Shown here: one piece after another, positions 1 to 64,000 of the stretch
Layout of the letters: every line of letters begins with the position of its first letter
Numbering within the stretch: position 1 is the first letter of the stretch
Origin: Rhodohalobacter barkolensis
Lineage (GTDB): Bacteria > Bacteroidota > Rhodothermia > Balneolales > Balneolaceae
NCBI RefSeq assembly: GCF_002834295.1
Contig: NZ_PISP01000001.1
Location: forward strand, 1,612,001-1,676,000
Direction of reading: 5' to 3'
DNA length: 64,000 bases
Notes under the pieces: generated by a model
Seen by the model: the letters and a program-made list of their open reading frames with translations, nothing else
What the model was told of the DNA's origin: nothing
The model's database searches: none
Program-made: the position numbers and the translations under genes

Positions 1-249
1 AATCCCGAATGCGGCAACGGCTTCAACCTGCGGATAGTAAATAGAGGCGATAAGAAGAATAGCCAAAACAACTTTAGCTGTGCCCACCGCATACATAAAC
101 CAAATTGGCAGACCATAGTTTTTGAACTCCTCTTTGATATCATTCGCATCACCGCCTCTCCAGGCCGTGGATTTTTTTGACCGGACAAGCCACACGTTGA
201 GTATACTTAACCCAACAATCAGTTTTAGTGCTATCATTACAAATTCCAT
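1..249 (-). CDS. DoxX-like membrane protein (partial, N-terminal part only)
   Basis: The reading frame starts with ATG at 247-249 and runs off the left edge after 83 codons. A purine-rich ribosome site (AAAGGGATT) precedes the start. Two hydrophobic segments are visible, residues about 2-20 and 52-75, with the polar stretch RSKKSTAWRGGDANDIKEE between them. This layout and the phrase around NYGLPIWFMYAVGTAKV are typical of the small four-helix DoxX/DoxX_2 family. Function in this subfamily is not established. The C-terminal half lies outside the window. Confidence 0.7.
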   Translation of the reverse strand, partial: MEFVMIALKLIVGLSILNVWLVRSKKSTAWRGGDANDIKEEFKNYGLPIWFMYAVGTAKVVLAILLIASIYYPQVEAVAAFGI

Positions 250-384
250 AATCAAATCCCTTTTATTTCAATATTACTGTTAAGTATCGGTTGAAAGGTC
301 GCTCAAAAAAGTCTATAAACCACCATCCCCTTTGCAGTTCAACCGATTGAATAGATGAACCGTTCAAACTCGTCAAAGAAATAG

Positions 385-969
385 CTAAGGCGCTATCCAC
401 CATTCTGTATCCTCATTATCACCCATAATCTTCTCCGACCTGATGTGCTTTACGCCATCCAGCTGCAGAAATTCCATGCGTTCTGCCTCTATTTTGATCA
501 GGCAAAAGTTCGGTGAACCCTCGAGGTGCCAGTGATAAGCCTCTTTCGGGCTCTTTATCACTGTTCCCGGCGGAATGACGGACGTGTATGAGTGCGGACT
601 TTTACTTCCGCGGGTGTCCCAGTTTCGTTTATACTCTTCCCCTGCCTTCACTACAGATGCGCTGCCTGAAACTCTGAGCTGCAGCTTTATTTCATCATCA
701 TAAAACAGAAGACTCACAGAATCATTATCCCTGATTTCAAAGACTTTATCGGACCGGCTGTCTGTATAAATCGTGAACATTCGATCTTTTGCAAAATCTC
801 GCAGCACGACCGTTCTCTGCTGAGGTGTGTTATTTTTATCAACCGTGGCAAGCGTCACATACCGAAACGGATGCCCGCTTTCGGTCACGGCCTCATTAAT
901 CCGTGCTAATACACGTTCCCAGGCTTCAGCTAATGTCATCTCGGGAGTTACGACAAATTGTTTACTCAA
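385..969 (-). CDS. Pyridoxamine 5'-phosphate oxidase-like flavin-binding protein
   Basis: This 194-residue protein has the split-barrel flavin-binding fold of the PNPOx family. The N-terminal half carries the diagnostic run FRYVTLATVD (about 35-44), QQRTVVLRDF (50-59) and IYTDSRSDKV (67-76), which normally shapes the FMN pocket. The C-terminal WWIAP resembles the P-loop-free end of Alr4036-like oxidases. It is probably a cytoplasmic FMN protein acting on pyridoxamine phosphate or an unknown substrate; true PdxH usually has a longer C-terminal signature, so I do not name it pdxH. The frame opens with TTG at 967-969; the first ATG is at codon 11 (937-939), so the start is uncertain. It stands alone between a DoxX-like gene and a divergent small membrane gene. 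Confidence 0.75.
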   Translation of the reverse strand: MSKQFVVTPEMTLAEAWERVLARINEAVTESGHPFRYVTLATVDKNNTPQQRTVVLRDFAKDRMFTIYTDSRSDKVFEIRDNDSVSLLFYDDEIKLQLRVSGSASVVKAGEEYKRNWDTRGSKSPHSYTSVIPPGTVIKSPKEAYHWHLEGSPNFCLIKIEAERMEFLQLDGVKHIRSEKIMGDNEDTEWWIAP

Positions 970-1111
970 TGGATTCTATTTTTTGGTTCAATCGACTTGT
1001 TAGATATTGCAGCTAACAGATGATTTCATCTTACTACAATAGAATTGCGCACTGAGTTCAGATACGGCTCCGACCGATGGCTGCCAAACATAACCCCTCA
1101 AAAATTAAACA

Positions 1112-1486
1112 ATGAATCTTAAACGTATCATCCGTTGGCTTCTGCTGATCTGCATCATACTGTTTCTTCTGATTCTTACGTGGTGGGCCATCGCCGGCGG
1201 GGTGCATCAGCTCTCTCACTCCAATACCCTTGGACAACACATTGAGACCGTTGTACAGCTCCTGTGCGGAGTTCTGAGCTTTTTAACCGTTTCCACCTAC
1301 TTTGTGTTGAAAAAATGGGCCTCGTTCATTCGGGTGGCCTGGATTTTTTCATTGGTTTTAACAGCCGGACTTTCAGCATTAGTCTGGGGTCCGCCAATGC
1401 CGCTCATCGCACTGCTTTTCGCAGCAGTCGCTCTACTTGCTGCCTATATTATCTTGTGGGGATTGCAACGTCTTTCAGTTGAGTAA
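1112..1486 (+). CDS. Small hypothetical multi-pass membrane protein
   Basis: This 124-residue protein begins MNLKRIIRWLLLICII and is almost entirely hydrophobic, with three to four predicted membrane helices (about 7-28, 45-66, 70-90 and 92-117) and a short polar loop HQLSHSNTLGQHIET. No recognised family motif is visible. The ATG at 1112 has only a weak upstream ribosome site. A function cannot be assigned; it may be a real membrane gene or a poorly conserved orphan. Confidence 0.55.
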   Translation: MNLKRIIRWLLLICIILFLLILTWWAIAGGVHQLSHSNTLGQHIETVVQLLCGVLSFLTVSTYFVLKKWASFIRVAWIFSLVLTAGLSALVWGPPMPLIALLFAAVALLAAYIILWGLQRLSVE

Positions 1487-1561
1487 AATCAGACGATTAA
1501 ACTCTGTAGAAATTTTCACTCGAACTATATGTGAAAATTAGAAACATAGATTTATAATCTG

Positions 1562-2488
1562 CTAATTTCTATTGTTACTGCTGGACGATGAAGAGTTATT
1601 CCTCGATGATCTTGTTCTGCTCTCTGATGATCTGTTTCTGTTTGAAGATCTCCTCACTGTAGCAGACCTTTCCGACGACCGGCTAACAGTTGACCTGTTT
1701 ACTCGTTCGAAAGAACGCGTTAGGTTCGAAGGGTTGCTTTGGGAATTATATCTACTGGAACCGTTACTGCGATTAAAATTTCCATGCATTGAATGCAGTG
1801 ATCTATTCCTGTTAAGACGCTCTCTGTAATCATCGTCTAATTTACTTCGATTGTACTCATTTCTGTCACGAGCGGTTACCCTTTCGACTGAAACTGGAGG
1901 AACAATCCTGTCTCGAGATGTTAAAACGAAAACATCGCTGCGTGAAAGTCCTGTAGTTCTGTGATTGTTTCCTTGCTGCGACATATTTTTGCTGCCATAT
2001 GAATGAATACCGTCCCTATAGTTGGGAAAAGCCGTATCCCAATAGTACCACTTTGCCCAATTGTTGTAATAGAAGCTATACATATAGTGGTTTGAATAGT
2101 ATGGCGGATAATACTGACTGTAGAAGTTATGAGCTTGGTTTTCCCTTATGCTTCTATAAAAAAAATTATTTGAATAACCGGGATAGTTGAAGAAATATGA
2201 AGATGTAAATGGGGAGTAAAAGTAACTGCTTGTCGGATGATGATAGCTGAAATGAAAGGATCTCAAAAAATTTCGATCAGTTGCCAAATCAATCCCGTGA
2301 TAGCTAAACCAATGTTTGGTTGGATAATCTATGTAGTAATAAGCGCCGTAAATCTCAACCCGGTTATCCTCAGATAATGATACTTTGAGACTTTCATCAT
2401 AAGACGTTGCGTTGAAGTTGGTATAGCAACCTGAAAGCATCAAGCCGGCAACAAATATTATTGATAACTGTACCAAATATTTTTTCAT
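1562..2488 (-). CDS. Tyr/Ser/Asn/Arg-rich lipoprotein of unknown function
   Basis: This 308-residue protein starts with a clear lipoprotein signal: MKK, a hydrophobic core and the lipobox LSGC with Cys21. The mature part divides in two. Residues about 50-180 are very rich in Tyr, Phe, Ser and Asn (runs such as FYSQYYPPYYSNHYMYSFYY). Residues about 200-308 are a low-complexity basic tail of Ser, Arg and Asn ending SSSSSSNNRN. The composition suggests a surface or periplasmic, perhaps disordered or adhesive, lipoprotein; no enzyme motif is visible. The many TCT/TCG/AGA-type codons also create an acidic shadow frame on the other strand, which I do not consider coding. Confidence 0.7.
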   Translation of the reverse strand: MKKYLVQLSIIFVAGLMLSGCYTNFNATSYDESLKVSLSEDNRVEIYGAYYYIDYPTKHWFSYHGIDLATDRNFLRSFHFSYHHPTSSYFYSPFTSSYFFNYPGYSNNFFYRSIRENQAHNFYSQYYPPYYSNHYMYSFYYNNWAKWYYWDTAFPNYRDGIHSYGSKNMSQQGNNHRTTGLSRSDVFVLTSRDRIVPPVSVERVTARDRNEYNRSKLDDDYRERLNRNRSLHSMHGNFNRSNGSSRYNSQSNPSNLTRSFERVNRSTVSRSSERSATVRRSSNRNRSSESRTRSSRNNSSSSSSNNRN

Positions 2489-2951
2489 AATAGTACCCTG
2501 AAATATGTTTATACCCTGTCTCTATATAAAATAGATATGCATAATTGATAAACAATCACATATACATGTGATATTGAGAAAAGAGAATAAACGACTGTAT
2601 TCACTTTTTTGTAGAGATGAATTGACTCTTGAGTATAATGCTTCCTTCAAAGACAATATGTGTTATGCTGATATTTTTGAGGCTTAAACCCTTAGTTAAG
2701 TATTGGTTTCTATAACAACGATTTATGTAAACAAAATTGAGAAAAAATTTTAAGAAAACACCAGCTTCTACAAACTATAAGTATGCCATGTGCCCAACTT
2801 TTTGAATAAATATCAAAAAAACGGCATTTCCAGCAACTCACTTGACATTATCCAATATCTTGGCTTAGTTGATTTTATATAAAATCAAGAAGATTTAATC
2901 TCCTGAAATCTAAGACAGCTCATCCGTTAATTAATAAAGTGGGAGCTAATT
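2489..2951. other. AT-rich gap without a recognisable gene
   Basis: This 463-base gap separates two divergent genes, a lipoprotein and a pectinacetylesterase-like hydrolase, so it should hold both promoters. Apart from the 16-bp palindrome at 2556-2571 I see no RNA gene, repeat or conserved reading frame in it. Confidence 0.6.
2556..2571. promoter_or_regulatory. Palindromic possible operator upstream of the lipoprotein gene
   Basis: TCACATATACATGTGA has perfect 6-bp arms (TCACAT / ATGTGA) around a 4-bp centre. It lies about 68 bp upstream of the divergent lipoprotein start. The half-site order is opposite to the CRP/FNR TGTGA-N6-TCACA consensus, so no regulator is assigned. Confidence 0.3.
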
Positions 2952-4433
2952 ATGATTCTTTTAGCTAAAAATTTAAGCCGAGAGATACCATTAAATTTTA
3001 TATTCGCCCTATTCTTTTTTACAGCCCTTACGGGACTTCAATCCGGTCATGCTCAGTCCCCTCAAAATGATCATTCCGGGCAGTGGGATGTTCATTCACC
3101 CGGCGGGGAAACCTCATGTGCCGATGGAACAGAGTTTAAGTATTACACACGGGAGGGTAACCCGGACAAATTATTAGTATACTTTACCGGTGGTGGGGCA
3201 TGCTGGACAGGGGAACAGTGTGATACTGAAACAGATCCTACTCCATACGCTTATAATCTGGCAAACAATGACCCTCAAAATAAGAAGGGAATATTTAATC
3301 TATCCCATCCCGAAAATCCATTTAATGATTATACGATAGTATACGCACCGACCTGCACGGGAGATGTGGTTCTGGGCGACAGCGTGGCTACCTATCATTA
3401 TCAAGTTGAAGATGAACCTGAAAAAACCGTTACCGTCCATCACAAAGGGTATCAAAATGGCAGATCAGTATTAAACTGGGTTTATGAAAATGTGGACAAA
3501 CCTGAAACAGTCGTTGTGAGTGGAAGCAGCGCCGGAGGTCTGGCGACTCCATTCTATGCAAACATCATCGCAAATTACTATCCGGAAGCTCGTGTAATAG
3601 GTATCGGTGATGCCGCAGGGGCCTTCAGGAAATCGGCTACAGAAAAAGCGGATTTAACCTCCTGGAATATGGAGAAAACATATGAAAACCATGACGCCTT
3701 CAACAATCTCAGCTCCCAAAATATCGGTATTGAAAAACTTTATACCTCAGCAGCTAATCAGCAATTGGAGAACCTGGAATTGTACCAGGTAGACCAGGCC
3801 AATGACCATGTTCAACGCTTTTTCCTGAGACTGGCGGAAACTGAGGATCCCGATATTTCAGCTCTGATTCAAAAGAACAGACGTGATATTAGTGACAGTG
3901 ATCCCGAATTTCAGTCCTTTATGGTTGGCGGCAGAGAACACACGGTTTTTAATCGCTCACTGTTTTATTCGTACCGGGCCAATGGAATGTTATTCAGGGA
4001 CTGGGTGAAAGAAATTTTAGATGGACATTCCGTGGAGAGCGTCCATTGTCAAAATTGCGAACGTCCTGATTTCAGATATACAGCAGCAGATCAACGAATC
4101 ATTGAAAAAGTGAAAAATCTATTATCCGGTGAAGAGCAATGGAATTCGGAGGATGATTTTGAAAATAATCGCGACTGCTCAGAATCCAGCGAATCCTACA
4201 GCTTGCGTTGCAGCCTGGTTGAAGCAACAATGGATGAAGAAGGTGGACCGGGTAGCTTTCCGGTAACCTACTTGTTTCTCTATGAGATCAGAGACAGAAT
4301 TGGAGCATATGATTCCGATGATAGAATCATTGTGGAATTTAACAATCAAGATAAAAGAACCTTTCAGGATATAAAACAACTTATAGAGCAGGTTGAAAAT
4401 GAAATTGATACACAGCTAAACATTTATAAATAA
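2952..4433 (+). CDS. Pectinacetylesterase-family (PAE) secreted hydrolase
   Basis: This 493-residue protein has a signal peptide (hydrophobic about 13-30, cleavage near GHAQS). The mature part carries the PAE-family landmarks: the oxyanion-region motif TGGGACWTGEQC (79-90), the nucleophile elbow SGSSAGGLA near residues 190-198 (probable Ser193) and the following IGDAAGAF. These are the hallmarks of plant pectin acetylesterase/Notum relatives, alpha/beta-hydrolase-fold enzymes that remove acetyl or acyl esters. The substrate here is unknown; bacterial homologues often act outside the cytoplasm. The start is supported by GGGAG just upstream of the ATG. It is followed by a decayed SnoaL-like gene and an intact one. 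Confidence 0.8.
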   Translation: MILLAKNLSREIPLNFIFALFFFTALTGLQSGHAQSPQNDHSGQWDVHSPGGETSCADGTEFKYYTREGNPDKLLVYFTGGGACWTGEQCDTETDPTPYAYNLANNDPQNKKGIFNLSHPENPFNDYTIVYAPTCTGDVVLGDSVATYHYQVEDEPEKTVTVHHKGYQNGRSVLNWVYENVDKPETVVVSGSSAGGLATPFYANIIANYYPEARVIGIGDAAGAFRKSATEKADLTSWNMEKTYENHDAFNNLSSQNIGIEKLYTSAANQQLENLELYQVDQANDHVQRFFLRLAETEDPDISALIQKNRRDISDSDPEFQSFMVGGREHTVFNRSLFYSYRANGMLFRDWVKEILDGHSVESVHCQNCERPDFRYTAADQRIIEKVKNLLSGEEQWNSEDDFENNRDCSESSESYSLRCSLVEATMDEEGGPGSFPVTYLFLYEIRDRIGAYDSDDRIIVEFNNQDKRTFQDIKQLIEQVENEIDTQLNIYK

Positions 4434-4450
4434 TCAAAAGAGGCAATACA

Positions 4451-4892
4451 ATGTATAGCACTATACCACTTCTACTTTCGATTTTATCGTTCATTTTAAT
4501 ACTAAATACAGGTTTTAAATAAAGGAGACTATTAATGCCAGCTATAGTCAATTTACACAGTTCATAAAAAATAAGCCTGCGGAATTAGCAGAAACCCTCT
4601 ATAGAGAAGTATGCTAAATTCTATCCTCCAAACGGTGGAATGGTTGAAGGAACAGTAGGTGTAAAAAAGGTCATCGAAGGCTTAATTGGTGCCGGACTTA
4701 TCATCAAACCGGAAGCCCAAGAGGTCGAAATCTTTGGGAATCATACATATTGCATATGAATATGGTATCGGAACGGTATTTAACAGGGAGGGTGAAGAAA
4801 TCCGTAAGGAGCGAAATGTCTGTATATGGAAAAATATCGATGACAACTGGAAGATTTATCGCGATATAGTGCAGGGAGTACAGATGCAGTAG
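4451..4892 (+). pseudogene. Decayed exported SnoaL/DUF4440-like (NTF2-fold) gene
   Basis: Pieces of one protein can be read in different frames. An ATG at 4451 starts a signal-peptide-like run MYSTIPLLLSILSFILILN that stops after 23 codons. A second frame gives YSQFTQFIKNKPAELAETLY, a third gives YAKFYPPNGGMVEGTVGVKK and then GNHTYC before a stop, and the last, to 4892, gives IGTVFNREGEEIRKERNVCIWK and DDNWKIYRDIV. Together they match the order of the DUF4440/SnoaL-like fold (PPNG, EG, a charged strand, then W-K-I-x-R-D-I near the end). At least three frame changes are needed, so the gene is broken. Sequencing errors could explain one of them but hardly all. The intact SnoaL-like gene downstream is a different member. 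Confidence 0.7.
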
Positions 4893-5020
4893 GTGCTTAA
4901 CCCGAATTATTTACAAATGGATGCATTTTACCTGAAAAGATTTAAATCAGGAGTAAATATAGGTTTTGATTTTTTAATAGTCATATGAATTCTAACCCTA
5001 AATTTTGAGAGGTAACCATT

Positions 5021-5356
5021 ATGGACTATCCGGTTCAGCAACAGTTTGAAGCCTTTAATAACAGAGATATAGACGCTTTCATGGAATCCTACGCGCCTAA
5101 AATAACGGTTGAAAATGGCAGCGGCGAGGAGATGATGAGTGGAAGTGAAGAAATTCGGACGTTCTACAGCAGCGTATTTAAAAACAGTCCTAATCTTCAC
5201 TGTGAAATCGTCAACCGGACATCTGTCGGAGACTGGGTATTTGATGAAGAGAAAATTCAGGGACTTAATGCTGAAGGATTTCCCGAAGAGGCGCATGCAG
5301 TGGTCGCATACTTAGTAGATGACGGACAAATTACGTTCGTACGGATGTATACCTAA
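5021..5356 (+). CDS. SnoaL-like / NTF2-fold small protein
   Basis: This 111-residue cytoplasmic protein has a family-typical opening, QQFEAFNNRDIDAFMESYAP followed by ITVENGSG, then SGSEEIRTFY and the terminal strands VVAYLVDDGQITFVRMYT. This is the cone-shaped NTF2/SnoaL fold shared by ketosteroid-isomerase-like enzymes and many binding proteins; the reaction cannot be told from sequence. The ATG is preceded by GAGAGG. A decayed relative lies directly upstream, so a pair of paralogues may once have existed here. Confidence 0.75.
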   Translation: MDYPVQQQFEAFNNRDIDAFMESYAPKITVENGSGEEMMSGSEEIRTFYSSVFKNSPNLHCEIVNRTSVGDWVFDEEKIQGLNAEGFPEEAHAVVAYLVDDGQITFVRMYT

Positions 5357-5414
5357 GTATCAGCTTAGGGACCTCATATGTTTGAAATAATAATTTTACA
5401 TCTGATAGTTAATT

Positions 5415-6821
5415 ATGGAATCATCAGATATAAAGGCGAAAAAAAGTAGATTATTCATTAAACCAGAGTCAGTAGGTAACGTTACAGGATACCTGCTGAT
5501 TATTCTTCTCACAGCGTTTTGTTATTCCTCAGCCGCGGTTGCCCAGCCCACACTTGTGATCGAAAACGGACGCGTGATCATTGGTAACGGAACGGTTTTG
5601 GAACAAGCATCGGTAGTCGTTGCCGGCGATAGTATCTATTCGGTAACCCAGAAGCCGATTGAAGCTCCTGATGCACGCCGCATTGACGCTTCCGGGAAGA
5701 CCGTGCTTCCAGGCCTCATCGACGCCCATGTTCACCTTACTATTCCCCCGGAAGGGCGAGATTCGGCTGCTGTTGCCCGGCACCTTAAGGAAAACGTCCC
5801 CGATATTCTTCGGAATTTTCTTGAGCATGGGATAACCACCGTCCGCTCGACAGGAAGCTACTGGCCATCGGGAGGCGAGCTTCGAGACCGGATCGCCGAT
5901 GGTGAGCTCGAAGGGCCGCGTATAATGACCTCGGGGCCCGTGTTTACGGCCGATGGTGGTCATCCCGCTACGACCATCTGCGAGGGCAAGTTCTCCAGAG
6001 TTAATATAACCGGCCAAGATTCTTACTGCAGCGACCATCTCGCCGAAGTGGTAAGCGGGCCCAAAGAGGCACGGAAGAACGTGCGCCGATTGACTGAGGA
6101 GGGGGTCGATTTTATTAAACTCGTCTCCGATAGCATCAACCCCCCTGTTCAGATTGATGAGGAGATCGTTGAGGCTATCGTGGAGGAATCCCATCGGGAA
6201 GGAGTAAGGGTGGAGGGACACGTGTATGAAGCCGAACAGATGGAAAGCTACGCCAAAATGGGCATGGATGGGTTTGCTCATCTGGTACATCCGGCCACTA
6301 TCCCCGAAGGGCAGATGGATCGCTTTGCCAATTTTTTAGCAAACGAACGTACACCGGTAACGACAACGCTGTCATCAATCCTCCTGTTCGCTGAGGGCGG
6401 TACAAATCCTAAGGATATTGAAGCCGTGCTCAAAGGCGAATCTTCTGCTCGCAAAGTAATCGAATCGGGAGCCTGGGAGGCGACTGCCTTCGCCGAGGCC
6501 GGGGTTCCGGTTGTGGTTGGGTCGGACTGGTGGAGCGGACTCAACGTGAGCCATCCCGCCGTTCAGCCCGGCGCGGTGACAATCACAGAAATGAAAATGC
6601 TCCGATGGGGCGGACTTTCCCGAGAAGCAATCATCAAAGCCGCCACCGTTAATGCAGCCAATGCATTGGAGATGGGTGATGAAATAGGAACTCTTGAAGA
6701 AGGTAAACTTGCCGATCTGATTGTGGTGGATGGGAATCCACTTGAGGATCTTTCAGTGTTGGAAAATATGGAGATGGTTATACAAGGAGGAGAAATAGTT
6801 ATATCTAATCTTGAATATTAA
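5415..6821 (+). CDS. Exported amidohydrolase-family metal-dependent hydrolase
   Basis: This 468-residue enzyme of the amidohydrolase superfamily resembles imidazolonepropionase and Xaa-Pro-type prolidases. The N-terminus has a membrane segment or signal peptide (about 24-43, ending AVAQ). Visible metal and catalytic residues are H105 and H107 in DAHVH, a probable carbamylated Lys in FIKLVSD (about 236), His in EGHVYE (about 269), His in HLVHP and Asp371 in GSDWW. The C-terminal strand AANALEMGDEIGTLEEGKLA returns to the small beta-sandwich domain, as expected. It is probably periplasmic and hydrolyses an amide, dipeptide or lactone. The central part looks richer in G+C than both ends and than neighbouring genes, which hints at transfer. 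Confidence 0.85.
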   Translation: MESSDIKAKKSRLFIKPESVGNVTGYLLIILLTAFCYSSAAVAQPTLVIENGRVIIGNGTVLEQASVVVAGDSIYSVTQKPIEAPDARRIDASGKTVLPGLIDAHVHLTIPPEGRDSAAVARHLKENVPDILRNFLEHGITTVRSTGSYWPSGGELRDRIADGELEGPRIMTSGPVFTADGGHPATTICEGKFSRVNITGQDSYCSDHLAEVVSGPKEARKNVRRLTEEGVDFIKLVSDSINPPVQIDEEIVEAIVEESHREGVRVEGHVYEAEQMESYAKMGMDGFAHLVHPATIPEGQMDRFANFLANERTPVTTTLSSILLFAEGGTNPKDIEAVLKGESSARKVIESGAWEATAFAEAGVPVVVGSDWWSGLNVSHPAVQPGAVTITEMKMLRWGGLSREAIIKAATVNAANALEMGDEIGTLEEGKLADLIVVDGNPLEDLSVLENMEMVIQGGEIVISNLEY

Positions 6822-6825
6822 AATC

Positions 6826-7010
6826 ATGAGTATTCAACAGTATCAAGAGTCAGAGGTTTTTTATCAATCGACTGCGAATGCGCCCTCACAACAAAACAAA
6901 TTCACAAGGTTACCCGGTTAGGGGCTTGGCTCCTGTTGATCAATATTATTTTATTTGTTCTGCCTTTAACGACAGTGACCAAGCTTCTTAAAGACAGTGT
7001 GCCTCTATAA
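6826..7010 (+). pseudogene. Possible frameshifted small membrane protein gene
   Basis: An ATG at 6826 opens MSIQQYQESEVFYQSTANAP and stops near the peptide NKFTRLPG. In the next frame the sequence continues as TRLGAWLLLINIILFVLPLT and ends at 7010 after KLLKDSVPL, giving a single membrane helix. A polar head in one frame and a clean helix in the other, overlapping at KFTR/VTR, suggest one small membrane protein broken by one frame change. I do not recognise the family. The rest of the gap up to 7123 shows nothing. Confidence 0.35.
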
Positions 7011-7123
7011 TTAATTGAAATCTATAATCATATCCATCACGAAATATCGACTCAAATCTCTGATCATTTAAAAAAAATGTTCTGTACTGGAAAATTTTAT
7101 TCTTAATCAAAACTAAGATTACT

Positions 7124-8149
7124 ATGAGTAACGCAAAGCAACAGACAGCGGATGAACTTTTAAAACAAATCACCGGCCACTGGGCCGGTCAAATCGCGCA
7201 TGCGGGTGTTAAGCTGGGCGTCTTCGAGGCACTTGCTGATGCACCTCGTTCGGCTGATGCCGTGGCCGAAACGCTGGAGCTCGATCCCGAGAACACCTAC
7301 CGCCTCCTACGCGCCCTCGGGACGCTGGACTTTCTTCAGGAACGCTCCGAAGGTACCTTCGAGATTACCGAGAAAGGCGCCCTGTTGAGCAGTGAGCATC
7401 CTCAAAGCTTTCGGAGCGCAGTTCTTCTAGAACATGGATACGAATTCCCCGCCTGGACCCATCTTCCTAAACTAGTGCGAACTGGACAAGCGGATGGCTT
7501 CAAAGAGGAGTATGGGCACTCCGGCTACGAGTACACGGAAATCGATCCGGAGTATGCTGAGGTATTCGACCAGGCCATGACCAGCAATTCCGAGATGGAG
7601 GCTGCAGCCGTACTCGACGTGCTCGACAACGGCGACACGCTCACAGGGGTCAGTCATCTCTGTGACGTAGGTGGCGGGCGCGGTTATCTGCTCAGTCGCC
7701 TGCTCCAAGAGCATGCTAACCTTACCGGCGAGGTGCTCGACCTGCTCTCTGCCGTGAAGGAGGCCGGTGCGGTGCCGGAAAAAATGGGCGTGGCTGATCG
7801 AATCACCTTCACGGGAGGCGACATGTTCGAGAGTGTACCCCAGGCGGACGGTTACATTATGAAGCACAACCTGCATGCATGGAGCGATGAAGAGTGTATT
7901 CAGATATTACAGAACATTCAGGCCGCAGCACCGAAAGGAGCCCCGGTACTGAGCGCTGAGTATGTGGTAACCGATTCATCGACAGACTTCACAAAGCTCT
8001 ACGACATCAAGATTATGGTGGCGACCGGCGGACGGCAGCGCACCCTCGAAGAGTACGACGCGCTTTTTTCGCGTGCCGGAATGAAGCTGGCAGCTCATCA
8101 CGAAGCAGATGATCAACTGATAAGCGTGGTGGAGGGGCGTACGGCCTGA
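7124..8149 (+). CDS. SAM-dependent O-methyltransferase (hydroxyindole/caffeate OMT-like)
   Basis: This 341-residue protein has the two-domain layout of the plant-type O-methyltransferase family. The N-terminal winged-helix dimerisation part includes LGVFEALADAPRSADAVA and NTYRLLRALG. The C-terminal Rossmann domain has the SAM motif DVGGGRGYLLSRLL near residue 180, an acidic GGDMFESVPQADGY and the family signature KHNLHAWSDEECIQIL near residue 247, where the His of HNLH and WSDE sits in the catalytic region. It should transfer methyl from SAM to a hydroxyl of an aromatic or polyketide-like acceptor. The gene looks clearly richer in G+C than the sequence on either side and uses GC-ending codons, a sign of recent transfer. 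No biosynthetic partner genes are nearby. Confidence 0.85.
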   Translation: MSNAKQQTADELLKQITGHWAGQIAHAGVKLGVFEALADAPRSADAVAETLELDPENTYRLLRALGTLDFLQERSEGTFEITEKGALLSSEHPQSFRSAVLLEHGYEFPAWTHLPKLVRTGQADGFKEEYGHSGYEYTEIDPEYAEVFDQAMTSNSEMEAAAVLDVLDNGDTLTGVSHLCDVGGGRGYLLSRLLQEHANLTGEVLDLLSAVKEAGAVPEKMGVADRITFTGGDMFESVPQADGYIMKHNLHAWSDEECIQILQNIQAAAPKGAPVLSAEYVVTDSSTDFTKLYDIKIMVATGGRQRTLEEYDALFSRAGMKLAAHHEADDQLISVVEGRTA

Positions 8150-8262
8150 GCCTCCCAAAACAATACGTATCCAGCTTCCCTCCTCTCATTCTACTGATCG
8201 ATAGGACTGAGAAACTGAATTTTTATTTGAATTTATTTTCTAAAATTTTATTACAATGGTTT

Positions 8263-9753
8263 ATGGAGAAAAATACGTTTTTTCAGAGTATATGGGGTTT
8301 TATCAAGGGAACCTTCATTCAGTCGTTGAAATGGATTCTGCCAAACCGTTCAAAAGAGGATAATCCTAATAATGAGGCTCCGGGTGTTTATACAGAAGAA
8401 GCAGCCGACCCTCCACAAGCTATTGAAGAGGTAGAAACAGCCATTCCGGTATTTATCGGCTACACAGAAACCAAGGTTAATACTCCGGTTAAGATCACTT
8501 CTTTCAATGGATACATTGAAAAATTTGGCGGAGGAACACATCACTTTGGAACGATTGAGATTGATCCGACCGGGAATATTCATCTGCCTGACCTTAAGCC
8601 CATACCTGATTACAGGCTGTTCTATTCAGTAAAGATGTTTTTTGCCAATGGCGGTGGAAAGTGCTGGATTATTTCGGCTGGAACGTACACCGGCACGGTA
8701 AATAACGAAGATCTTCTGAACGGATTAAAGCTTTTAAAGCCGGAGGATGAACCCACACTGCTTGTCTTTCCGGATGTGAACAGTCCGCTGAATTCCGGAA
8801 GGTATGAGGAGGTCTACAACGAAGCACTGGACCACTGTTCAGACAATCTTCGTTTTTTGATTTGCGATGTTGAGATGGTACAGGATGCAAATGACACAAT
8901 TGGAAAGTCCGCATCAGAGTTCAGGAATAAAATTGGAAGCAATAATCTAAAGTTTGGGGCCGCCTATTTCCCGGATCTGAAAACAACGTTGTCCTACGAT
9001 TTTTCAGAAGATGATATTGTGATAGTAAAAGACGGGAATCAATATGTATTGCGACATTCTGATGAAACAGTACAGGCTGAACCGGATAAGGAAAGCGAGT
9101 CGTTCTTTCATGTTGTTGATAGTCCGGGCAAAAACACCTATCAAACCATCAAAAAAAAGCTCAATTCGATACAGCTGGAACTGCCGCCCTCCGGAGCTGT
9201 GGCGGGTATTTATGTCAGGGTGGATTATAGCAGAGGCGTCTGGAAAGCACCGGCCAATGTTTCTCTTAATGGTGTTACATCTCCCACCGTTAGAATTGAT
9301 GATCATAGTCAGAGCCTATTGAACGTGCACAGTTCGGGTAAATCGATCAATGCCATAAGGAGTTTTGAGGGACGGGGAATTATGGTATGGGGTGCCCGCA
9401 CGCTTGCCGGTAACGACAATGAGTGGCGGTATGTTCCGGTACGCCGCTTTTTCAACATGGTGGAAGAGTCGGCCAAAAATGCGACGGAACGGTTTGTATC
9501 TGAACCCAACAATTCGACTACATGGTCAAAAATAAAAACCATGCTTGAGAACTACCTTTACACGCTCTGGAAATCAGGTGCGATGGCCGGTGCCAAACCC
9601 GACGAAGCTTATTTTGTGAAGCTGGGGCTGGGTGAAACCATGACAGCCAGACAAATCGAGGAAGGTCAAATGATTATAGTCATCGGAATTGCAGCGGTTC
9701 GTCCGGCCGAATTTACCATTCTGCAGTATTCCCACAAGATGCTGGAAGCCTGA
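8263..9753 (+). CDS. Phage-type contractile tail sheath protein (orphan)
   Basis: I prefer the ATG at 8263, giving 496 residues; a TTG at 8227 would add 12. After a 35-residue N-terminal extension the family opening appears as APGVYTEE followed by IPVFIGYTE. The C-terminus has the sheath subtilisin-like/handshake region with RSFEGRGIMVWGARTLAGND (about 375-395), RYVPVRRFFNMVEES, WSKIKTMLENYL and GMIIVIG-type strands ending AEFTILQYSHK. Such sheaths wrap the inner tube in phage tails, R-type pyocins and extracellular contractile injection systems. No tube, baseplate, spike or AAA gene lies beside it, so it is either a detached part whose partners are elsewhere or a remnant. It appears intact. 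The hydrophobic, aromatic N-terminal extension is unusual for a sheath. Confidence 0.85.
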   Translation: MEKNTFFQSIWGFIKGTFIQSLKWILPNRSKEDNPNNEAPGVYTEEAADPPQAIEEVETAIPVFIGYTETKVNTPVKITSFNGYIEKFGGGTHHFGTIEIDPTGNIHLPDLKPIPDYRLFYSVKMFFANGGGKCWIISAGTYTGTVNNEDLLNGLKLLKPEDEPTLLVFPDVNSPLNSGRYEEVYNEALDHCSDNLRFLICDVEMVQDANDTIGKSASEFRNKIGSNNLKFGAAYFPDLKTTLSYDFSEDDIVIVKDGNQYVLRHSDETVQAEPDKESESFFHVVDSPGKNTYQTIKKKLNSIQLELPPSGAVAGIYVRVDYSRGVWKAPANVSLNGVTSPTVRIDDHSQSLLNVHSSGKSINAIRSFEGRGIMVWGARTLAGNDNEWRYVPVRRFFNMVEESAKNATERFVSEPNNSTTWSKIKTMLENYLYTLWKSGAMAGAKPDEAYFVKLGLGETMTARQIEEGQMIIVIGIAAVRPAEFTILQYSHKMLEA

Positions 9754-9986
9754 GCCAAACAGTTCAAGGTGAATTTTTAGGCCTTATTTTTAACACAGCA
9801 GAGATAGAGATAATGTTCTGATCTCTTTTACCTAGTCAGAATTTTGTTCAGTATCAGTAAAAGACTATAGGAAGGTGGCCCCTAACATTAACCTTCGGGT
9901 CCTAAATTCGTTAGAAATGTTATAGTGAATATCTACGAATTAATATTGTCCTTAGTACTTTTGAACCGCCAAAAGTACTCATTTTC

Positions 9987-10220
9987 ATGACCGGAGAACC
10001 ATCCGGTCATGTGCTCCGCAGAATCAGGCCGATTCGATTCAAAAGAAAAAATGGTAAAGTCTACAAAGTGCAGGAGATCCGGATGATGCATCAGGAGAGA
10101 CACGGCAAATCCCTGCAGTTTTACTATACCGTCAAAACCAACAAGAGTGAGTACCGTTGACTGATGCTCGACCGCCACACCCTCAGCTGGAGATTGGTTG
10201 AGATTGTAATTAAAACCTGA
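9987..10220 (+). pseudogene. Small basic protein gene with an in-frame TGA
   Basis: An ATG at 9987 opens a frame rich in charged and aromatic residues: RRIRPIRFKRKNGKVYKVQE, then RHGKSLQFYYTVKTNKSEYR, then TGA at 10158-10160. The same frame continues without a break as LMLDRHTLSWRLVEIVIKT and stops at 10220. The part after the TGA has the same character as the part before it, so the two look like one protein of about 77 residues cut by a nonsense change (for example TTA/TTG to TGA). I do not recognise the family with certainty; it vaguely recalls small DUF6504-like proteins. The opposite-strand frame here is probably a shadow. Confidence 0.45.
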
Positions 10221-10337
10221 ACAGCCAATCATGCCCAAAATACTTTCGGTTTTTAAAACGGAACGGCTCGAGGTCTCCGGATTGTTTTTGCTTATCCCAC
10301 AACGAACAATCTATACAACTTCCAAACCCATGCCGGC

Positions 10338-10808
10338 GTGAAACTGCTGCTGATTTTTACTTTCTTACCCTTTTTTGCCATGACTCAGATAAGCTCCACC
10401 GACTTTCGACAAGATCAACCCTGTACGGGTAAAGAGATTTCCCTCGAATCTTTTCAGTGGGAGAACAGAATCCTCGTGATTTCTGCATCTCATTCAGATG
10501 ACGAAACCTACCAAACTCAAATGGACAGATTCTCTTCCCTTGAAGACGAATTCCTGGACCGAGACCTAATCTTGATCTCCATTTTTAATGAAGAGTGCTC
10601 CACACTTAATGGCGAGGCCATATCGGACTCATCAAGCCAAAACATCCGTGAGAGGCTATCACCAAAAGAAAACGGCTACTCCATCTTCCTGATCGGAAAA
10701 GACAGCAGTGTAAAACTCAACCAGGATGAGTTGCTGGAACCCGATGAACTTTTTCGTGTTATTGACCGTATGCCGATGCGTCAGCGTGAGATGAGAGAAG
10801 GCGGGTAG
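10338..10808 (+). CDS. DUF4174-family exported protein
   Basis: This 156-residue protein starts at GTG 10338 with a signal peptide (LLLIFTFLPFFAMTQ). It matches DUF4174 in layout: the strand NRILVISASHSDDETYQTQM, then DLILISIFNEE, GYSIFLIGKDSSVKLN and the characteristic end RVIDRMPMRQREMREGG. The fold is thioredoxin-like, but the redox Cys pair is not present, and the function is unknown. The protein is probably periplasmic. It stands alone. Confidence 0.8.
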   Translation: MKLLLIFTFLPFFAMTQISSTDFRQDQPCTGKEISLESFQWENRILVISASHSDDETYQTQMDRFSSLEDEFLDRDLILISIFNEECSTLNGEAISDSSSQNIRERLSPKENGYSIFLIGKDSSVKLNQDELLEPDELFRVIDRMPMRQREMREGG

Positions 10809-11230
10809 AGTAGCAGTTAAAGTACTGTCTACTGTCAGTGAGGCTCAGGTCTTTTTAACAATTCACCGGATCCATTTTCGAAAAGAATAAATTGGCAAAT
10901 CTTTTATTCTTTGAATTTCAATCAGTAAGGATATTTCGTATTTGAAAGTTAACGAATGAAAACATCGCACAAGTTTAACTATTCGGGATTTAAAGTCGAT
11001 CTAAATTAAACTTTTGGGGTTTACTACATTCTGGTCAATACATAAGTTTAATACGTTAACTTCAAAAAAGTACTCTTTTCCAAAAACCGGTATATATTAT
11101 TATATGCATTGTTGCCCAATGGTTTAATGGAACACTTTTGACTAGTTGTGCATTTATATAAATACATCCTAGAGCAAAATACTCATATACGAATACTTGT
11201 TTTTACAAAATTCAGTGTGTGAAGGCTATT
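10809..11230. other. AT-rich gap upstream of the sensor kinase
   Basis: This gap of about 420 bases has no gene-like frame. It ends at the ATG chosen for the sensor kinase and should contain its promoter. I see no riboswitch or repeat that I can name. Confidence 0.5.
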
Positions 11231-13495
11231 ATGGATACTTCAACAGACAGTCGTATTAAAAATGATCTTAATTTAGAAATTGATCATTCAGAAAAAATAA
11301 AAGAGCATTTAGAACCAATTTTAAAAATGGCAACTGAGATTTGCGATGTTCCATTCTCAGTTGTTAATCTTATTGATAATAATGAACAGAAAACGCTTGC
11401 CACTTACGGTAAGTGGGAGGATACTGAGATTGCCGGTATTCAAAGTATCTGCGAAAAGTTGGACACGGAACAGGACGTCCGGGTTATTAATAACATCCGT
11501 AAAAATACGGAACTCAAAATGTCTCTTACAGAAAGAGATTTGGAAACGATCGGCTTCTATGCCGGTGCCCCTCTGAAAAGCGACTCAGGTTCAAGAGTGG
11601 GTTCACTCTGTCTGTTCGACTCAAAACCGCGAGACCTCACCGATACACAAAAAGAGTGTTTGAGAGCCCTTGCTAACGAAACAGTTCTTAAGCTACACTA
11701 CTACGAGCTAAATAATCACCTAAACGAGAAAGAAAGGGAGCTGAAAAGGCAATCTATTTTCCTGGAAAATTCGACTGACATCACGTTTATGGTTCAGCCT
11801 GAATCCGGAAAAATTATTGATGTAAATAATGATATTGAACAAGCATTGGGGTACTCTCCGGACAACCTGCTGAATACCCGTTTCATGGATTTGGTGGCAA
11901 CTGAAGAAAAATCAGTCAAAGCCGTCAATGAATGGCTTACTCCGGAAAACAAGATTGATGGGCGATATTCCGTAGATCTCCAATTTATTAACAAAGAGAA
12001 TATAAAACGGTGGTTTGAATGTAATTTCACCTGCGAAAATGGCGTATGGTATTGTTCTGCAAAAGATGTAAATGAACAAAAAGAAGCCGTGAGCGGTGTA
12101 CACAAACTTAAGGAAAAATTCCAAAAAGTAGTGGATGTGGCTACAGATCTGGTTTATGAGCTGGATTGGGAGTCAAAGGATCTTGCATGGGGTGATGAGC
12201 TGACGGATATTCTCGGTTACCCACATGAAGAGCGGTTTGTGGATTACGACTGGTGGATTGACAAGATCCACCCGGATGACCTTGAAAGAGTTGTCCATGA
12301 TGTTTCATCGACCTTGGAAGGTGAATGCGAGAAGTTGAAGCTGGTATACCGGATCAAGACGTATGATGGCTCGTATAAGTATGTAATGAATCACAATTAT
12401 GTTGACCACAATGAGGATGGGACTCCGGTCAAAATTATCGGGGCTATTGTGGATATCAGTGATTTAAAAGAGGCGAAAGATCAGGTTGAACGACGTGAAA
12501 AGCTGTTGGAGGAGCTGGCAGAACAAACCTCCACGGCAATCTGGATTCGAGACCATGAAGGAAAGCATCTCTATATGAACCAAAATTATAGAGATCTTTT
12601 TGATCTTGGTGAACAGAATGTGATCGGTAAAACCGTTCACGACCTTTTTGATAAAGAGACCGCGCGTCAGTTTAACGAAAATGATCAGAAAGTGATGAGT
12701 TCAGGAGAGTCTCATCTGTTTGAAGAAAGCGTGGAGACAAAAACAGGAACACGGTTTTATAAGACCAATATCTTTCCGCTCAATGGTAGCAACGTAGGAG
12801 GAGTTTCGGTAGATATAACAGAAGAAATGGAGAGACGGAAAAAACTGCAAATTTCGGTGGAAGAGAAAGAGACGCTATTGAGAGAGATCCACCACAGAGT
12901 AAAAAATAACCTGGCTGTTGTTTCAGGGATATTGTATCTGCAGTATTTCAAAGAGGAGGATAAAAAGCTTCGGGAAAAACTGCTCGACAGTACCAATCGA
13001 ATCAAAACGATGGCAACCATTCATGAGCTTCTCTACCAATCCTTAAGTTTCACCAATTTGAAGCTGGATAAAAACATCAGCAGGCTTATAAACGGAATTA
13101 CCTCTTCATATGAGGTATCTGTAGATCTGGATACAACATACGACCTTGAACCGATCATTCTGAATATCAACCAAGCGGTTCCTCTATCCTTGATTATAAA
13201 CGAAGTTGTAACCAATGTGTTAAAACATGCTTTTGAAGAGGGGGATTCCGGTACAATAGCTGTTTCTCTATTCGAAACAGATGGTGAAATCACCTTAATC
13301 ATTAAAGATAACGGAAAAGGATTGCCTGATGATTTTAATCCGAAAGGCAGAGAAAAATCACTTGGGCTGGAGTTAATAGAGTCGCTGGCCGGCCAACTGC
13401 ATGCAGAGTACTCTTATTCCTCGCTTGAGCAAGGAGCTCAATTTAAACTGACATTTAAAAAAGAGGATATTAAAGGTGTAGGTAGTTCTTTATGA
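11231..13495 (+). CDS. GAF-PAS-PAS-PAS sensor histidine kinase, HisKA_2 type (intact)
   Basis: I take ATG 11231; a GTG at 11219 would add four residues. The domain order is GAF (about 20-165, with FSVVNLIDNNEQKTLA and FYAGAPLKSDSGSRVGSLCL), three PAS/PAC units (about 178-285, 297-415 and 430-540), HisKA_2 with the phospho-acceptor box EIHHRVKNNLAVV near residue 555, and HATPase_c. The ATPase domain is complete: N-box NEVVTNVLKHAF, G1 box KDNGKGLPDDF, G2 region SLGLELI. There is no membrane segment, so it is a cytoplasmic sensor of a soluble or internal signal. No response regulator lies beside it; it precedes the lactate operon, which may be coincidence. Confidence 0.88.
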   Translation: MDTSTDSRIKNDLNLEIDHSEKIKEHLEPILKMATEICDVPFSVVNLIDNNEQKTLATYGKWEDTEIAGIQSICEKLDTEQDVRVINNIRKNTELKMSLTERDLETIGFYAGAPLKSDSGSRVGSLCLFDSKPRDLTDTQKECLRALANETVLKLHYYELNNHLNEKERELKRQSIFLENSTDITFMVQPESGKIIDVNNDIEQALGYSPDNLLNTRFMDLVATEEKSVKAVNEWLTPENKIDGRYSVDLQFINKENIKRWFECNFTCENGVWYCSAKDVNEQKEAVSGVHKLKEKFQKVVDVATDLVYELDWESKDLAWGDELTDILGYPHEERFVDYDWWIDKIHPDDLERVVHDVSSTLEGECEKLKLVYRIKTYDGSYKYVMNHNYVDHNEDGTPVKIIGAIVDISDLKEAKDQVERREKLLEELAEQTSTAIWIRDHEGKHLYMNQNYRDLFDLGEQNVIGKTVHDLFDKETARQFNENDQKVMSSGESHLFEESVETKTGTRFYKTNIFPLNGSNVGGVSVDITEEMERRKKLQISVEEKETLLREIHHRVKNNLAVVSGILYLQYFKEEDKKLREKLLDSTNRIKTMATIHELLYQSLSFTNLKLDKNISRLINGITSSYEVSVDLDTTYDLEPIILNINQAVPLSLIINEVVTNVLKHAFEEGDSGTIAVSLFETDGEITLIIKDNGKGLPDDFNPKGREKSLGLELIESLAGQLHAEYSYSSLEQGAQFKLTFKKEDIKGVGSSL

Positions 13496-13501
13496 TAATA
13501 A

Positions 13502-13603
13502 GCCGATTTTGAGAAAGGTGTACCCACTAATGTACCAACTATTCACGTCACCGGTGAAGAAGTTAACTTGCCTGCTTTGTCTCAACCCTTGAATAATCGC
13601 TAA
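13502..13603 (+). pseudogene. Coding relic sharing 35 bp with 19989-20023
   Basis: The frame ADFEKGVPTNVPTIHVTGEE continues NLPALSQPLNNR and stops. A 35-bp stretch (13523-13557) is identical to 19989-20023, in the same reading frame with different flanks (MPTNVPTIHVTGD there). This suggests that both are fragments of one gene family. The function is unknown. Confidence 0.4.
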
Positions 13604-13670
13604 ATATTAATACACGTAAAGTATTCCACTATAACAGTTTTAATATAGCCCCATCAATATGAATGTTTTG

Positions 13671-13754
13671 CCTTTATCATTATGTAGGTTGCATGTCTTT
13701 ATCATTATGTAGGTTGCATGTCTTTATCATTATGTAGGTTGCATGTCTTTATCA
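13671..13754 (+). repeat. 25-bp tandem repeat, about 3.4 copies
   Basis: The unit TCTTTATCATTATGTAGGTT plus GCATG is repeated at 13671-13695, 13696-13720 and 13721-13745 with a partial fourth copy to 13754. The only difference is the first base of copy one. The perfect identity indicates recent slippage. It lies about 205 bp upstream of the lactate permease start, so copy number could alter the spacing of regulatory sites. Confidence 0.95.
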
Positions 13755-13959
13755 GATTTCACATAATAATGTGAGATTTTGGGATTTACAGCATTTCGGC
13801 AATTATTTAATCAAACAGGATTCTTTAGGGAAGTATTTTCTGCTCTATATTAAATGATCATTGCCTACCTCTTTAAAAGCAGTAAGAACGCAGTTTATAT
13901 CATACGTTTGGAAAACTGAAGGTATTTTAAAGCCTTCTAATCATAAAAATAATATCTCT

Positions 13960-15615
13960 ATGAGTGCTCTGTTAGCCTTTATACCCATTCTTGCTGCTAT
14001 TGTTTTGATGGCCGGAATGAACTGGCCCGCTACAAAAGCCCTGCCCTTATCTTTGCTGATAGCCATAGCGGTCGCCTTTTTCTACTGGCAGATGACGTTG
14101 CCATTTGTGTTTGGTTACACGTTTTTTGGTTTTTTAAAAGCATTGGACATACTCATCATCATTTTCGGGGCCATTCTTATTCTCAACACCCTGAAGATTT
14201 CAGGGGCTATGACAACGATAAACAATGGCTTTAGCGGAATTTCAACGGACAGACGAGTTCAAGTTATTATTATAGGATTCATGTTCGGTTCTTTTATTGA
14301 AGGTGCCGCCGGCTTTGGAACGCCTGCTGCCCTGGCCGGTCCGTTACTGGTAGGCTTAGGATTCCCACCTCTTGCTGCTGCCATTGTAGCCCTCATATTT
14401 AACACCGTTGCAGTTCCTTTCGGCGCTGTGGGAACTCCTATTTTCGGTGCCATGAGTACTCTCGACACCAATCTTGAGCAACTGGGAGTCGCGTCAGATA
14501 CTTTTATGATGTCTCTGACCCAATGGATCGCCATCCCGAATTTATTTGCCGGAGTACTTCTTCCACTGCTCGGAATTATGATCATGACGCGCATATTTGG
14601 TAAAACCAAATCTATAAAACCGGCACTCGCGGCAGCACCTTTTGCAATCTTTGCCGGTGCCGCATTTACAGTTCCGTACGTGCTTATTGCCATTATATTC
14701 GGCCCGGAACTTCCTTCGCTTGTAGGTGCTTTCGTTGGTCTTGGAATTGTAGTTTATGCAGCCAAAAAAGATTTCCTCGTACCAAAAGATGAGTGGGATT
14801 TCCCCGAAAAAGAATCATGGCCTAAAATCTGGCGGTCTAATATTGACACCGGAAACACAGGAGAAGCAAAAATGTCTTTACTGAAAGCCTGGGCCCCATA
14901 CCTGCTGATTGCCATTATTCTTGTAGTGACCAGAATTCCTGAATTCGGCCTGAAAAATTTCCTTGTAGACCAGGAGCTTATATTTAACAATGTCGCAAAC
15001 ATCTCCGGTCTGACGTATGAATTAAAATGGGCCTACTTACCGGGGACCATACCTTTTATACTGGTCGCAATTATCACTCACTTCATGTATAAAATGCCCT
15101 TCAAAGATTTAAAAGATGCATGGATACTCACGTTTAAACAGATAAAGAATGCGGCTATCGCCTTGTTTGCCGGCGTTGGCATGGTTCAACTTATGCTTAA
15201 TTCTGATGTTAACACCACAGGCATGGACAGCATGCTTACGGAAATGGCGGTCGCGGCATCAAATTTATCCGGTTCAGCATATCCACTTTTTGCTACGGCC
15301 ATAGGTGCCTTGGGCTCTTTTATGTCGGGTTCGGCAACCGTATCAAATATTCTGTTTATGTCGTTTCAGTTTGAAACCGCCGTCCTACTTGATTTTTCCC
15401 CCATACTCATTACGGCAATGCAGGGTGTTGGAGCAGGAATCGGAAATATGATTTGTGTTAATAATGTGGTTGCCGTCGCAGCCACGGTTGGATGTATTGG
15501 CGCTGAGGGACAAATCATTCGAACAAATGCAGTACCGGCCCTGCTCTACTATCTACTTATTACGTTTATTTTTGGTGTCCTTATCCTCGCCGGCTTTTCT
15601 CCTTTAACCACCTAA
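13960..15615 (+). CDS. lctP: L-lactate permease family transporter
   Basis: I choose ATG 13960 ([19 protein letters not shown]), giving 551 residues; the frame extends upstream to a TTG at 13861 but those 33 residues are polar and unlike the family. About 12-14 membrane helices are visible. Family marks include [37 protein letters not shown] and [18 protein letters not shown], the glycine-rich half-helices of the LctP/GlcA family, which imports lactate or glycolate with protons. The stop is five bases before the D-lactate dehydrogenase start, so the two are co-transcribed and this carrier feeds that enzyme. Confidence 0.92.
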
Positions 15616-15619
15616 TACC

Positions 15620-18475
15620 ATGAAACATCTACCAAAAGAGTACAAAGATATTTACAACCAATTTTCCCAAAAAATTGATCCGTCGAGAATATATACCGAA
15701 CCGCTGGAAACGTTTGCTTTTGGTACGGATGCCAGCTTTTACCGGTTGGTTCCAAAAATAGTAGTCAAGGCTGATAATGCCGAAGAAGTGTCTTACATCT
15801 TATCGGAGTGCAACAGAGCCTCTATCCCGGTAACCTTTCGAGCGGCCGGAACCAGTCTTTCAGGCCAAGCTATCACCGACTCTGTGTTGGTAGTTGCCGG
15901 TAATGCATGGAAAAAGCATAAAGTATTAGATAATGGGGATAAAATCCGACTGCAGCCCGGTGTTATCGGCGCTCATGCTAACAACATACTGAGACCGTAC
16001 TTGCGCAAAATAGGACCGGACCCCGCTTCCATTAACTCAGCCATGATTGGCGGTATTGCAGCCAATAACGCCAGCGGTATGTGTTGCGGAACGGCTCAAA
16101 ACTCCTATCAAACCGTCGATAGCATGAAGGTCATTTTAAAAGACGGTACGCTGTTGGATACAGGAGACGCAGATAGCCGAAAAGAGTTTGAAAAGTCGCA
16201 CGGTAATTTGCTGGAAGAGCTGAAACAGCTCTCACAAGATGTTAAAAATAACAAAGCTCTTTCTGAGAGAATTACCCATAAATTCAAGATGAAAAATACC
16301 ACAGGCTACAGCTTGAATGCCCTGGTAGATTTTGATGATCCATTCGACATACTTGAGCACATTATGATCGGCTCCGAAGGTACACTCGGATTTATCGCTG
16401 AGATCACGTATAGAACAGTGGAAGAGCATCAGCATAAAGCAAGCGCACTTATAACCTTCCCAAGCATTGAAGATGCCTGCCGTGCCGTTATTCGCCTGAA
16501 GTCGGAGCCGGTGCAGGCCGTGGAGCTGATGGACAGGGTTAGCCTGAGATCTATGGAAAATGCCGACGGTGTGCCGGTATACCTTAAGGATCTTTCCGAA
16601 AATGCTTCTTCTTTACTGGTTCAAACGGCATCCAACGATAAGGAAAAACTCGATCTGCAGATTGAACAAATTAAGAAGTCGATAAAAGATATCCCTATCG
16701 AGATCCCGATTGAATTTACCGATAAACCATCCGAGTACGCTAAACTCTGGAAAGTTCGTAAAGGATTATTCCCGACCGTTGGAGCCATGCGGGAAACGGG
16801 GACATCGGTTATTATTGAAGATGTATGTTTTCCGGTTCCGGAATTAGCTGAAGCAATACCTGCACTGCAAGCGCTTTTTTCTAATTATGGATATGATGAA
16901 GCCGTAATTTTTGGTCATGCACTGGAAGGAAATGTTCACTTTGTGTTCAGCCAGGATTTTGATGACAAAAAGGAATTGGAGCGATATAAAGCTTTTATGG
17001 ATGATCTGGCCAAGCTGGTGGTAGACCGTTTTGATGGTGCGCTGAAAGCCGAGCACGGTACCGGCCGTAATATGGCTCCTTTTGTGGAAAAAGAGTGGGG
17101 TTCAGAAGCCTATGAAATGATGAAACGCTTAAAGGCAATCTTTGATCCTAATGATCTGCTCAATCCCGGTGTTATCCTCAATAATGATCCGGAGCTCCAT
17201 CTCAAAAATCTGAAACCCATGCCCGCTGCACATGAAACCATTGATATGTGTACGGAATGTGGATTTTGTGAACCGGCCTGTGTTTCCCACGACCTTACAC
17301 TGTCGCCACGGCAGCGCATCACTGTTTATCGGGAGATGATGCGCCTCAAAGAGACCGGTGAGAAGCCCGAGGTATTGGCTTCGATGGAGAAAGCTTATGA
17401 TTATCAATCTCTTGATACGTGTGCTACAGATGGTTTATGTGGCATAGCTTGCCCTTTGGATATAAATACCGGGGAATTTGTCAAAGATCTGCGCAGCCAA
17501 AAAAATACACCAACACAGAAGAAAGTGGCATCAGCGATGGCTCCGCGTATGGCTACGATCACGAGTGCTACAAAATTTGCACTAAATACCTCGAATCTGT
17601 TTCACTCCATGCTTGGCTCCAAAACAATGGATTCCATTGCCGGCGGGTTGCGAAAAATTTCAGGGAACAGGGTACCCAAATGGAATAAATATTTACCTAA
17701 AGCAGCCCCTAAAGTAAAGCCGGAGAAGTACACTGTTAAAGACACTAAACCCGATAAGGTGGTTTATTTTCCCTCATGTATTAATCAGACCATGGGCTTG
17801 CCGAAAGGCCAGGAGGAAAACGTACCGCTTACCACGAAAGTGAAACAGCTTATTCATAAATCAGGTTATGAGATCATCTATCCGAAAAACCTGTCTAGTC
17901 ATTGCTGCGGAATGCCTTTTTCCAGCAAAGGCTTTAAAGAACAGGGGAAAGAGATCTCTGATAGACTGGAGCAAGCACTTTATGAAGCCAGCGATGGTGG
18001 AAGGTATCCCATAGTTTGCGATATGAGCTCTTGCCAGTTAACTATGGTAGAAAATATGGAGCCTCGTCTAAAAGTGTACGGCCCGGTTGAGTTTACCCTT
18101 AAATATCTGGCACCCAAATTGGATTTCCAGCCGACGGATGAACCCATCAGTGTTTTTGCAGTATGTAGCGCAAAAAAATTGGGGATGGAAAGCAAGCTGG
18201 AAGAACTGGCTAAGCTATGTGCAAAATCGGTGGTCGTACCTGAAACAAATTGCTGCGGATTCGCCGGCGATCGGGGATTCAGCCATCCCGAGCTGGTAGA
18301 GCATGGCCTCAGGCATCTTAATGAACAAATCCCAAAAGAAGTAAAAAACGGTTATTGCACGAATCGAACCTGCGAAATAGGTCTCTCTACACACAGTGAC
18401 ATCACCTATTCATCCATCCTCTACTTGGTTGATCAGGTAACTACAGCAAAGAAAAAACCGGTAAAAGCCCAATGA
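15620..18475 (+). CDS. FAD-linked D-lactate dehydrogenase with fused 4Fe-4S/CCG module
   Basis: This 951-residue respiratory oxidoreductase is a GlcD-GlcF-type fusion. Residues about 35-215 form the FAD-binding PCMH domain (GTDASFYRLVPKIVVK, FRAAGTSLSGQA, GGIAANNASGMCCG). About 250-510 is the FAD-oxidase C-terminal domain ending KAEHGTGRNMAPFVE. About 540-625 is a dicluster ferredoxin domain with CTECGFCEPAC (first Cys 544) and CATDGLCGIACP. The last 230 residues hold two CCG domains (SSHCCGMPFSSKG, ETNCCGFAGDRG). It should oxidise D-lactate (or glycolate) to pyruvate and pass electrons to the quinone pool at the inner membrane. Its position directly after a lactate permease favours D-lactate. 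Confidence 0.92.
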   Translation: MKHLPKEYKDIYNQFSQKIDPSRIYTEPLETFAFGTDASFYRLVPKIVVKADNAEEVSYILSECNRASIPVTFRAAGTSLSGQAITDSVLVVAGNAWKKHKVLDNGDKIRLQPGVIGAHANNILRPYLRKIGPDPASINSAMIGGIAANNASGMCCGTAQNSYQTVDSMKVILKDGTLLDTGDADSRKEFEKSHGNLLEELKQLSQDVKNNKALSERITHKFKMKNTTGYSLNALVDFDDPFDILEHIMIGSEGTLGFIAEITYRTVEEHQHKASALITFPSIEDACRAVIRLKSEPVQAVELMDRVSLRSMENADGVPVYLKDLSENASSLLVQTASNDKEKLDLQIEQIKKSIKDIPIEIPIEFTDKPSEYAKLWKVRKGLFPTVGAMRETGTSVIIEDVCFPVPELAEAIPALQALFSNYGYDEAVIFGHALEGNVHFVFSQDFDDKKELERYKAFMDDLAKLVVDRFDGALKAEHGTGRNMAPFVEKEWGSEAYEMMKRLKAIFDPNDLLNPGVILNNDPELHLKNLKPMPAAHETIDMCTECGFCEPACVSHDLTLSPRQRITVYREMMRLKETGEKPEVLASMEKAYDYQSLDTCATDGLCGIACPLDINTGEFVKDLRSQKNTPTQKKVASAMAPRMATITSATKFALNTSNLFHSMLGSKTMDSIAGGLRKISGNRVPKWNKYLPKAAPKVKPEKYTVKDTKPDKVVYFPSCINQTMGLPKGQEENVPLTTKVKQLIHKSGYEIIYPKNLSSHCCGMPFSSKGFKEQGKEISDRLEQALYEASDGGRYPIVCDMSSCQLTMVENMEPRLKVYGPVEFTLKYLAPKLDFQPTDEPISVFAVCSAKKLGMESKLEELAKLCAKSVVVPETNCCGFAGDRGFSHPELVEHGLRHLNEQIPKEVKNGYCTNRTCEIGLSTHSDITYSSILYLVDQVTTAKKKPVKAQ

Positions 18476-18511
18476 GTTGAACAGAGGCAACCACTAATTA
18501 AACATATAGTT

Positions 18512-19741
18512 ATGAAATATGTAATATTTTTAGTTCTACTCGCTCTTGTGCCCGGTTTGTTGATCGCCCAGGATGAAAGTAAATACGATCTGAATTTCAG
18601 CGGTTTTATCAGCTACGAAAGTATTTTTGATACGCGGCAAACGGTATCAGCCCGTGAAGGTGACGTATTGATCTTTCCATCTCGTGTCTTGGAAGATCTG
18701 AATGGTGATGATATAAACGCACAGCCTAATTTCAACATGTTTGCAATTCATAGTCGTTTGAAAGCTGATGTTTCAGGTCCCGATATATTTGGAGCACAGT
18801 CGAGTGCACTACTGGAACTTGATTTTCTCGGCAACTCCGATCCTGTAATTAGCCTGGTAAGATTGCGCCACTCTATCATAAAATTGGATTGGGATAAATC
18901 CTCTCTTTTATTTGGACAATACTGGCATCCAATGTTTGTTACAAGCAGCTTTCCGGAAGTCTCATCCTGGGGAGGTGGTGCTCCTTTTGCGGCTTTTTCC
19001 CGAAATCCTCAGATCAGGTTTACCTATGACCTATCAGATAATTTCACGGCAGCCTTCATAGCGTTGACGCAGCGAGATTTCTCTACAACAGGACCTAATG
19101 GAGGATCTCCCGACTACCTGCGCAATTCAGCAATACCTGAGATGAATCTACATTTGGTATATCAGAATAAAGGATGGAATCTTGGAACTGTGGTCGGTTA
19201 TAAAGTCATAAAGCCAAGGCTTGCGAATCTCAACGGAGAAAAGCTGGACGAAACACTGGGTTCATGGCACACTAATGGATACATCCGTAAAGACTGGTCC
19301 GATTTAACTGTTAAAATTCAGGGACTGTATGGTCAGAACATGCATAATTTTTTAATGATGGGCGGATATGGTGAGTTTATTAATAACCAGAACAATGAAA
19401 TCACCTATAAAAACTCGGAAATCATATCGTTTTGGACAGAATGGTTATACAGAAATGGAGATCTTACCTACTCTGTTTTTGGCGGCTATTCTGAAAACTT
19501 AGGATTTACGGATATACCGGGCAGTAATGATAGTGTTAACTTTTACGGACGAGGGTCGGATATTGATTATACTTATCGATTTTCACCACGGCTAACCTTG
19601 GAGGTTGAAAAATTCCAGATCATGGGCGAGATTATGTACAGTGTAGCAGCATATGGATCCACTCAACCCGATGGAACCGTTTCAGATACAGAAGACGCCA
19701 ATAATGTGAGGTTTCAACTACATCTCAAATACAGTTTTTGA
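18512..19741 (+). CDS. Outer-membrane beta-barrel porin of the lactate operon
   Basis: This 409-residue protein has a signal peptide (MKYVIFLVLLALVPGLLIAQ) and a mature part made of alternating amphipathic strands, ending LKYSF with the C-terminal Phe expected for BAM-inserted barrels. Segments such as NFSGFISYESIFDTRQT, LLFGQYWHPMFV and GGAPFAAFSRNPQIRFTYDL resemble DcaP-like trimeric porins. It follows the dehydrogenase by 36 bp, so it is likely in the same transcript and may pass lactate or another small anion across the outer membrane. Confidence 0.8.
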   Translation: MKYVIFLVLLALVPGLLIAQDESKYDLNFSGFISYESIFDTRQTVSAREGDVLIFPSRVLEDLNGDDINAQPNFNMFAIHSRLKADVSGPDIFGAQSSALLELDFLGNSDPVISLVRLRHSIIKLDWDKSSLLFGQYWHPMFVTSSFPEVSSWGGGAPFAAFSRNPQIRFTYDLSDNFTAAFIALTQRDFSTTGPNGGSPDYLRNSAIPEMNLHLVYQNKGWNLGTVVGYKVIKPRLANLNGEKLDETLGSWHTNGYIRKDWSDLTVKIQGLYGQNMHNFLMMGGYGEFINNQNNEITYKNSEIISFWTEWLYRNGDLTYSVFGGYSENLGFTDIPGSNDSVNFYGRGSDIDYTYRFSPRLTLEVEKFQIMGEIMYSVAAYGSTQPDGTVSDTEDANNVRFQLHLKYSF

Positions 19742-19807
19742 TTTTTTTTTACGAAACTGATATACACAACTGAGTACTACAAAAAAGTTACAGTTTGACA
19801 AAAAGGT

Positions 19808-19926
19808 ATCCTGAGCCAGTAGTGACCGAAAAAGACAGGTCTTTCATCCCTTACATACACCGAACCGTTTAAAGAGTCTCCGTTCAGGTCAGGTAGATTG
19901 GGAAAGCCTTGAAGATTTTGACCTAA
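19808..19926 (-). pseudogene. Metallophosphoesterase gene relic 1 (internal piece)
   Basis: On the minus strand the frame reads LQGFPNLPDLNGDSLNGSVY, then VRDERPVFFGHYWL, then breaks. This matches the region before the C-terminus of calcineurin-like metallophosphoesterases (V-F-F/I-G-H-Y-W) and is closely similar to the relics at 22218-22474 and 23429-23616. Both ends are missing, so it is non-functional. Confidence 0.65.
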
Positions 19927-20111
19927 CGTTTGTGAAACGCCTGATAAATTGTTTAAAAGCCAATAACCCCATTTTAGATAGAGGTATGCCCACTAATGTA
20001 CCAACTATTCACGTCACCGGTGACAGGGTTTCATTTAAAGGAAGGCAGATTCTAGAAGCCAAAAAAGCGCCAAAAGGCAAAAAGCCCTTGGCGCTTATGG
20101 TAATAGTTTAA
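19920..20111 (+). pseudogene. Second copy of the VPTNVPTIHVTG coding relic
   Basis: The plus-strand frame LINCLKANNPILDRGMPTNV continues PTIHVTGDRVSFKGRQILEA and ends at 20111. It shares 35 identical bases with 13523-13557 but differs on both sides. The end of the frame runs through the terminator of the neighbouring minus-strand gene, so it is probably a relic of an inserted fragment. Function unknown. Confidence 0.35.
20065..20096 (-). terminator. Intrinsic terminator of the minus-strand lipoprotein gene
   Basis: AAGCGCCAA and TTGGCGCTT form a perfect 9-bp stem with a short inner GGC/GCC pairing. Read on the minus strand the hairpin lies 18 bp past the lipoprotein stop codon and is followed by TTTTGG, as expected for a rho-independent terminator. 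Confidence 0.7.
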
Positions 20112-20113
20112 AT

Positions 20114-20695
20114 TTAACTTCCTACATGATTCTCTGGTCGAACAACGTTTCCAACTCCATTAACCACATAAGTGCTGTACTCCCAAGTTCCCCAGATTTC
20201 CCAATCAGGGTTTCCAGTGTAACGAGGATCGGTTTCATGTACCATAGTATAACTGTAACTTCCATTATCATCGTAACCCTTACAGTTAATATTATTCTTA
20301 ACCCAACCTGAATCTAAGGATGGGTCGTTTCCAAAGTCACCTCTGTATTGATTTTTGTAGTCGCATGTAGTAAGCGTCTCCTGATCTAGCTCATCAACGG
20401 AATCCACATTACCTTGTACTCTACCGTCACCTAAATCAAAATAAACATTTCCGTTGTCATCATAGGCATATAGAGCCTTATAAGTACCGGTTACCACTTC
20501 ACCTTCATCAGGTATACCGTTGTTATCAGCATCTTTATAGTTAGAGTTTGCTGTACTTGATTCAGTTTTAGTCACTTGATCTATTTCAGTTAGTTGATCT
20601 ATTTCCGTCCCTGAATCACTCGTTATTGAGTTGCAACCAAGTGTTAAAAATACTCCTATACTAGCCATTAGAATATAATTTGCGAAATGCTTCAT
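20114..20695 (-). CDS. Hypothetical lipoprotein
   Basis: I start at the ATG at 20693-20695, which has a good AGGAGTG ribosome site, giving 193 residues; an upstream ATG at 20752 adds 19 residues without such a site. MKHFANYILMASIGVFLTLGC is a lipoprotein signal with lipobox LTLGC (Cys21). A short linker with TEIDQLTEIDQV, an internal near-repeat, follows. DADNNGIPDEGEVV resembles a thrombospondin-type-3 calcium-binding repeat (DxDxNGxxD). The rest is rich in Tyr, Gly and Asp. It is probably surface-exposed; function unknown. Confidence 0.7.
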   Translation of the reverse strand: MKHFANYILMASIGVFLTLGCNSITSDSGTEIDQLTEIDQVTKTESSTANSNYKDADNNGIPDEGEVVTGTYKALYAYDDNGNVYFDLGDGRVQGNVDSVDELDQETLTTCDYKNQYRGDFGNDPSLDSGWVKNNINCKGYDDNGSYSYTMVHETDPRYTGNPDWEIWGTWEYSTYVVNGVGNVVRPENHVGS

Positions 20696-20899
20696 ATTCA
20701 CTCCTCTTGTTAATTTATGTTTTATATGAAATGCATTGATTATTAACTGCATAAAACTACCCTAATTAAAAAGAGATACTTAAGCAAGTTTGATAATTTT
20801 AATAAAATTTATTTCTAAATATTTGATGATTTCTGATCATAAGTCTTTGTGGTTTTGGTAAATATCACTTGTCTACTCACTTAGCCTCGAAACTTTCAT

Positions 20900-21112
20900 T
20901 TGGAGCCCAACATTTACCAACCCACCTCGCAAACAAAAACCAATTATTCATCCCACAGACCGAAACGGACAGCCCGGATTCAGTATAGCATGCCGACTGC
21001 TGAGGTACTTCCAAAAGTAGAAAGCGGTGAGATTGTGATTGGAGGATGCTGTACCACCGGTTTCGAACCTACATGGAAGTACATCATGTGCCACGCCCAA
21101 ATCTTTCAGTAA
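20900..21112 (+). pseudogene. Decayed small zinc-ribbon protein gene
   Basis: The readable part RIQYSMPTAEVLPKVESGEI, then VIGGCCTTGFEPTWKYIMCH and AQIFQ matches a common small bacterial protein of the pattern YG-P-T-x-E-x-x-x-x-x-x-x-G-x-I-x-L-GGC...W-x-C-x-x-C. The expected second CxxC is damaged here: W-K-Y-I-M-C has Tyr (TAC) where Cys (TGC) is expected. The N-terminal CxxC is missing and the sequence before RIQY lies in another frame. This indicates a decaying gene. Confidence 0.5.
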
Positions 21113-21560
21113 CACTTCGAAGCAAATATGAGGAGTTCCAGGAACTATTCATTTCTTGATTATACAAAGCATTATGAGATATATGGATACCCATCTATAG
21201 ATCTGCGTGTCTACTGTTATCATGTTTTTGTTTGCAAATCTTCTACCTCTAACCCCATGTATTACTTCACGATCTCGTTAGATTCTAATGGCATCTTTGA
21301 TGGGAATGATTATTTTATACGGAGTCATGTACCGGGGTAGATTTATCATGTCTATGCAGTTGTGGAAAGGCGTGATACTGCAGCCACTTGCTAATGACAA
21401 TTACCCAGTGAATTGGATTGTCGTATAAAAAGCGTTCGTTATGGACAACCTCAAATCCAGAATGTTATACGACACATAATCTGACTGGATATAAAGAAAC
21501 GCAATTTCAGAATATTGCACGACAATCGAGACATCTTGAGATATGGCGTGTAATTAGATG

Positions 21561-22196
21561 TTATGCACCCAAAGTTTAAAAGAATTGATAAGCAATTGTA
21601 ATAAAAAGAGTAAGAAATGGAACCCTTCGAACTAAAAGTTGATACCAATACAATTTACATAAAAATCATCCGCTTTTTTGGGGTGCTAATGCTTGGATTT
21701 TTTATTGGGGCTATATCCTTCATATATAAGTATGAAGGGACTATCGATTGGATGAACTCATTCACAAGTATAGTCCTTAGTCTTGCTTTTGCTTTTTTCC
21801 CAGGTGTAGCCGGAAAAAAGGCTCTTGTCTTAAATGAGGACGGTATTTTTCTTAAAAACTATGGCTGGATTTGGGGTGAAAAAGAATATAATTGGTCCAC
21901 AGTTAAAGCTGTTGAAGTAAAAAAAGACCGAATTGAATTAACAAGAATTGTTGGATCGACTGACAAAATTAAATTTCCCATTCATACAAGGGAACAAATT
22001 GAAAACTTAAAGAAGTACCTCCAACAGCTATCCAGTTCAAAAGATATTGCTTTTAAACAATAATGTTGGGTGCATAACCCGCGCATTAAGTGGGACGTGC
22101 CTCGCCGTTGGCTGCTGGTTTCGATTTTATCAGTTTCCGTAGTATATGTTAAATCAAATTCGGCGCTATTTTGCACGCCCCTTATGCGCAATGTCG
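21561..22196 (+). mobile_element. Integron gene cassette (636 bp) with attC
   Basis: The unit is bounded by G^TT junctions. It opens with TTATGCACCC just after G21560 and ends at G22196, the G of GTTACCC. Inside are one reading frame (21617-22063) and an attC site. The sequence GTTATGCACCC at 21560-21570 is exactly inverted as GGGTGCATAAC at 22068-22078. This is the rule for integron cassettes, where the left core of the attC is complementary to the start of the same cassette. No integron integrase lies in the window, so this is a lone cassette (the arrangement called CALIN, or a cassette inserted at a secondary site). The preceding attC is no longer clearly recognisable and the following sequence is decayed. 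Confidence 0.85.
21617..22063 (+). CDS. Cassette-borne two-helix membrane protein, PH-like C-terminus
   Basis: This 148-residue protein has two membrane helices (about 19-38 and 48-68), then a cytoplasmic part with KKALVLNEDGIFLKNYGWIW, EKEYNWSTVKAVEVKKDRI and a final helix EQIENLKKYLQQLSS. The pattern (two helices, then a strand-rich domain with a W-x-x-V/I motif) resembles small bacterial PH-like membrane proteins such as the STM3941 group, often found as cassette cargo. Start: AAAAAGAGTAAGAA precedes the ATG. It is the only frame in the cassette and its stop lies 4 bases before the attC. Cassettes usually lack a promoter, so expression depends on outside transcription. Confidence 0.7.
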   Translation: MEPFELKVDTNTIYIKIIRFFGVLMLGFFIGAISFIYKYEGTIDWMNSFTSIVLSLAFAFFPGVAGKKALVLNEDGIFLKNYGWIWGEKEYNWSTVKAVEVKKDRIELTRIVGSTDKIKFPIHTREQIENLKKYLQQLSSSKDIAFKQ

Positions 22197-22203
22197 TTAC
22201 CCA
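22068..22203 (+). other. attC recombination site, Vibrio-repeat (VCR) style
   Basis: The left core GGGTGCATAAC (22068-22078) and right core GTTACCC (22196-22202) flank an imperfect palindrome of about 130 bp. The left arm GCGCATTAAGTGGGACGTGC (22081-22100) pairs with the right arm GCACGCCCCTTATGCGC (22173-22189): all 17 bases of the right arm match, with exactly three single-base bulges on the left (after GCGCAT, after AAG and after GGG). This GCGCAT-x-AAG-x-GGG-A-C layout is that of the V. cholerae repeats and gives the extrahelical bases needed to recognise the folded single strand. The remaining 72 bases form the variable terminal structure. Confidence 0.88.
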
Positions 22204-22217
22204 ATGCACCCTTTCGC

Positions 22218-22474
22218 TCAAACAAAAACTAACTTCCCATCCCTCAACTTCTCCTCACCGTCAAATCGATACGCGACTAGTTTCTCTCCTTTGGCCACGC
22301 TGTAGTCCAGGCAGCAGATGTTCTCTCTGTAGAGACTTGGATTTCCCTGAAGCCAGTAGTGGCCGAAAAAGACCGGGCGATCATCCCTTCCATACACCAA
22401 TCCGTTTAAAGATTCATCACTTCGGACAGGCAGATCGGGCAGACCATGGATGTTTCCGACCGCAAAAGAGTCAT
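22218..22474 (-). pseudogene. Metallophosphoesterase gene relic 2 (C-terminal part)
   Basis: The minus-strand frame reads NIHGLPDLPVRSDESLNGLV, then YGRDDRPVFFGHYW, then LYRENICCLDYSVAKGEKLV and ends KLRDGKLVFV at 22218. It is the complete C-terminus of a calcineurin-like metallophosphoesterase (FFGHYW and CLDYSVAKG...LVAYRFDGE). The metal-binding N-terminal half is absent, so it cannot be active. It begins just past the attC site and is one of three relics with the same orientation. Confidence 0.7.
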
Positions 22475-22742
22475 ACGCATAATTTTAAGAACTCTCCCAC
22501 CATTACACCCGATAGCAGTCCGTCTGTGAACATTTTTTGAATTAATGCCCCAAAGATGATAGCCCGGTGAGTCGCAGGGCAAAGGCAATGGTAAATTAAC
22601 GGTACATATAGATCATGAAAGGGCTTATATGAAGAAACTAAATAAACCCACAATATAGATTTGACTACAGAATGTTTTTGTTTTTTATACTCGCTCAATG
22701 AAGATTAATGAGTAGATTTATTTAAACCAAAAGAGTAATGTC

Positions 22743-23363
22743 ATGAAAACTTTTGCTCTGATATTCAAAAAAACAGGTCTATACTTAATTTTCGGTTTGT
22801 TATTTGCACATCTGATTCAATCCACAGCCTGGGCTCAGGTCAACAATATCAATGTCGGAGATAGAGTTAGAATTTCTGCTCCGGCCGCTCAGACTAAGAC
22901 TTTATACCGAAAGACTTTATTCGGTACCGTAAATAATATCACTCCTGAAGAAATATACCTGCTCTCCAATAATGAGTACTTTATAATTCCTTTTAACTCA
23001 ATCAGGCGAATACACGTAAGTACAGGAAAAAAAAGAAACACAGGTAAAGGAGCTCTGATAGGTTTATCTAGCGGTGCATTACTTGGAGGTATGATTAGCC
23101 TCGTAACCTATGAGGAGTGCGATGATTCTGAACCTTTTGGTTGTTGGCTTGACTTTAGCAAAGGTGAATCTTTTGTACTTGGTGCTGCCGCCCTTGGACT
23201 TTCAGGTCTTGTTCTCGGAACTGTGCTTGGAGCTATAATTAAAACAGACAGATGGCATCGCTTACCAATTGAAGTCTTAATGAATTCTCCACCTGTTACT
23301 TCACAAAAACTCTCGTTCTGTCCAGTTGTTAATGTTAAATTTTCAATTTCCAGGAATCGCTAA
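22743..23363 (+). CDS. Exported protein with glycine-zipper segments, function unknown
   Basis: This 206-residue protein has a signal peptide (hydrophobic 12-30, AWAQ). Residues about 35-85 look like a small beta domain (VGDRVRISAP, GTVNNITPEEIYLL, IIPFNSIRRIHVSTG). A positively charged linker GKKRNTGKGA follows, then two glycine-rich hydrophobic stretches, GALIGLSSGALLGGMISLV and VLGAAALGLSGLVLGTVLGA, of the glycine-zipper kind. A Cys pair (EECDD, FGCW) lies between them. It is probably envelope-associated. No homologue is recognised; it sits in the region of decayed genes but looks intact. Confidence 0.65.
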   Translation: MKTFALIFKKTGLYLIFGLLFAHLIQSTAWAQVNNINVGDRVRISAPAAQTKTLYRKTLFGTVNNITPEEIYLLSNNEYFIIPFNSIRRIHVSTGKKRNTGKGALIGLSSGALLGGMISLVTYEECDDSEPFGCWLDFSKGESFVLGAAALGLSGLVLGTVLGAIIKTDRWHRLPIEVLMNSPPVTSQKLSFCPVVNVKFSISRNR

Positions 23364-23428
23364 CCACAGACCTTTTAACAAGTGGGTTCAGAAGTAATCG
23401 ATATTCGTGAAAATGGGATCAATGTTAT

Positions 23429-23616
23429 TCACACATACACCAACTTCCCATCTCTCAACCGCTCCTCTCCATCAAACCGATACTCAACCAGCTTCCCTCC
23501 TTTGGCCACGCTATAGTCCAGGCAGCAGATGCTCTCTCTGTAGAGACTTGGATTGCCTCTGAGCCAGTTGTGACCGAAAAATACAGGCCGTTCATCCCTT
23601 CCATATACCGAACCGT
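23429..23616 (-). pseudogene. Metallophosphoesterase gene relic 3 (C-terminal part)
   Basis: The minus-strand frame SVYGRDERPVFFGHNWLRGN, then LYRESICCLDYSVAKGGKLV and RLRDGKLVYV is nearly the same C-terminus as relic 2. The sequence joined upstream of it (LSALEYRIIVENEPKIF and on) is unrelated, so it is a truncated copy fused to other DNA. The motif His-Tyr-Trp has become His-Asn-Trp. Confidence 0.65.
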
Positions 23617-23908
23617 GGTACTTACCCAAGTAGTGTGTCTGGGGGCCAACCAGAACGGCAGCAGCAAGGTAATTGCCAACGAACAAAACGCTGGAGAGTG
23701 AGGGCGCTGATAAGGTTTTTGTGAAAATCTTCGGTTCATTTTCAACTATTATTCGGTACTCTAATGCTGACAAAAAGATTTCATTCAAAAGATCCATAGG
23801 AATTTCCCTGATGCCGGTATCCAACTATCTCTTATACAGGAAGCGCTTCCAATCCGTTATATTCATAGAATTAAAAACAGAAAAGAAAAATTAAATGAGG
23901 AATCCGGT

Positions 23909-25192
23909 ATGGATAAAGCAAAGCTAATTATTGGAAATGATACCCATGAACTTGATCTCATCGAAGGAAGTGAAGGAGAAATAGCGATAGATATTACGAA
24001 ACTGCGAAGTGAAACCGGCCTTATAACGTCCGATTTAGGGTATAAAAGTACGGGAGCCACTAAAAGCGCCATCACATTTCTGAACGGAGAAAAAGGGGTG
24101 CTGCGGTACAGAGGGTATCCCATTGAGCAGCTTGCTGAAAAATCCTCGTTTCTGGAAGTGGCCTACCTGCTGATTTACGGAGATCTGCCAGGTGCAGATG
24201 AATTATCAAAATTCAGAGATGGAATCACACGGCACACTCTTATTCATGAGGATATGAAAATGCTCTACGAGGGGTACCCGGCCAAGGCCCACCCCATGGG
24301 TGTACTGGCTTCCATGATCGGGGCTCTATCCACATTTTACCCGAACGCCCAGGGCTCCGAACTGGATCCGGAAGAGGTTGATCTGACGATCCGCCGGTTG
24401 ATTGCAAAAATCACCACCATTGCGGCGTGGTCGTACCGGAAATCGCAGGGCTTCCCGATTATGTACCCGCAAAACAAGTTGGATTACTGCTCAAATTTTC
24501 TGCATATGATGTTTGCGCTGCCCACGGAGGAGTACGAGATCAACCCAACCATTGTAAAAGCTCTGAACACGCTATTGATTCTACACGCCGATCACGAACA
24601 GAACTGCTCGGCATCCACGGTCCGGATGGCCGGTTCATCCCACGCCAGCCTGTATGCGGCCATCACGGCCGGAGTTTGTGCTCTGTGGGGACCACTGCAC
24701 GGAGGGGCCAATCAACAAGTGATTGAAATGCTGGAGCAGATTCATAGCGAAGGCAGCGACGTTGCCAGAATGGTAGAGAAAGCCAAAGATAAAAGCAGTG
24801 ACTTTCGCCTGATGGGGTTCGGCCACCGCGTATACAAAAACTTCGATCCGCGGGCCAAGATTATTAAAAAAGTAGCTGATGAAGTATTGAATGAGCTCCA
24901 TATTGAGGACCCGCTCCTTGAGATTGCCAAATCGCTGGAGGAAGTCGCCCTGAATGATTCCTACTTTGTAGAGCGGAAGCTTTACCCGAACGTCGATTTC
25001 TACTCCGGCATCCTCTATCGCGCCATCGGCATCCCAACCGAAATGTTCACTGTGATGTTTGCACTGGGTCGTCTGCCCGGCTGGATTGCCCAATGGAAAG
25101 AGATGAGAGATAATAACGAACCCATTTCGCGTCCGCGCCAGATCTATGTCGGCCCGAACAAAAGGGACTACGTGGATCTGGAGAACAGATAA
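23909..25192 (+). CDS. gltA: Citrate synthase (type II, long form)
   Basis: This 427-residue protein condenses acetyl-CoA and oxaloacetate to citrate, the entry step of the TCA cycle. The N-terminal beta-strand part of the hexameric bacterial form is present (LIIGNDTHELDLIEGSEGE). Catalytic positions are seen: His in GPLHGGANQ (about 262), His in GFGHRVYKNFDPRA (about 305) and Asp in NVDFYSG (about 362). RSRPRQIYVGP near the end is typical. Start: GAATCCGGT precedes the ATG, not a strong ribosome site. A terminator hairpin follows at 25217-25247. This is the first housekeeping gene after the decayed stretch. Confidence 0.97.
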   Translation: MDKAKLIIGNDTHELDLIEGSEGEIAIDITKLRSETGLITSDLGYKSTGATKSAITFLNGEKGVLRYRGYPIEQLAEKSSFLEVAYLLIYGDLPGADELSKFRDGITRHTLIHEDMKMLYEGYPAKAHPMGVLASMIGALSTFYPNAQGSELDPEEVDLTIRRLIAKITTIAAWSYRKSQGFPIMYPQNKLDYCSNFLHMMFALPTEEYEINPTIVKALNTLLILHADHEQNCSASTVRMAGSSHASLYAAITAGVCALWGPLHGGANQQVIEMLEQIHSEGSDVARMVEKAKDKSSDFRLMGFGHRVYKNFDPRAKIIKKVADEVLNELHIEDPLLEIAKSLEEVALNDSYFVERKLYPNVDFYSGILYRAIGIPTEMFTVMFALGRLPGWIAQWKEMRDNNEPISRPRQIYVGPNKRDYVDLENR

Positions 25193-25216
25193 ACGGTAGG
25201 TTCCTTGAACATTGAT

Positions 25217-25247
25217 ATGAGATCACTCAAAATATGGGTGATCTCAT
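25217..25247 (+). terminator. Intrinsic terminator after citrate synthase
   Basis: ATGAGATCAC and GTGATCTCAT form a perfect 10-bp stem around an 11-base loop, 25 bp after the gltA stop, followed by TTACTTTTG. Confidence 0.7.
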
Positions 25248-25491
25248 TTACTTTTGATGAGTTTTTAAAAGAGCAATGCCGGCTGCTCTGATCAGACATG
25301 TATATTCTATTTGGCAAAGGGTATATGACAATCACGAATGACAAATGCGTGGATGGGAGTCAGAGAATACTAGAGGAGTAAGAAAACGGATAAGAGTACT
25401 ATGCCTGTCAAGGTATACGGTGAGCAAATCTGACGGATCAATCAATAGACCATCCCTCCCCTGCATTTTTAAGTTGGCATCCGGAGTAGGT

Positions 25492-25623
25492 TTATAAAGG
25501 GTAAATTTTTGTCGACGCTACCTTTCCCTGATTGTGATTTTTGAACCGCTCGCGAAGATCAGTTGTAAACCCGACATAACGCCAATCTTTTGCCTCACTT
25601 TTTATGATGTAGACATAATACAT
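25492..25623 (-). pseudogene. Truncated GIY-YIG endonuclease-like gene
   Basis: The minus-strand frame opens MYYVYIIKSEAKDWRYVGFT and continues TDLRERFKNHNQGKVASTK, the start of a small UPF0213/GIY-YIG protein: Y-V-Y ... Y-V-G-x-T-x-D-L-x-x-R...H-x-x-G...A-S-T. It stops after 43 residues where the family runs to about 80-95. The following bases in another frame do not restore the family C-terminus. It is therefore a remnant, lying next to a tRNA gene. Confidence 0.75.
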
Positions 25624-25698
25624 TGGGTTTCTCTCTATTTCTTAAATAAAAGGACAAGTTATTAAACAAAGGACAAGATCTGCAAAATACTCGAAAAA

Positions 25699-25714
25699 GG
25701 AGTGCGCGCACTCC
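25699..25714 (-). terminator. Terminator downstream of tRNA-Met
   Basis: GGAGTGCGCGCACTCC is a perfect palindrome; on the minus strand it is followed by TTTTTCGAG. It lies 19 bp past the 3' end of the tRNA. Confidence 0.65.
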
Positions 25715-25732
25715 GAAGCCTTGGCGAAGGTG

Positions 25733-25806
25733 TGGGCCCAGCAGGACTTGAACCTGCGACCAATCGATTATGAGTCGACTGCTCTGACCAACTGAGCTAT
25801 GGGCCC
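25733..25806 (-). tRNA. tRNA-Met (CAU anticodon)
   Basis: On the minus strand the acceptor stem GGGCCCA/TGGGCCC, D arm AGCTCAGTTGGTCAGAGC, anticodon stem-loop with CTCATAA (anticodon CAT), and T arm GCAGGTTCAAGTCCTGC are all intact. The 3' CCA is not encoded (ACA follows). A CAU anticodon could also be tRNA-Ile2 modified by TilS; the GGGCCCA acceptor and general form favour elongator Met. A dedicated terminator follows. Confidence 0.93.
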
Positions 25807-26146
25807 TTTTTGATATACAACCTTTTAAAGGGCGGTAAAATTACAAGCTTTGCCAACCATTTACAATAGGGTTTTTATTCCAAAAGTGTGTGTTCCAAAA
25901 ACTATTATCAAATCTAACTGATATGCGATTGTAGATTGTCGATTTAGGATTTGCGATCCGGTTTTAATTTTTCAGTAATTACATCTCAAATCGAATTTCG
26001 TATACCGAATATCTCCAACCACCTGATATGCATTATCTTATCCCAATTCGATCAGATTTTCCTTCTAACCGCTATTCAGTTATATTAAATCGGGGTTAAG
26101 GATTCTGATTGAATTTCCTAATCGAGTTCTTCAGTTTCCTTACAGG

Positions 26147-26180
26147 GGCCGGTGGCATCGCCATCGGCCTTTTTTATTTT
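26147..26180 (+). terminator. Strong orphan intrinsic terminator
   Basis: GGCCGGTGGC, the loop ATC and GCCATCGGCC form a 10-bp GC-rich stem (one G-T pair), followed directly by TTTTTTATTTT. It is a textbook terminator on the plus strand, yet the nearest upstream plus-strand gene ends 950 bp away and already has its own terminator. An unrecognised small transcript in about 25810-26146 would explain it. The bases 25807-26146 show no gene I can name. Confidence 0.7.
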
Positions 26181-26334
26181 CTTGCGGATCCGCGGCGAGC
26201 TATACAATTATTCACAACCTTCGTGAAACGTTGTAACATTTTGTCTTCACGGACTGCTTGCATTAAACCGCCACCGAGACCATCAGGAGCACAAGTATTC
26301 TCTGCATCAATCTGCGTAGCTCTGTGAAAAAATC

Positions 26335-26369
26335 AGACGCTGTCAGATCCGGTTGGTGCTGACAGGTCT
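26335..26369 (+). repeat. REP-like palindrome, 35 bp (copy 1)
   Basis: The arms AGACGCTGTCAG and CTGACAGGTCT pair imperfectly around a 12-base centre. This is the family form found about ten times in the window, always between genes. Confidence 0.9.
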
Positions 26370-26381
26370 ATTTACCATAGA

Positions 26382-26428
26382 AGCCATTCATGAGTTTAAC
26401 ATGCGAGCGCGGGATTTATCCCTGCGAG
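26382..26428 (+). repeat. Two-hairpin dispersed element (copy 1)
   Basis: This element is related to 26864-26910 and 46055-46104. It contains CATTCATGAGTTTAACAT, then GAGCGCGGGATTTATCCC, which folds into GCGGGAT/ATCCC-type hairpins. It stands right after a REP-like copy with a shared TATTTACCA linker. Confidence 0.8.
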
Positions 26429-26588
26429 AATAAGGTAGGCCTGGCCATGAATGACCGGCCTGTCTTCCAAAGCTTCAGCGCAGGCAGGCTCGTATATAAT
26501 GCCCCATGTCGGGGCATTTAATAATTTATCTCTTCGTGTTGCTTCGTGTCAATGTGCCTTCGTGGCAAACTCTTATAAATTCACCACA

Positions 26589-26761
26589 TTCCGTAGGAAT
26601 ATTCTGTTTATAGGTAGACGGATGAAAGAAGTTTATTACTCCATGGGAGTGTTCTTTTCGTTCGGAGTTTATCATCTCGTTCACCGTAACAGAAAGCTCC
26701 TATGGAGCTTATACTTTTTTGCGTATTAAATGCTATAAACAGAATACTCCTCTGGAGTTGA
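26589..26761 (+). mobile_element. MITE-like element with inverted termini (copy 1)
   Basis: The left end GGAATATTCTGTTTATAG and the inverse of the right end, GGAGTATTCTGTTTATAG, match in 17 of 18 bases, making terminal inverted repeats. The inside holds short palindromes (CTCCATGGGAG, AGCTCCTATGGAGCT, ACTCCTCTGGAGT). A second copy is at 32558-32737. No open frame or transposase is present, so it is non-autonomous. Confidence 0.75.
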
Positions 26762-26817
26762 AACTGAACTTTAACGTGTTACGGAAGCAATAATAGACAT
26801 CACTCTGTGAGAATATT

Positions 26818-26852
26818 AGACGCTGTCAGATTCTTTGAACGCTGGCAGGTCT
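26818..26852 (+). repeat. REP-like palindrome, 35 bp (copy 2)
   Basis: It has the same ends AGACGCTGTCAG and CTGGCAGGTCT with a different centre (TTCTTTGAACG), which defines a second subtype also seen at 33695-33729. Confidence 0.9.
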
Positions 26853-26863
26853 ATTTACCAAAG

Positions 26864-26910
26864 AACCCATATGGGTTCAACATACGAGCGCGGAATTTAT
26901 CCCGGCGATC
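26864..26910 (+). repeat. Two-hairpin dispersed element (copy 2)
   Basis: AACCCATATGGGTTCAACAT forms one hairpin and GCGCGGAATTTATCCCGGCG a second. It lies between two REP-like copies, so a composite REP/element/REP unit is repeated here. Confidence 0.8.
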
Positions 26911-26945
26911 AGACGCTGTAAGATCCGGTAGGTGCTGATAGGTCT
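26911..26945 (+). repeat. REP-like palindrome, 35 bp (copy 3)
   Basis: AGACGCTGTAAG...CTGATAGGTCT keeps its pairing through matched changes (TCA/TGA to TAA/TGA region is weakened). It ends 11 bp beyond the stop codon of the minus-strand TPR lipoprotein gene. Confidence 0.9.
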
Positions 26946-26956
26946 TGAATACTTAG

Positions 26957-27919
26957 TCATTCTGAGCTTGTCGAAGAATCTCTTGCCATTTCTGCCTCCG
27001 CCGCAATATACCCAAACGCCGCCCATTCATCAGTGCTGAGGATTTGGTTCCAGATATCGATGGCTCGCTCCTCTCTTCCGTTCATGTAGTGCCAGTTCCC
27101 GATACCGTACCAGAGCGTAGCATTTTGAAGGCTATCATCCGATACTTCCATCATCCTTTCTGGATCAAAAAGACCTTTAAAAACCATAATCAGATTCAGA
27201 TATACATCATTTTCAATCAGATCCATGTCAGCAGTAACATTCTCTATGGCATGTCCCGCTTGTTCGTCCTGGCCGCCCCGCTTTAAGGCCGAATAGTACC
27301 AGTAGAGCGTAGCAACCTGCATGTCATCTGTTAAATCCAGTTCGTTGAGGGATTTTTCATAAGTATTGATCGCCTGCTGATAGTCGCCGTTTAAATAGTG
27401 GGCCAGCCCCTTATGATACCACACATTGGATTTCAGAGTGCTCACCGGCTGGTTCAGTTCATTGGGTAGTCCATCCGGTTCGATCACATCCGGCATATTG
27501 CGCATCAGCTCCTCTGCACGTTCAAAATCGCGAACTGCCCGGTCAAAATATCTCAGAGTAATGTAGCGATGGCCCCTGTGACGAAACATCCGCGGATCTT
27601 CCGGTACTTTATATGTGCCCTCCGTAAAGATCTGAATCGCCTCGCGATACTCTCCCAAATATGCCGCCCTTCTTCCCAGCCAGATGATATTCTCGGCATC
27701 CTCAGGATCAACCCGGTAGTCCGCCAGTGCTTCAAGAAACTTTTCGTTTTGATCGTCAAACAGTTCCGGCGACACCTCCGGGGTGTAGAGAGTGTCTCCC
27801 ATCAGGGATATTGACTGAACTCCGGACGGCATCGGCGGTAGATCCACTCGGTTTTCTCCACAGGAAACTGCACTGATTGTAGCGACAAAAACTAAAACTG
27901 TTATTACAAAATTTCTCAT
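26957..27919 (-). CDS. TPR-repeat lipoprotein
   Basis: This 320-residue protein has a lipoprotein signal (Cys20 in SAVSCGEN). The body, about 65-310, is tetratricopeptide repeats: NIIWLGRRAAYLGEYREAIQ, MFRHRGHRYITLRYFDRAVR, VWYHKGLAHYLNGDYQQAIN and WYGIGNWHYMNGREERAIDI. It should be a periplasmic protein-protein interaction scaffold anchored to a membrane. It follows the M28 peptidase gene with an 11-bp gap in the same operon. The last residues ARDSSTSSE and the stop codon come from a dispersed TCATTCTGAGCTTGTCGAAG repeat that overlaps the 3' end, so the native C-terminus has been replaced. Confidence 0.85.
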   Translation of the reverse strand: MRNFVITVLVFVATISAVSCGENRVDLPPMPSGVQSISLMGDTLYTPEVSPELFDDQNEKFLEALADYRVDPEDAENIIWLGRRAAYLGEYREAIQIFTEGTYKVPEDPRMFRHRGHRYITLRYFDRAVRDFERAEELMRNMPDVIEPDGLPNELNQPVSTLKSNVWYHKGLAHYLNGDYQQAINTYEKSLNELDLTDDMQVATLYWYYSALKRGGQDEQAGHAIENVTADMDLIENDVYLNLIMVFKGLFDPERMMEVSDDSLQNATLWYGIGNWHYMNGREERAIDIWNQILSTDEWAAFGYIAAEAEMARDSSTSSE

Positions 27920-27930
27920 AATGCGTTTAT

Positions 27931-29169
27931 TTAGAAGGTAAGTGATAATTCTACAATTTCTCCTGATCTGCGAACTTTAACAACAATTTCTTCACCGGTC
28001 GAAAACTCTCCGAGAGCTTCCATGTAGGCATAAATATCACTCACCGGTATCTCGCCCATCTGCACCACAATATCTCCGGTTTGCATACCGGCTCGATCTG
28101 CGGGTCCGCCCATCCGTACGCCATCCAGCCGGAACCCGTTACCCGAAAAGTTGTAGTCAGGAATTACGCCCATGGTTACACTATCTCCGCTCATTACAGA
28201 CTGCTGTTGTGGCGCTGTTTCCGAGAATTCCATCGCAGTCGCCTCAAGCTCATCCAACTTTCTGATAAGTAACTCCGCATGCTCTGATATGGTTAAAATG
28301 CCCTGTTCATTAATTTTATCGGGAGTGTCGCCCGGAGTATGATAATCATCGTGTGTTCCCGTAAAAAAGTGCAATACCGGAATACCGATATCATGAAATG
28401 AAACGTGATCGCTGGCCCCTGTCCCCGAACCGCTCGGGATAATATTTAAATTATTTGATTCAATTTCTGAAAATATCTCATCCCATTTTGGGGAGGTTTC
28501 AGTACCAAAAATGGTCAATTCACTCTCTTCATTCAGCCGGCCGATCATATCAAAATTAATCATCGCGAGGATTGAATCCGAGGGCACATCCAGGCTCTCT
28601 GCAAAATACCTCGATCCCAGTAATCCGAGTTCCTCTCCCGAAAAGGCAATGAACATCACGGATTTCTCCGTAGGATTTTCTGAAAATTTTTCTGCAAGGT
28701 GAAGTAATCCCGCAACGCCGGAAGCATTGTCATCGGCTGAGTAGTGGGTGGAATCGGGTTGATCAAAATTCATGGAGATAATACTTCCATGCCCCTGTCC
28801 GTCATAGTGCGCACCCAAAACGATGAATTGTGAAGGCTGAGTGCTACCCTCTGAGATCGCCACCACATTTCGGGACAGATGATTTTCAACGCCCATCGGC
28901 TGTGTCATGGGGCCGTTTAAAGTAAACTGCTGGAAATAGGTATCCTGATCTCCCGCGGGTGTTAAACCAAGCTGCAAAAATCGATCTGCAATATAGTTAG
29001 CGGCGATAGCTTCCTGCTCAGTTCCGGACAGACGTCCATCCATCTCATCGGAAGAAAACCACTCCACATCCTCCCTGATCTGTTCTTCGGCAGTGTACTC
29101 ATTTGATGACGAGCTGCAGGAGATAAGGGCTAGGCTAATTGTGAGTAGTATCAGGGAAAAGTTTTTCAT
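27931..29169 (-). CDS. M28-family zinc aminopeptidase lipoprotein with C-terminal PDZ domain
   Basis: This 412-residue protein has a lipobox at ALISCSSS (Cys18). The peptidase domain (about 60-315) shows the five di-zinc ligands of clan MH: His in LGAHYDGQGHG, Asp in SADDNASGVAG, Glu pair in SGEELGLLGS, Asp in MINFDMIGR and His in DDYHTPGDTPDK. A PDZ domain (about 330-412) includes NGFRLDGVRMGGPADRAGMQ and GDIVVQMGEIPV. It should cleave N-terminal residues from peptides in the periplasm, perhaps for nutrition. It is co-transcribed with the TPR lipoprotein. Confidence 0.9.
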   Translation of the reverse strand: MKNFSLILLTISLALISCSSSSNEYTAEEQIREDVEWFSSDEMDGRLSGTEQEAIAANYIADRFLQLGLTPAGDQDTYFQQFTLNGPMTQPMGVENHLSRNVVAISEGSTQPSQFIVLGAHYDGQGHGSIISMNFDQPDSTHYSADDNASGVAGLLHLAEKFSENPTEKSVMFIAFSGEELGLLGSRYFAESLDVPSDSILAMINFDMIGRLNEESELTIFGTETSPKWDEIFSEIESNNLNIIPSGSGTGASDHVSFHDIGIPVLHFFTGTHDDYHTPGDTPDKINEQGILTISEHAELLIRKLDELEATAMEFSETAPQQQSVMSGDSVTMGVIPDYNFSGNGFRLDGVRMGGPADRAGMQTGDIVVQMGEIPVSDIYAYMEALGEFSTGEEIVVKVRRSGEIVELSLTF

Positions 29170-29195
29170 CGTAGTTATTTCATTGAGTGATCCTA

Positions 29196-29238
29196 AGACC
29201 TGTCAGCATCCCGACAGCAGTCGGGCTCTGACAGCGTC
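29196..29238 (-). repeat. REP-like palindrome, reversed and enlarged centre (copy 4)
   Basis: AGACCTGTCAGC at the left and CTGACAGCGTC at the right are the family ends in reverse order. The centre is replaced by CCCGACAGCAGTCGGG, itself a hairpin. The copy starts 27 bp upstream of the M28 peptidase start codon. Confidence 0.75.
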
Positions 29239-29520
29239 GATGACAACAATATAAAAAAGAACCGGGTTCTCGCAGAGTTATGATTTTGAGGTTAAAGGGA
29301 TCTGTCAGCATCGTATTCGTCTCCCCTTGAGGGGAGTGCCCGATTTATCGGGGAGGGGTGTAACAACATGACAGCATCGATGCAATAAAACCAATTAGTG
29401 TATCTCGCGAATTTACGCAGATAAGAACGCAGATTTTCGCTGAATAAACTTTATGTGACTTTTGTCACACTCTGCGTGACTCAGCGAATTCATCTGCCCC
29501 GAATGCTCGGGGCGAGAACC

Positions 29521-29555
29521 AGACGCTGTCAGATCCGGTAGGTGCTGACAGGTCT
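29521..29555 (+). repeat. REP-like palindrome, 35 bp (copy 5)
   Basis: This copy matches the family consensus exactly (AGACGCTGTCAG, centre ATCCGGTAGGTG, CTGACAGGTCT). Confidence 0.92.
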
Positions 29556-29649
29556 TCAAGCTGCGAAATCCAAAGATCCGTTAAATCCGCGTTCCATGTT
29601 GAGTATGAATCTAAACACCCGTATCATGTGATCCACATACTTAACCATT

Positions 29650-29738
29650 AAGGTTGGGGGTGTCCCGAGAGTAACGAATCGGGACTGAGATCATACCCTG
29701 TGAACCTGAACCGGGTTATACCGGCGTAGGGAAACCGA
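29650..29738 (+). promoter_or_regulatory. TPP (thiamin pyrophosphate) riboswitch
   Basis: The THI-box landmarks appear in order: GGGGGTGTCCCGAG, then ACTGAGATCATACCC, then TGTGAACCTGAACCGGGTTA and TACCGGCGTAGGGAA. These are the conserved P2/P3 and P4/P5 regions that bind the pyrimidine and pyrophosphate parts of TPP. It lies 92 bp upstream of the TonB-receptor start and should switch that gene off when thiamin pyrophosphate is plentiful. Confidence 0.95.
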
Positions 29739-29794
29739 TCTGCAGTGCAGGCCATCACAAACAAATTCAGCTGATGATTGCCGCGCACTGTCCC

Positions 29795-29826
29795 CCTCCT
29801 TCAATCGCATTTAAAATTGATGGAGG
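29795..29826 (+). promoter_or_regulatory. Hairpin masking the ribosome site behind the TPP riboswitch
   Basis: CCTCCTTCAAT (29795-29805) pairs with ATTGATGGAGG (29816-29826) with a single T-T mismatch. The second arm contains the GGAGG ribosome site for the ATG at 29831. This suggests that TPP binding acts on translation initiation by letting this hairpin form. Confidence 0.6.
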
Positions 29827-29830
29827 CATC

Positions 29831-32302
29831 ATGTCTTTTTACCTGAAACTATTTTCCTTAATCATCCCGATTCTCTTCGGGACTTCCCTTCAATCCCTGT
29901 CTCAAACCATCGAGGGCCGAGTTACAGACGGCGACACCGGTGAACCACTCGCGGGAGCATCCATTCTTGAAGTGGGAACCGAAAACGGTACATCCACTGA
30001 CGCCGACGGTGAATTCAGCCTAAGACTTCGAGAGTCCGGCTATGAACTGAGAATCAGCTTTATAGGATATCAAACACAAACCGTATCCTTTACTGAAACG
30101 GACTCCTATCTCGAGATTGAACTCACATCCCAGCCGGTTACTGCCGGAGAAGTGTTTGTAAATGCCTTGCGTGTAGATGATTCCACACCGGTGGCGTACA
30201 GTAATATCTCACGGGATGCGATCGAAATACGAAATACCGGCCAAGACATTCCCATGCTGGTTTCAACGTCACCGTCTGTTGTATCGGCCTCCGATGCCGG
30301 AGCAGGAATCGGATACACCAACATGCGAATACGCGGCGTGGATCAGGCACGAATTAACGTAACCGTTAACGGTATACCGATGAATGACTCCGAATCTCAT
30401 GGCGTGTTCTGGGTCAATATGCCCGATTTTGCTTCTTCAACGCAGAACATACAGATTCAGAGGGGTGTGGGAACCTCCACACACGGAGCTTCTGCCTTCG
30501 GAGCAACCATGAATCTGCAGTCAGCCCTTATGCGGCCCGATTCCTACGGTGAGGTTGATCTGGGAGTCGGCGCTTACGGAACACAAAAAGCAACCGTCCA
30601 GCTTGGATCCGGCCTGATGGATAACGGCTGGCAAGTCGAGGGGCGACTTTCAAAAATTGATTCTGACGGCTACATCGACCGGGCAGAATCTGACCTTCGC
30701 TCCTTTTATCTGTCCGCAGCTCGTCACGGAGACCGCAGCCTGCTGAAGGCGGATGTATTCTCGGGCCAGGAGCGAACCTACCAGGCGTGGAACGGTGTAC
30801 CGGAGCCTATTCTGGAAAACAACCCGAATCAGCTCGAAAATTATATCACGGATCTCTGGCTTGGACAAGAAGAAGCAGATCGCTGGAGAAACAGTCTTGG
30901 AAATCGCCAATTCAACGAGTATACCTACGAAGATCAGGTAGACAACTATCAGCAAGATCACTATCAACTGCACTACTCGTACAAATTAACGGATAACTGG
31001 ACCACCAACACTTCCCTTCACTATACCTACGGAAGAGGATATTTTGAGCAATTCCGTGAGGATGATGGATTGGCCACCTACAATATTGATCCGATTGAGA
31101 TTGGAGGTGAAACCATTGAGCAGAGCGATCTGGTTCGCCGTCGCTGGTTGGACAATGATTTCTATGGGGTGATAGCTTCCAATGAATATCGGTTAGAGGA
31201 TGAGTGGAATCTGACCATTGGCGGAGCTTATAACGAGTACGACGGCGATCACTTTGGTGAAGTGATCTGGGCAGAGTTTGCCGGAGAGAGTCAGCCCGGC
31301 GATCGTTACTACAACAACAACGGTTTTAAAACAGATTTCAACATTTACGGAAAACTGAATTACTACTTCAGCTCATCCTTTAACACCTATCTGGACCTGC
31401 AGTACCGTGCGGTAACCTACCGTTTTCTTGGTCTTCGGATTGATGGAAACACCGGGGAGGTAAACGATGTAACTCAGCGAGACCGCATCAATTTCTTTAA
31501 CCCGAAAGCGGGATTTGTCTACCGTTTTGCGGATGGACAACGAGCATTTGCCTCACTCAGCGTTGGTGGGAAAGAGCCTACACGACGCGACTATGTCGAG
31601 TCGACCGAAGAGAGCCGGCCCGATCCGGAGCGTCTCTTCGATTATGAACTGGGTTACCATGGCGATTTTGGCCGGTACAGTCTGGGAGTAAATCTCTACT
31701 ACATGCTCTACAAAGATCAGCTGATTACAACCGGGGAAATGAACGATGTTGGAAACACGGTTCGCGAAAATGTACCGGATAGCTACCGGACGGGAGTTGA
31801 ACTTCAGCTTGGAGCCCGGATCACAAATCAATTTCAGTGGAACGGTAATCTGACATTCAGCCAAAATAAAGTGAATGAGTATGAATATTTCCTGGATGAT
31901 TTTGATCAGGGAACTCAGGAACGCTTTCTGTTTGAGGATGTGGATATTGCCTTGTCTCCCTCAACCATCGCGAACTCTATTCTTTCATATCAGTCCGGCG
32001 GATTCAGAACAGAGTGGATCTCAAAATTTGTATCTCGCCAGTATCTGGATAATACCCAGAACGAAAACCGGTCGATTGATCCCTACTGGGTGAATGATCT
32101 GGTTGTTCGCTATCACTGGGATGCATTGCCATTTGTTCGAAGTCTGACCGCTTCATTAACTGTCAATAACATCCTGAATGAGAAGTATGTAGCCAATGGT
32201 TATACATTTGGCTGGATTTCGGGTGGCGAGCAGCGTCACTTCAACTACTACTACCCTCAGGCTGAGCGTCATGTGATGTTCAACATGAAGGTTGGGTTTT
32301 AG
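29831..32302 (+). CDS. TPP-regulated TonB-dependent outer-membrane receptor (thiamin uptake)
   Basis: I choose ATG 29831 (MSFYLKLFSLIIPILFG...), with GGAGG just before it, giving 823 residues; an in-frame ATG at 29774 would sit before the ribosome site. After the signal peptide comes a carboxypeptidase-regulatory-like domain (IEGRVTDGDTGEPLAGASI, about 25-105), a plug (about 115-230, with MRIRGVDQARINVTVNGIPM) and a 22-strand barrel ending MFNMKVGF. The riboswitch marks it as the thiamin- or precursor-specific receptor seen in Bacteroidetes (Omr1-type). No thiamin biosynthesis or PnuT-like gene follows, so its inner-membrane partner is elsewhere. Confidence 0.9.
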   Translation: MSFYLKLFSLIIPILFGTSLQSLSQTIEGRVTDGDTGEPLAGASILEVGTENGTSTDADGEFSLRLRESGYELRISFIGYQTQTVSFTETDSYLEIELTSQPVTAGEVFVNALRVDDSTPVAYSNISRDAIEIRNTGQDIPMLVSTSPSVVSASDAGAGIGYTNMRIRGVDQARINVTVNGIPMNDSESHGVFWVNMPDFASSTQNIQIQRGVGTSTHGASAFGATMNLQSALMRPDSYGEVDLGVGAYGTQKATVQLGSGLMDNGWQVEGRLSKIDSDGYIDRAESDLRSFYLSAARHGDRSLLKADVFSGQERTYQAWNGVPEPILENNPNQLENYITDLWLGQEEADRWRNSLGNRQFNEYTYEDQVDNYQQDHYQLHYSYKLTDNWTTNTSLHYTYGRGYFEQFREDDGLATYNIDPIEIGGETIEQSDLVRRRWLDNDFYGVIASNEYRLEDEWNLTIGGAYNEYDGDHFGEVIWAEFAGESQPGDRYYNNNGFKTDFNIYGKLNYYFSSSFNTYLDLQYRAVTYRFLGLRIDGNTGEVNDVTQRDRINFFNPKAGFVYRFADGQRAFASLSVGGKEPTRRDYVESTEESRPDPERLFDYELGYHGDFGRYSLGVNLYYMLYKDQLITTGEMNDVGNTVRENVPDSYRTGVELQLGARITNQFQWNGNLTFSQNKVNEYEYFLDDFDQGTQERFLFEDVDIALSPSTIANSILSYQSGGFRTEWISKFVSRQYLDNTQNENRSIDPYWVNDLVVRYHWDALPFVRSLTASLTVNNILNEKYVANGYTFGWISGGEQRHFNYYYPQAERHVMFNMKVGF

Positions 32303-32316
32303 TTAACAGATATAAA

Positions 32317-32351
32317 AAGACCTGACAAATTTAAAACATTTGTCAGGTCTT
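32317..32351. terminator. Terminator hairpin after the TonB receptor
   Basis: AAGACCTGACAAAT and ATTTGTCAGGTCTT form a perfect 14-bp stem with a 7-base loop, 15 bp past the stop. The outer arms AGACCTGACA/TGTCAGGTCT are the same words as in the REP-like family. The T-run is clearer on the minus side (TTTTATA), so it may act in both directions. Confidence 0.65.
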
Positions 32352-32372
32352 CCCATCTGCCGGCCATGAATT

Positions 32373-32432
32373 AGACGCTGTCACAACCGGTAGGTACTGA
32401 CCTGCAAGCGTCCGGCAGGACCTGGCAGCGTC
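32373..32432. repeat. Two overlapping REP-like palindromes in opposite orientation (copy 6)
   Basis: A plus-oriented unit (AGACGCTGTCACAACCGG, from 32373) runs into a minus-oriented unit (GACCTGCAAGCGTCC ... GGACCTGGCAGCGTC, 32399-32432). Head-to-head pairs like this recall the BIME arrangement of enterobacterial REP sequences. Confidence 0.8.
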
Positions 32433-32557
32433 ATGAATGGTTCACATCACTAAGCTTACTCTGCGAAAATCCGCGAATTCATCTGCCCCGAATGCTCGGG
32501 GCGAGAACCATTGTTCAATCGATAGATGTTCTCATATAGAATTCCCTCAGTAAATTA

Positions 32558-32737
32558 TTCCGTAGGAATAGCCTGTTTTTAGAAAGATGAGTGAAAAATG
32601 AAATCACTCCATAGGAGTGTTCTTTCTATTTTGTGCTAATAATTTCGCCCTGTGTAGCAGGAAGCTCCTATGGAGCTAATACCATATAACTCAATAACTC
32701 ATTTAATACTATAAACAGGATACTCCTCCGGAGTTGA
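32558..32737 (+). mobile_element. MITE-like element with inverted termini (copy 2)
   Basis: The element starts TTCCGTAGGAATAGCCTGTT and ends ACTATAAACAGGATACTCC then TCCGGAGT. Where copy 1 has ATTCTG at both ends, this copy has CCTG at both ends. Matching changes in the two termini point to selection for pairing. The inner AGCTCCTATGGAGCT and CTCCATAGGAG palindromes are kept. Confidence 0.75.
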
Positions 32738-32930
32738 TTTAAAGCGTTGCACATCTAATAACAAACATCCCTCAGCGAAAATCTGCGTATCCATCTGCGA
32801 TAATCAGCGAGAACCACCGTTTGAAACGCAGACGTGTAGAGATATCAAGTCAGAAACACCCCTCCCGGTTTCACCGTACTCCCCTCAAGGGGAGATTTAT
32901 CTGAACCTGCAAAGAGTGACAGGTCTTAAT

Positions 32931-33473
32931 TTAATTCGCTTCTTCTATTTGTACCGGGATTTTTGTCTCTTCCCAGTGAATGATCATATGGCCGGATTCT
33001 TCCGTAACCTCATCAAAATAGATCATCATCTGCTCCATAAATTCCCCTTCCTGCGGATCCACAGAAACACGGAGAACATCCATCGTTGGATCGTACTCTG
33101 TACCCCACGAGAGATTGCTGTTAAAAATGACGTTCCACTCCTCTAAACCCGGCAATGTGTAGAGTGAATAGGTTCCGGCATTTAATTCTCTACCCTCAAC
33201 AAGCACATTGTCTGAAAACGTTATTACAGTGGATTCATTTGCACCCGTTCTCCATACTTCATCATAAGGAACCAGATCTCCGAAAATCTCCCGGTCCCTA
33301 ACACCCGGTCGACCGTACGTTACAGTAACCACCGTCGTGCCAATGGTTTGCGAAACGGAGGCATTCGGGCTTACCCGCGGACTGTCATTTCCGCGTTCCT
33401 GTGCATTAGCGGAGGAAGCGAAGATCAGGCTGAATCCTAAAACTGCAGCAATAATGGTAGATTGAATATTCAT
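32931..33473 (-). CDS. DUF2911-family exported protein
   Basis: This 180-residue protein has a signal peptide (about 1-24, SSANAQE). The mature part has the DUF2911 signature: VTVTYGRPGVRDREIFGDLV, WRTGANESTVITFSDNV and GRELNAGTYSLYTLPG, and the later NVIFNSNLSWGTEYDP. The domain is a beta sandwich common in Bacteroidota secreted proteins; function unknown. It stands alone, and its stop lies just behind the TGACAGGTCT half of a REP-like element. Confidence 0.88.
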   Translation of the reverse strand: MNIQSTIIAAVLGFSLIFASSANAQERGNDSPRVSPNASVSQTIGTTVVTVTYGRPGVRDREIFGDLVPYDEVWRTGANESTVITFSDNVLVEGRELNAGTYSLYTLPGLEEWNVIFNSNLSWGTEYDPTMDVLRVSVDPQEGEFMEQMMIYFDEVTEESGHMIIHWEETKIPVQIEEAN

Positions 33474-33694
33474 GGATTAAGTGATTTAATTTAAGTTGAA
33501 ATAAGTTGATGTAAACTATACAGATAAAATTGATGCGATTTTTTAAAATCGTTCAAATCGCTAGAAATATTTAAAGACGCTGTCGTAGTGGGCATCAAGT
33601 TTTAATCTGCCACGAAATCTCTAAGGCCCAAAGATGCACAAAGTTTTATTCTGCGAAACTCAGCGCATTCATCTGCGCAAATCTGCGAGAAATT

Positions 33695-33729
33695 AGACGC
33701 TGTCAGGTTCTCCGAACGCTTACAGGTCT
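33695..33729 (+). repeat. REP-like palindrome, 35 bp (copy 7)
   Basis: Second-subtype centre (TTCTCCGAACG-like); the right arm is CTTACAGGTCT. It ends 8 bp before the stop codon of the minus-strand msrA. A partial copy lies at 33575-33590. The rest of 33474-33694 holds CTGCG-rich repeat debris and no gene. Confidence 0.88.
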
Positions 33730-33737
33730 TCAACCAA

Positions 33738-34346
33738 TTACAGTGACTCCTGAAGCAGGTGCGGAAAATCCTTTTTGAACTTCGCCAATTTCGGTGCAAT
33801 CACAACAGAACAGTAACCCGCGTTGGGATTGTTATTGAAATAGTTCTGATGATAATCCTCAGCGGTACTGTAATTACTTAACGGTGTGATTTCCGTGACA
33901 ATCTTGCTGTCCCACAAGTCTGACTCATCCGTTCGCTTCAAAGACTCTTCAGCAATCTTTTTCTGCTCAAGTGAATTAAAAAATATCGCCGATCGATACT
34001 GAGTCCCTACATCAGCTCCCTGCCTGTTCAGGGTTGTAGGGTCGTGCGTATGCCAGAAAACCTCCAACAATTCATCAAAGCTGATTTCATTTGGATCAAA
34101 TGTAACTTTAGCCACTTCGGCATGACCGGTATTTCCACTCACAACCTGATTGTATGTTGGATTTTCAACATGGCCGCCGGCATAACCTGATTCCACTGCC
34201 ACAACGCCGTTTACCCGTTGGTAAATCGCCTCTACACACCAAAAACAGCCTGCACCTAATACAGCTGTTTCATAGTTCTCATTTTGCGCATCTGCCTGAT
34301 CAGTCATAGTAAATAAGATCGAAATTAAAATTAGTAACAGTTTCAT
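33738..34346 (-). CDS. msrA: Exported peptide-methionine (S)-S-oxide reductase
   Basis: This 202-residue protein repairs oxidised methionine by reducing the S epimer of methionine sulfoxide. The catalytic motif GAGCFWCVEAIYQ (Cys about 34) follows a signal peptide (KLLLILISILFTMTDQADAQ), and SGYAGGHVENPTYNQV, GHAEVAKVTFDP and EVFWHTHDPTTLNRQGADVG are all typical. The C-terminal NPNAGYCSVVIAPKLAKF carries a probable resolving Cys. The signal peptide places it in the periplasm. It is single and not fused to MsrB. Confidence 0.95.
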   Translation of the reverse strand: MKLLLILISILFTMTDQADAQNENYETAVLGAGCFWCVEAIYQRVNGVVAVESGYAGGHVENPTYNQVVSGNTGHAEVAKVTFDPNEISFDELLEVFWHTHDPTTLNRQGADVGTQYRSAIFFNSLEQKKIAEESLKRTDESDLWDSKIVTEITPLSNYSTAEDYHQNYFNNNPNAGYCSVVIAPKLAKFKKDFPHLLQESL

Positions 34347-34499
34347 AAATAAATTTCCGGTTTGTTTCCTTCTGTTTGCTAAACATCACACTTTTGGAAT
34401 TCGTGCCCTGTTTACCGCGATGACGCAGAGAACGCTGAAGATTATATTTAAACAGTAAGATCAATTATAGTATTAACCCAAAATACCCGGGCTTTAAAA

Positions 34500-34580
34500 A
34501 TTAAAACTTAAAATTTGGAGCTTAGGATTTGGTACTTGGAGCCTGGTGCTTGAAATTTGGATCTTGGAGCTTGAAATTCA
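34500..34580. repeat. Low-complexity imperfect tandem repeat
   Basis: Degenerate copies of a word like TTGGAGCTT / TTGGTACTT / TTGGATCTT follow one another just past the 3' end of the arylesterase gene. Coding potential is absent. Confidence 0.6.
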
Positions 34581-34584
34581 CCCT

Positions 34585-35217
34585 CTATTTCAACACACCT
34601 TCAAGATATTCCCACAAATTTTCAGCAACGATCTTGTGCCCTTCTTCTGTAGGATGAATCCCGTCGGCCTGATTCAGTTCAGGATCTCCTCCTACATCTT
34701 CCAGAATAAAAGGCATAAATATCACATCATTCTCTTCAGACAGTTCTGTAAAAACCTCCCGGAATCTTGTGGTATAATGCTCTCCCATATTTGGCGGAGC
34801 TTCCATACCGGTCAGAATGATTTCCACTTCGGGATATTTCTCTTCCACTTTATTGATGATACCCTGCAGATTCTGTTTGGTGTTCTCCGGATCAATACCC
34901 CTCAAACCGTCATTGCCGCCCAGTTCAAGAACAAATACATCCACAGGTTGCTGCAGTACCCAGTCAATCCGACGCAAGCCACCGGCTGATGTCTCACCGC
35001 TTAATCCGGCATTCACAACGGTATGGTTCAATCCCAATGAATCCAGTTTCTGCTGAAGAATTGCGGGGAAGGCATCCTCCTCTTCAATCCCGTATCCCGC
35101 CGTGATACTGTCACCAAATATCAGTATCTGTTTCTCCTGCGCAAATAAGGCTGTTGAAAGAAAAAAGCTCATCACTACCAATACAACCTTTAATAAAACG
35201 TTTCGTTTACAATTCAT
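34585..35217 (-). CDS. Exported SGNH-hydrolase arylesterase/thioesterase (TesA-like)
   Basis: I start at the ATG at 35215-35217 (MNCKRNVLLKVVLVVMSFFL), giving 210 residues; an upstream ATG at 35256 adds 13 residues. After the signal peptide (FAQ) the blocks of the TesA group appear: FGDSITAGYG (nucleophile Ser), VVNAGLSGETSAGGLRRIDW, LGGNDGLRGIDPENTKQNL and ADGIHPTEEGHKIVAENLW with the catalytic Asp-His pair. It hydrolyses acyl or aryl esters, or acyl-CoA-like thioesters, in the periplasm. It is divergent from an ABC exporter pair; the tesA-ybbA-ybbP grouping is conserved in many bacteria. Confidence 0.92.
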   Translation of the reverse strand: MNCKRNVLLKVVLVVMSFFLSTALFAQEKQILIFGDSITAGYGIEEEDAFPAILQQKLDSLGLNHTVVNAGLSGETSAGGLRRIDWVLQQPVDVFVLELGGNDGLRGIDPENTKQNLQGIINKVEEKYPEVEIILTGMEAPPNMGEHYTTRFREVFTELSEENDVIFMPFILEDVGGDPELNQADGIHPTEEGHKIVAENLWEYLEGVLK

Positions 35218-35284
35218 AACTAAATAAGATACTTTATTCGGAATGTTTTCCGTCATACAACGTGTTTGTGTGTTTGTTTCTTAA

Positions 35285-35485
35285 GTGGAGATCCTTCACT
35301 TCGTTCAGGATGACAAGCGTCATTCTGAGTGCAACGAAGAATCTGCTTTGGATTAATTCCAAATTAGTAGATCCTTCACTTTGCTCAGGATGACAACACG
35401 TCATTCTGAGTGCAACGAAGAATCTGCATTTAATTAATTCCAAACTGGGAGATCCTTCACTTCGTTCAGGATGACGAGGTGTCAT
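35285..35485. repeat. HPERSEGS-type dispersed repeat, two and a half tandem units
   Basis: Units of about 80 bp hold AGATCCTTCACTTCGTTCAG, then GATGACA, then TCATTCTGAGTGCAACGAAG, then AATCTGC. The two halves are complementary, so each unit folds as a long hairpin. Translated, they give the peptide family CHPEQSEGS / RFFVALRMT that appears as a spurious protein in many genomes; I do not treat it as a gene. It fills the promoter space between the arylesterase and the ABC transporter. Confidence 0.9.
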
Positions 35486-35537
35486 TCAGAAAGACAATAT
35501 TTCCTCGAATATCTTTTTCACAACTAACTTAATATCA

Positions 35538-36293
35538 ATGAATCACAGTTCCATCCTTTCCGTTCAAAAAGTAACGAAAACTTTTGTCAGCGGAGATCAT
35601 AAATTAACCGTACTCGATACCATTTCCTTTAATGTGGAAAAGGGAACAACCTGTGCAATTGTCGGCCCATCCGGCAGTGGTAAAACCACACTTTTAGGAC
35701 TCTGTGCCGGACTCGACCGTCCAACATCCGGGCGCGTTGTCTTAAACGGCCAGCCTATTTCAAACATGAAAGAGGATGAACTGAACAGTGTACGGAACGA
35801 ACAGATTGGTTTTGTATTTCAGTCTTTTCAACTGATCTCTACCCTTACGGCTCTTGAAAATGTAATGGTACCCGTTGAACTGCGCGGTGTACCCTATCGC
35901 GAAGTGGAACAGAAAGCGAAAGAGCTGCTGGCACAGGTTGGTTTGAAGGAGCGTCTTCATCACTATCCAAATCAGCTTTCGGGCGGGGAACAGCAGCGGG
36001 TGGGTCTTGCACGTGCGTTTATCCACAAACCGGATATTCTGTTTGCTGATGAACCCACCGGAAATCTCGACAGTGAAACCGGCGAACAGATAGAAGATCT
36101 ACTATTTGACCTGAACAGGGAGTCCGGCACTACTCTGATTATTGTAACACACGATCGTGAGTTGGCGGAAAAATGTGACCGGATCATTGAATTAAAGAGC
36201 GGCGAAATTTTCAGGGATACACAGCCCGGCGAATCAGAACCTGAGTTTGCATCCGAGGAAACCGTAAACGCAGAAATCAAACCGGCCGGATGA
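35538..36293 (+). CDS. ABC transporter ATP-binding protein, YbbA/LolD type
   Basis: This 251-residue protein has Walker A GPSGSGKTTLLGL (about 44-56), Q-loop FVFQSFQLI, signature LSGGEQQRVGLARAF, Walker B DILFADEPTGNLDS and the switch His in IIVTHDRELAEKCD. It energises the permease that overlaps its end (ATGA, 36290-36293). The pair resembles MacB/LolCDE and YbbA-YbbP exporters, which move lipids or lipoproteins, or work mechanically, rather than import. Confidence 0.95.
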   Translation: MNHSSILSVQKVTKTFVSGDHKLTVLDTISFNVEKGTTCAIVGPSGSGKTTLLGLCAGLDRPTSGRVVLNGQPISNMKEDELNSVRNEQIGFVFQSFQLISTLTALENVMVPVELRGVPYREVEQKAKELLAQVGLKERLHHYPNQLSGGEQQRVGLARAFIHKPDILFADEPTGNLDSETGEQIEDLLFDLNRESGTTLIIVTHDRELAEKCDRIIELKSGEIFRDTQPGESEPEFASEETVNAEIKPAG

Positions 36294-38848
36294 AACTAAT
36301 TCGAGAACTACTTAATCCATTCAGCTGGAAGCTGGCATGGCGCGATGCGCGTCCACAATGGAAAAGCCTCTTTCTTTATACCTCAGCAGTCATTGCCGGT
36401 GTAGCTGCTTTGGTCGCAATCCTTTCATTCCGAAATGACGTTCTTCTCACGGTCGAGGATCAGTCACGTGAACTTCTGGGAGCTGACCTCGAAGTTCGGA
36501 TGAATCAACCCTACCCGGACGAAATTCAATCATATATCGACTCAATCGGTGGCAGTCAAGCTGAGGGAATTGAGTTCAGCTCCATGGTAATTTATGGACC
36601 TGATGGATTGAGCCGGCTTTCTCAAATTCGTGCCATTGACGGCCCTTACCCCATGTACGGTGAATTTGAAACAATTCCGGCCGATGCCGCACAGCGCTAT
36701 CAAAGTGAGAGCAGTGTTCTTGTGGAGCAATCTGCCATGAAGCAGTTCAACCTGCAGCCCGGTGACAGCATTCAGGTCGGAAACATTCGACTGCCAATAG
36801 CGGGTGAACTTATCTCTGTACCCGGAGAAGCCGCCGCTTTTTCACTGATTGGTCCGCGAGTTTATCTCTCAAAAAACCTGCTCGAAGGCTCCTCCCTGCT
36901 CGACCGCGGCAGCCGGGTCACATACAAGAGTTACTTACAGCTTGATGACCCTGAAGTGATTACCTCTGCCGTTGAGGGACTGCGGGAGTTCCGGGATGAA
37001 CATCGTGTACGATATGACACCGTTGAAACCCGCAAGGAGGACTTTGATGAAATTGTATCCAACCTGAGTAAATTTTTAGGACTCATTGCTTTTGTAGCAC
37101 TTCTTCTGGGTGGCCTGGGAGTTTCCAGCGCTGTGCACGTATATCTCAAACGCAAAACATCGATGGTGGCAACACTGCGATGTATGGGAATGCGAGCCGA
37201 ACAGATCTTAGCTGCTGTGGCGATTCAGATATCCATCTTAGGGTTTATCGGTGCCGCTGCCGGTACACTCATTGGACTGGTTTTACAGTTCTATCTCCCC
37301 ACTCTTTTTACCGATCTGCTTCCATTTGAAATTGTTCAGGCTATTTCAATGCAGGCTATTGGGTTGGGTCTTTTTACCGGAATTTTAATCAGCGTTGTCT
37401 TTTCACTGCTGCCGCTGGCGGGTATCAGTACGGTTTCGCCCATGATGACACTCCGAAAAACGGATTTCTCACCCATTCAGGCACTTTCTATCAGAGTAAA
37501 AACAGTGACCATAGCGTTTACGCTGGCAATTCTGATATTAATTATCGGATTTCTAACTGAAAGCATTACGGTTGCCGGAGTTTTCACCCTTAGTTTGATC
37601 GGTTTCGTCATTTTGCTACGGGCAACGGCATCTCTGCTTATGGCCGGTGTAAAGGGACTCCGTTTAAAGTCGTTCACCTATGTTTGGAGACAGGGAGCGG
37701 CCAACCTGTTTCGGCCAAATAACCAAACCTCCATGCTGATGACAACCCTCGGTATGGGCATGCTCTTAATAGGTACACTCTATCTGTCTCAGGATGCCAT
37801 TTTACAGCGCATCGATCTGCAGTTTTCTGATGACATGCCAAATCTGGTTCTCTACGATATTCAAACCGATCAGAATGATGATATTCTGAATATTATTGAA
37901 GAAAATGAAGGACGAGTTCTGCAAAACGTCCCGATTATTTCAATGAGGCTTGCAAAATGGAACGGTTTAACTCCTTCCGAAGTCAGAGAAGATTCAACCA
38001 TCAATGTGCGCGGATGGGCTCTTGGCCGGGAGTACAGGGTTACGTACAGAAGTGAACTTCGCGAATCAGAAACTTTGACAGATGGGGAATGGATTGGAGA
38101 AGCGGATGGAATAAACTCCGTTGTTCCTATTTCGATCGCAACAAATATTGAAGATGACCTCAACGTGTCGGTTGGTGACTCTCTCACATTTAATGTGCAG
38201 GGTGTTCCGGTTGAAACACGTATTGCCAGTATCCGCGATGTTGATTTCACCCGGCCCGAACCCAACTTTTTTGTTCTGTTTCCTTCCGGAGTTCTGGAAG
38301 CCGCACCTCAGTTTTTTGCAACCGTTATTCAAACGAGCGGAGATGATCAGACCAACGCCATTCAGCAAGCTGTAGTGCAGCAGCATCCCAATATTTCTGC
38401 AATTGATATCGGGATAGCTCTGCAAAGTGTTCAGGAGTTTCTGAACAAAATTGCTATGGCCGTACAGTTTATGGCGCTCTTCAGCATTTTAACCGGATTT
38501 ATTGTACTGGGTGGATCCATTGCGATCAGCCGCCGACAGAGAACACGCGAGTCTGTACTGTTGCGTACCTTAGGCGCCAACAAAAAACAGATCTCCGGTA
38601 TCCAAACCATCGAGTACGCACTGCTTGGGTTGCTGGCCGGACTCACCGGTCTGCTTCTTGCACTGGTTGCCAGCTGGGCATTGGCTTGGTTCTATTTTGA
38701 TCTGGCTTTCAGGCCCGACCTGTTAAGCATGCTCACAATCACCGTACTTGTTGTACTCTCGGCAGTTGCCATTGGGTGGAGCGGCAGCCGCCACATCTTT
38801 AAGCACTCCCCGATTGAAGTACTCAGACTTGAAGGCGAAGCGACGTGA
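36290..38848 (+). CDS. FtsX-like ABC permease, YbbP type
   Basis: This 852-residue permease starts inside the preceding stop (4-bp overlap), so translation is coupled. A first helix (about 28-46) is followed by a large periplasmic MacB-PCD-like domain (about 50-245), three helices with FtsX signature (LLGGLGVSSAVHVYLKRK and TLRCMGM), a second periplasmic domain (about 490-700) and a last FtsX bundle (GGSIAISRRQRTRESVLLRT, LGANKKQI). The ten-helix double-FtsX layout matches YbbP. The divergent TesA-like gene suggests a shared job in envelope lipids; the substrate is unknown. Confidence 0.93.
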   Translation: MKLIRELLNPFSWKLAWRDARPQWKSLFLYTSAVIAGVAALVAILSFRNDVLLTVEDQSRELLGADLEVRMNQPYPDEIQSYIDSIGGSQAEGIEFSSMVIYGPDGLSRLSQIRAIDGPYPMYGEFETIPADAAQRYQSESSVLVEQSAMKQFNLQPGDSIQVGNIRLPIAGELISVPGEAAAFSLIGPRVYLSKNLLEGSSLLDRGSRVTYKSYLQLDDPEVITSAVEGLREFRDEHRVRYDTVETRKEDFDEIVSNLSKFLGLIAFVALLLGGLGVSSAVHVYLKRKTSMVATLRCMGMRAEQILAAVAIQISILGFIGAAAGTLIGLVLQFYLPTLFTDLLPFEIVQAISMQAIGLGLFTGILISVVFSLLPLAGISTVSPMMTLRKTDFSPIQALSIRVKTVTIAFTLAILILIIGFLTESITVAGVFTLSLIGFVILLRATASLLMAGVKGLRLKSFTYVWRQGAANLFRPNNQTSMLMTTLGMGMLLIGTLYLSQDAILQRIDLQFSDDMPNLVLYDIQTDQNDDILNIIEENEGRVLQNVPIISMRLAKWNGLTPSEVREDSTINVRGWALGREYRVTYRSELRESETLTDGEWIGEADGINSVVPISIATNIEDDLNVSVGDSLTFNVQGVPVETRIASIRDVDFTRPEPNFFVLFPSGVLEAAPQFFATVIQTSGDDQTNAIQQAVVQQHPNISAIDIGIALQSVQEFLNKIAMAVQFMALFSILTGFIVLGGSIAISRRQRTRESVLLRTLGANKKQISGIQTIEYALLGLLAGLTGLLLALVASWALAWFYFDLAFRPDLLSMLTITVLVVLSAVAIGWSGSRHIFKHSPIEVLRLEGEAT

Positions 38849-39050
38849 AATAACAATAGAGTATTTGATATGAGTCATATTTAAGGATCAGATACAAATT
38901 TCATTACACTTGATGTTGTCACTTATATCTCGCAGATTTGCGCTGAGTTAACCACTGATTTACGCAGAATATCTGCGAGAAGAAGTAAGTGTTATTTCCA
39001 ATCAAATTCTATTTTCTAATCTCACGCTTAATTTTAGGTGAATTAACCAA

Positions 39051-39230
39051 ATGACAATCAATCAAAAAGTCTGGCTCATTTCATTCATTATTGTTCTCGT
39101 CTGTATCCTGGCCGCACTGCTTATTTATATCTACACAGGCCAATTTGTTCTTGCCCTTTTTATTGCCCCTCCCATCATCCACTGGATTCTAAAGCGGAGA
39201 CAAAATCGCGATACCGGTAACCGTTTCTGA
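39051..39230 (+). CDS. Small two-helix membrane protein
   Basis: An ATG at 39051 opens 59 residues: MTINQKVWLISFIIVLVCIL, then a short polar turn after LLIYIYTGQ, a second helix FVLALFIAPPIIHWIL and a basic tail KRRQNRDTGNRF. Two helices with a positive C-terminal tail fit a real small membrane protein. The upstream gap from 38849 contains only TCTGCG-type repeats. Family not recognised. Confidence 0.5.
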   Translation: MTINQKVWLISFIIVLVCILAALLIYIYTGQFVLALFIAPPIIHWILKRRQNRDTGNRF

Positions 39231-39342
39231 CAGCGCCCTCAACTGAAAACGGCTTTCTCTTAATAAAATCTATATTGAAACATTACTAAAGTAGCCTATC
39301 TTCATCATTCAATAATCCATTGTGGTGTCTCAAATATTAGCT

Positions 39343-41256
39343 ATGTCTACCCGCTCAGAAGAAAATCACTCTTTAAAAAATAACCTATCCAACAGAGCTG
39401 AAGAAAAACGGCTTGAGGAGCTCTATAGCTATCATATCCTCGATACTGAACGGGATGATGATTTTGATGCATTGGCTACACTGGCAGCCAAAATTTGCGG
39501 TACTGCCGTTGCGCAGATCAATTTTATAGACGAGGATAGTCAGTGGTCGAAGTCGTGTATAGGCGCAGAAATGGACAGAATACCCCGGGAGCACTCCTTT
39601 TGTGATCATACGATCCGTCATGATGAAGATATGATTGTCCCCGACATGCTTGAAGATGAGCGTTTTAAAGGGAATTTGTTTGTTGAGAATGATCCCAACG
39701 TTCGATTCTATGCCGGAATAGCTATAAAAAGTGAGAACAGGCACAACATTGGCACGATCTGCGTCATTGATGTGGAACCAAAAGAGCTAAATGAACATCA
39801 GCTCGATTCACTCAAAATTTTAGCGAAAGAGATTGAAGTTCGCTTAAAATTAAGGAAGACCAATATTCAGCTTGAAGAAAGTAATCAGCAGCTCAATCAA
39901 ACGGCCACCTTTTTAAAGAATAGTGCAGATCTGATGTTTCTCATCGACCCAAAACTTTTTAAAATCAGAGAGATCAACCGGGATGTTATCAAGCTGCTTG
40001 GATATCATCCGCACGAACTGCAAGATCAACCCCTATCCGTTTTGAAGCCGGGCCAGGTTTTTCTTGAAGAGTTAAATCATTGGGCTGGTAGTGATCTCGA
40101 AAAATTTGAATTCGAGTGCAGGCTCCAATCCAAAAACAGCGACAAAACCTGGTTTAACGTTCAAATCACCAAAGTGGATGAACTTTGGTACGCAACAGCC
40201 CGGCAGATCGAGAAAAGAAAACAGATTGAAGAAAAACACCGGGACACCCTTAAGATTTTAAAAAATGCACAGAGAATTGCCAAAGTGGGCAACTGGGCCT
40301 GGTACCCGCAAACCGGCGAGTTGATTTGGTCGGGTGAAATTCATCATCTGATGGGAACCGATCCTGATAACTATTCTCCCTCTATTAAAACTTTCATGCA
40401 GATGATACCTGAGGAGGATCGTCATATTTTAGAGAATACCATCCAGCGAATAATAGGTGGTGGCTCTATTGAGCATTTTGAGCATCGCGTTGTAAGAAAA
40501 GACGGTCAGCTAATTTATGTTACGCAAAGAGGTGAAATTGAGCGCAATGAACATGGCGAAGCTGTAAAAGTTATCGGAATTCTTCAGGATATCACCGAAT
40601 CGAAACAAGCCGAAGAGAAAATCCTTGAGTCGCTGAAAGAGAAAGAGGTGATGCTTGCAGAGATTCATCACAGGGTGAAAAATAATTTATCGATCATCAT
40701 TGGCATGCTTCAGCTCGAAGAATTTAACACCGACAATCTTCAAGCCTCTGAGATTATGAATTCAATTATATCCAGAATTCGCTCCATGGCGCTTGTTCAT
40801 GAGAATCTCTATCAAACTGCAACATTTACCTATGTACCATTCGATAAGCTGATAGAAGATCTGATCAAGACCACGTTAAAATCCAATCACTACTCTAACA
40901 ATCCAAATATAGTTATTGAAGCGGATGATGTTTGCCTGAACATAAATCAGGCCATTCCTTTTGCCCTGGCTGTCAATCAGCTTATCTACCTCTGCTTCAG
41001 TGAATATGAAAACCAAATCATCTTCAGCCTGAGCGATAAAGGCCAATCTGTAGAGTTACGTATTCAGGCTGAAGGAGAATCTTTTTTTAGTAAACTGACC
41101 GAAAATGAGAGCAATTCTGTAAATCTTTTCAAAACTCTGCTCACGCAGTTTAAGGGATCATACATGATCAATAACTCCAAAAGTGCCGGTCAGCTTCTGA
41201 TCTCTTTTGATAAATCCGATAATAAAGGTTCATCAGCCGGAAACTTCTCCGGATAG
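39343..41256 (+). CDS. GAF-PAS-PAS HisKA_2 kinase-like protein with degenerate ATPase domain
   Basis: I choose ATG 39343 (MSTRSEENHS), giving 637 residues; a GTG at 39322 would add seven. Order: GAF (about 25-170, with CGTAVAQINFIDEDSQWSKS and GTICVIDVEPKEL), PAS (about 185-290), PAS/PAC (about 310-425), HisKA_2 with the intact box EIHHRVKNNLSII near residue 440. The C-terminal domain should be HATPase_c, but its N-box is VNQLIYLCFSEYE instead of NEL..NALKHAF, and no DxGxG motif is found (ELRIQAEGESFFSKLTENES). ATP binding is therefore doubtful. It could act as a phospho-acceptor or a scaffold that partners another kinase. Confidence 0.85.
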   Translation: MSTRSEENHSLKNNLSNRAEEKRLEELYSYHILDTERDDDFDALATLAAKICGTAVAQINFIDEDSQWSKSCIGAEMDRIPREHSFCDHTIRHDEDMIVPDMLEDERFKGNLFVENDPNVRFYAGIAIKSENRHNIGTICVIDVEPKELNEHQLDSLKILAKEIEVRLKLRKTNIQLEESNQQLNQTATFLKNSADLMFLIDPKLFKIREINRDVIKLLGYHPHELQDQPLSVLKPGQVFLEELNHWAGSDLEKFEFECRLQSKNSDKTWFNVQITKVDELWYATARQIEKRKQIEEKHRDTLKILKNAQRIAKVGNWAWYPQTGELIWSGEIHHLMGTDPDNYSPSIKTFMQMIPEEDRHILENTIQRIIGGGSIEHFEHRVVRKDGQLIYVTQRGEIERNEHGEAVKVIGILQDITESKQAEEKILESLKEKEVMLAEIHHRVKNNLSIIIGMLQLEEFNTDNLQASEIMNSIISRIRSMALVHENLYQTATFTYVPFDKLIEDLIKTTLKSNHYSNNPNIVIEADDVCLNINQAIPFALAVNQLIYLCFSEYENQIIFSLSDKGQSVELRIQAEGESFFSKLTENESNSVNLFKTLLTQFKGSYMINNSKSAGQLLISFDKSDNKGSSAGNFSG

Positions 41257-41273
41257 ATATTCATTGATTCCAT

Positions 41274-41304
41274 TTTGCGAAGTTACCTCCGCACTTTATA
41301 TTTG
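41274..41304 (+). promoter_or_regulatory. Bacteroidota-type promoter for the second TonB receptor
   Basis: TTTG at 41274-41277 and TATATTTG at 41297-41304 match the -33 TTTG / -7 TAnnTTTG consensus with a 19-bp spacer. The receptor start is 77 bp downstream. Confidence 0.5.
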
Positions 41305-41380
41305 CGCACGAAATAAAACCTGATCTCGAACTCATCATCCCGAGCAATGAGGGATGATATTTTAATGTAAGTGTGTTTAC

Positions 41381-43375
41381 ATGAAAAAAATTATACTCGT
41401 TTTTTCTCTGACCGTTCTGTTCCCTCAACTGATTTTGGCACAGCTGACAGCCGAACTCGACTCTATCTCTGTCACGTCATCTCGAATTACGACATCCATC
41501 TCTGAAAGTGGCAAAAGTGTATCCGTCATTACGCAGAGGGAAATCGAAGCTATGCCGGTAACCTCGGTTGATGAGCTCATGCGCTCCATTCCCGGTATCA
41601 ACATCAATGCAAGGCAGGGATTTGGGGTTCAGGCGGATGTTGGCATGCGTGGCAGCACGTTTTCACAAGTTCTTTTTATGCTTGATAATGTACCGCTGAA
41701 CGATCCTCTAACGGCCCATTTCAATGCAAATATTCCGGTGTCGCTGGGGGAAATTGGACAGATTGAGATCATTCGGGGACCTTCCAGTGCGTCATTCGGT
41801 GCAGACGCAGTGGGTGGCGTGGTTCACATCAAAACCAAAATGTATATGCAGCGGGAAGTTTCCCGAAACGGAGAGCTTCTCTCCTATGCGGATGCAGATC
41901 TGGCCTACGGCGAAAATAATCTTCGAATCGGCGACCTCTCTTTTGAACTCCAGAACAACCGATGGAGAATGAGTACATCTTTGCGCGGAGTCTACTCTGA
42001 TGGCGAACAGCTTCAAAACCCCGGATTTGATGCCGGTGTGTCGGATCAAGCTCAATACGACAACTATTTTGAGCTGGCGAACATCAGCACCTCACTATCT
42101 TATCGAATGAATAACAACTGGTCTGCATACATTCGCGGCGGACTGGATGAACGCGATTTCAGTGCACGATATTTTTATACCCGAAGTGAGTTTGATGAGT
42201 CGGTTGAACAAATCTCGAGTAGGTGGGCCCTGGCTGCCATTACACGTGATAGCGGACAGCACAGATCGGAAATGAATGTCTCCTACCGCAATGTAAACGA
42301 CATTTTTGATTTTAACTCCCGTATCGGATCACCGGTAAATGAACACACAACGGATCAAATTTTTCTCAACCTTTCTCATCAAATTGATCTGGGGAATTTC
42401 GGCCGTTCCTCGATTTCGGATTCCCGGATAATGATCGGAACTCAACTGCTCAATAAACAGATTGAGAGTACAGACCGGGGAGATCATGATGATCGAATGG
42501 GCGGAATATATGCGATTGGATCGTTGGGCTGGGAAAATGGACTCAGCATAACGGCCAGCACGCGTCTTCAGTTTGATACACAGAATGATCCTGAACTGCT
42601 TCCTCAACTCAGCATGGCGTATAACAGAGACAAAATAACAATCAGAAGTTCAATGGGACGCGCCATACGGATTGGTGATTTTACTGAACGGTTCATCTCT
42701 TCTGAAATTGAAAATCTTGCCCCGCTGCGTAACATCGGGAATCCCGATTTGAAACCGGAACGCTCATGGACCTATGACCTTGGGATGGACTGGAGGCCCA
42801 CGCATCAAACATTGATCTCTCCCACTCTTTTTTACAGAACTTCCTCAAATCTGATTGACTATTCACTTACAAATTCATCCAACATCAACAACGCGGATAA
42901 TCTGCAGCCGGATGAAGATTACTTCTACACCATGAATATTGCATCCAGCAGTGCTGCCGGATTTGAACTACTGGCATCGCAGCGATATCGATTGAATTCA
43001 ACATACTCCCTGCGAACAGAAGCCGGCTATACCTACATCCGAACAAGCGGAAATGAAGATGAAGTCTCCAAGTACATCGCAAATCATCCAAAGCACCAGC
43101 TCTCATTTACGGTGGATGCGGAAGCCGGAAGATTCCGCGTAACTTCAGAATCATCATACCGGGTCCGTTCCGGAGAAACGGCTGATCTAATTAGTGGCGA
43201 AGTGCCCGGAGACTATTTTGTTACCAATTTGAAGCTGCAATACTCACCTTCCAAAATACCGGTTTCAGCGTATGTTCAGGCTCTGAATTTGACTAATACT
43301 CAGTACCAGGAAATTCTCGGTCCGCCAATGCCCGGCCGATGGATGATGGGTGGATTGAAAGTGCGGATAAGGTAA
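41381..43375 (+). CDS. TonB-dependent receptor, BtuB-like
   Basis: This 664-residue outer-membrane receptor has a signal peptide (ILVFSLTVLFPQLILAQ), a TonB box near SISVTSSRIT, a plug (about 45-160) with DELMRSIPGININARQGFGV, GMRGSTFSQVLFMLDNVPLN and EIIRGPSSASFGADAVGG, and a barrel ending in the strand WMMGGLKVRIR. The size and plug features resemble BtuB/FepA-type receptors. No cobalamin riboswitch is visible upstream, so the ligand (cobalamin, siderophore or sugar) is unknown. The Arg end lacks the usual aromatic residue. It is followed by a converging oxidoreductase gene. Confidence 0.9.
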   Translation: MKKIILVFSLTVLFPQLILAQLTAELDSISVTSSRITTSISESGKSVSVITQREIEAMPVTSVDELMRSIPGININARQGFGVQADVGMRGSTFSQVLFMLDNVPLNDPLTAHFNANIPVSLGEIGQIEIIRGPSSASFGADAVGGVVHIKTKMYMQREVSRNGELLSYADADLAYGENNLRIGDLSFELQNNRWRMSTSLRGVYSDGEQLQNPGFDAGVSDQAQYDNYFELANISTSLSYRMNNNWSAYIRGGLDERDFSARYFYTRSEFDESVEQISSRWALAAITRDSGQHRSEMNVSYRNVNDIFDFNSRIGSPVNEHTTDQIFLNLSHQIDLGNFGRSSISDSRIMIGTQLLNKQIESTDRGDHDDRMGGIYAIGSLGWENGLSITASTRLQFDTQNDPELLPQLSMAYNRDKITIRSSMGRAIRIGDFTERFISSEIENLAPLRNIGNPDLKPERSWTYDLGMDWRPTHQTLISPTLFYRTSSNLIDYSLTNSSNINNADNLQPDEDYFYTMNIASSSAAGFELLASQRYRLNSTYSLRTEAGYTYIRTSGNEDEVSKYIANHPKHQLSFTVDAEAGRFRVTSESSYRVRSGETADLISGEVPGDYFVTNLKLQYSPSKIPVSAYVQALNLTNTQYQEILGPPMPGRWMMGGLKVRIR

Positions 43376-43393
43376 TAGGTAGTTCAAAACGTA

Positions 43394-44509
43394 CTACTCA
43401 ATCTTCCCCTTCTTTCGAAGGCGGTGATAAATGCGTTCCGTGTCCAGTTCTTTCGGTATGTCTGATCCGGCTGTCAGATGATCCGCCAGAATAGATGCCA
43501 TGTACTCGGAGTAGATCAACCCTTTCGATCCCATAGCTGAATAGACCAGCAGTTGTGGGTTGTTTCTGTGCCGTCCAAGCACAGGCAAATGATTCGGTGC
43601 CGTAGCCCGAACGCCCGCGAGCTGTCCGGTCTTTTTCACATTCTTGCTGATCTCCGGCAGGATTTTCTCCAGTTTCCCAAACAGCCGGTTATATGCCTCC
43701 TCAGTGATATCCACATCCTCAAAATGGTGCTCGTAGGTTGAACCGACGATCAGTTCATTTGGCTTTCTTCGCAAAATATATCCCAAAGCAGAAAGCCCAT
43801 GCACCCACGGCAGATCATGCTCGGTCTTAAAAATAGCCACCTGACCTTTTACCCGTTGAATACCCAGTTCAGCCCAGTCATCAAATCCGGGTGTATCGGC
43901 GCCTGCACATACAATCACGTGCTCGGCGGTTGAGGTTTTTCCCTCTTCATCGGTCAGAACAAAGTCTGATTCCATAAATTCATACTCCGTTTTTAAACCG
44001 GTAAACGTTAGGCCGTTATCCGTCAGAACATTTCGGAACGTATTCAGGTAGTTATCTACAAATACCGTGAGCCCCGGCTTGATGAAGTACCCGCCATAAT
44101 TCTCAGCAATTCCGGGGTTGATCTCCTCAATCTCATCCGGCTCAAGCCAATCCACCCAGCCTTCCGGCCAGGGTTGTTCTTCAAGTGACTGTTTGAAATT
44201 CTCTGCCAACTCTTCGGTAATAGCCGGACGCAGCACACCGGTGGCGTTAAACAGATCATCCCTGCCCGATGCCTCAGCAAGTTTATCAATATTGGACCGG
44301 AATGCGTTCAAACACTTTTCGCTCTCCCAAACCAGGTTTCCTTTTCGTCCCGCGGATGGATTCACCATCGCGGCGGGCGGACCGGGAGCCTCAGGATCGG
44401 CCCGAAACGGATCGATCAACAGAACGCTCTTTCCTCGCTGTTGAAGTTGATTAGCCATGGATAAACCGGAGATTCCGGCTCCAAAAATTGCTGCGTAAAA
44501 ATCAGACAT
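43394..44509 (-). CDS. FAD-dependent amino-acid-oxidase-like oxidoreductase
   Basis: This 371-residue protein has an N-terminal Rossmann motif GAGISGLSMANQLQQRGKSV (8-27), as in the DAO superfamily (glycine/D-amino-acid oxidases, MnmC C-domain). Further marks are PPAAMVNPSAGRKGNL, VIVCAGADTPGFDDWAELG, a substrate-domain strand VKGQVAIFKTE and the C-terminal FAD motif GVRATAPNHLPVLGR ... YSAMGSKGLIYSEYMA. The AGR-K and SKG-L-Y-S pieces are close to the flavin domain of MnmC, but the methyltransferase half is absent. The substrate is uncertain. It is cytoplasmic and converges on the TonB receptor. Confidence 0.85.
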   Translation of the reverse strand: MSDFYAAIFGAGISGLSMANQLQQRGKSVLLIDPFRADPEAPGPPAAMVNPSAGRKGNLVWESEKCLNAFRSNIDKLAEASGRDDLFNATGVLRPAITEELAENFKQSLEEQPWPEGWVDWLEPDEIEEINPGIAENYGGYFIKPGLTVFVDNYLNTFRNVLTDNGLTFTGLKTEYEFMESDFVLTDEEGKTSTAEHVIVCAGADTPGFDDWAELGIQRVKGQVAIFKTEHDLPWVHGLSALGYILRRKPNELIVGSTYEHHFEDVDITEEAYNRLFGKLEKILPEISKNVKKTGQLAGVRATAPNHLPVLGRHRNNPQLLVYSAMGSKGLIYSEYMASILADHLTAGSDIPKELDTERIYHRLRKKGKIE

Positions 44510-44692
44510 ACGTAAATTTCTTTTGTTTCTCGAAACTTACGGGCCAGACCGTTCAGAGACAAACGGGAAACAATTCATTAAAAATCGGGTAATTTTACAT
44601 TGGTTCAGGGACAACCATTTCTACTGCTGATAACCAAAAAAATTAGACTCATACGGTTGTATTCCGGTTAAAACTTTCAGAGATTTGGCGCC

Positions 44693-45973
44693 ATGGGATT
44701 TTTTATAAGAAAAGCATTTAAAGCCGGTCCGGTTCGAATCAATTTATCAAAGGGTGGCGTTGGAGTTTCCGGCGGAATAACCGGTGCCAGATTGGGTTTG
44801 AACCGAAATGGAGCCTATGTCTATGGTGGAAGACACGGACTTTATTACCGCGAGCGGATCGGTAAAAAAAGAAAATCAAAGCGTTCGCTTGATCAGGTAA
44901 AACCAAATGGGCGGCCGATAGAATTAAATCCTCATGGCCCCACTGATCTCTTTGTCGATACGGGAGCAAGCTTCTCTTCGCCCTACGATCTGATCGAACC
45001 GCACCCCTGGCCGGAGCTGATTGAACCGTTGCCACGTCATAAAAATCCATTTATCTGGATTGCAATTTTTCTCTTGGCAGGAATCTCTGTCATCATACCC
45101 GACCCGGTGGTCTGGTCAATTTCGGCTGCAGGTTTTTTGATTATTTTATGGAGCGTTTTTAACGACTACAGATGGCGTAAAAAAGGGCACCAGATGGTAG
45201 AATCGATTGCAAAAGCGTTTGAGGAAAATCCCAAAACAATTGATTTATCGCCGATGCATCGCTTCGAAGAAAAAGCCCCTAAACGATATAACGAGCGGTT
45301 TATGCCGGACCTCTTTTCCGTGATTATCCAAATAGCCATGGAAAAGCAGGAGGATGAATATATTTTCTCCTACAATAAACTCGAAAAACAGCTTCCCGTA
45401 AACGATGAATTTATTCTGAACACCAAACAGGCTATCCTGACCCGAAGAATGGAGGCCGTGCTGGAAGATCACCTGCTTTCCGAAAAAGAGGAGAATGAAA
45501 TCCGGGATCTCATCAAAAAATTAGACCTATCCGAAAAATTCATCTTTGAAGAACTGCAGTATCTGGATTTAGCTTCGTCCGTCAGGAAAGAGGTGGAGAA
45601 ACCAATTGAAGAAGTAGAGAGCTCTGTTCCGCTGGTCAGAGGTGAACACTGTTTTGCTGTTTTTGACGATGTCAGATTGCTTGAGGAGCGTGTACAGGAA
45701 CGCTTCCAACACAAACGCGTAAAATACAGGAAGCTCGGCTACGAAATTCAGATGGAAGGCAAATTGGTGATAACTGACAGGAGATTGATCATCTACGGAA
45801 GCGGCTCCAGGGAATATCGGCTAAACAAGATTCAGAATGTCATTGCAGACCTCGAGGCCAATACGATAGAAGTAACGATCGCAGACAGAAAAAATCCGAT
45901 CTACCTCTCCTCCAAACTTCCCATGTTGATCTCAGCCAGACTGGAGAAGATTATTGAGAGTGAAGTGAAGTAG
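44693..45973 (+). CDS. DUF4236-domain membrane protein
   Basis: This 426-residue protein begins with the DUF4236 signature MGFFIRKAFKAGPVRINLSK, then GGVGVSGGITGARLGLN, a short domain of unknown role common at protein N-termini. Two helices follow (about 120-137 and 141-160). The soluble C-terminal half includes a helical region (about 165-310) and, at about 320-426, a strand-rich segment (EHCFAVFDDVRL, KLVITDRRLIIYGSGSREYR, IEVTIADRKNPIYLSSKLP) like a PH/GRAM-type bacterial domain. Function unknown. Confidence 0.75.
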   Translation: MGFFIRKAFKAGPVRINLSKGGVGVSGGITGARLGLNRNGAYVYGGRHGLYYRERIGKKRKSKRSLDQVKPNGRPIELNPHGPTDLFVDTGASFSSPYDLIEPHPWPELIEPLPRHKNPFIWIAIFLLAGISVIIPDPVVWSISAAGFLIILWSVFNDYRWRKKGHQMVESIAKAFEENPKTIDLSPMHRFEEKAPKRYNERFMPDLFSVIIQIAMEKQEDEYIFSYNKLEKQLPVNDEFILNTKQAILTRRMEAVLEDHLLSEKEENEIRDLIKKLDLSEKFIFEELQYLDLASSVRKEVEKPIEEVESSVPLVRGEHCFAVFDDVRLLEERVQERFQHKRVKYRKLGYEIQMEGKLVITDRRLIIYGSGSREYRLNKIQNVIADLEANTIEVTIADRKNPIYLSSKLPMLISARLEKIIESEVK

Positions 45974-45986
45974 TATATAATTAGTC

Positions 45987-46020
45987 GACCTGCAAGCGTC
46001 CGTAAGGACCTGGCAGCGTC
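45987..46020 (-). repeat. REP-like palindrome, reversed (copy 8)
   Basis: GACCTGCAAGCGTCC...GGACCTGGCAGCGTC is the inverted second subtype, nearly the same as 32399-32432. It lies 14 bp past the DUF4236 gene stop. Confidence 0.85.
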
Positions 46021-46054
46021 TCAAAAAAGATTTTAAAAAATCATCAATAACACT

Positions 46055-46104
46055 AAACCCATTCATGGGTTTAACATACGAGCGCGGGATTTATCCCCGC
46101 GATC
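46055..46104 (+). repeat. Two-hairpin dispersed element (copy 3)
   Basis: AAACCCATTCATGGGTTT folds into one hairpin and GCGCGGGATTTATCCCCGCG into a second, with the shared AACATACGA linker. The position between two REP-like copies repeats the arrangement at 26818-26945. Confidence 0.85.
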
Positions 46105-46133
46105 AAAAATCAGAGTAACTCTGCGAGAAATTC

Positions 46134-46168
46134 AGACGCTGTCAGATCCGGTGGGTGCTGACAGGTCG
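46134..46168 (+). repeat. REP-like palindrome, 35 bp (copy 9)
   Basis: Consensus ends and centre (ATCCGGTGGGTG); only the last base differs. It touches the stop codon of the minus-strand GNAT-like gene (one base apart). Confidence 0.9.
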
Positions 46169-46169
46169 T

Positions 46170-47318
46170 TTAATCCTCAATATCCCATCTATACGTACGG
46201 TGGGTTTTGTGATGGACACAGCCGAGTGCCTCGAGGCTTCTCTGCATTAGCCAGTTTTTTTCACTGACCCATCCGCCTTCCAAGTACTCAAGTGTTGGAG
46301 CTGCTTCGTATGTCATCTGTATACCCCGGATAAACACCAGCGCCTCTAAACCGAGTTTGCGGTATTTGGGCAGAGTACCGAAGACCATCGTTCTAAGATG
46401 TTTTACCCTTCGCTTAAAGAGCATCAGTTTCGGGATATGCCACCAGTTTATTTTTCCGCCTGTTTCTGCTGAAATTTCATTTAAATCGGGAATAGAGACC
46501 GCAAAGGAAGCCGGTTCCCCATTCACAAACGCTATTTGAATACTTTCGGGAATCATGATTTTTTTTAAATCCTGAACCATCTTCTGCGTAGCTTCCCGGG
46601 TCAGTTCAGTGAACTCATCTTCCCTCTCCGAAATGTCCTGATGCCGCCAAGCCTGGTTATAAATTGTCCGAATTGACTCTGCATCCTCCTCCAGATTTTT
46701 CATGTCAATCGGGCGTGTGGTTACATCTGACCGGCTCTCAATACGATCTGTAATCCGAACCATGCGTTCCGGCAAAGGCTCCGAAAAATCGCGTTTATAG
46801 CTCCAATGATTATCCAGCTTTTCTGCGCCGGTATTTTCCAATAGCGTTTGATAGTAAGGCGGATGATAAAACATCCCATAGATTGGAGGTTCATCAAAAT
46901 TTTCGACCAGTAGCCCCCAATAGTTCATGTTCTGGCCAAAATTCACGGGTCCGCGAAATGCACTATACCCATGCTCTTTATGCCATTCTCGCGCAAAATC
47001 AATCATCGCTTCTGCAACCGACTGATCTTCAATCATCTCCACAAAACCCAGTCCGCCCATTTTAGGAGTAAGTGCCGCATCTTTTACGGGATGATTCATC
47101 AGGGCAAACCGCGCTACCACTTCTTCACCGTTATAGATCAGGAAACGCTCACATTTACCGCCATCAAAAAAAGAGTTTTTTTCCGGGTTGAATACATTTT
47201 CCACTTCAAACCGGAGCGGAGGAATCCAGTTTGGGTATCCCTTATAGATGGAAAATGGAAATTGATGAAAAAGGTCGATCTCCTTTTTTGATTCAATCTT
47301 TTTAAAACGGTATGCCAT
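46170..47318 (-). CDS. GNAT-fold N-acetyltransferase-like protein (YghO-like)
   Basis: This 382-residue protein starts MAYRFKKIESKKEIDLFHQF, then FPFSIYKGYPNWIPPLRFEV, a phrase typical of YghO-like proteins with a GNAT (Acetyltransf_1-type) fold. Other landmarks: GFVEMIEDQSVAEAMIDFAR, FRGPVNFGQNMNYWGLLVEN and the C-terminal MVFGTLPKYRKLGLEALVF, which resembles the acetyl-CoA binding motif A (R/Q-x-x-G-x-G/A) in weakened form. It should bind an acyl-CoA-like cofactor; the substrate is unknown. It is cytoplasmic and its 3' end abuts a REP-like palindrome. Confidence 0.75.
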   Translation of the reverse strand: MAYRFKKIESKKEIDLFHQFPFSIYKGYPNWIPPLRFEVENVFNPEKNSFFDGGKCERFLIYNGEEVVARFALMNHPVKDAALTPKMGGLGFVEMIEDQSVAEAMIDFAREWHKEHGYSAFRGPVNFGQNMNYWGLLVENFDEPPIYGMFYHPPYYQTLLENTGAEKLDNHWSYKRDFSEPLPERMVRITDRIESRSDVTTRPIDMKNLEEDAESIRTIYNQAWRHQDISEREDEFTELTREATQKMVQDLKKIMIPESIQIAFVNGEPASFAVSIPDLNEISAETGGKINWWHIPKLMLFKRRVKHLRTMVFGTLPKYRKLGLEALVFIRGIQMTYEAAPTLEYLEGGWVSEKNWLMQRSLEALGCVHHKTHRTYRWDIED

Positions 47319-47433
47319 CAGTGTAAATCTATTCTTACATTAGCAGTGTAATAACCTGATGAAAGTACAGGGCGTTGGGCTTTGTTCAAAATCAGTATTT
47401 TGGCATCCATTAAAAAATTTCTAAACGATACTT

Positions 47434-47904
47434 ATGCAAACCGAGAGTCAGCGCAAATTCATTGTTTTACTGCTTGCTCTATCGTGTATAATTTCCATCT
47501 ATCTGTTTATAAACACCAACCCTGTTTCACCCAAAAAGCTGACAGATGGTGCTCAAATCGACTCTTTGATTTCCATGTCTTTAGAAGAGTTCAATATCGA
47601 ATCAAGTCAGGTTAGACGACGAAATATTCAGGTCGACTCCGTATTTACACGAAGCGTTTATAATATCAGGGTAGCACCAAATTTCTCAAAAACAACCCTG
47701 CATTACACCTTGCAACAGGAGCTCTGGCCTTACAACGTGAAGCCGGCAGCACAGATCCGGTTCCCTGAGAAAGATTTAAGAATGCATCTTCTCTACAATG
47801 ATCAGATCTACCGAACCATCATTGTCAGTGAAGATCAGGAGTTGACCTTGCAACGTAATCAACCCGAAATTTTACCCGGACAGGACTCTCATGAAGTGGA
47901 TTGA
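47434..47904 (+). CDS. Single-pass membrane or exported protein, function unknown
   Basis: This 156-residue protein has an N-terminal membrane anchor (KFIVLLLALSCIISIYLFI, about 8-26) and a periplasmic domain with DGAQIDSLISMSLEEFNIES, QVRRRNIQVDSVFTRSVYNI and RMHLLYNDQIYRTIIV. The form is like a small component before an outer-membrane or lipase operon. It overlaps the lipase start by 14 bp, indicating coupled translation, so it may assist the lipase, for example in folding or secretion. No family recognised. Confidence 0.7.
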   Translation: MQTESQRKFIVLLLALSCIISIYLFINTNPVSPKKLTDGAQIDSLISMSLEEFNIESSQVRRRNIQVDSVFTRSVYNIRVAPNFSKTTLHYTLQQELWPYNVKPAAQIRFPEKDLRMHLLYNDQIYRTIIVSEDQELTLQRNQPEILPGQDSHEVD

Positions 47905-48748
47905 ACCTCAGAAATATCTCAACAAACTGAAACTGCAGGAATTTCCCCAGCCGGAGATTATTCAGCTGAACTATCCGGTTCTTCTCTGCCACGGGTATGG
48001 AAGCATGTCGATGCTGATGAAACCCTCACCCATGCAGGATTCCTGTATGAGGCTGCGTGGTTTTGGTATTCATGCCTTTGCCCCAAATATTGTGCCTTAT
48101 GCCACAATCGAAACCCGGGCACATCAATGGAAAGATCGAATAGAACAACTTCAACAAAAGTATGGATACACAAAGTTTAATGTGATAGCTCACAGTATGG
48201 GCGGTTTGGATATGCGATATGCTATTCAGAATGATGGAATAGCCGATTCAATCGCTTCCCTGACAACCATTGCAACACCTCACCACGGCACCAGTCTGGC
48301 CGAAATTGTATTAACCACCCCTGAACTATTGAAGGAGAAACTGAATGAGCTGATGAACTGGTTTGGTGAGAATGTTTTTCCCAACGAGAAAAGCAATGCT
48401 GTAGCAGCTGTTGAGCAACTAACCAGGAATTATATCGAGGAGACATTTAATCCGGCTACCCCCAATCATGAGAAGATTCAATATTACTCCATCAGTGCGG
48501 CAGTAGGTAAAGGAACAACACATCCGTTGAATCCCATTTTACGACTTCAAAATCAATTGATTTATCAAAAAGAGGGTATCAACGACTCGTTCGTTACCGC
48601 CGAAAGCGCAATTTGGGGTGAGCATATCGGGCAGTACTCCATCAGTCATCTCGAACAGATTTATCTTCAGGTCAGTAAGGAGAGAAAGCCATTAGTTGAT
48701 AAAATGTGGCTGGATACTGCAAAAAATCTGCAAAAGAATAATCTATAG
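47891..48748 (+). CDS. Triacylglycerol lipase-like alpha/beta hydrolase
   Basis: This 285-residue protein shows an oxyanion motif region YPVLLCHGYGS (about 28-38), the nucleophile elbow FNVIAHSMGGLDMRYAI (Ser near 102) and TIATPHHGTSLAEIV, as in family I lipases of the LipA/EstA type. A catalytic His fits ESAIWGEHIGQYSISHLEQI. No signal peptide is visible. It hydrolyses long-chain acyl glycerols or similar esters. The stop codon overlaps that of the converging surE by 6 bp. Confidence 0.88.
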   Translation: MKWIEPQKYLNKLKLQEFPQPEIIQLNYPVLLCHGYGSMSMLMKPSPMQDSCMRLRGFGIHAFAPNIVPYATIETRAHQWKDRIEQLQQKYGYTKFNVIAHSMGGLDMRYAIQNDGIADSIASLTTIATPHHGTSLAEIVLTTPELLKEKLNELMNWFGENVFPNEKSNAVAAVEQLTRNYIEETFNPATPNHEKIQYYSISAAVGKGTTHPLNPILRLQNQLIYQKEGINDSFVTAESAIWGEHIGQYSISHLEQIYLQVSKERKPLVDKMWLDTAKNLQKNNL

Positions 48749-49507
48749 CTCGATCTCTCTCAGATCATTCAGTAAGGAGTAGGCGGTTAAGTCATATTGA
48801 ATGGGTGTAAGTGAAGCGTACCCCTTTTCCAACATTGAAATATCATTCTTTTCATCTTCATCTAACAGCTGAAACTTACCCGTCATCCAGTAGTAGTTTC
48901 GGTTATGAGGATCTACCCTGCCCTCAAACTCCTCTACATATCGGCTGTTTGCCTGCCGTGCCCACTTAATTCCTTTTAACGGACCGGAAGGAGCATTTAA
49001 GTTCAACGTAACACCTCTGGGAAGTCCGTGATTTAATACATAGCCGATGACTTTTCGGGCCGCATCCTGGCAACCGGACAGATCTGCATCTTCATCAAAA
49101 TCCGTGCACGAAACGGCAATGGAGGGATAGCCTAAAATGGTGCCTTCGGTTGCTGCACTCACGGTTCCCGAATAGAGAATATTAATACCTGCATTACTTC
49201 CGTGATTTATTCCACTGACAACCAGATCCGGTTTACGATCCAGCAGCTGATTATGAGCTAATTTCACAGAGTCGGCCGGAGTTCCTGAAACCGCCTGTCC
49301 GTCAAAACGGCCGTCGATACGAAAGGGTCGGGCACGCAGAGGCGTAGAAACGGTAATGGCATGACCCACTGCACTCTGCTGGCGATCGGGGGCAATGATA
49401 GCTACATCTCCAAATTCATCAGCGATTTCAGCAAGTGCTTTAATACCCTGTGAAAAAATACCGTCGTCGTTACAAACTAAAATCAGGGGTTTTCGGGGCT
49501 TCGTCAT
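48743..49507 (-). CDS. surE: 5'-nucleotidase SurE
   Basis: This 254-residue protein is a metal-dependent nucleoside monophosphatase. The N-terminal metal site ILVCNDDGIFSQGIKALAEI (DD at 14-15) is present, then IIAPDRQQSAVGHAITVSTP, VVSGINHGSNAGINILYSGT (Asn of the metal site) and VSAATEGTILGYPSIAVSCT. It is cytoplasmic, with a role in stationary phase and nucleotide recycling. It reads towards the lipase. PanB-FabZ lie upstream of it in the same direction, 75 bp away. Confidence 0.95.
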   Translation of the reverse strand: MTKPRKPLILVCNDDGIFSQGIKALAEIADEFGDVAIIAPDRQQSAVGHAITVSTPLRARPFRIDGRFDGQAVSGTPADSVKLAHNQLLDRKPDLVVSGINHGSNAGINILYSGTVSAATEGTILGYPSIAVSCTDFDEDADLSGCQDAARKVIGYVLNHGLPRGVTLNLNAPSGPLKGIKWARQANSRYVEEFEGRVDPHNRNYYWMTGKFQLLDEDEKNDISMLEKGYASLTPIQYDLTAYSLLNDLREIEL

Positions 49508-49582
49508 TAGATACTGCTTTCTTTTTTATTCTGAAACGAGTCTGGTAAGGCTTAAATCAACTTTATGTAAACCTACTCAGCT

Positions 49583-50410
49583 CTATTTATACTGTTCGTT
49601 TTCGTTGGGAAAGTCACCGGTTTTCACATCATCAATATAGTGCTTGATTGCGCTATCCATTGAGTTGTGCAAATCCTCATATCGTCTTAAAAACCGGGGA
49701 GAAAAATCTTTATTGAGCCCCAGCATATCATGAAGTACCAAAACCTGACCGTCGCAGTGGGGGCCGGCTCCAATACCAATGGTTGGTACAGATAGTGATT
49801 CGGTTACTCGCTTAGCGAGATCGGAAGGAATTTTTTCAAGAACGATTGAAAATACACCGGCCTCTTCCAGGATTTTAGCATCCTTGAGTAGCTGATCAGC
49901 TTCCTGTTCATCTTTGGCGCGAACTTTATACGTTCCAAATTTATAGATGCTTTGTGGAGTTAATCCCAAATGTCCCATTACCGGTATTCCGGCATCCACA
50001 ATTCGTTTTACAGTATTGGAAATCGGTTCACCGCCTTCCAGCTTTACTGCGTGAGCGCCGGCCTCTTTCATCATACGTCCTGCACTCTTCAAGGCCTCCT
50101 TGGTCGTCACCTGGTAACTCATAAACGGCAAGTCTGCAATTACCAGAGCTCGCTCTACCCCTCTAACCACGCACTGAGTGTGATAGATCATTTGATTGAG
50201 GGTCATGGGTACGGTTGTCTCATGGCCTGCCATTACGTTACTTGCAGAGTCTCCTACAAGAATGACATCCACACCGGCACCATCAACTATGCCTGCCATC
50301 GTAAAATCATACGCGGTAAGCATGCTGATTTTTTCGCCATGGCGTTTCATATCCACCACAGTTTGAGTTGTTACTTTATCTCGTTTTTGGGATGGGAGTT
50401 CAGTACTCAT
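49583..50410 (-). CDS. panB: 3-methyl-2-oxobutanoate hydroxymethyltransferase
   Basis: This 275-residue enzyme adds a hydroxymethyl group from 5,10-methylene-THF to ketoisovalerate, the first step of pantothenate synthesis. Motifs: [69 protein letters not shown] and [20 protein letters not shown]. The Mg ligands Asp in GDS and Glu in VKLEGGE are present. The start overlaps the fabZ stop by 4 bp, an unusual pairing of CoA and fatty acid genes. Confidence 0.96.
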
Positions 50411-50844
50411 GCGTTATCCTTTGATACAATTGCAGCGGATGCTTCCAGTTCACAAACCACTTTTCCGTCAACACTGGCTGTTCCAATCATCGTTATAAAA
50501 TTCCGACGCTGGTTTTCCAATTTTACCTCAATTCGAAGTTGGTCGCCCGGAACTACACTTTTTCTAAACTTGGCATTTTTGATCCCTGTAAATACCATCA
50601 AAGTATTGTCGGGGTCGTCCACCTGATTTTTCATAATCATCAATGCACCCGATTGTGCCATCGCCTCAACCTGAAGCACGCCGGGCATAATGGGCGCACC
50701 GGGAAAGTGACCGTTGAAATAATCTTCATTTACCGTCACATTCTTAATGGTAACAATTCGCTTCTCCTCCAGTTCCAGAACTCTGTCTATCAACAAAAAC
50801 GGATAGCGATGAGGAATGTAATTTTTAATCTCTTCGATTTTCAT
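50407..50844 (-). CDS. fabZ: 3-hydroxyacyl-ACP dehydratase
   Basis: This 145-residue hot-dog-fold enzyme removes water from beta-hydroxyacyl-ACP in fatty acid elongation. Motifs: [40 protein letters not shown] with the catalytic His-Glu pair (about 48 and 62), and [14 protein letters not shown]. It is coupled to panB by a 4-bp overlap. Confidence 0.96.
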
Positions 50845-50985
50845 GTTCTTGGTTTGTAAAATTTAAAATGGTTAATCTATGCGGCGATATATTTCCTGTG
50901 CGGGTACTTAGATCGATTAAACACAATATCCTCAATCCAGTAATTACAACTCCATCAGCCGTTGATGACAGTGAATATACTAAAT

Positions 50986-51675
50986 CTAAGCTACGGTACC
51001 CACATAGACGTAAGCAATTCCGCCTGTGAGCTTTATAGCCTTTCGAGATGAAAAAGATTCCGTCTTGTCCATCAGTTCCAAAAACTTCTCTCCGGCCGGA
51101 AATTTAGCACTTGTCTCTGGGAGGTAAGTATATGCTTCACGGTTTCCGCTGATCCATCCCCCAACCGTTGGCATCACGTGCTTGCTGTAAAATTGATATG
51201 GATACCGGATCAACCCTTCCGGCTGACCGAATTCCAGAACCACAACACGTCCGCCCGGCTTAATAACCCTGGCCATCTCTTTCAGTGCAACAACAGGATC
51301 GTCAACATTTCGTATTCCAAAGGCGATACTCGTGATATCAAACGAGTTGTCATCGTAGGGAAGATTCATGGCGTCTGCCACTTCAAACTCAACCACCAGA
51401 TTTTTATCCTCCGCTTTTGCAGGGGCATGCTCGATCATCTCCTTACAAAAGTCTGTACCAAGAACGTATCCTTCGTGGCCTACTGTTTTTTTAAATTCAA
51501 GAGCTAAATCGCCCGTACCGGTTGCACAATCCAATACTCTGTCGCCCGGTTTTGCGCCACTTTCCAAAACTGTTTTCTTTCTCCAGGCATTGTGCACGCC
51601 AAATGATAAAATGCCATTAATCCGATCGTAATCATCGGCAATATCGGCAAACATATTTCTTACTTTTTCACTCAT
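50986..51675 (-). CDS. menG: Demethylmenaquinone methyltransferase
   Basis: This 229-residue SAM-dependent C-methyltransferase completes menaquinone. Typical pieces: VRNMFADIADDYDRINGILS, WRKKTVLESGAKPGDRVLDC, ATGTGDLALEFK (SAM motif), GTDFCKEMIEHAPAKA, ITSIAFGIRNVDDPVVALKE and MARVIKPGGRVVVLEFGQPE. The UbiE/MenG C-terminal tail is present. Menaquinone as sole quinone fits the Bacteroidota-type context. A promoter is likely in the 140-bp gap to fabZ downstream; upstream it is divergent from nothing and follows the phosphatase pair. Confidence 0.95.
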   Translation of the reverse strand: MSEKVRNMFADIADDYDRINGILSFGVHNAWRKKTVLESGAKPGDRVLDCATGTGDLALEFKKTVGHEGYVLGTDFCKEMIEHAPAKAEDKNLVVEFEVADAMNLPYDDNSFDITSIAFGIRNVDDPVVALKEMARVIKPGGRVVVLEFGQPEGLIRYPYQFYSKHVMPTVGGWISGNREAYTYLPETSAKFPAGEKFLELMDKTESFSSRKAIKLTGGIAYVYVGTVA

Positions 51676-51720
51676 AATTCTATACCAGATCTTTTCAAAT
51701 CAATAATTTAGTGAGAGTAT

Positions 51721-52332
51721 CTATTTTAGATGATCTGTTTTATTTAAATAGACTGCTCTAAATTCCCCATCATAAACAAGATGATTTATTGCCCCGTTCT
51801 GATGCTCAATTTTATGCATATTTTTAAGTCCGTACCCCAGCCACTTCGACAGCAATATTCTTATTAAACGACCATGCAGAATAAAAACCAATGTATCTTC
51901 CCGGGTTGATTCGATGACTTGATGAAACACACTGTTGGCGCGCTCAAAAACTTCAACCGGGGATTCGCCACCGGGAATGGGAGTATTCACATCTCCTGAT
52001 TGCCAAATCTCTTGCAGCTCTTTCAAATCTGCCGAAGCATCCAGATAAGGGATACCTTCATACTTTCCGAAATCCATTTCGTCCAACCCTTTTTCCTGCA
52101 GGGTTTCCAATTTCAATTTCTGGCTGTATGGTTTAGCTGTTTGCCATGTGCGCTGTAATGAACTGCTGTACAGATGATCAGCCGGATAGTTTGTCAGATA
52201 ATCTGACAGCTTTCCTGCCTGTATCCAGCCCGTTTCATTTAGAGGTGCATCAATACTTCTGCCCTGCAACAGTCCTTTCTGATTGTAATCCGTTTCACCG
52301 TGACGCGCTATTAATAGCCGTTTCACACTCAT
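51721..52332 (-). CDS. Histidine phosphatase family protein (phosphoglycerate-mutase-like)
   Basis: This 203-residue protein has the phosphohistidine motif LLIARHGETDYNQKGLLQG (His about 10), the second-half DEMDFGKYEGIPYLDAS, GGESPVEVFERANSVF and a final FILHGRLIRILLSKWLG. The active-site set (Arg-His, Glu, His) is complete. It may be a broad phosphatase or a CobC-like enzyme. It begins 4 bp inside the end of the upstream membrane protein gene. Confidence 0.9.
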   Translation of the reverse strand: MSVKRLLIARHGETDYNQKGLLQGRSIDAPLNETGWIQAGKLSDYLTNYPADHLYSSSLQRTWQTAKPYSQKLKLETLQEKGLDEMDFGKYEGIPYLDASADLKELQEIWQSGDVNTPIPGGESPVEVFERANSVFHQVIESTREDTLVFILHGRLIRILLSKWLGYGLKNMHKIEHQNGAINHLVYDGEFRAVYLNKTDHLK

Positions 52333-52967
52333 TTCTTCTTTTTTTTATTAAATTCAATAACTGCCTGTCTGATCTGATCGTCCAGCTTCTTAATTTCCAC
52401 CGGTGGTATATCCTCATACACTGCATACCGAACCAGTATCATTTTCAGAACCCTGTCATTCAACGGAAGCTTATCTCCTTCCTTAGCGGAATCAATTTTA
52501 TCCCACAATCTTCTTAAAAGACTGACTTTAAACAGGAAGAAATAGATTATCCCAATGGTTACCGCCAAATACATCCCGCTGATACCCATGTAACTGAGTA
52601 CAACGGCTGCAATCAACACCTGAAGCAGTTCTGAATTTAAAATTCGAATCGGTGTTTCAAATACAATATTGACAAAAGCACTTTTTTTGTGATACCACCA
52701 GTAGTGAAACAGGAATGCTATAACGGCCGCAAGCCAGGTTTCTGTTACAAACGCCAACCCAAAGTAGATCAACATTGCCAGGGAATCTGCACTGTCAATC
52801 CAAACAACAGCTTTTGTGATCAAACTTTCAAAAGAGTGCTTCTTTAGCAGACCGGGCACATACTGTTCAACGGTATCGCGGGTAGCATGGAACCAGTGTC
52901 CACCCGAAGTGACCGTAGAAAATGGAGTTTCTAAAATATTTATTGAATGAGACTTCTTTGAAAACAT
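52329..52967 (-). CDS. Four-helix membrane protein, function unknown
   Basis: This 212-residue protein has a soluble N-terminal part (about 1-50), then membrane helices about 60-78, 80-92, 113-128 and 130-150, and a basic, charged tail ending FNKKKKK. The phrase FHYWWYHKKSAFVN between helices is distinctive. It overlaps the following phosphatase gene by 4 bp, so translation is coupled. I do not recognise the family. Confidence 0.75.
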   Translation of the reverse strand: MFSKKSHSINILETPFSTVTSGGHWFHATRDTVEQYVPGLLKKHSFESLITKAVVWIDSADSLAMLIYFGLAFVTETWLAAVIAFLFHYWWYHKKSAFVNIVFETPIRILNSELLQVLIAAVVLSYMGISGMYLAVTIGIIYFFLFKVSLLRRLWDKIDSAKEGDKLPLNDRVLKMILVRYAVYEDIPPVEIKKLDDQIRQAVIEFNKKKKK

Positions 52968-53034
52968 AATGGCTAAAGATAGCCTCTATTGATGAGAAAA
53001 AGAACTAAAAGGTATGCCCTTCACACCCGCCAAA

Positions 53035-53721
53035 TCACGCTTTTGCAACCGTAACTATCACAGATGGTTTTGAGTATGGAATGAGAACTCCGGCCAGTTC
53101 AAACGTTGTGGCACCCGTAGTAAAAACATCATCAATGAGTACCGGAATTCGATCCTTAACAGCTGCCGAATTTTTCAGTTGGAAAGCATTTCTCAAATTT
53201 CCAGTTCTTTTTTCTGCAGATAGTCCGGTTTGAGTTTTAGTTTTTCTGACTCTTTGAACTCCATTCGGTTCAATTATTTCCCAATGGGTTACCTTTGCAA
53301 ATCCTTCTCCTATTGCCCTGGCTTGATTATATCCCCGTTTACGTAATTTACTTCTGTGAAGCGGAACAGGAACAATAATGGGATCAAACTGTTCAAATAG
53401 TCTTTCTTGTTCAGAATCCATCTGATTCAGATAAGCGTCAGCCAATGTTCTACCCAACTCTTCGCCTACAGATCGAAGGAAATCATATTTCAGCTTATGC
53501 AGTAAATCCTGCAGGTATCCACCTTTATCAAACGACCACATGGCGAATTGCATTTGTACCGATTCAGGCAGTAGCTGTAGTTGTTCAGGATCAGGCTTAT
53601 CAAATCGTTGCTCTCTGCACCAAGGGCAAAGATGACTGTTTTTTTGATGTACTGATGATCCACAGCAAGCGCAAACCGTTGGAAATAACAGATCAATGAA
53701 TGGGCTCACTAATTTATTCAT
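53035..53721 (-). CDS. ComF-family phosphoribosyltransferase-like protein
   Basis: This 228-residue protein has an N-terminal zinc-binding pair CACCGSSVHQKNSHLCPWC (18-36), the conserved FAMWSFDKGGYLQDLLHKLK, the basic run VPLHRSKLRKRGYNQARAIG (ComF signature) and the PRPP-binding loop VLIDDVFTTGATTFELA near residue 195. ComF proteins take part in uptake of transforming DNA and phosphoribosyl metabolism. It faces away from the RodZ-like gene. Confidence 0.92.
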   Translation of the reverse strand: MNKLVSPFIDLLFPTVCACCGSSVHQKNSHLCPWCREQRFDKPDPEQLQLLPESVQMQFAMWSFDKGGYLQDLLHKLKYDFLRSVGEELGRTLADAYLNQMDSEQERLFEQFDPIIVPVPLHRSKLRKRGYNQARAIGEGFAKVTHWEIIEPNGVQRVRKTKTQTGLSAEKRTGNLRNAFQLKNSAAVKDRIPVLIDDVFTTGATTFELAGVLIPYSKPSVIVTVAKA

Positions 53722-53821
53722 AAGAAGTTTTACTGCATCGAGTTGGAATCCATGATTACTACTAATATGAACCGTTATTTATCCAAACCTTACAAAAATT
53801 GGTTCTTTTTCTTTTGAGTCT

Positions 53822-53851
53822 TTTGGAAAGCACGATAATTAATTAGATTTG
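53822..53851 (+). promoter_or_regulatory. Bacteroidota-type promoter for the RodZ-like gene
   Basis: TTTG (53822-53825) and TAGATTTG (53844-53851) fit TTTG / TAnnTTTG with an 18-bp spacer, 30 bp before the start codon. Confidence 0.55.
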
Positions 53852-53880
53852 AACATCGAAAATAACCCAAAAATTGTACT

Positions 53881-55005
53881 ATGCCTTCAATCGGGAAAGA
53901 TTTAGCGACCATCAGAAAGCACCTTGGTTTATCCATTCACGATATCCAAAGTGCCACAAAAATACCCTTATCAACTCTTGAGTCTATTGAAGACAACTCA
54001 ATTTTTGAAAAGTCTGATGAAATACAAACGTACATAAGAAGTTTTGTACGAACCTACGGACGAAAATTAAAACTGGATGACAACCTTGTGCTTGAGGCAC
54101 TGGATTCGCATGAAGTTGGTGGGTACAATCACGAGTTACTGCAGCCTTTCCCGAATTTGGCTCCACCCGCTCCAAAGCAGGCTGAGCTACCTGAACCTGA
54201 TAAAAAAACCGACTCTGAAAAGAAGGATGTACCAAAAGAGCCTGAGGAAGGTAAAAGACGATCAAAAATTCAGCCTGACTTCCCTGCTGAAGAAAATGAA
54301 AATATAAAAGAAAAAGATCAGGATAAGCCGGCTTCAACACCTGCACCCAAAACCGGCAAGTCAACATCCCCTCCCAATGTTCGAAGTGTTAACTGGGCAG
54401 ATATGGGTAAACGTTTTTCAACAAATCGCAGCAATACCCCAATAAGACTGATTGGAATTGCTATTGTAGTGCTTTTTGTGATTGCCTTAACCTACTATTT
54501 ATTTAGCAATGATTTCTTCATGTCGGATGATGTACAGCAAACGGATACAATACCGGTACCCGAAGAGACCGTAACTGAAGAGAACTCCGGTATACCGCTC
54601 GACATTGATGAAACACCTCAGGAAGCAGAGCCTGCTCCCCCGGCAGAGTTGGGAGAAACCCTCTACATCACAATCTACGCCGCAAATGACCGCCTTGATC
54701 CTGTTCGAGTCTGGAGCGATTTAAAACCACGAATTGATCCCTACTGGATGGAACAGGGAACTGCACTTAATTTTGAGTTTAGTGACACGATTCGGGTGCG
54801 TGGTCAATACAATCGGATGCTTCTCTTCATGAATGGTCACCGTATTGATGACGTCCGTCAGCAGTTCTACAATGATGAGGAAAATGCTGTTGAACTGACG
54901 CGGGATATTTTCGAAGACGATTCAAAATGGAGATCAACGATCCCGTTAGAACTCCCTCCGAACGTTGCAGAACCTGACTCTGTTGCCAACAGACCATCAT
55001 TTTAA
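53881..55005 (+). CDS. RodZ-like helix-turn-helix membrane protein
   Basis: This 374-residue protein has an N-terminal Xre/HTH domain (LATIRKHLGLSIHDIQSATK, IPLSTLESIEDN, about 6-70) in the cytoplasm, a Pro/Lys/Glu-rich linker (about 90-175), one helix (about 192-210, LIGIAIVVLFVIALTYYLF) and a periplasmic domain (about 260-355) like DUF4115. This is the RodZ layout, linking the cell-shape machinery (MreB) to the membrane. Upstream of ligA and the HD phosphodiesterase with a 20-bp gap, so an operon is likely. Confidence 0.85.
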   Translation: MPSIGKDLATIRKHLGLSIHDIQSATKIPLSTLESIEDNSIFEKSDEIQTYIRSFVRTYGRKLKLDDNLVLEALDSHEVGGYNHELLQPFPNLAPPAPKQAELPEPDKKTDSEKKDVPKEPEEGKRRSKIQPDFPAEENENIKEKDQDKPASTPAPKTGKSTSPPNVRSVNWADMGKRFSTNRSNTPIRLIGIAIVVLFVIALTYYLFSNDFFMSDDVQQTDTIPVPEETVTEENSGIPLDIDETPQEAEPAPPAELGETLYITIYAANDRLDPVRVWSDLKPRIDPYWMEQGTALNFEFSDTIRVRGQYNRMLLFMNGHRIDDVRQQFYNDEENAVELTRDIFEDDSKWRSTIPLELPPNVAEPDSVANRPSF

Positions 55006-55016
55006 CCATACGATAA

Positions 55017-57020
<2,004 letters not shown>

Positions 57021-57156
57021 TTTATTATCAGTTTGATAGGCACGGATTTTTAGCATTTTTCACAAAAATCAATTTTTGATAAAACCTCACCTTCCCTATA
57101 CTATGTTTTGGGTACTCGTTAAATGCAGAGATTACCTTTTCGACTAAATAATCATT

Positions 57157-59553
57157 ATGAGCTTTCTTGAAAAAATAGGTCTGGGACAAAAATCCCAAGA
57201 AGGATCTCCAAACATTGGCAAAAAGAAAAAACAGAAGCAGAAAGAAGCAGAAAAAAAGAAGATTAAATACCTTCGGATCCTGATTTTTTCGGTTTTTGTG
57301 ATCTCAATTCTCATCACACTACCGCAAACTACTTTTCAGCCCGTAGCCAGCTTTTCTGTCGGAGAACCCTGGAGATCAGATGATCTTACGGCACCGTTTA
57401 CATTCTCCTTGAAGAAGTCTGCTGCCGAACTTGAAGAAGAGCAACAGCAGATTCGTCAATCCACACCTCCGGTTTTCCATGTTGACCAAAGTGTTGCCAT
57501 TACTGTAGAAGCCCGAACGGACTCTGTGTATCGAAGTTTGCAGCCTGTTTTAGACAGCTACCTTCAGTGGCAACGCTCTAAAAGAAATGATGATGGCTCT
57601 GCACCAAACGACAGCACCCGCTATTTTCAGGAGCGAAGTTTTTCAAATCTGAATTTATCGGATGAAGCCTGGCTTACCATTCTGGATGATTATGAATCCA
57701 TCCAGATGTCTTCTGCAGATGAAACGCTTCTGATTGATCGAATCCGTTCCGGTATGCTGGATGTTGCCAATGAAATCCTTAGCAGGGGTGTAATAGACAG
57801 AGAAAAAGAAGCTATTGAGCAGGATGAAATAATTATTAGAAACCTGTTTGAACGAACAGAACGGACCATCACTTTATCCAGGACATATGATCTGAACGAG
57901 GCCGAAAACTATGCCTCCCTTCAGTTATCACAGTCATTTAACAGCCGGGCTGCAGAAGTTGCCTCCCAGTTATTCTCAAATATTATCGAACCCAATTACA
58001 TCTATAGTGAAGAGGATAGCGAAGCGATACTGAGTGAGCGGATGGATAATATTTCAACAACCAAAGGTGCTGTTGAACAGGGAGAAATCATCATTCGAAA
58101 GGGAGATCTCGTTACGGAAGAGAGAGCTCTCAAACTTGAAAGCCTGGCCGAAGCTCGTGCTGCTTCTGCAACAAACCGGGAGCGTCTGCTTCGATATCTT
58201 GGAGAATCTATTGTAATTATAGCAGCAGCTCTTGTATTCCTCTTCTATATCTATTTGTACCGTCGCAACATCTACAATAAACCATCTATGTTCCTTTTGG
58301 TATTTATTGTAATGGGAATTGTAATCTTAGCAAGTGCAGCCATTTACCAATTAGACAGTGTAAATAGCTTCATTGTTCCGATTGCTATAGCCCCGATAAT
58401 ACTCACTATTATATTCGACTCGAGAGTTGGTTTGATGTCTACCATTTCCCTGGCTATGATTACGGGAATTATTCATGATAACAGTTTTGAATATGTAATT
58501 GCCACTACAGTAGCCTGTAGTTTGGGTGTATTCTCTGTGAGGGATATCAAAAACCGGTCTCAATTTTTCTTCACAACTCCTGGAGTAGTTATGGGCAGTT
58601 ATCTGGTTGTATTGGCCGGTTTTGCGCTCGCTCGCTATTCTGGCTGGGAGCAATACAGTGCGGATTTAGTATTCGTGATTATCAACTCGATCTTTATCCT
58701 CTTTACTTATCCGCTAATACTGCTAATCGAGAAGTTATTTAAGATCACCACAGATTTCACCCTCTTAGAACTGGGTGATACCAATCTGCCGTTGATGAAA
58801 AGTTTAATGAATGTGGCACCCGGTACATTCCATCACAGTTTACAAGTTGCAAATCTTGCAGAATCAGCTGCATCCGATATTGGTGCCAACGCCCTCCTCT
58901 GCCGCGTGGGAGCCATGTATCACGATATCGGCAAAATGGAAAAACCCGGGTATTTCATTGAAAATCAGAATAAAGCCAATGATCACGACAAGTTAAAGCC
59001 TAAAATGAGTGCTCTTGTTATTAAAGCGCATGTTAGCGACGGTGTGAAAAAAGCCCATGAGCACAACCTTCCAAATGTAATTATTGATTTTATTAAGACT
59101 CACCACGGGACTTCTCTGATCAAATATTTTTATGGCAAAGCTCAGAATCAGAAAGAGACCATCCCCGAGGAAGATTTTCGGTATGATGGTCCAATTCCGT
59201 TTACCCGTGAACAAGGTATTTTAATGCTGGCCGATGGTGTTGAGGCGGCATCCAGATCAATGAAAGATCCAAACTACAGTAAGCTGGAAAACCTGATTAA
59301 CCGACTCGTTGACGACCATATCAACGACGGTCAGCTCAGCAACTGCCCCCTGACTTTCAAACAGATCCGGATAATAAAACAATCCTTTTTGAATATTTTA
59401 GTCGGAGTTTATCACAGCAGAATTGAGTATCCGGAGGAAAACGATAAAAATTCAAAAGGGAAAAACTCCAAAGAGAAAAAGAAAGAGACTGAAGCAGTAG
59501 AAAATATATCACAAAACGGCGGGGACGACCAAGACTCAAAGGTTGAGGATTAA
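57157..59553 (+). CDS. PgpH/YqfF-type membrane HD phosphodiesterase (likely c-di-AMP)
   Basis: This 798-residue protein has an N-terminal helix (about 40-57), an extracellular 7TM-HDED-like domain (about 75-335), a seven-helix bundle (about 348-540) and a cytoplasmic HDIG domain (about 550-740) with the metal set HHSLQVANLAESAASDIGA, MYHDIGKMEKPGYFI, KAHVSDGVKKAHEH and THHGTSLIKYFYGK. This is the PgpH family, which degrades cyclic di-AMP. The tail is a charged low-complexity stretch rich in Lys and Glu. It precedes xerC/D with 3 bases between. Confidence 0.93.
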   Translation: MSFLEKIGLGQKSQEGSPNIGKKKKQKQKEAEKKKIKYLRILIFSVFVISILITLPQTTFQPVASFSVGEPWRSDDLTAPFTFSLKKSAAELEEEQQQIRQSTPPVFHVDQSVAITVEARTDSVYRSLQPVLDSYLQWQRSKRNDDGSAPNDSTRYFQERSFSNLNLSDEAWLTILDDYESIQMSSADETLLIDRIRSGMLDVANEILSRGVIDREKEAIEQDEIIIRNLFERTERTITLSRTYDLNEAENYASLQLSQSFNSRAAEVASQLFSNIIEPNYIYSEEDSEAILSERMDNISTTKGAVEQGEIIIRKGDLVTEERALKLESLAEARAASATNRERLLRYLGESIVIIAAALVFLFYIYLYRRNIYNKPSMFLLVFIVMGIVILASAAIYQLDSVNSFIVPIAIAPIILTIIFDSRVGLMSTISLAMITGIIHDNSFEYVIATTVACSLGVFSVRDIKNRSQFFFTTPGVVMGSYLVVLAGFALARYSGWEQYSADLVFVIINSIFILFTYPLILLIEKLFKITTDFTLLELGDTNLPLMKSLMNVAPGTFHHSLQVANLAESAASDIGANALLCRVGAMYHDIGKMEKPGYFIENQNKANDHDKLKPKMSALVIKAHVSDGVKKAHEHNLPNVIIDFIKTHHGTSLIKYFYGKAQNQKETIPEEDFRYDGPIPFTREQGILMLADGVEAASRSMKDPNYSKLENLINRLVDDHINDGQLSNCPLTFKQIRIIKQSFLNILVGVYHSRIEYPEENDKNSKGKNSKEKKKETEAVENISQNGGDDQDSKVED

Positions 59554-59556
59554 TCA

Positions 59557-60468
59557 ATGTCGGCGTTCGAATCGGAACTGAAGCACTATCTCCAGTTCAT
59601 CAAACTCGAAAAAGGTTTGACAGATAATTCGGCTGCTTCCTACGAGAATGATCTGCGTCGATATCTCACATTTGTTTCCCACACTTTGAAAATCAACGGG
59701 TTAGATGGTATAACTCTTCAACACATTGAGCAGTATCTTGAAGAGCTGACCGATCTTGAACTGGCCGTCAGTACCATAGCAAGAAACATCTCCAGCATTC
59801 GAAGTTTTCATGAATTTGTTGTTGTAGAAAAACTGGCTGAAGCAAACCCCGCAGAATTAATTGAGTTACCCAAAAAGGCCAAAAAGCTTCCTGAAGTATT
59901 AAATCCACAGGAAGTTGAAGCCATTATCGACCAGGCCGATCGGACCACAATGGCAGGAATCCGTGATGCTGCCATCATGGAAACCCTCTATGCAAGTGGA
60001 ATGAGGGTTAGTGAGCTAACAGACCTTGAGATGGATCGCCTTTTCTTTGAAATTGGATTTATTCGTGTGGTTGGAAAAGGGAATAAGGAGCGGCTCGTAC
60101 CCGTTGGTGAAATTGCTCAGCTCGCCATTGAACACTACATTGAAACGGCACGTAAAGAGTTCTTAAATCCCAAAAAACCGACGAAATCTGAAAATAAAAT
60201 CTTTTTAAATCAACGCGGTGGACCTTTAACCCGAATGAGTATCTGGAATATTGTGAACAAATACGCTCAAAAGGCGGGAATAGAAAAGAATGTCTATCCC
60301 CATATTTTTCGCCACTCCTTTGCCACACATCTTCTTGAAGGAGGTGCCGACCTCAGGGCTGTCCAGGAAATGCTGGGGCATACTTCAATTATTACCACTG
60401 AAATTTATACCCATGTAGATCGTTCTCTTCTGCATCAGGTTCACAAAGAATTTCACCCGCGCGCATAA
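59557..60468 (+). CDS. Tyrosine recombinase XerC/XerD
   Basis: This 303-residue site-specific recombinase resolves chromosome dimers at dif. It has the N-terminal SAM-like core-binding domain (FIKLEKGLTDNSAASYENDL) and the catalytic domain with Arg in YASGMRVSELTDLEMDRL, the Lys strand GFIRVVGKGNKERLVPVG, HIFRHSFATHLLEGGADLRA (His-x-x-Arg), QEMLGHTSIITTEIYTHV (His and the nucleophile Tyr). Whether it is XerC or XerD cannot be decided here. It is not an integron integrase: the extra IntI alpha-helix patch is absent. Confidence 0.95.
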   Translation: MSAFESELKHYLQFIKLEKGLTDNSAASYENDLRRYLTFVSHTLKINGLDGITLQHIEQYLEELTDLELAVSTIARNISSIRSFHEFVVVEKLAEANPAELIELPKKAKKLPEVLNPQEVEAIIDQADRTTMAGIRDAAIMETLYASGMRVSELTDLEMDRLFFEIGFIRVVGKGNKERLVPVGEIAQLAIEHYIETARKEFLNPKKPTKSENKIFLNQRGGPLTRMSIWNIVNKYAQKAGIEKNVYPHIFRHSFATHLLEGGADLRAVQEMLGHTSIITTEIYTHVDRSLLHQVHKEFHPRA

Positions 60469-60505
60469 CCTCAACGTATATTTTTTAAAAAAAACTGATC
60501 CAACA

Positions 60506-62209
60506 ATGTCTCGAAATCTGCTCTCTCTCCTTTTCATCTTTTTATTTACATTTTTCTCTTCTCATGTGGTCTACGCTCAGGTAGGACAACCCGAAAGTTT
60601 TAAAAACGGTGTTGTCACTTCTGCCGACCAATACGCCTCAGAAGCCGGACTCGAAATTCTCCAGAAAGGCGGTAATGCTATTGATGCAGCCGTTGCCGTA
60701 CAATTTGCATTAGCGGTCACACTTCCCAGGGCAGGAAACATCGGCGGTGGTGGCTTTATGGTGCTTCACACTCAGAACGGAGAAGTCAATACGTTAGACT
60801 TTCGGGAGAAAGCACCTTCCAGGGCATCCAGAGATATGTACCTGGACGAGGACGGAAACTATCTCAGTGAAAAAAGTAAAATCGGAGGCCTCGCCTCAGG
60901 AGTGCCGGGTACAGTTGATGGCATGATTACCGCCCTAGAAAGATACGGCACCTTTGCTCTCGAAGTTGTGATGGAACCGGCCATTCGGTTAGCTGAAGAA
61001 GGCTACACATTGACGCATTCTCAGGCCAGGTCGTTAAACAGTGCAGCGGATCGATTGCGTGAATTTGAGGGCTCCAGAGAGATCTTTATTAAACCTGACG
61101 GATCACCCTGGAATGCCGGAGATCAATTTGTACAAAGAGACCTTGCCGAAACATTGAAAAGAATCGCTAATATGGGAAGGCGGGGATTCTACTCAGGTTT
61201 AACGGGAAGAATGATTGTGGATGAAATGAGGCGTGCCGGTGGTATTATAACCCTGAGAGATCTGCGCGACTACAAAAGTGTATGGCGGGATCCCATTAAA
61301 GCTGAGTTCATGGATTATGAACTCTTTATGATGCCTCCGCCCAGCAGCGGTGGTATTGTGTTCAAACAGGTTCTGGAGATGCTTCACGAATTAAATATCG
61401 AAGAGTACAGCCTCAATTCTGCCGACTATGTTCACCGCTTGGCCGAATCATTCAGAAGATCATTTGCAGATAGAAATTATTGGCTTGGAGATCCTGATTA
61501 TGCAAACGTTCCTATGGAAGAACTTCAAAACAACCGGTATCTGACCAACCGAATTTCAAACTTTGACCCAAAAAATGCCTCTTCCAGTGAAGATATTTCC
61601 CATGGAGAATTCAACGAATATGAAGAAAGTGATGAAACCACTCACTTTAATGTAGCCGATCAATATGGAAATGTTGTAGCTGTGAATACCACGCTTAACG
61701 GTTCATTTGGAAGTTTTGTTACCGTTAGCGGGGCCGGTTTTTTGATGAATAATGAAATGGATGATTTTTCTGCCAAACCGGGCGAACCCAATATGTTTGG
61801 CCTGATTGGTGCTGAAGCCAACTCAATTGAGCCCGGTAAACGAATGCTCAGCAGTATGAGCCCGACTATCGCAATCAAGGATGGCAAGCCTGTTTTTGCG
61901 GGTGGAGGTGCAGGCGGACCCCGAATCATTACGGCAACCCTTCAAAACTTCCTGAATATTGCCCTTTTTGATATGAATGCTCTTGAAGCCATTTCAGCAC
62001 CCCGAATACATCACCAGTGGCTGCCCGATCAACTGTATGTAGAAGGGCTCTACTTCTCTGAAGATACCATACATAATTTGACTGAATATGGACATCAGGT
62101 GCAAAAGATTGGGAACATTGCCCTTACCCATTTAATCCTGATCGACCCCGAAGGCCTGATGCAAGGTGCAGCAGACAGCCGGAGCTACGGAAGTGTAGCA
62201 GGTTATTAA
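60506..62209 (+). CDS. ggt: Gamma-glutamyltransferase
   Basis: This 567-residue Ntn-hydrolase has a signal peptide (LLFIFLFTFFSSHVVYAQ). The proenzyme should cleave itself before Thr378 in DETTHFNVADQYGNVVAVNT, making a large and a small subunit. Other landmarks: GGNAIDAAVAVQFALAVT, GGGGFMVLH, RPSR-type DFREKAPSRA, PPSSGGIVFKQVLEML, MLSSMSPTIAIKDGKPVFAG and GAGGPRIITATLQN. It breaks glutathione and gamma-glutamyl peptides in the periplasm. Confidence 0.95.
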   Translation: MSRNLLSLLFIFLFTFFSSHVVYAQVGQPESFKNGVVTSADQYASEAGLEILQKGGNAIDAAVAVQFALAVTLPRAGNIGGGGFMVLHTQNGEVNTLDFREKAPSRASRDMYLDEDGNYLSEKSKIGGLASGVPGTVDGMITALERYGTFALEVVMEPAIRLAEEGYTLTHSQARSLNSAADRLREFEGSREIFIKPDGSPWNAGDQFVQRDLAETLKRIANMGRRGFYSGLTGRMIVDEMRRAGGIITLRDLRDYKSVWRDPIKAEFMDYELFMMPPPSSGGIVFKQVLEMLHELNIEEYSLNSADYVHRLAESFRRSFADRNYWLGDPDYANVPMEELQNNRYLTNRISNFDPKNASSSEDISHGEFNEYEESDETTHFNVADQYGNVVAVNTTLNGSFGSFVTVSGAGFLMNNEMDDFSAKPGEPNMFGLIGAEANSIEPGKRMLSSMSPTIAIKDGKPVFAGGGAGGPRIITATLQNFLNIALFDMNALEAISAPRIHHQWLPDQLYVEGLYFSEDTIHNLTEYGHQVQKIGNIALTHLILIDPEGLMQGAADSRSYGSVAGY

Positions 62210-62218
62210 CCCGGAGAT

Positions 62219-63877
62219 TTATGATGTCTCAGTTTCTACTTTCTGCTTCTTCAGTTCCGGACTTGCAGCATTAGTAGCTTCCAAAGGGTGAATTGGAAAC
62301 AGGATCGCTATGGAGTTTTTCTGATCATCCAGAATCATTTCTCCCTTGATCTGCTTGGTTAAAGAACGAACCAGTTTCATGCTCAATTCCGTTTTGTTCT
62401 CCCAATCAAAAAGATAAGGTGGAAGCTGTCCATTTTCGCGTACCACAATATAGAACTGCTCATCATCAGCATAGAGATCAATACTGATAACGCCTTCTAC
62501 ATCTGATACATGAACGTGTTCGTACACCTGGCTTAGTATTTCATTGATTACCATACAGACCGGTACTGCACGCTCCAGATCCATCAGCAGGTCACCGGCA
62601 TAGAGTGAGATATCCGCTCCTGTACTTTCATGTCTGTAATCCTGCTCTAACCTGTTCGACAGTTTGATGACGTATGACTTAAGATTCAAAGAGTTATGAT
62701 TTCCAGACTGAGAGAGTAGTTCGTGCAGAAGTGAAATAGCCCGAATCCTGGATTTTGACCCTCTCAGGGTTTCAACCATAGATTCATCACCGGTCCGTTT
62801 CAGCTGCAGTTCAAAAAGTGCAAGTATAATCCCAAGATTGTTCTGAACCCGTCCGTGAATTTCGTTTAGCAGCAGGTCTCTTTCAGAGAGAGCTTTTTTA
62901 AGATCTTTCTCCCGTTTCTTTAATGCTGATGTCTGTTTATCAACTTCATCACTGAGGCTGTTATTCCAGGACGAGACGAGATAAATTCCGGTTAGTCCAA
63001 CTGTCAGAATTATTCCAATAGATATCCAGAATATCAGCTGATAGGATTCCGTTGCCAGGAATATTTTTTCCACGGCTATGGTTTCAGAATTCACTACGGC
63101 TTCAGCTATACCCCGGTTTCCTAAAATTCTTCCTCCCACTACAAACATCAAAACTACCACTACCACAGAAGAAATTGCACCATAAATCCAACCGAGCGTT
63201 ACCTGCTCTTTGGGTGCTGCTTTCATCAGTTTGTTGCGGTGTCGCAGTACGAATGGTGAGAAAAGAAATAGTAAGGGACCCACTATCAGAATTGATTGAA
63301 AAAATGCGCCGGTCCACCACCCGTTCCAAATTTTTACAGTCAAAACTGCATTCAATCCCTGATCCAAACTCCACACAAATGAACCCAGCGAACTGGCCAT
63401 TGCAGCAACAAGTGACACAACTGTAAAAAAGGCAACGCTCTTTATACTTCTTAAATCAATTGAAACCGGTACACAATGGTAAGCAAGGGCGTAAATACCG
63501 AGCCCCAGTACAAATGAAAAAGCAAACAGCAGAGACCACTGGATAGGCATTTGAGTAGAAAAAGCGATCACAAAGGAAGAAAGAAATACTGGGATAAATC
63601 CCCATTCAAAACCCATCCAAAAAAGTAAAAGGGACCCAATAATTAACGGAGGATAGATTAGAAAGAATTTGATGATGTTGACTTGATCAACATTGGCAGA
63701 AACCCAGCTTTCCGGAACCATAGCCAATACAGAATAGATGGAGAGTCCGATTAATACGACCCACCCTAAAATGGAAATGATTACTTTTAATTTGTTCTCC
63801 TGGAGCTTGCCCAGTAACTGATCCAATGCAAGCGGACTCCAATAACGGTTCTCATTTTCCGGTCTCTGTACATCCAT
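62219..63877 (-). CDS. Membrane sensor-kinase-like protein, HisKA_2 type with damaged catalytic motifs
   Basis: This 552-residue protein has about eight helices in the first 290 residues (MASE1-like: SILGWVVLIGLSIYSVLAMV onwards), a coiled coil near 300-335 (DKQTSALKKREKDLKKALSE) and a HisKA_2 box EIHGRVQNNLGIILALFELQ near residue 340. In intact members this box is EIHHRVKNNL and the conserved phosphate acceptor, by alignment with HWE kinases, is the His before Arg, which here is Gly. The ATPase N-box reads NEILSQVYEHV and the G1 region is ENGQLPPYLFD, not DNGxGLP. It is probably not an active kinase, but may sense and scaffold. Confidence 0.85.
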   Translation of the reverse strand: MDVQRPENENRYWSPLALDQLLGKLQENKLKVIISILGWVVLIGLSIYSVLAMVPESWVSANVDQVNIIKFFLIYPPLIIGSLLLFWMGFEWGFIPVFLSSFVIAFSTQMPIQWSLLFAFSFVLGLGIYALAYHCVPVSIDLRSIKSVAFFTVVSLVAAMASSLGSFVWSLDQGLNAVLTVKIWNGWWTGAFFQSILIVGPLLFLFSPFVLRHRNKLMKAAPKEQVTLGWIYGAISSVVVVVLMFVVGGRILGNRGIAEAVVNSETIAVEKIFLATESYQLIFWISIGIILTVGLTGIYLVSSWNNSLSDEVDKQTSALKKREKDLKKALSERDLLLNEIHGRVQNNLGIILALFELQLKRTGDESMVETLRGSKSRIRAISLLHELLSQSGNHNSLNLKSYVIKLSNRLEQDYRHESTGADISLYAGDLLMDLERAVPVCMVINEILSQVYEHVHVSDVEGVISIDLYADDEQFYIVVRENGQLPPYLFDWENKTELSMKLVRSLTKQIKGEMILDDQKNSIAILFPIHPLEATNAASPELKKQKVETETS

Positions 63878-63902
63878 GTGGTCCCTTAATCTTAATTACG
63901 TA

Positions 63903-63922
63903 ATATTAGAATGTTCTAATAT
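63903..63922. promoter_or_regulatory. 20-bp palindrome in front of the third kinase gene
   Basis: ATATTAGAATGTTCTAATAT is a perfect inverted repeat (9-bp arms, TG centre), 25 bp upstream of the minus-strand start. It looks like an operator for a dimeric regulator controlling this gene or the unseen neighbour to the right. Confidence 0.4.
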
Positions 63923-64000
63923 AGAGATTAATTCTCTTTCCCTAATGAGGGTCTCGAAAATTCTAATTTTACAGCCCAACTAAAAATCTGGCTTGAAGGA

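Follow-up and report, generated by a model that had tools for sequence, protein, structure and literature searches.

A lone gene cassette in Rhodohalobacter barkolensis and the integron system of the Balneolaceae

The 64-kb stretch of Rhodohalobacter barkolensis DNA analysed here (the window: G000:C1:1612001-1676000, from a genome of 3.6 Mb in seven contigs) almost certainly holds a genuine integron gene cassette, at 21561-22196, and this lone cassette belongs to an integron system that is the Balneolaceae's own. We consider it probable, going one step further, that the cassette is a SALIN of that system, a single attC site with its cassette and no integrase nearby, and that it was placed off target by the integron integrase, IntI. 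The initial annotation had read the DNA as that of a Balneolota-like genome, which is supported, and had proposed that a gene cassette with a real attC lies here; the inverted 11-base cores, the stem, the R' box and two covariance models bear it out.

The cassette and its attC site

As a mobile unit, the cassette comprises 636 bp of the plus strand (21561-22196), from one G|TT crossover to the other, and is marked by inverted cores at 21560-21570 and 22068-22078 and by R' at 22196. Its left boundary, GTTATGCACCC (21560-21570, +), includes the G|TTATGC crossover, and its reverse complement GGGTGCATAAC is found at 22068-22078 (+), where the R'' box GCATAAC is joined to a four-base outer extension, GGGT. 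The inversion between left boundary and R'' side runs unbroken for 13 bases, extending the GTTATGC and GCATAAC cores to 11-13 bases, and the right end reads GTTA. No further position in the whole 64-kb window comes within one mismatch of this pair, and about 5e-4 inverted partners of 11 bases would be expected by chance within 2 kb.

The attC recombination site (22072-22202, +) has an L'' arm at 22081-22100 (+; GCGCATTAAGTGGGACGTGC) with three single-base bulges (T, T, A) and an L' arm at 22173-22189 (+; GCACGCCCCTTATGCGC) without bulges. Folded as single-stranded DNA, either strand forms a stem of 17 bp (6+3+3+5) in which all three bulges lie on the 22081-22100 arm, just as the initial annotation had described the pairing; folding of the bottom strand, which it had put forward as a check, returns this bulged stem with an unexceptional fold energy (z -1.2, against -1.8 for the top strand). 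The R' box GTTACCC (22196-22202, +) fits the consensus GTTRRRY well for GTTA only, and the misfit of its tail, CCC, is what one would expect were target DNA to make up the last six bases. By itself, GTTACCC occurs six times on the plus strand of the window.

That the attC exceeds chance follows from the 11-base inverted partner together with two covariance models. One model (R2) was trained on 24 attC sites taken from further Balneolaceae genomes, with the source genome and two sites with identical arms left out; it gave a single match in the 64 kb, at 22072-22202 (40 bits, E 7e-8, a rough value after a short calibration, as is that of the next model), and no match at E 0.001 in eleven genomes of the Balneolaceae genera g19 and g20, which served as a negative control. 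The other (R3) was built from non-Balneolaceae loci only, with training sites chosen via R2, so that it is not wholly independent, and again had the attC as its sole match in the window (32.8 bits, E 1.2e-5). The covariance search suggested by the initial annotation is thus significant with both of these models of our own. A first model (R1), made from proteobacterial attC sites that are short and had their loops trimmed, had scored the site at 9.4 bits, a stem-only match ranked under chance hits; it proved too narrow, and R2 and R3 took its place. The weak R1 score, the modest fold z-score and the 9 of 200 dinucleotide-shuffled windows that equalled the site in our stem score alone are what one could cite for a chance inverted repeat or some other hairpin, such as a terminator or a REP-like element, but with two covariance models built without the site, an inverted boundary and the same attC unit standing beside integrases in relatives, such an origin is scarcely credible.

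The cassette carries a gene for a 148-aa protein (21617-22063, +), and the small membrane protein that had been proposed from the sequence remains our prediction: our best guess is a small membrane-anchored, perhaps PH-like product, with two predicted N-terminal transmembrane helices followed by a putative beta domain. The protein has a weak match to the EbsA-like family PF17255 (28.5 bits, with a cut-off of 25.9 in Pfam). A single-sequence structure model of low confidence (pLDDT 64) shows a beta domain after a pair of long N-terminal helices, and its best Foldseek matches are PH-like domains, weak (E 0.006 at best) and to be taken as a hint only. Of the 92 genomes of the family, 17, the source genome counted, have homologues of the gene; in G001 and G021 these are flanked by an attC site on each side, as is one in G036, and several in genus g3 stand at places with an attC that looks decayed by eye. 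The plasmid collection yielded no homologue, and the gene had no match among defence families.

The integrase and the attC sites of the family

The initial annotation had remarked that no integrase gene lies in the window and had advised a search of the genome for intI. An intact IntI of 320 aa is encoded on another contig (G000:C6:270659-271600). It scores 406 bits against TIGR02249 (cut-off 265), aligns over its full length with V. cholerae IntIA (2A3V; residues 9-318, E 9e-82), has the tyrosine-recombinase residues (A1 invariant columns) and carries a stretch, KYPGAESEFIWQYLFPSRYRRKEPRSGVRHRYH, that is absent from ordinary Xer recombinases. The array next to this intI opens with GTTATGCAACCC. 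In this native integron (G000:C6:270659-284000; L010/L011) the first cassette encodes a zinc-ribbon-like protein, later cassettes read by eye as HigBA-like and toxin-antitoxin-like pairs, and other genes, one of them for an ABC transporter, break up the array. The window has an XerC/XerD-like tyrosine recombinase gene (59557-60469, +), which falls under the IntI cut-off, and a scan of it with Rfam at the gathering threshold returned only a TPP riboswitch (29646-29749, +) and a tRNA-Met (25732-25806, -).

A tree of 52 integrases unites the Balneolaceae proteins in one clade (support 100/98) and places VchIntIA elsewhere on a long branch; a single row within the clade, L078, bears the label Chitinophagaceae, which is probably a naming matter. 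Integrases above the cut-off were found in 50 of the 92 family genomes and attC sites in 73. Two well-assembled genomes of the genus, G024 and G026, have 20 and 19 attC sites, respectively, with no intI found. The HxxR motif of the G004 IntI (L035:1495-2451) reads HTFCHSF, an R to C change, so that this integrase is probably inactive.

The attC of the window is of the type that stands beside intI in relatives. From TAAC to GTTA, its core is identical at 115 of 125 positions (92%) to an intI-linked array site of G027, a genome of the same genus (L058:5358-5488), and at 110 of 126 (87%) to one of Aliifodinibius salipaludis (L080:239-370); sites in G026 and G046 are identical at 111 and 112 of 125 positions (89-90%). 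Conservation, which the initial annotation had asked for in related strains, is seen for the attC unit in these relatives. In the G027 and A. salipaludis arrays the 60 bp on each side of the attC align at chance level only, and a conserved core between unrelated flanks means that the conserved unit is exactly the recombination site. No match to the attC pattern was found in viral contigs.

These observations bear on a suggestion of the initial annotation that the site, being styled like the Vibrio repeats, would point either to exchange with Vibrio-like marine bacteria or to an integron of the phylum's own. The bulged stem of the Vibrio repeats does have a layout that resembles the attC of the window, and the two share a length of more than 100 bases and bulges on one arm, with integrases that are homologous over their full length. 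The likeness to the Vibrio repeats is one of layout, however, and the x-AAG-x-GGG-A-C arrangement is common to attC sites of many phyla (e.g., Geobacter). Balneolaceae hold the nearest attC sites, the source-genome IntI belongs to the Balneolaceae clade, apart from VchIntIA of the V. cholerae superintegron, and homologues of the cassette gene are spread across the Balneolaceae, with none in the plasmid collection. Recent cassette exchange with Vibrio-like bacteria, or an integron derived from Vibrio, is accordingly very improbable, and the layout loses its value as a pointer to it; the other half of the suggestion, an integron of the phylum's own, is what the integrase clade and the nearest attC sites support.

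Arrival of the cassette

Having one attC only, the lone cassette is a SALIN and not a CALIN, a term that requires two or more attC sites next to one another and no intI; R2, run with filters off, found no second attC within 19.7-25.3 kb of the window. Of the pair of origins offered in the initial annotation, a CALIN or a secondary-site insertion, the first is thereby set aside and the second stays a live option. SALINs and CALINs are described as attC sites without an integrase (PMC12690207, PMC9024848, PMC8618304), and among the hypotheses published for such orphan sites is off-target insertion by an IntI located elsewhere in the genome (PMC8618304, citing Cury et al.). Our case is like these in its attC and cassette with no intI nearby, and it differs in its single attC, in its Balneolaceae host with an intact IntI of its own, and in being one of about ten such loci.

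The simplest reading, we infer, is insertion in trans at a non-att GTT. The attC of a circular cassette would fold on the bottom strand, and IntI supplied in trans would recombine it with such a GTT in intergenic DNA (...TTAGATG|TTACCC...); the uninterrupted site before insertion would read TTAGATG|TTACCCAATGCACCC, and the cassette would stay at the insertion point after integration. The cassette is probably still excisable, and its attC can offer further cassettes a place to dock. A search for the cassette flanks across the rest of the genus (27 genomes) brought no empty site to light, since the flanks are absent from these genomes; the matches were to the pseudogene fragment and the attC only.

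With no empty site found, an array relic has to be weighed, as a small array since stripped of all attC sites but this one would look alike. The cassette would then be the last survivor of an array (a CALIN, or an integron moved through rearrangement) that has otherwise lost its attC sites and boundaries to decay or deletion. Pseudogene fragments on the cassette flanks would suit such a past, as would the grouping of other dispersed sites of the source genome in two to four, a diverged attC-like start, GTATAAAAAGCGTT, read by eye at about 21424, and the decayed-looking attC sites beside some of the gene's homologues in genus g3. With its filters off, however, the full model detects no further attC in 19.7-25.3 kb, the right-hand R' tail CCC misfits GTTRRRY, and the extended complement TGGGTAAC, which a former right-hand cassette would need, was not found on the plus strand downstream. 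We therefore regard a relic as rather unlikely, though well worth keeping in mind, and prefer off-target insertion by IntI.

Around the cassette, the 3' part of a metallophosphatase-like gene recurs in partial copies with broken frames. The pseudogene fragment on the host flank (22218-22540, -) has a weak PRK00166 match; the others lie at 23429-23824 (160 of 189 positions identical; repeat D1) and at 19814-19918, with figures of 84% and 76%.

Off-target insertion would place the cassette close to the attG insertions that Loot et al. 2024 (Nat Microbiol 9:228, as cited in PMC12444791 and PMC12901181) reportedly obtained by experiment in E. coli. In both cases a cassette sits at a GTT site that is neither attI nor attC; theirs are experimental, whereas ours would be a natural case, reconstructed without an empty site.

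Dispersed sites and cassette exchange

The source genome has 20 attC sites at E 0.001 or better (R2), and a closer scan adds at least one, at C1:784.7 kb, bringing the total to at least 21, most of them distant from intI. The C6 array holds only five or six; outside it, cassettes stand at about ten places. Sites beyond the array lie at 485-487, 516-517, 785 and 1634 kb of C1 (the last being that of the window), at 172.6, 394-397 and 527 kb of C2, at 533-534 kb of C3 and at the ends of C7, and those at or near contig ends may be one array split by assembly. By comparison, 14 of the 16 sites of G030, which is assembled as one contig, form one array adjoining intI at 1000.6 kb, the other two being singles, and 34 of the 37 sites of G036 are in one array. 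Dispersal thus differs between members of the family, with the source genome at the scattered end.

Sedentary chromosomal integrons are known to have lineage-specific attC sites (PMC8352920; Balneolaceae are outside the taxa modelled there), and a complete integron has been reported in Salinibacter ruber M1 (PMC9024848). The Balneolaceae system is like these in its lineage-typical attC, in an intI with an adjacent array and in cassette genes that are mostly uncharacterised or of toxin-antitoxin type; it departs from sedentary chromosomal integrons in that most attC sites of the source genome are away from intI.

A second lone cassette of the source genome, at C2:172577, consists of a DUF433/DUF5615 (PIN-like) pair and an attC. 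Copies of it in G001, G026 and G009, in other contexts, start exactly at the base that follows G|TT (L205:4935), which counts in favour of our preferred reading. Its left flank is present in G001, and both flanks are present in G003. We considered G003 as an empty site and rejected it, as the equivalent place is occupied by another stretch, of toxin-antitoxin type, that ends like an attC (read by eye; R2 gave no match there) and an identical right junction, GTTAAGTATCA. Comparison of G003:C156:1-1400 (L247) with L205 therefore sets side by side differing cassette-like stretches of two species at one lone site with a shared right junction, and orphan sites seem to exchange cassettes.

The inversion between left end and R'' extends well beyond the seven-base core, to 11-12 bp, in 39 Balneolaceae cassettes: identity at positions 8-12 is 0.92, 0.82, 0.85, 0.56 and 0.49, against 0.24-0.35 in a mismatched-cassette control. 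The idea that such ends are unique to the Balneolaceae is weakened by 30 cassettes of other phyla, selected by a match at six of the seven core bases, in which the excess fades past position 9 (0.80, 0.67, 0.40), an inversion of about 9 bp. The extended inverted end is thus general and about two bases longer in the Balneolaceae; in a limited search we did not find it described in the literature.

A wider proposal is that of a "distributed" integron in the Balneolaceae, and we offer it tentatively, as a speculation that as a whole may well prove wrong: the integrase would regularly seed single cassettes at chromosomal GTT sites, orphan attC sites would be docking points that swap cassettes, making the pool genome-wide instead of one array, and the extended ends of 11-12 bp would belong to a longer basal stem used by the Balneolaceae IntI clade.

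Integron cassettes, CALINs, SALINs and off-target insertion are already known as kinds. A limited search found no paper that combines "integron" with Balneolaceae or Balneolota, and other papers or supplementary tables may do so. What the present analysis adds is the placing of a native, widespread integron system in the Balneolaceae, which makes the idea of exchange with Vibrio unnecessary. Since one genome of the family has an intact integrase and, at some ten places beyond its array, further cassettes, natural insertion of the attG type becomes testable by the comparison of strains.
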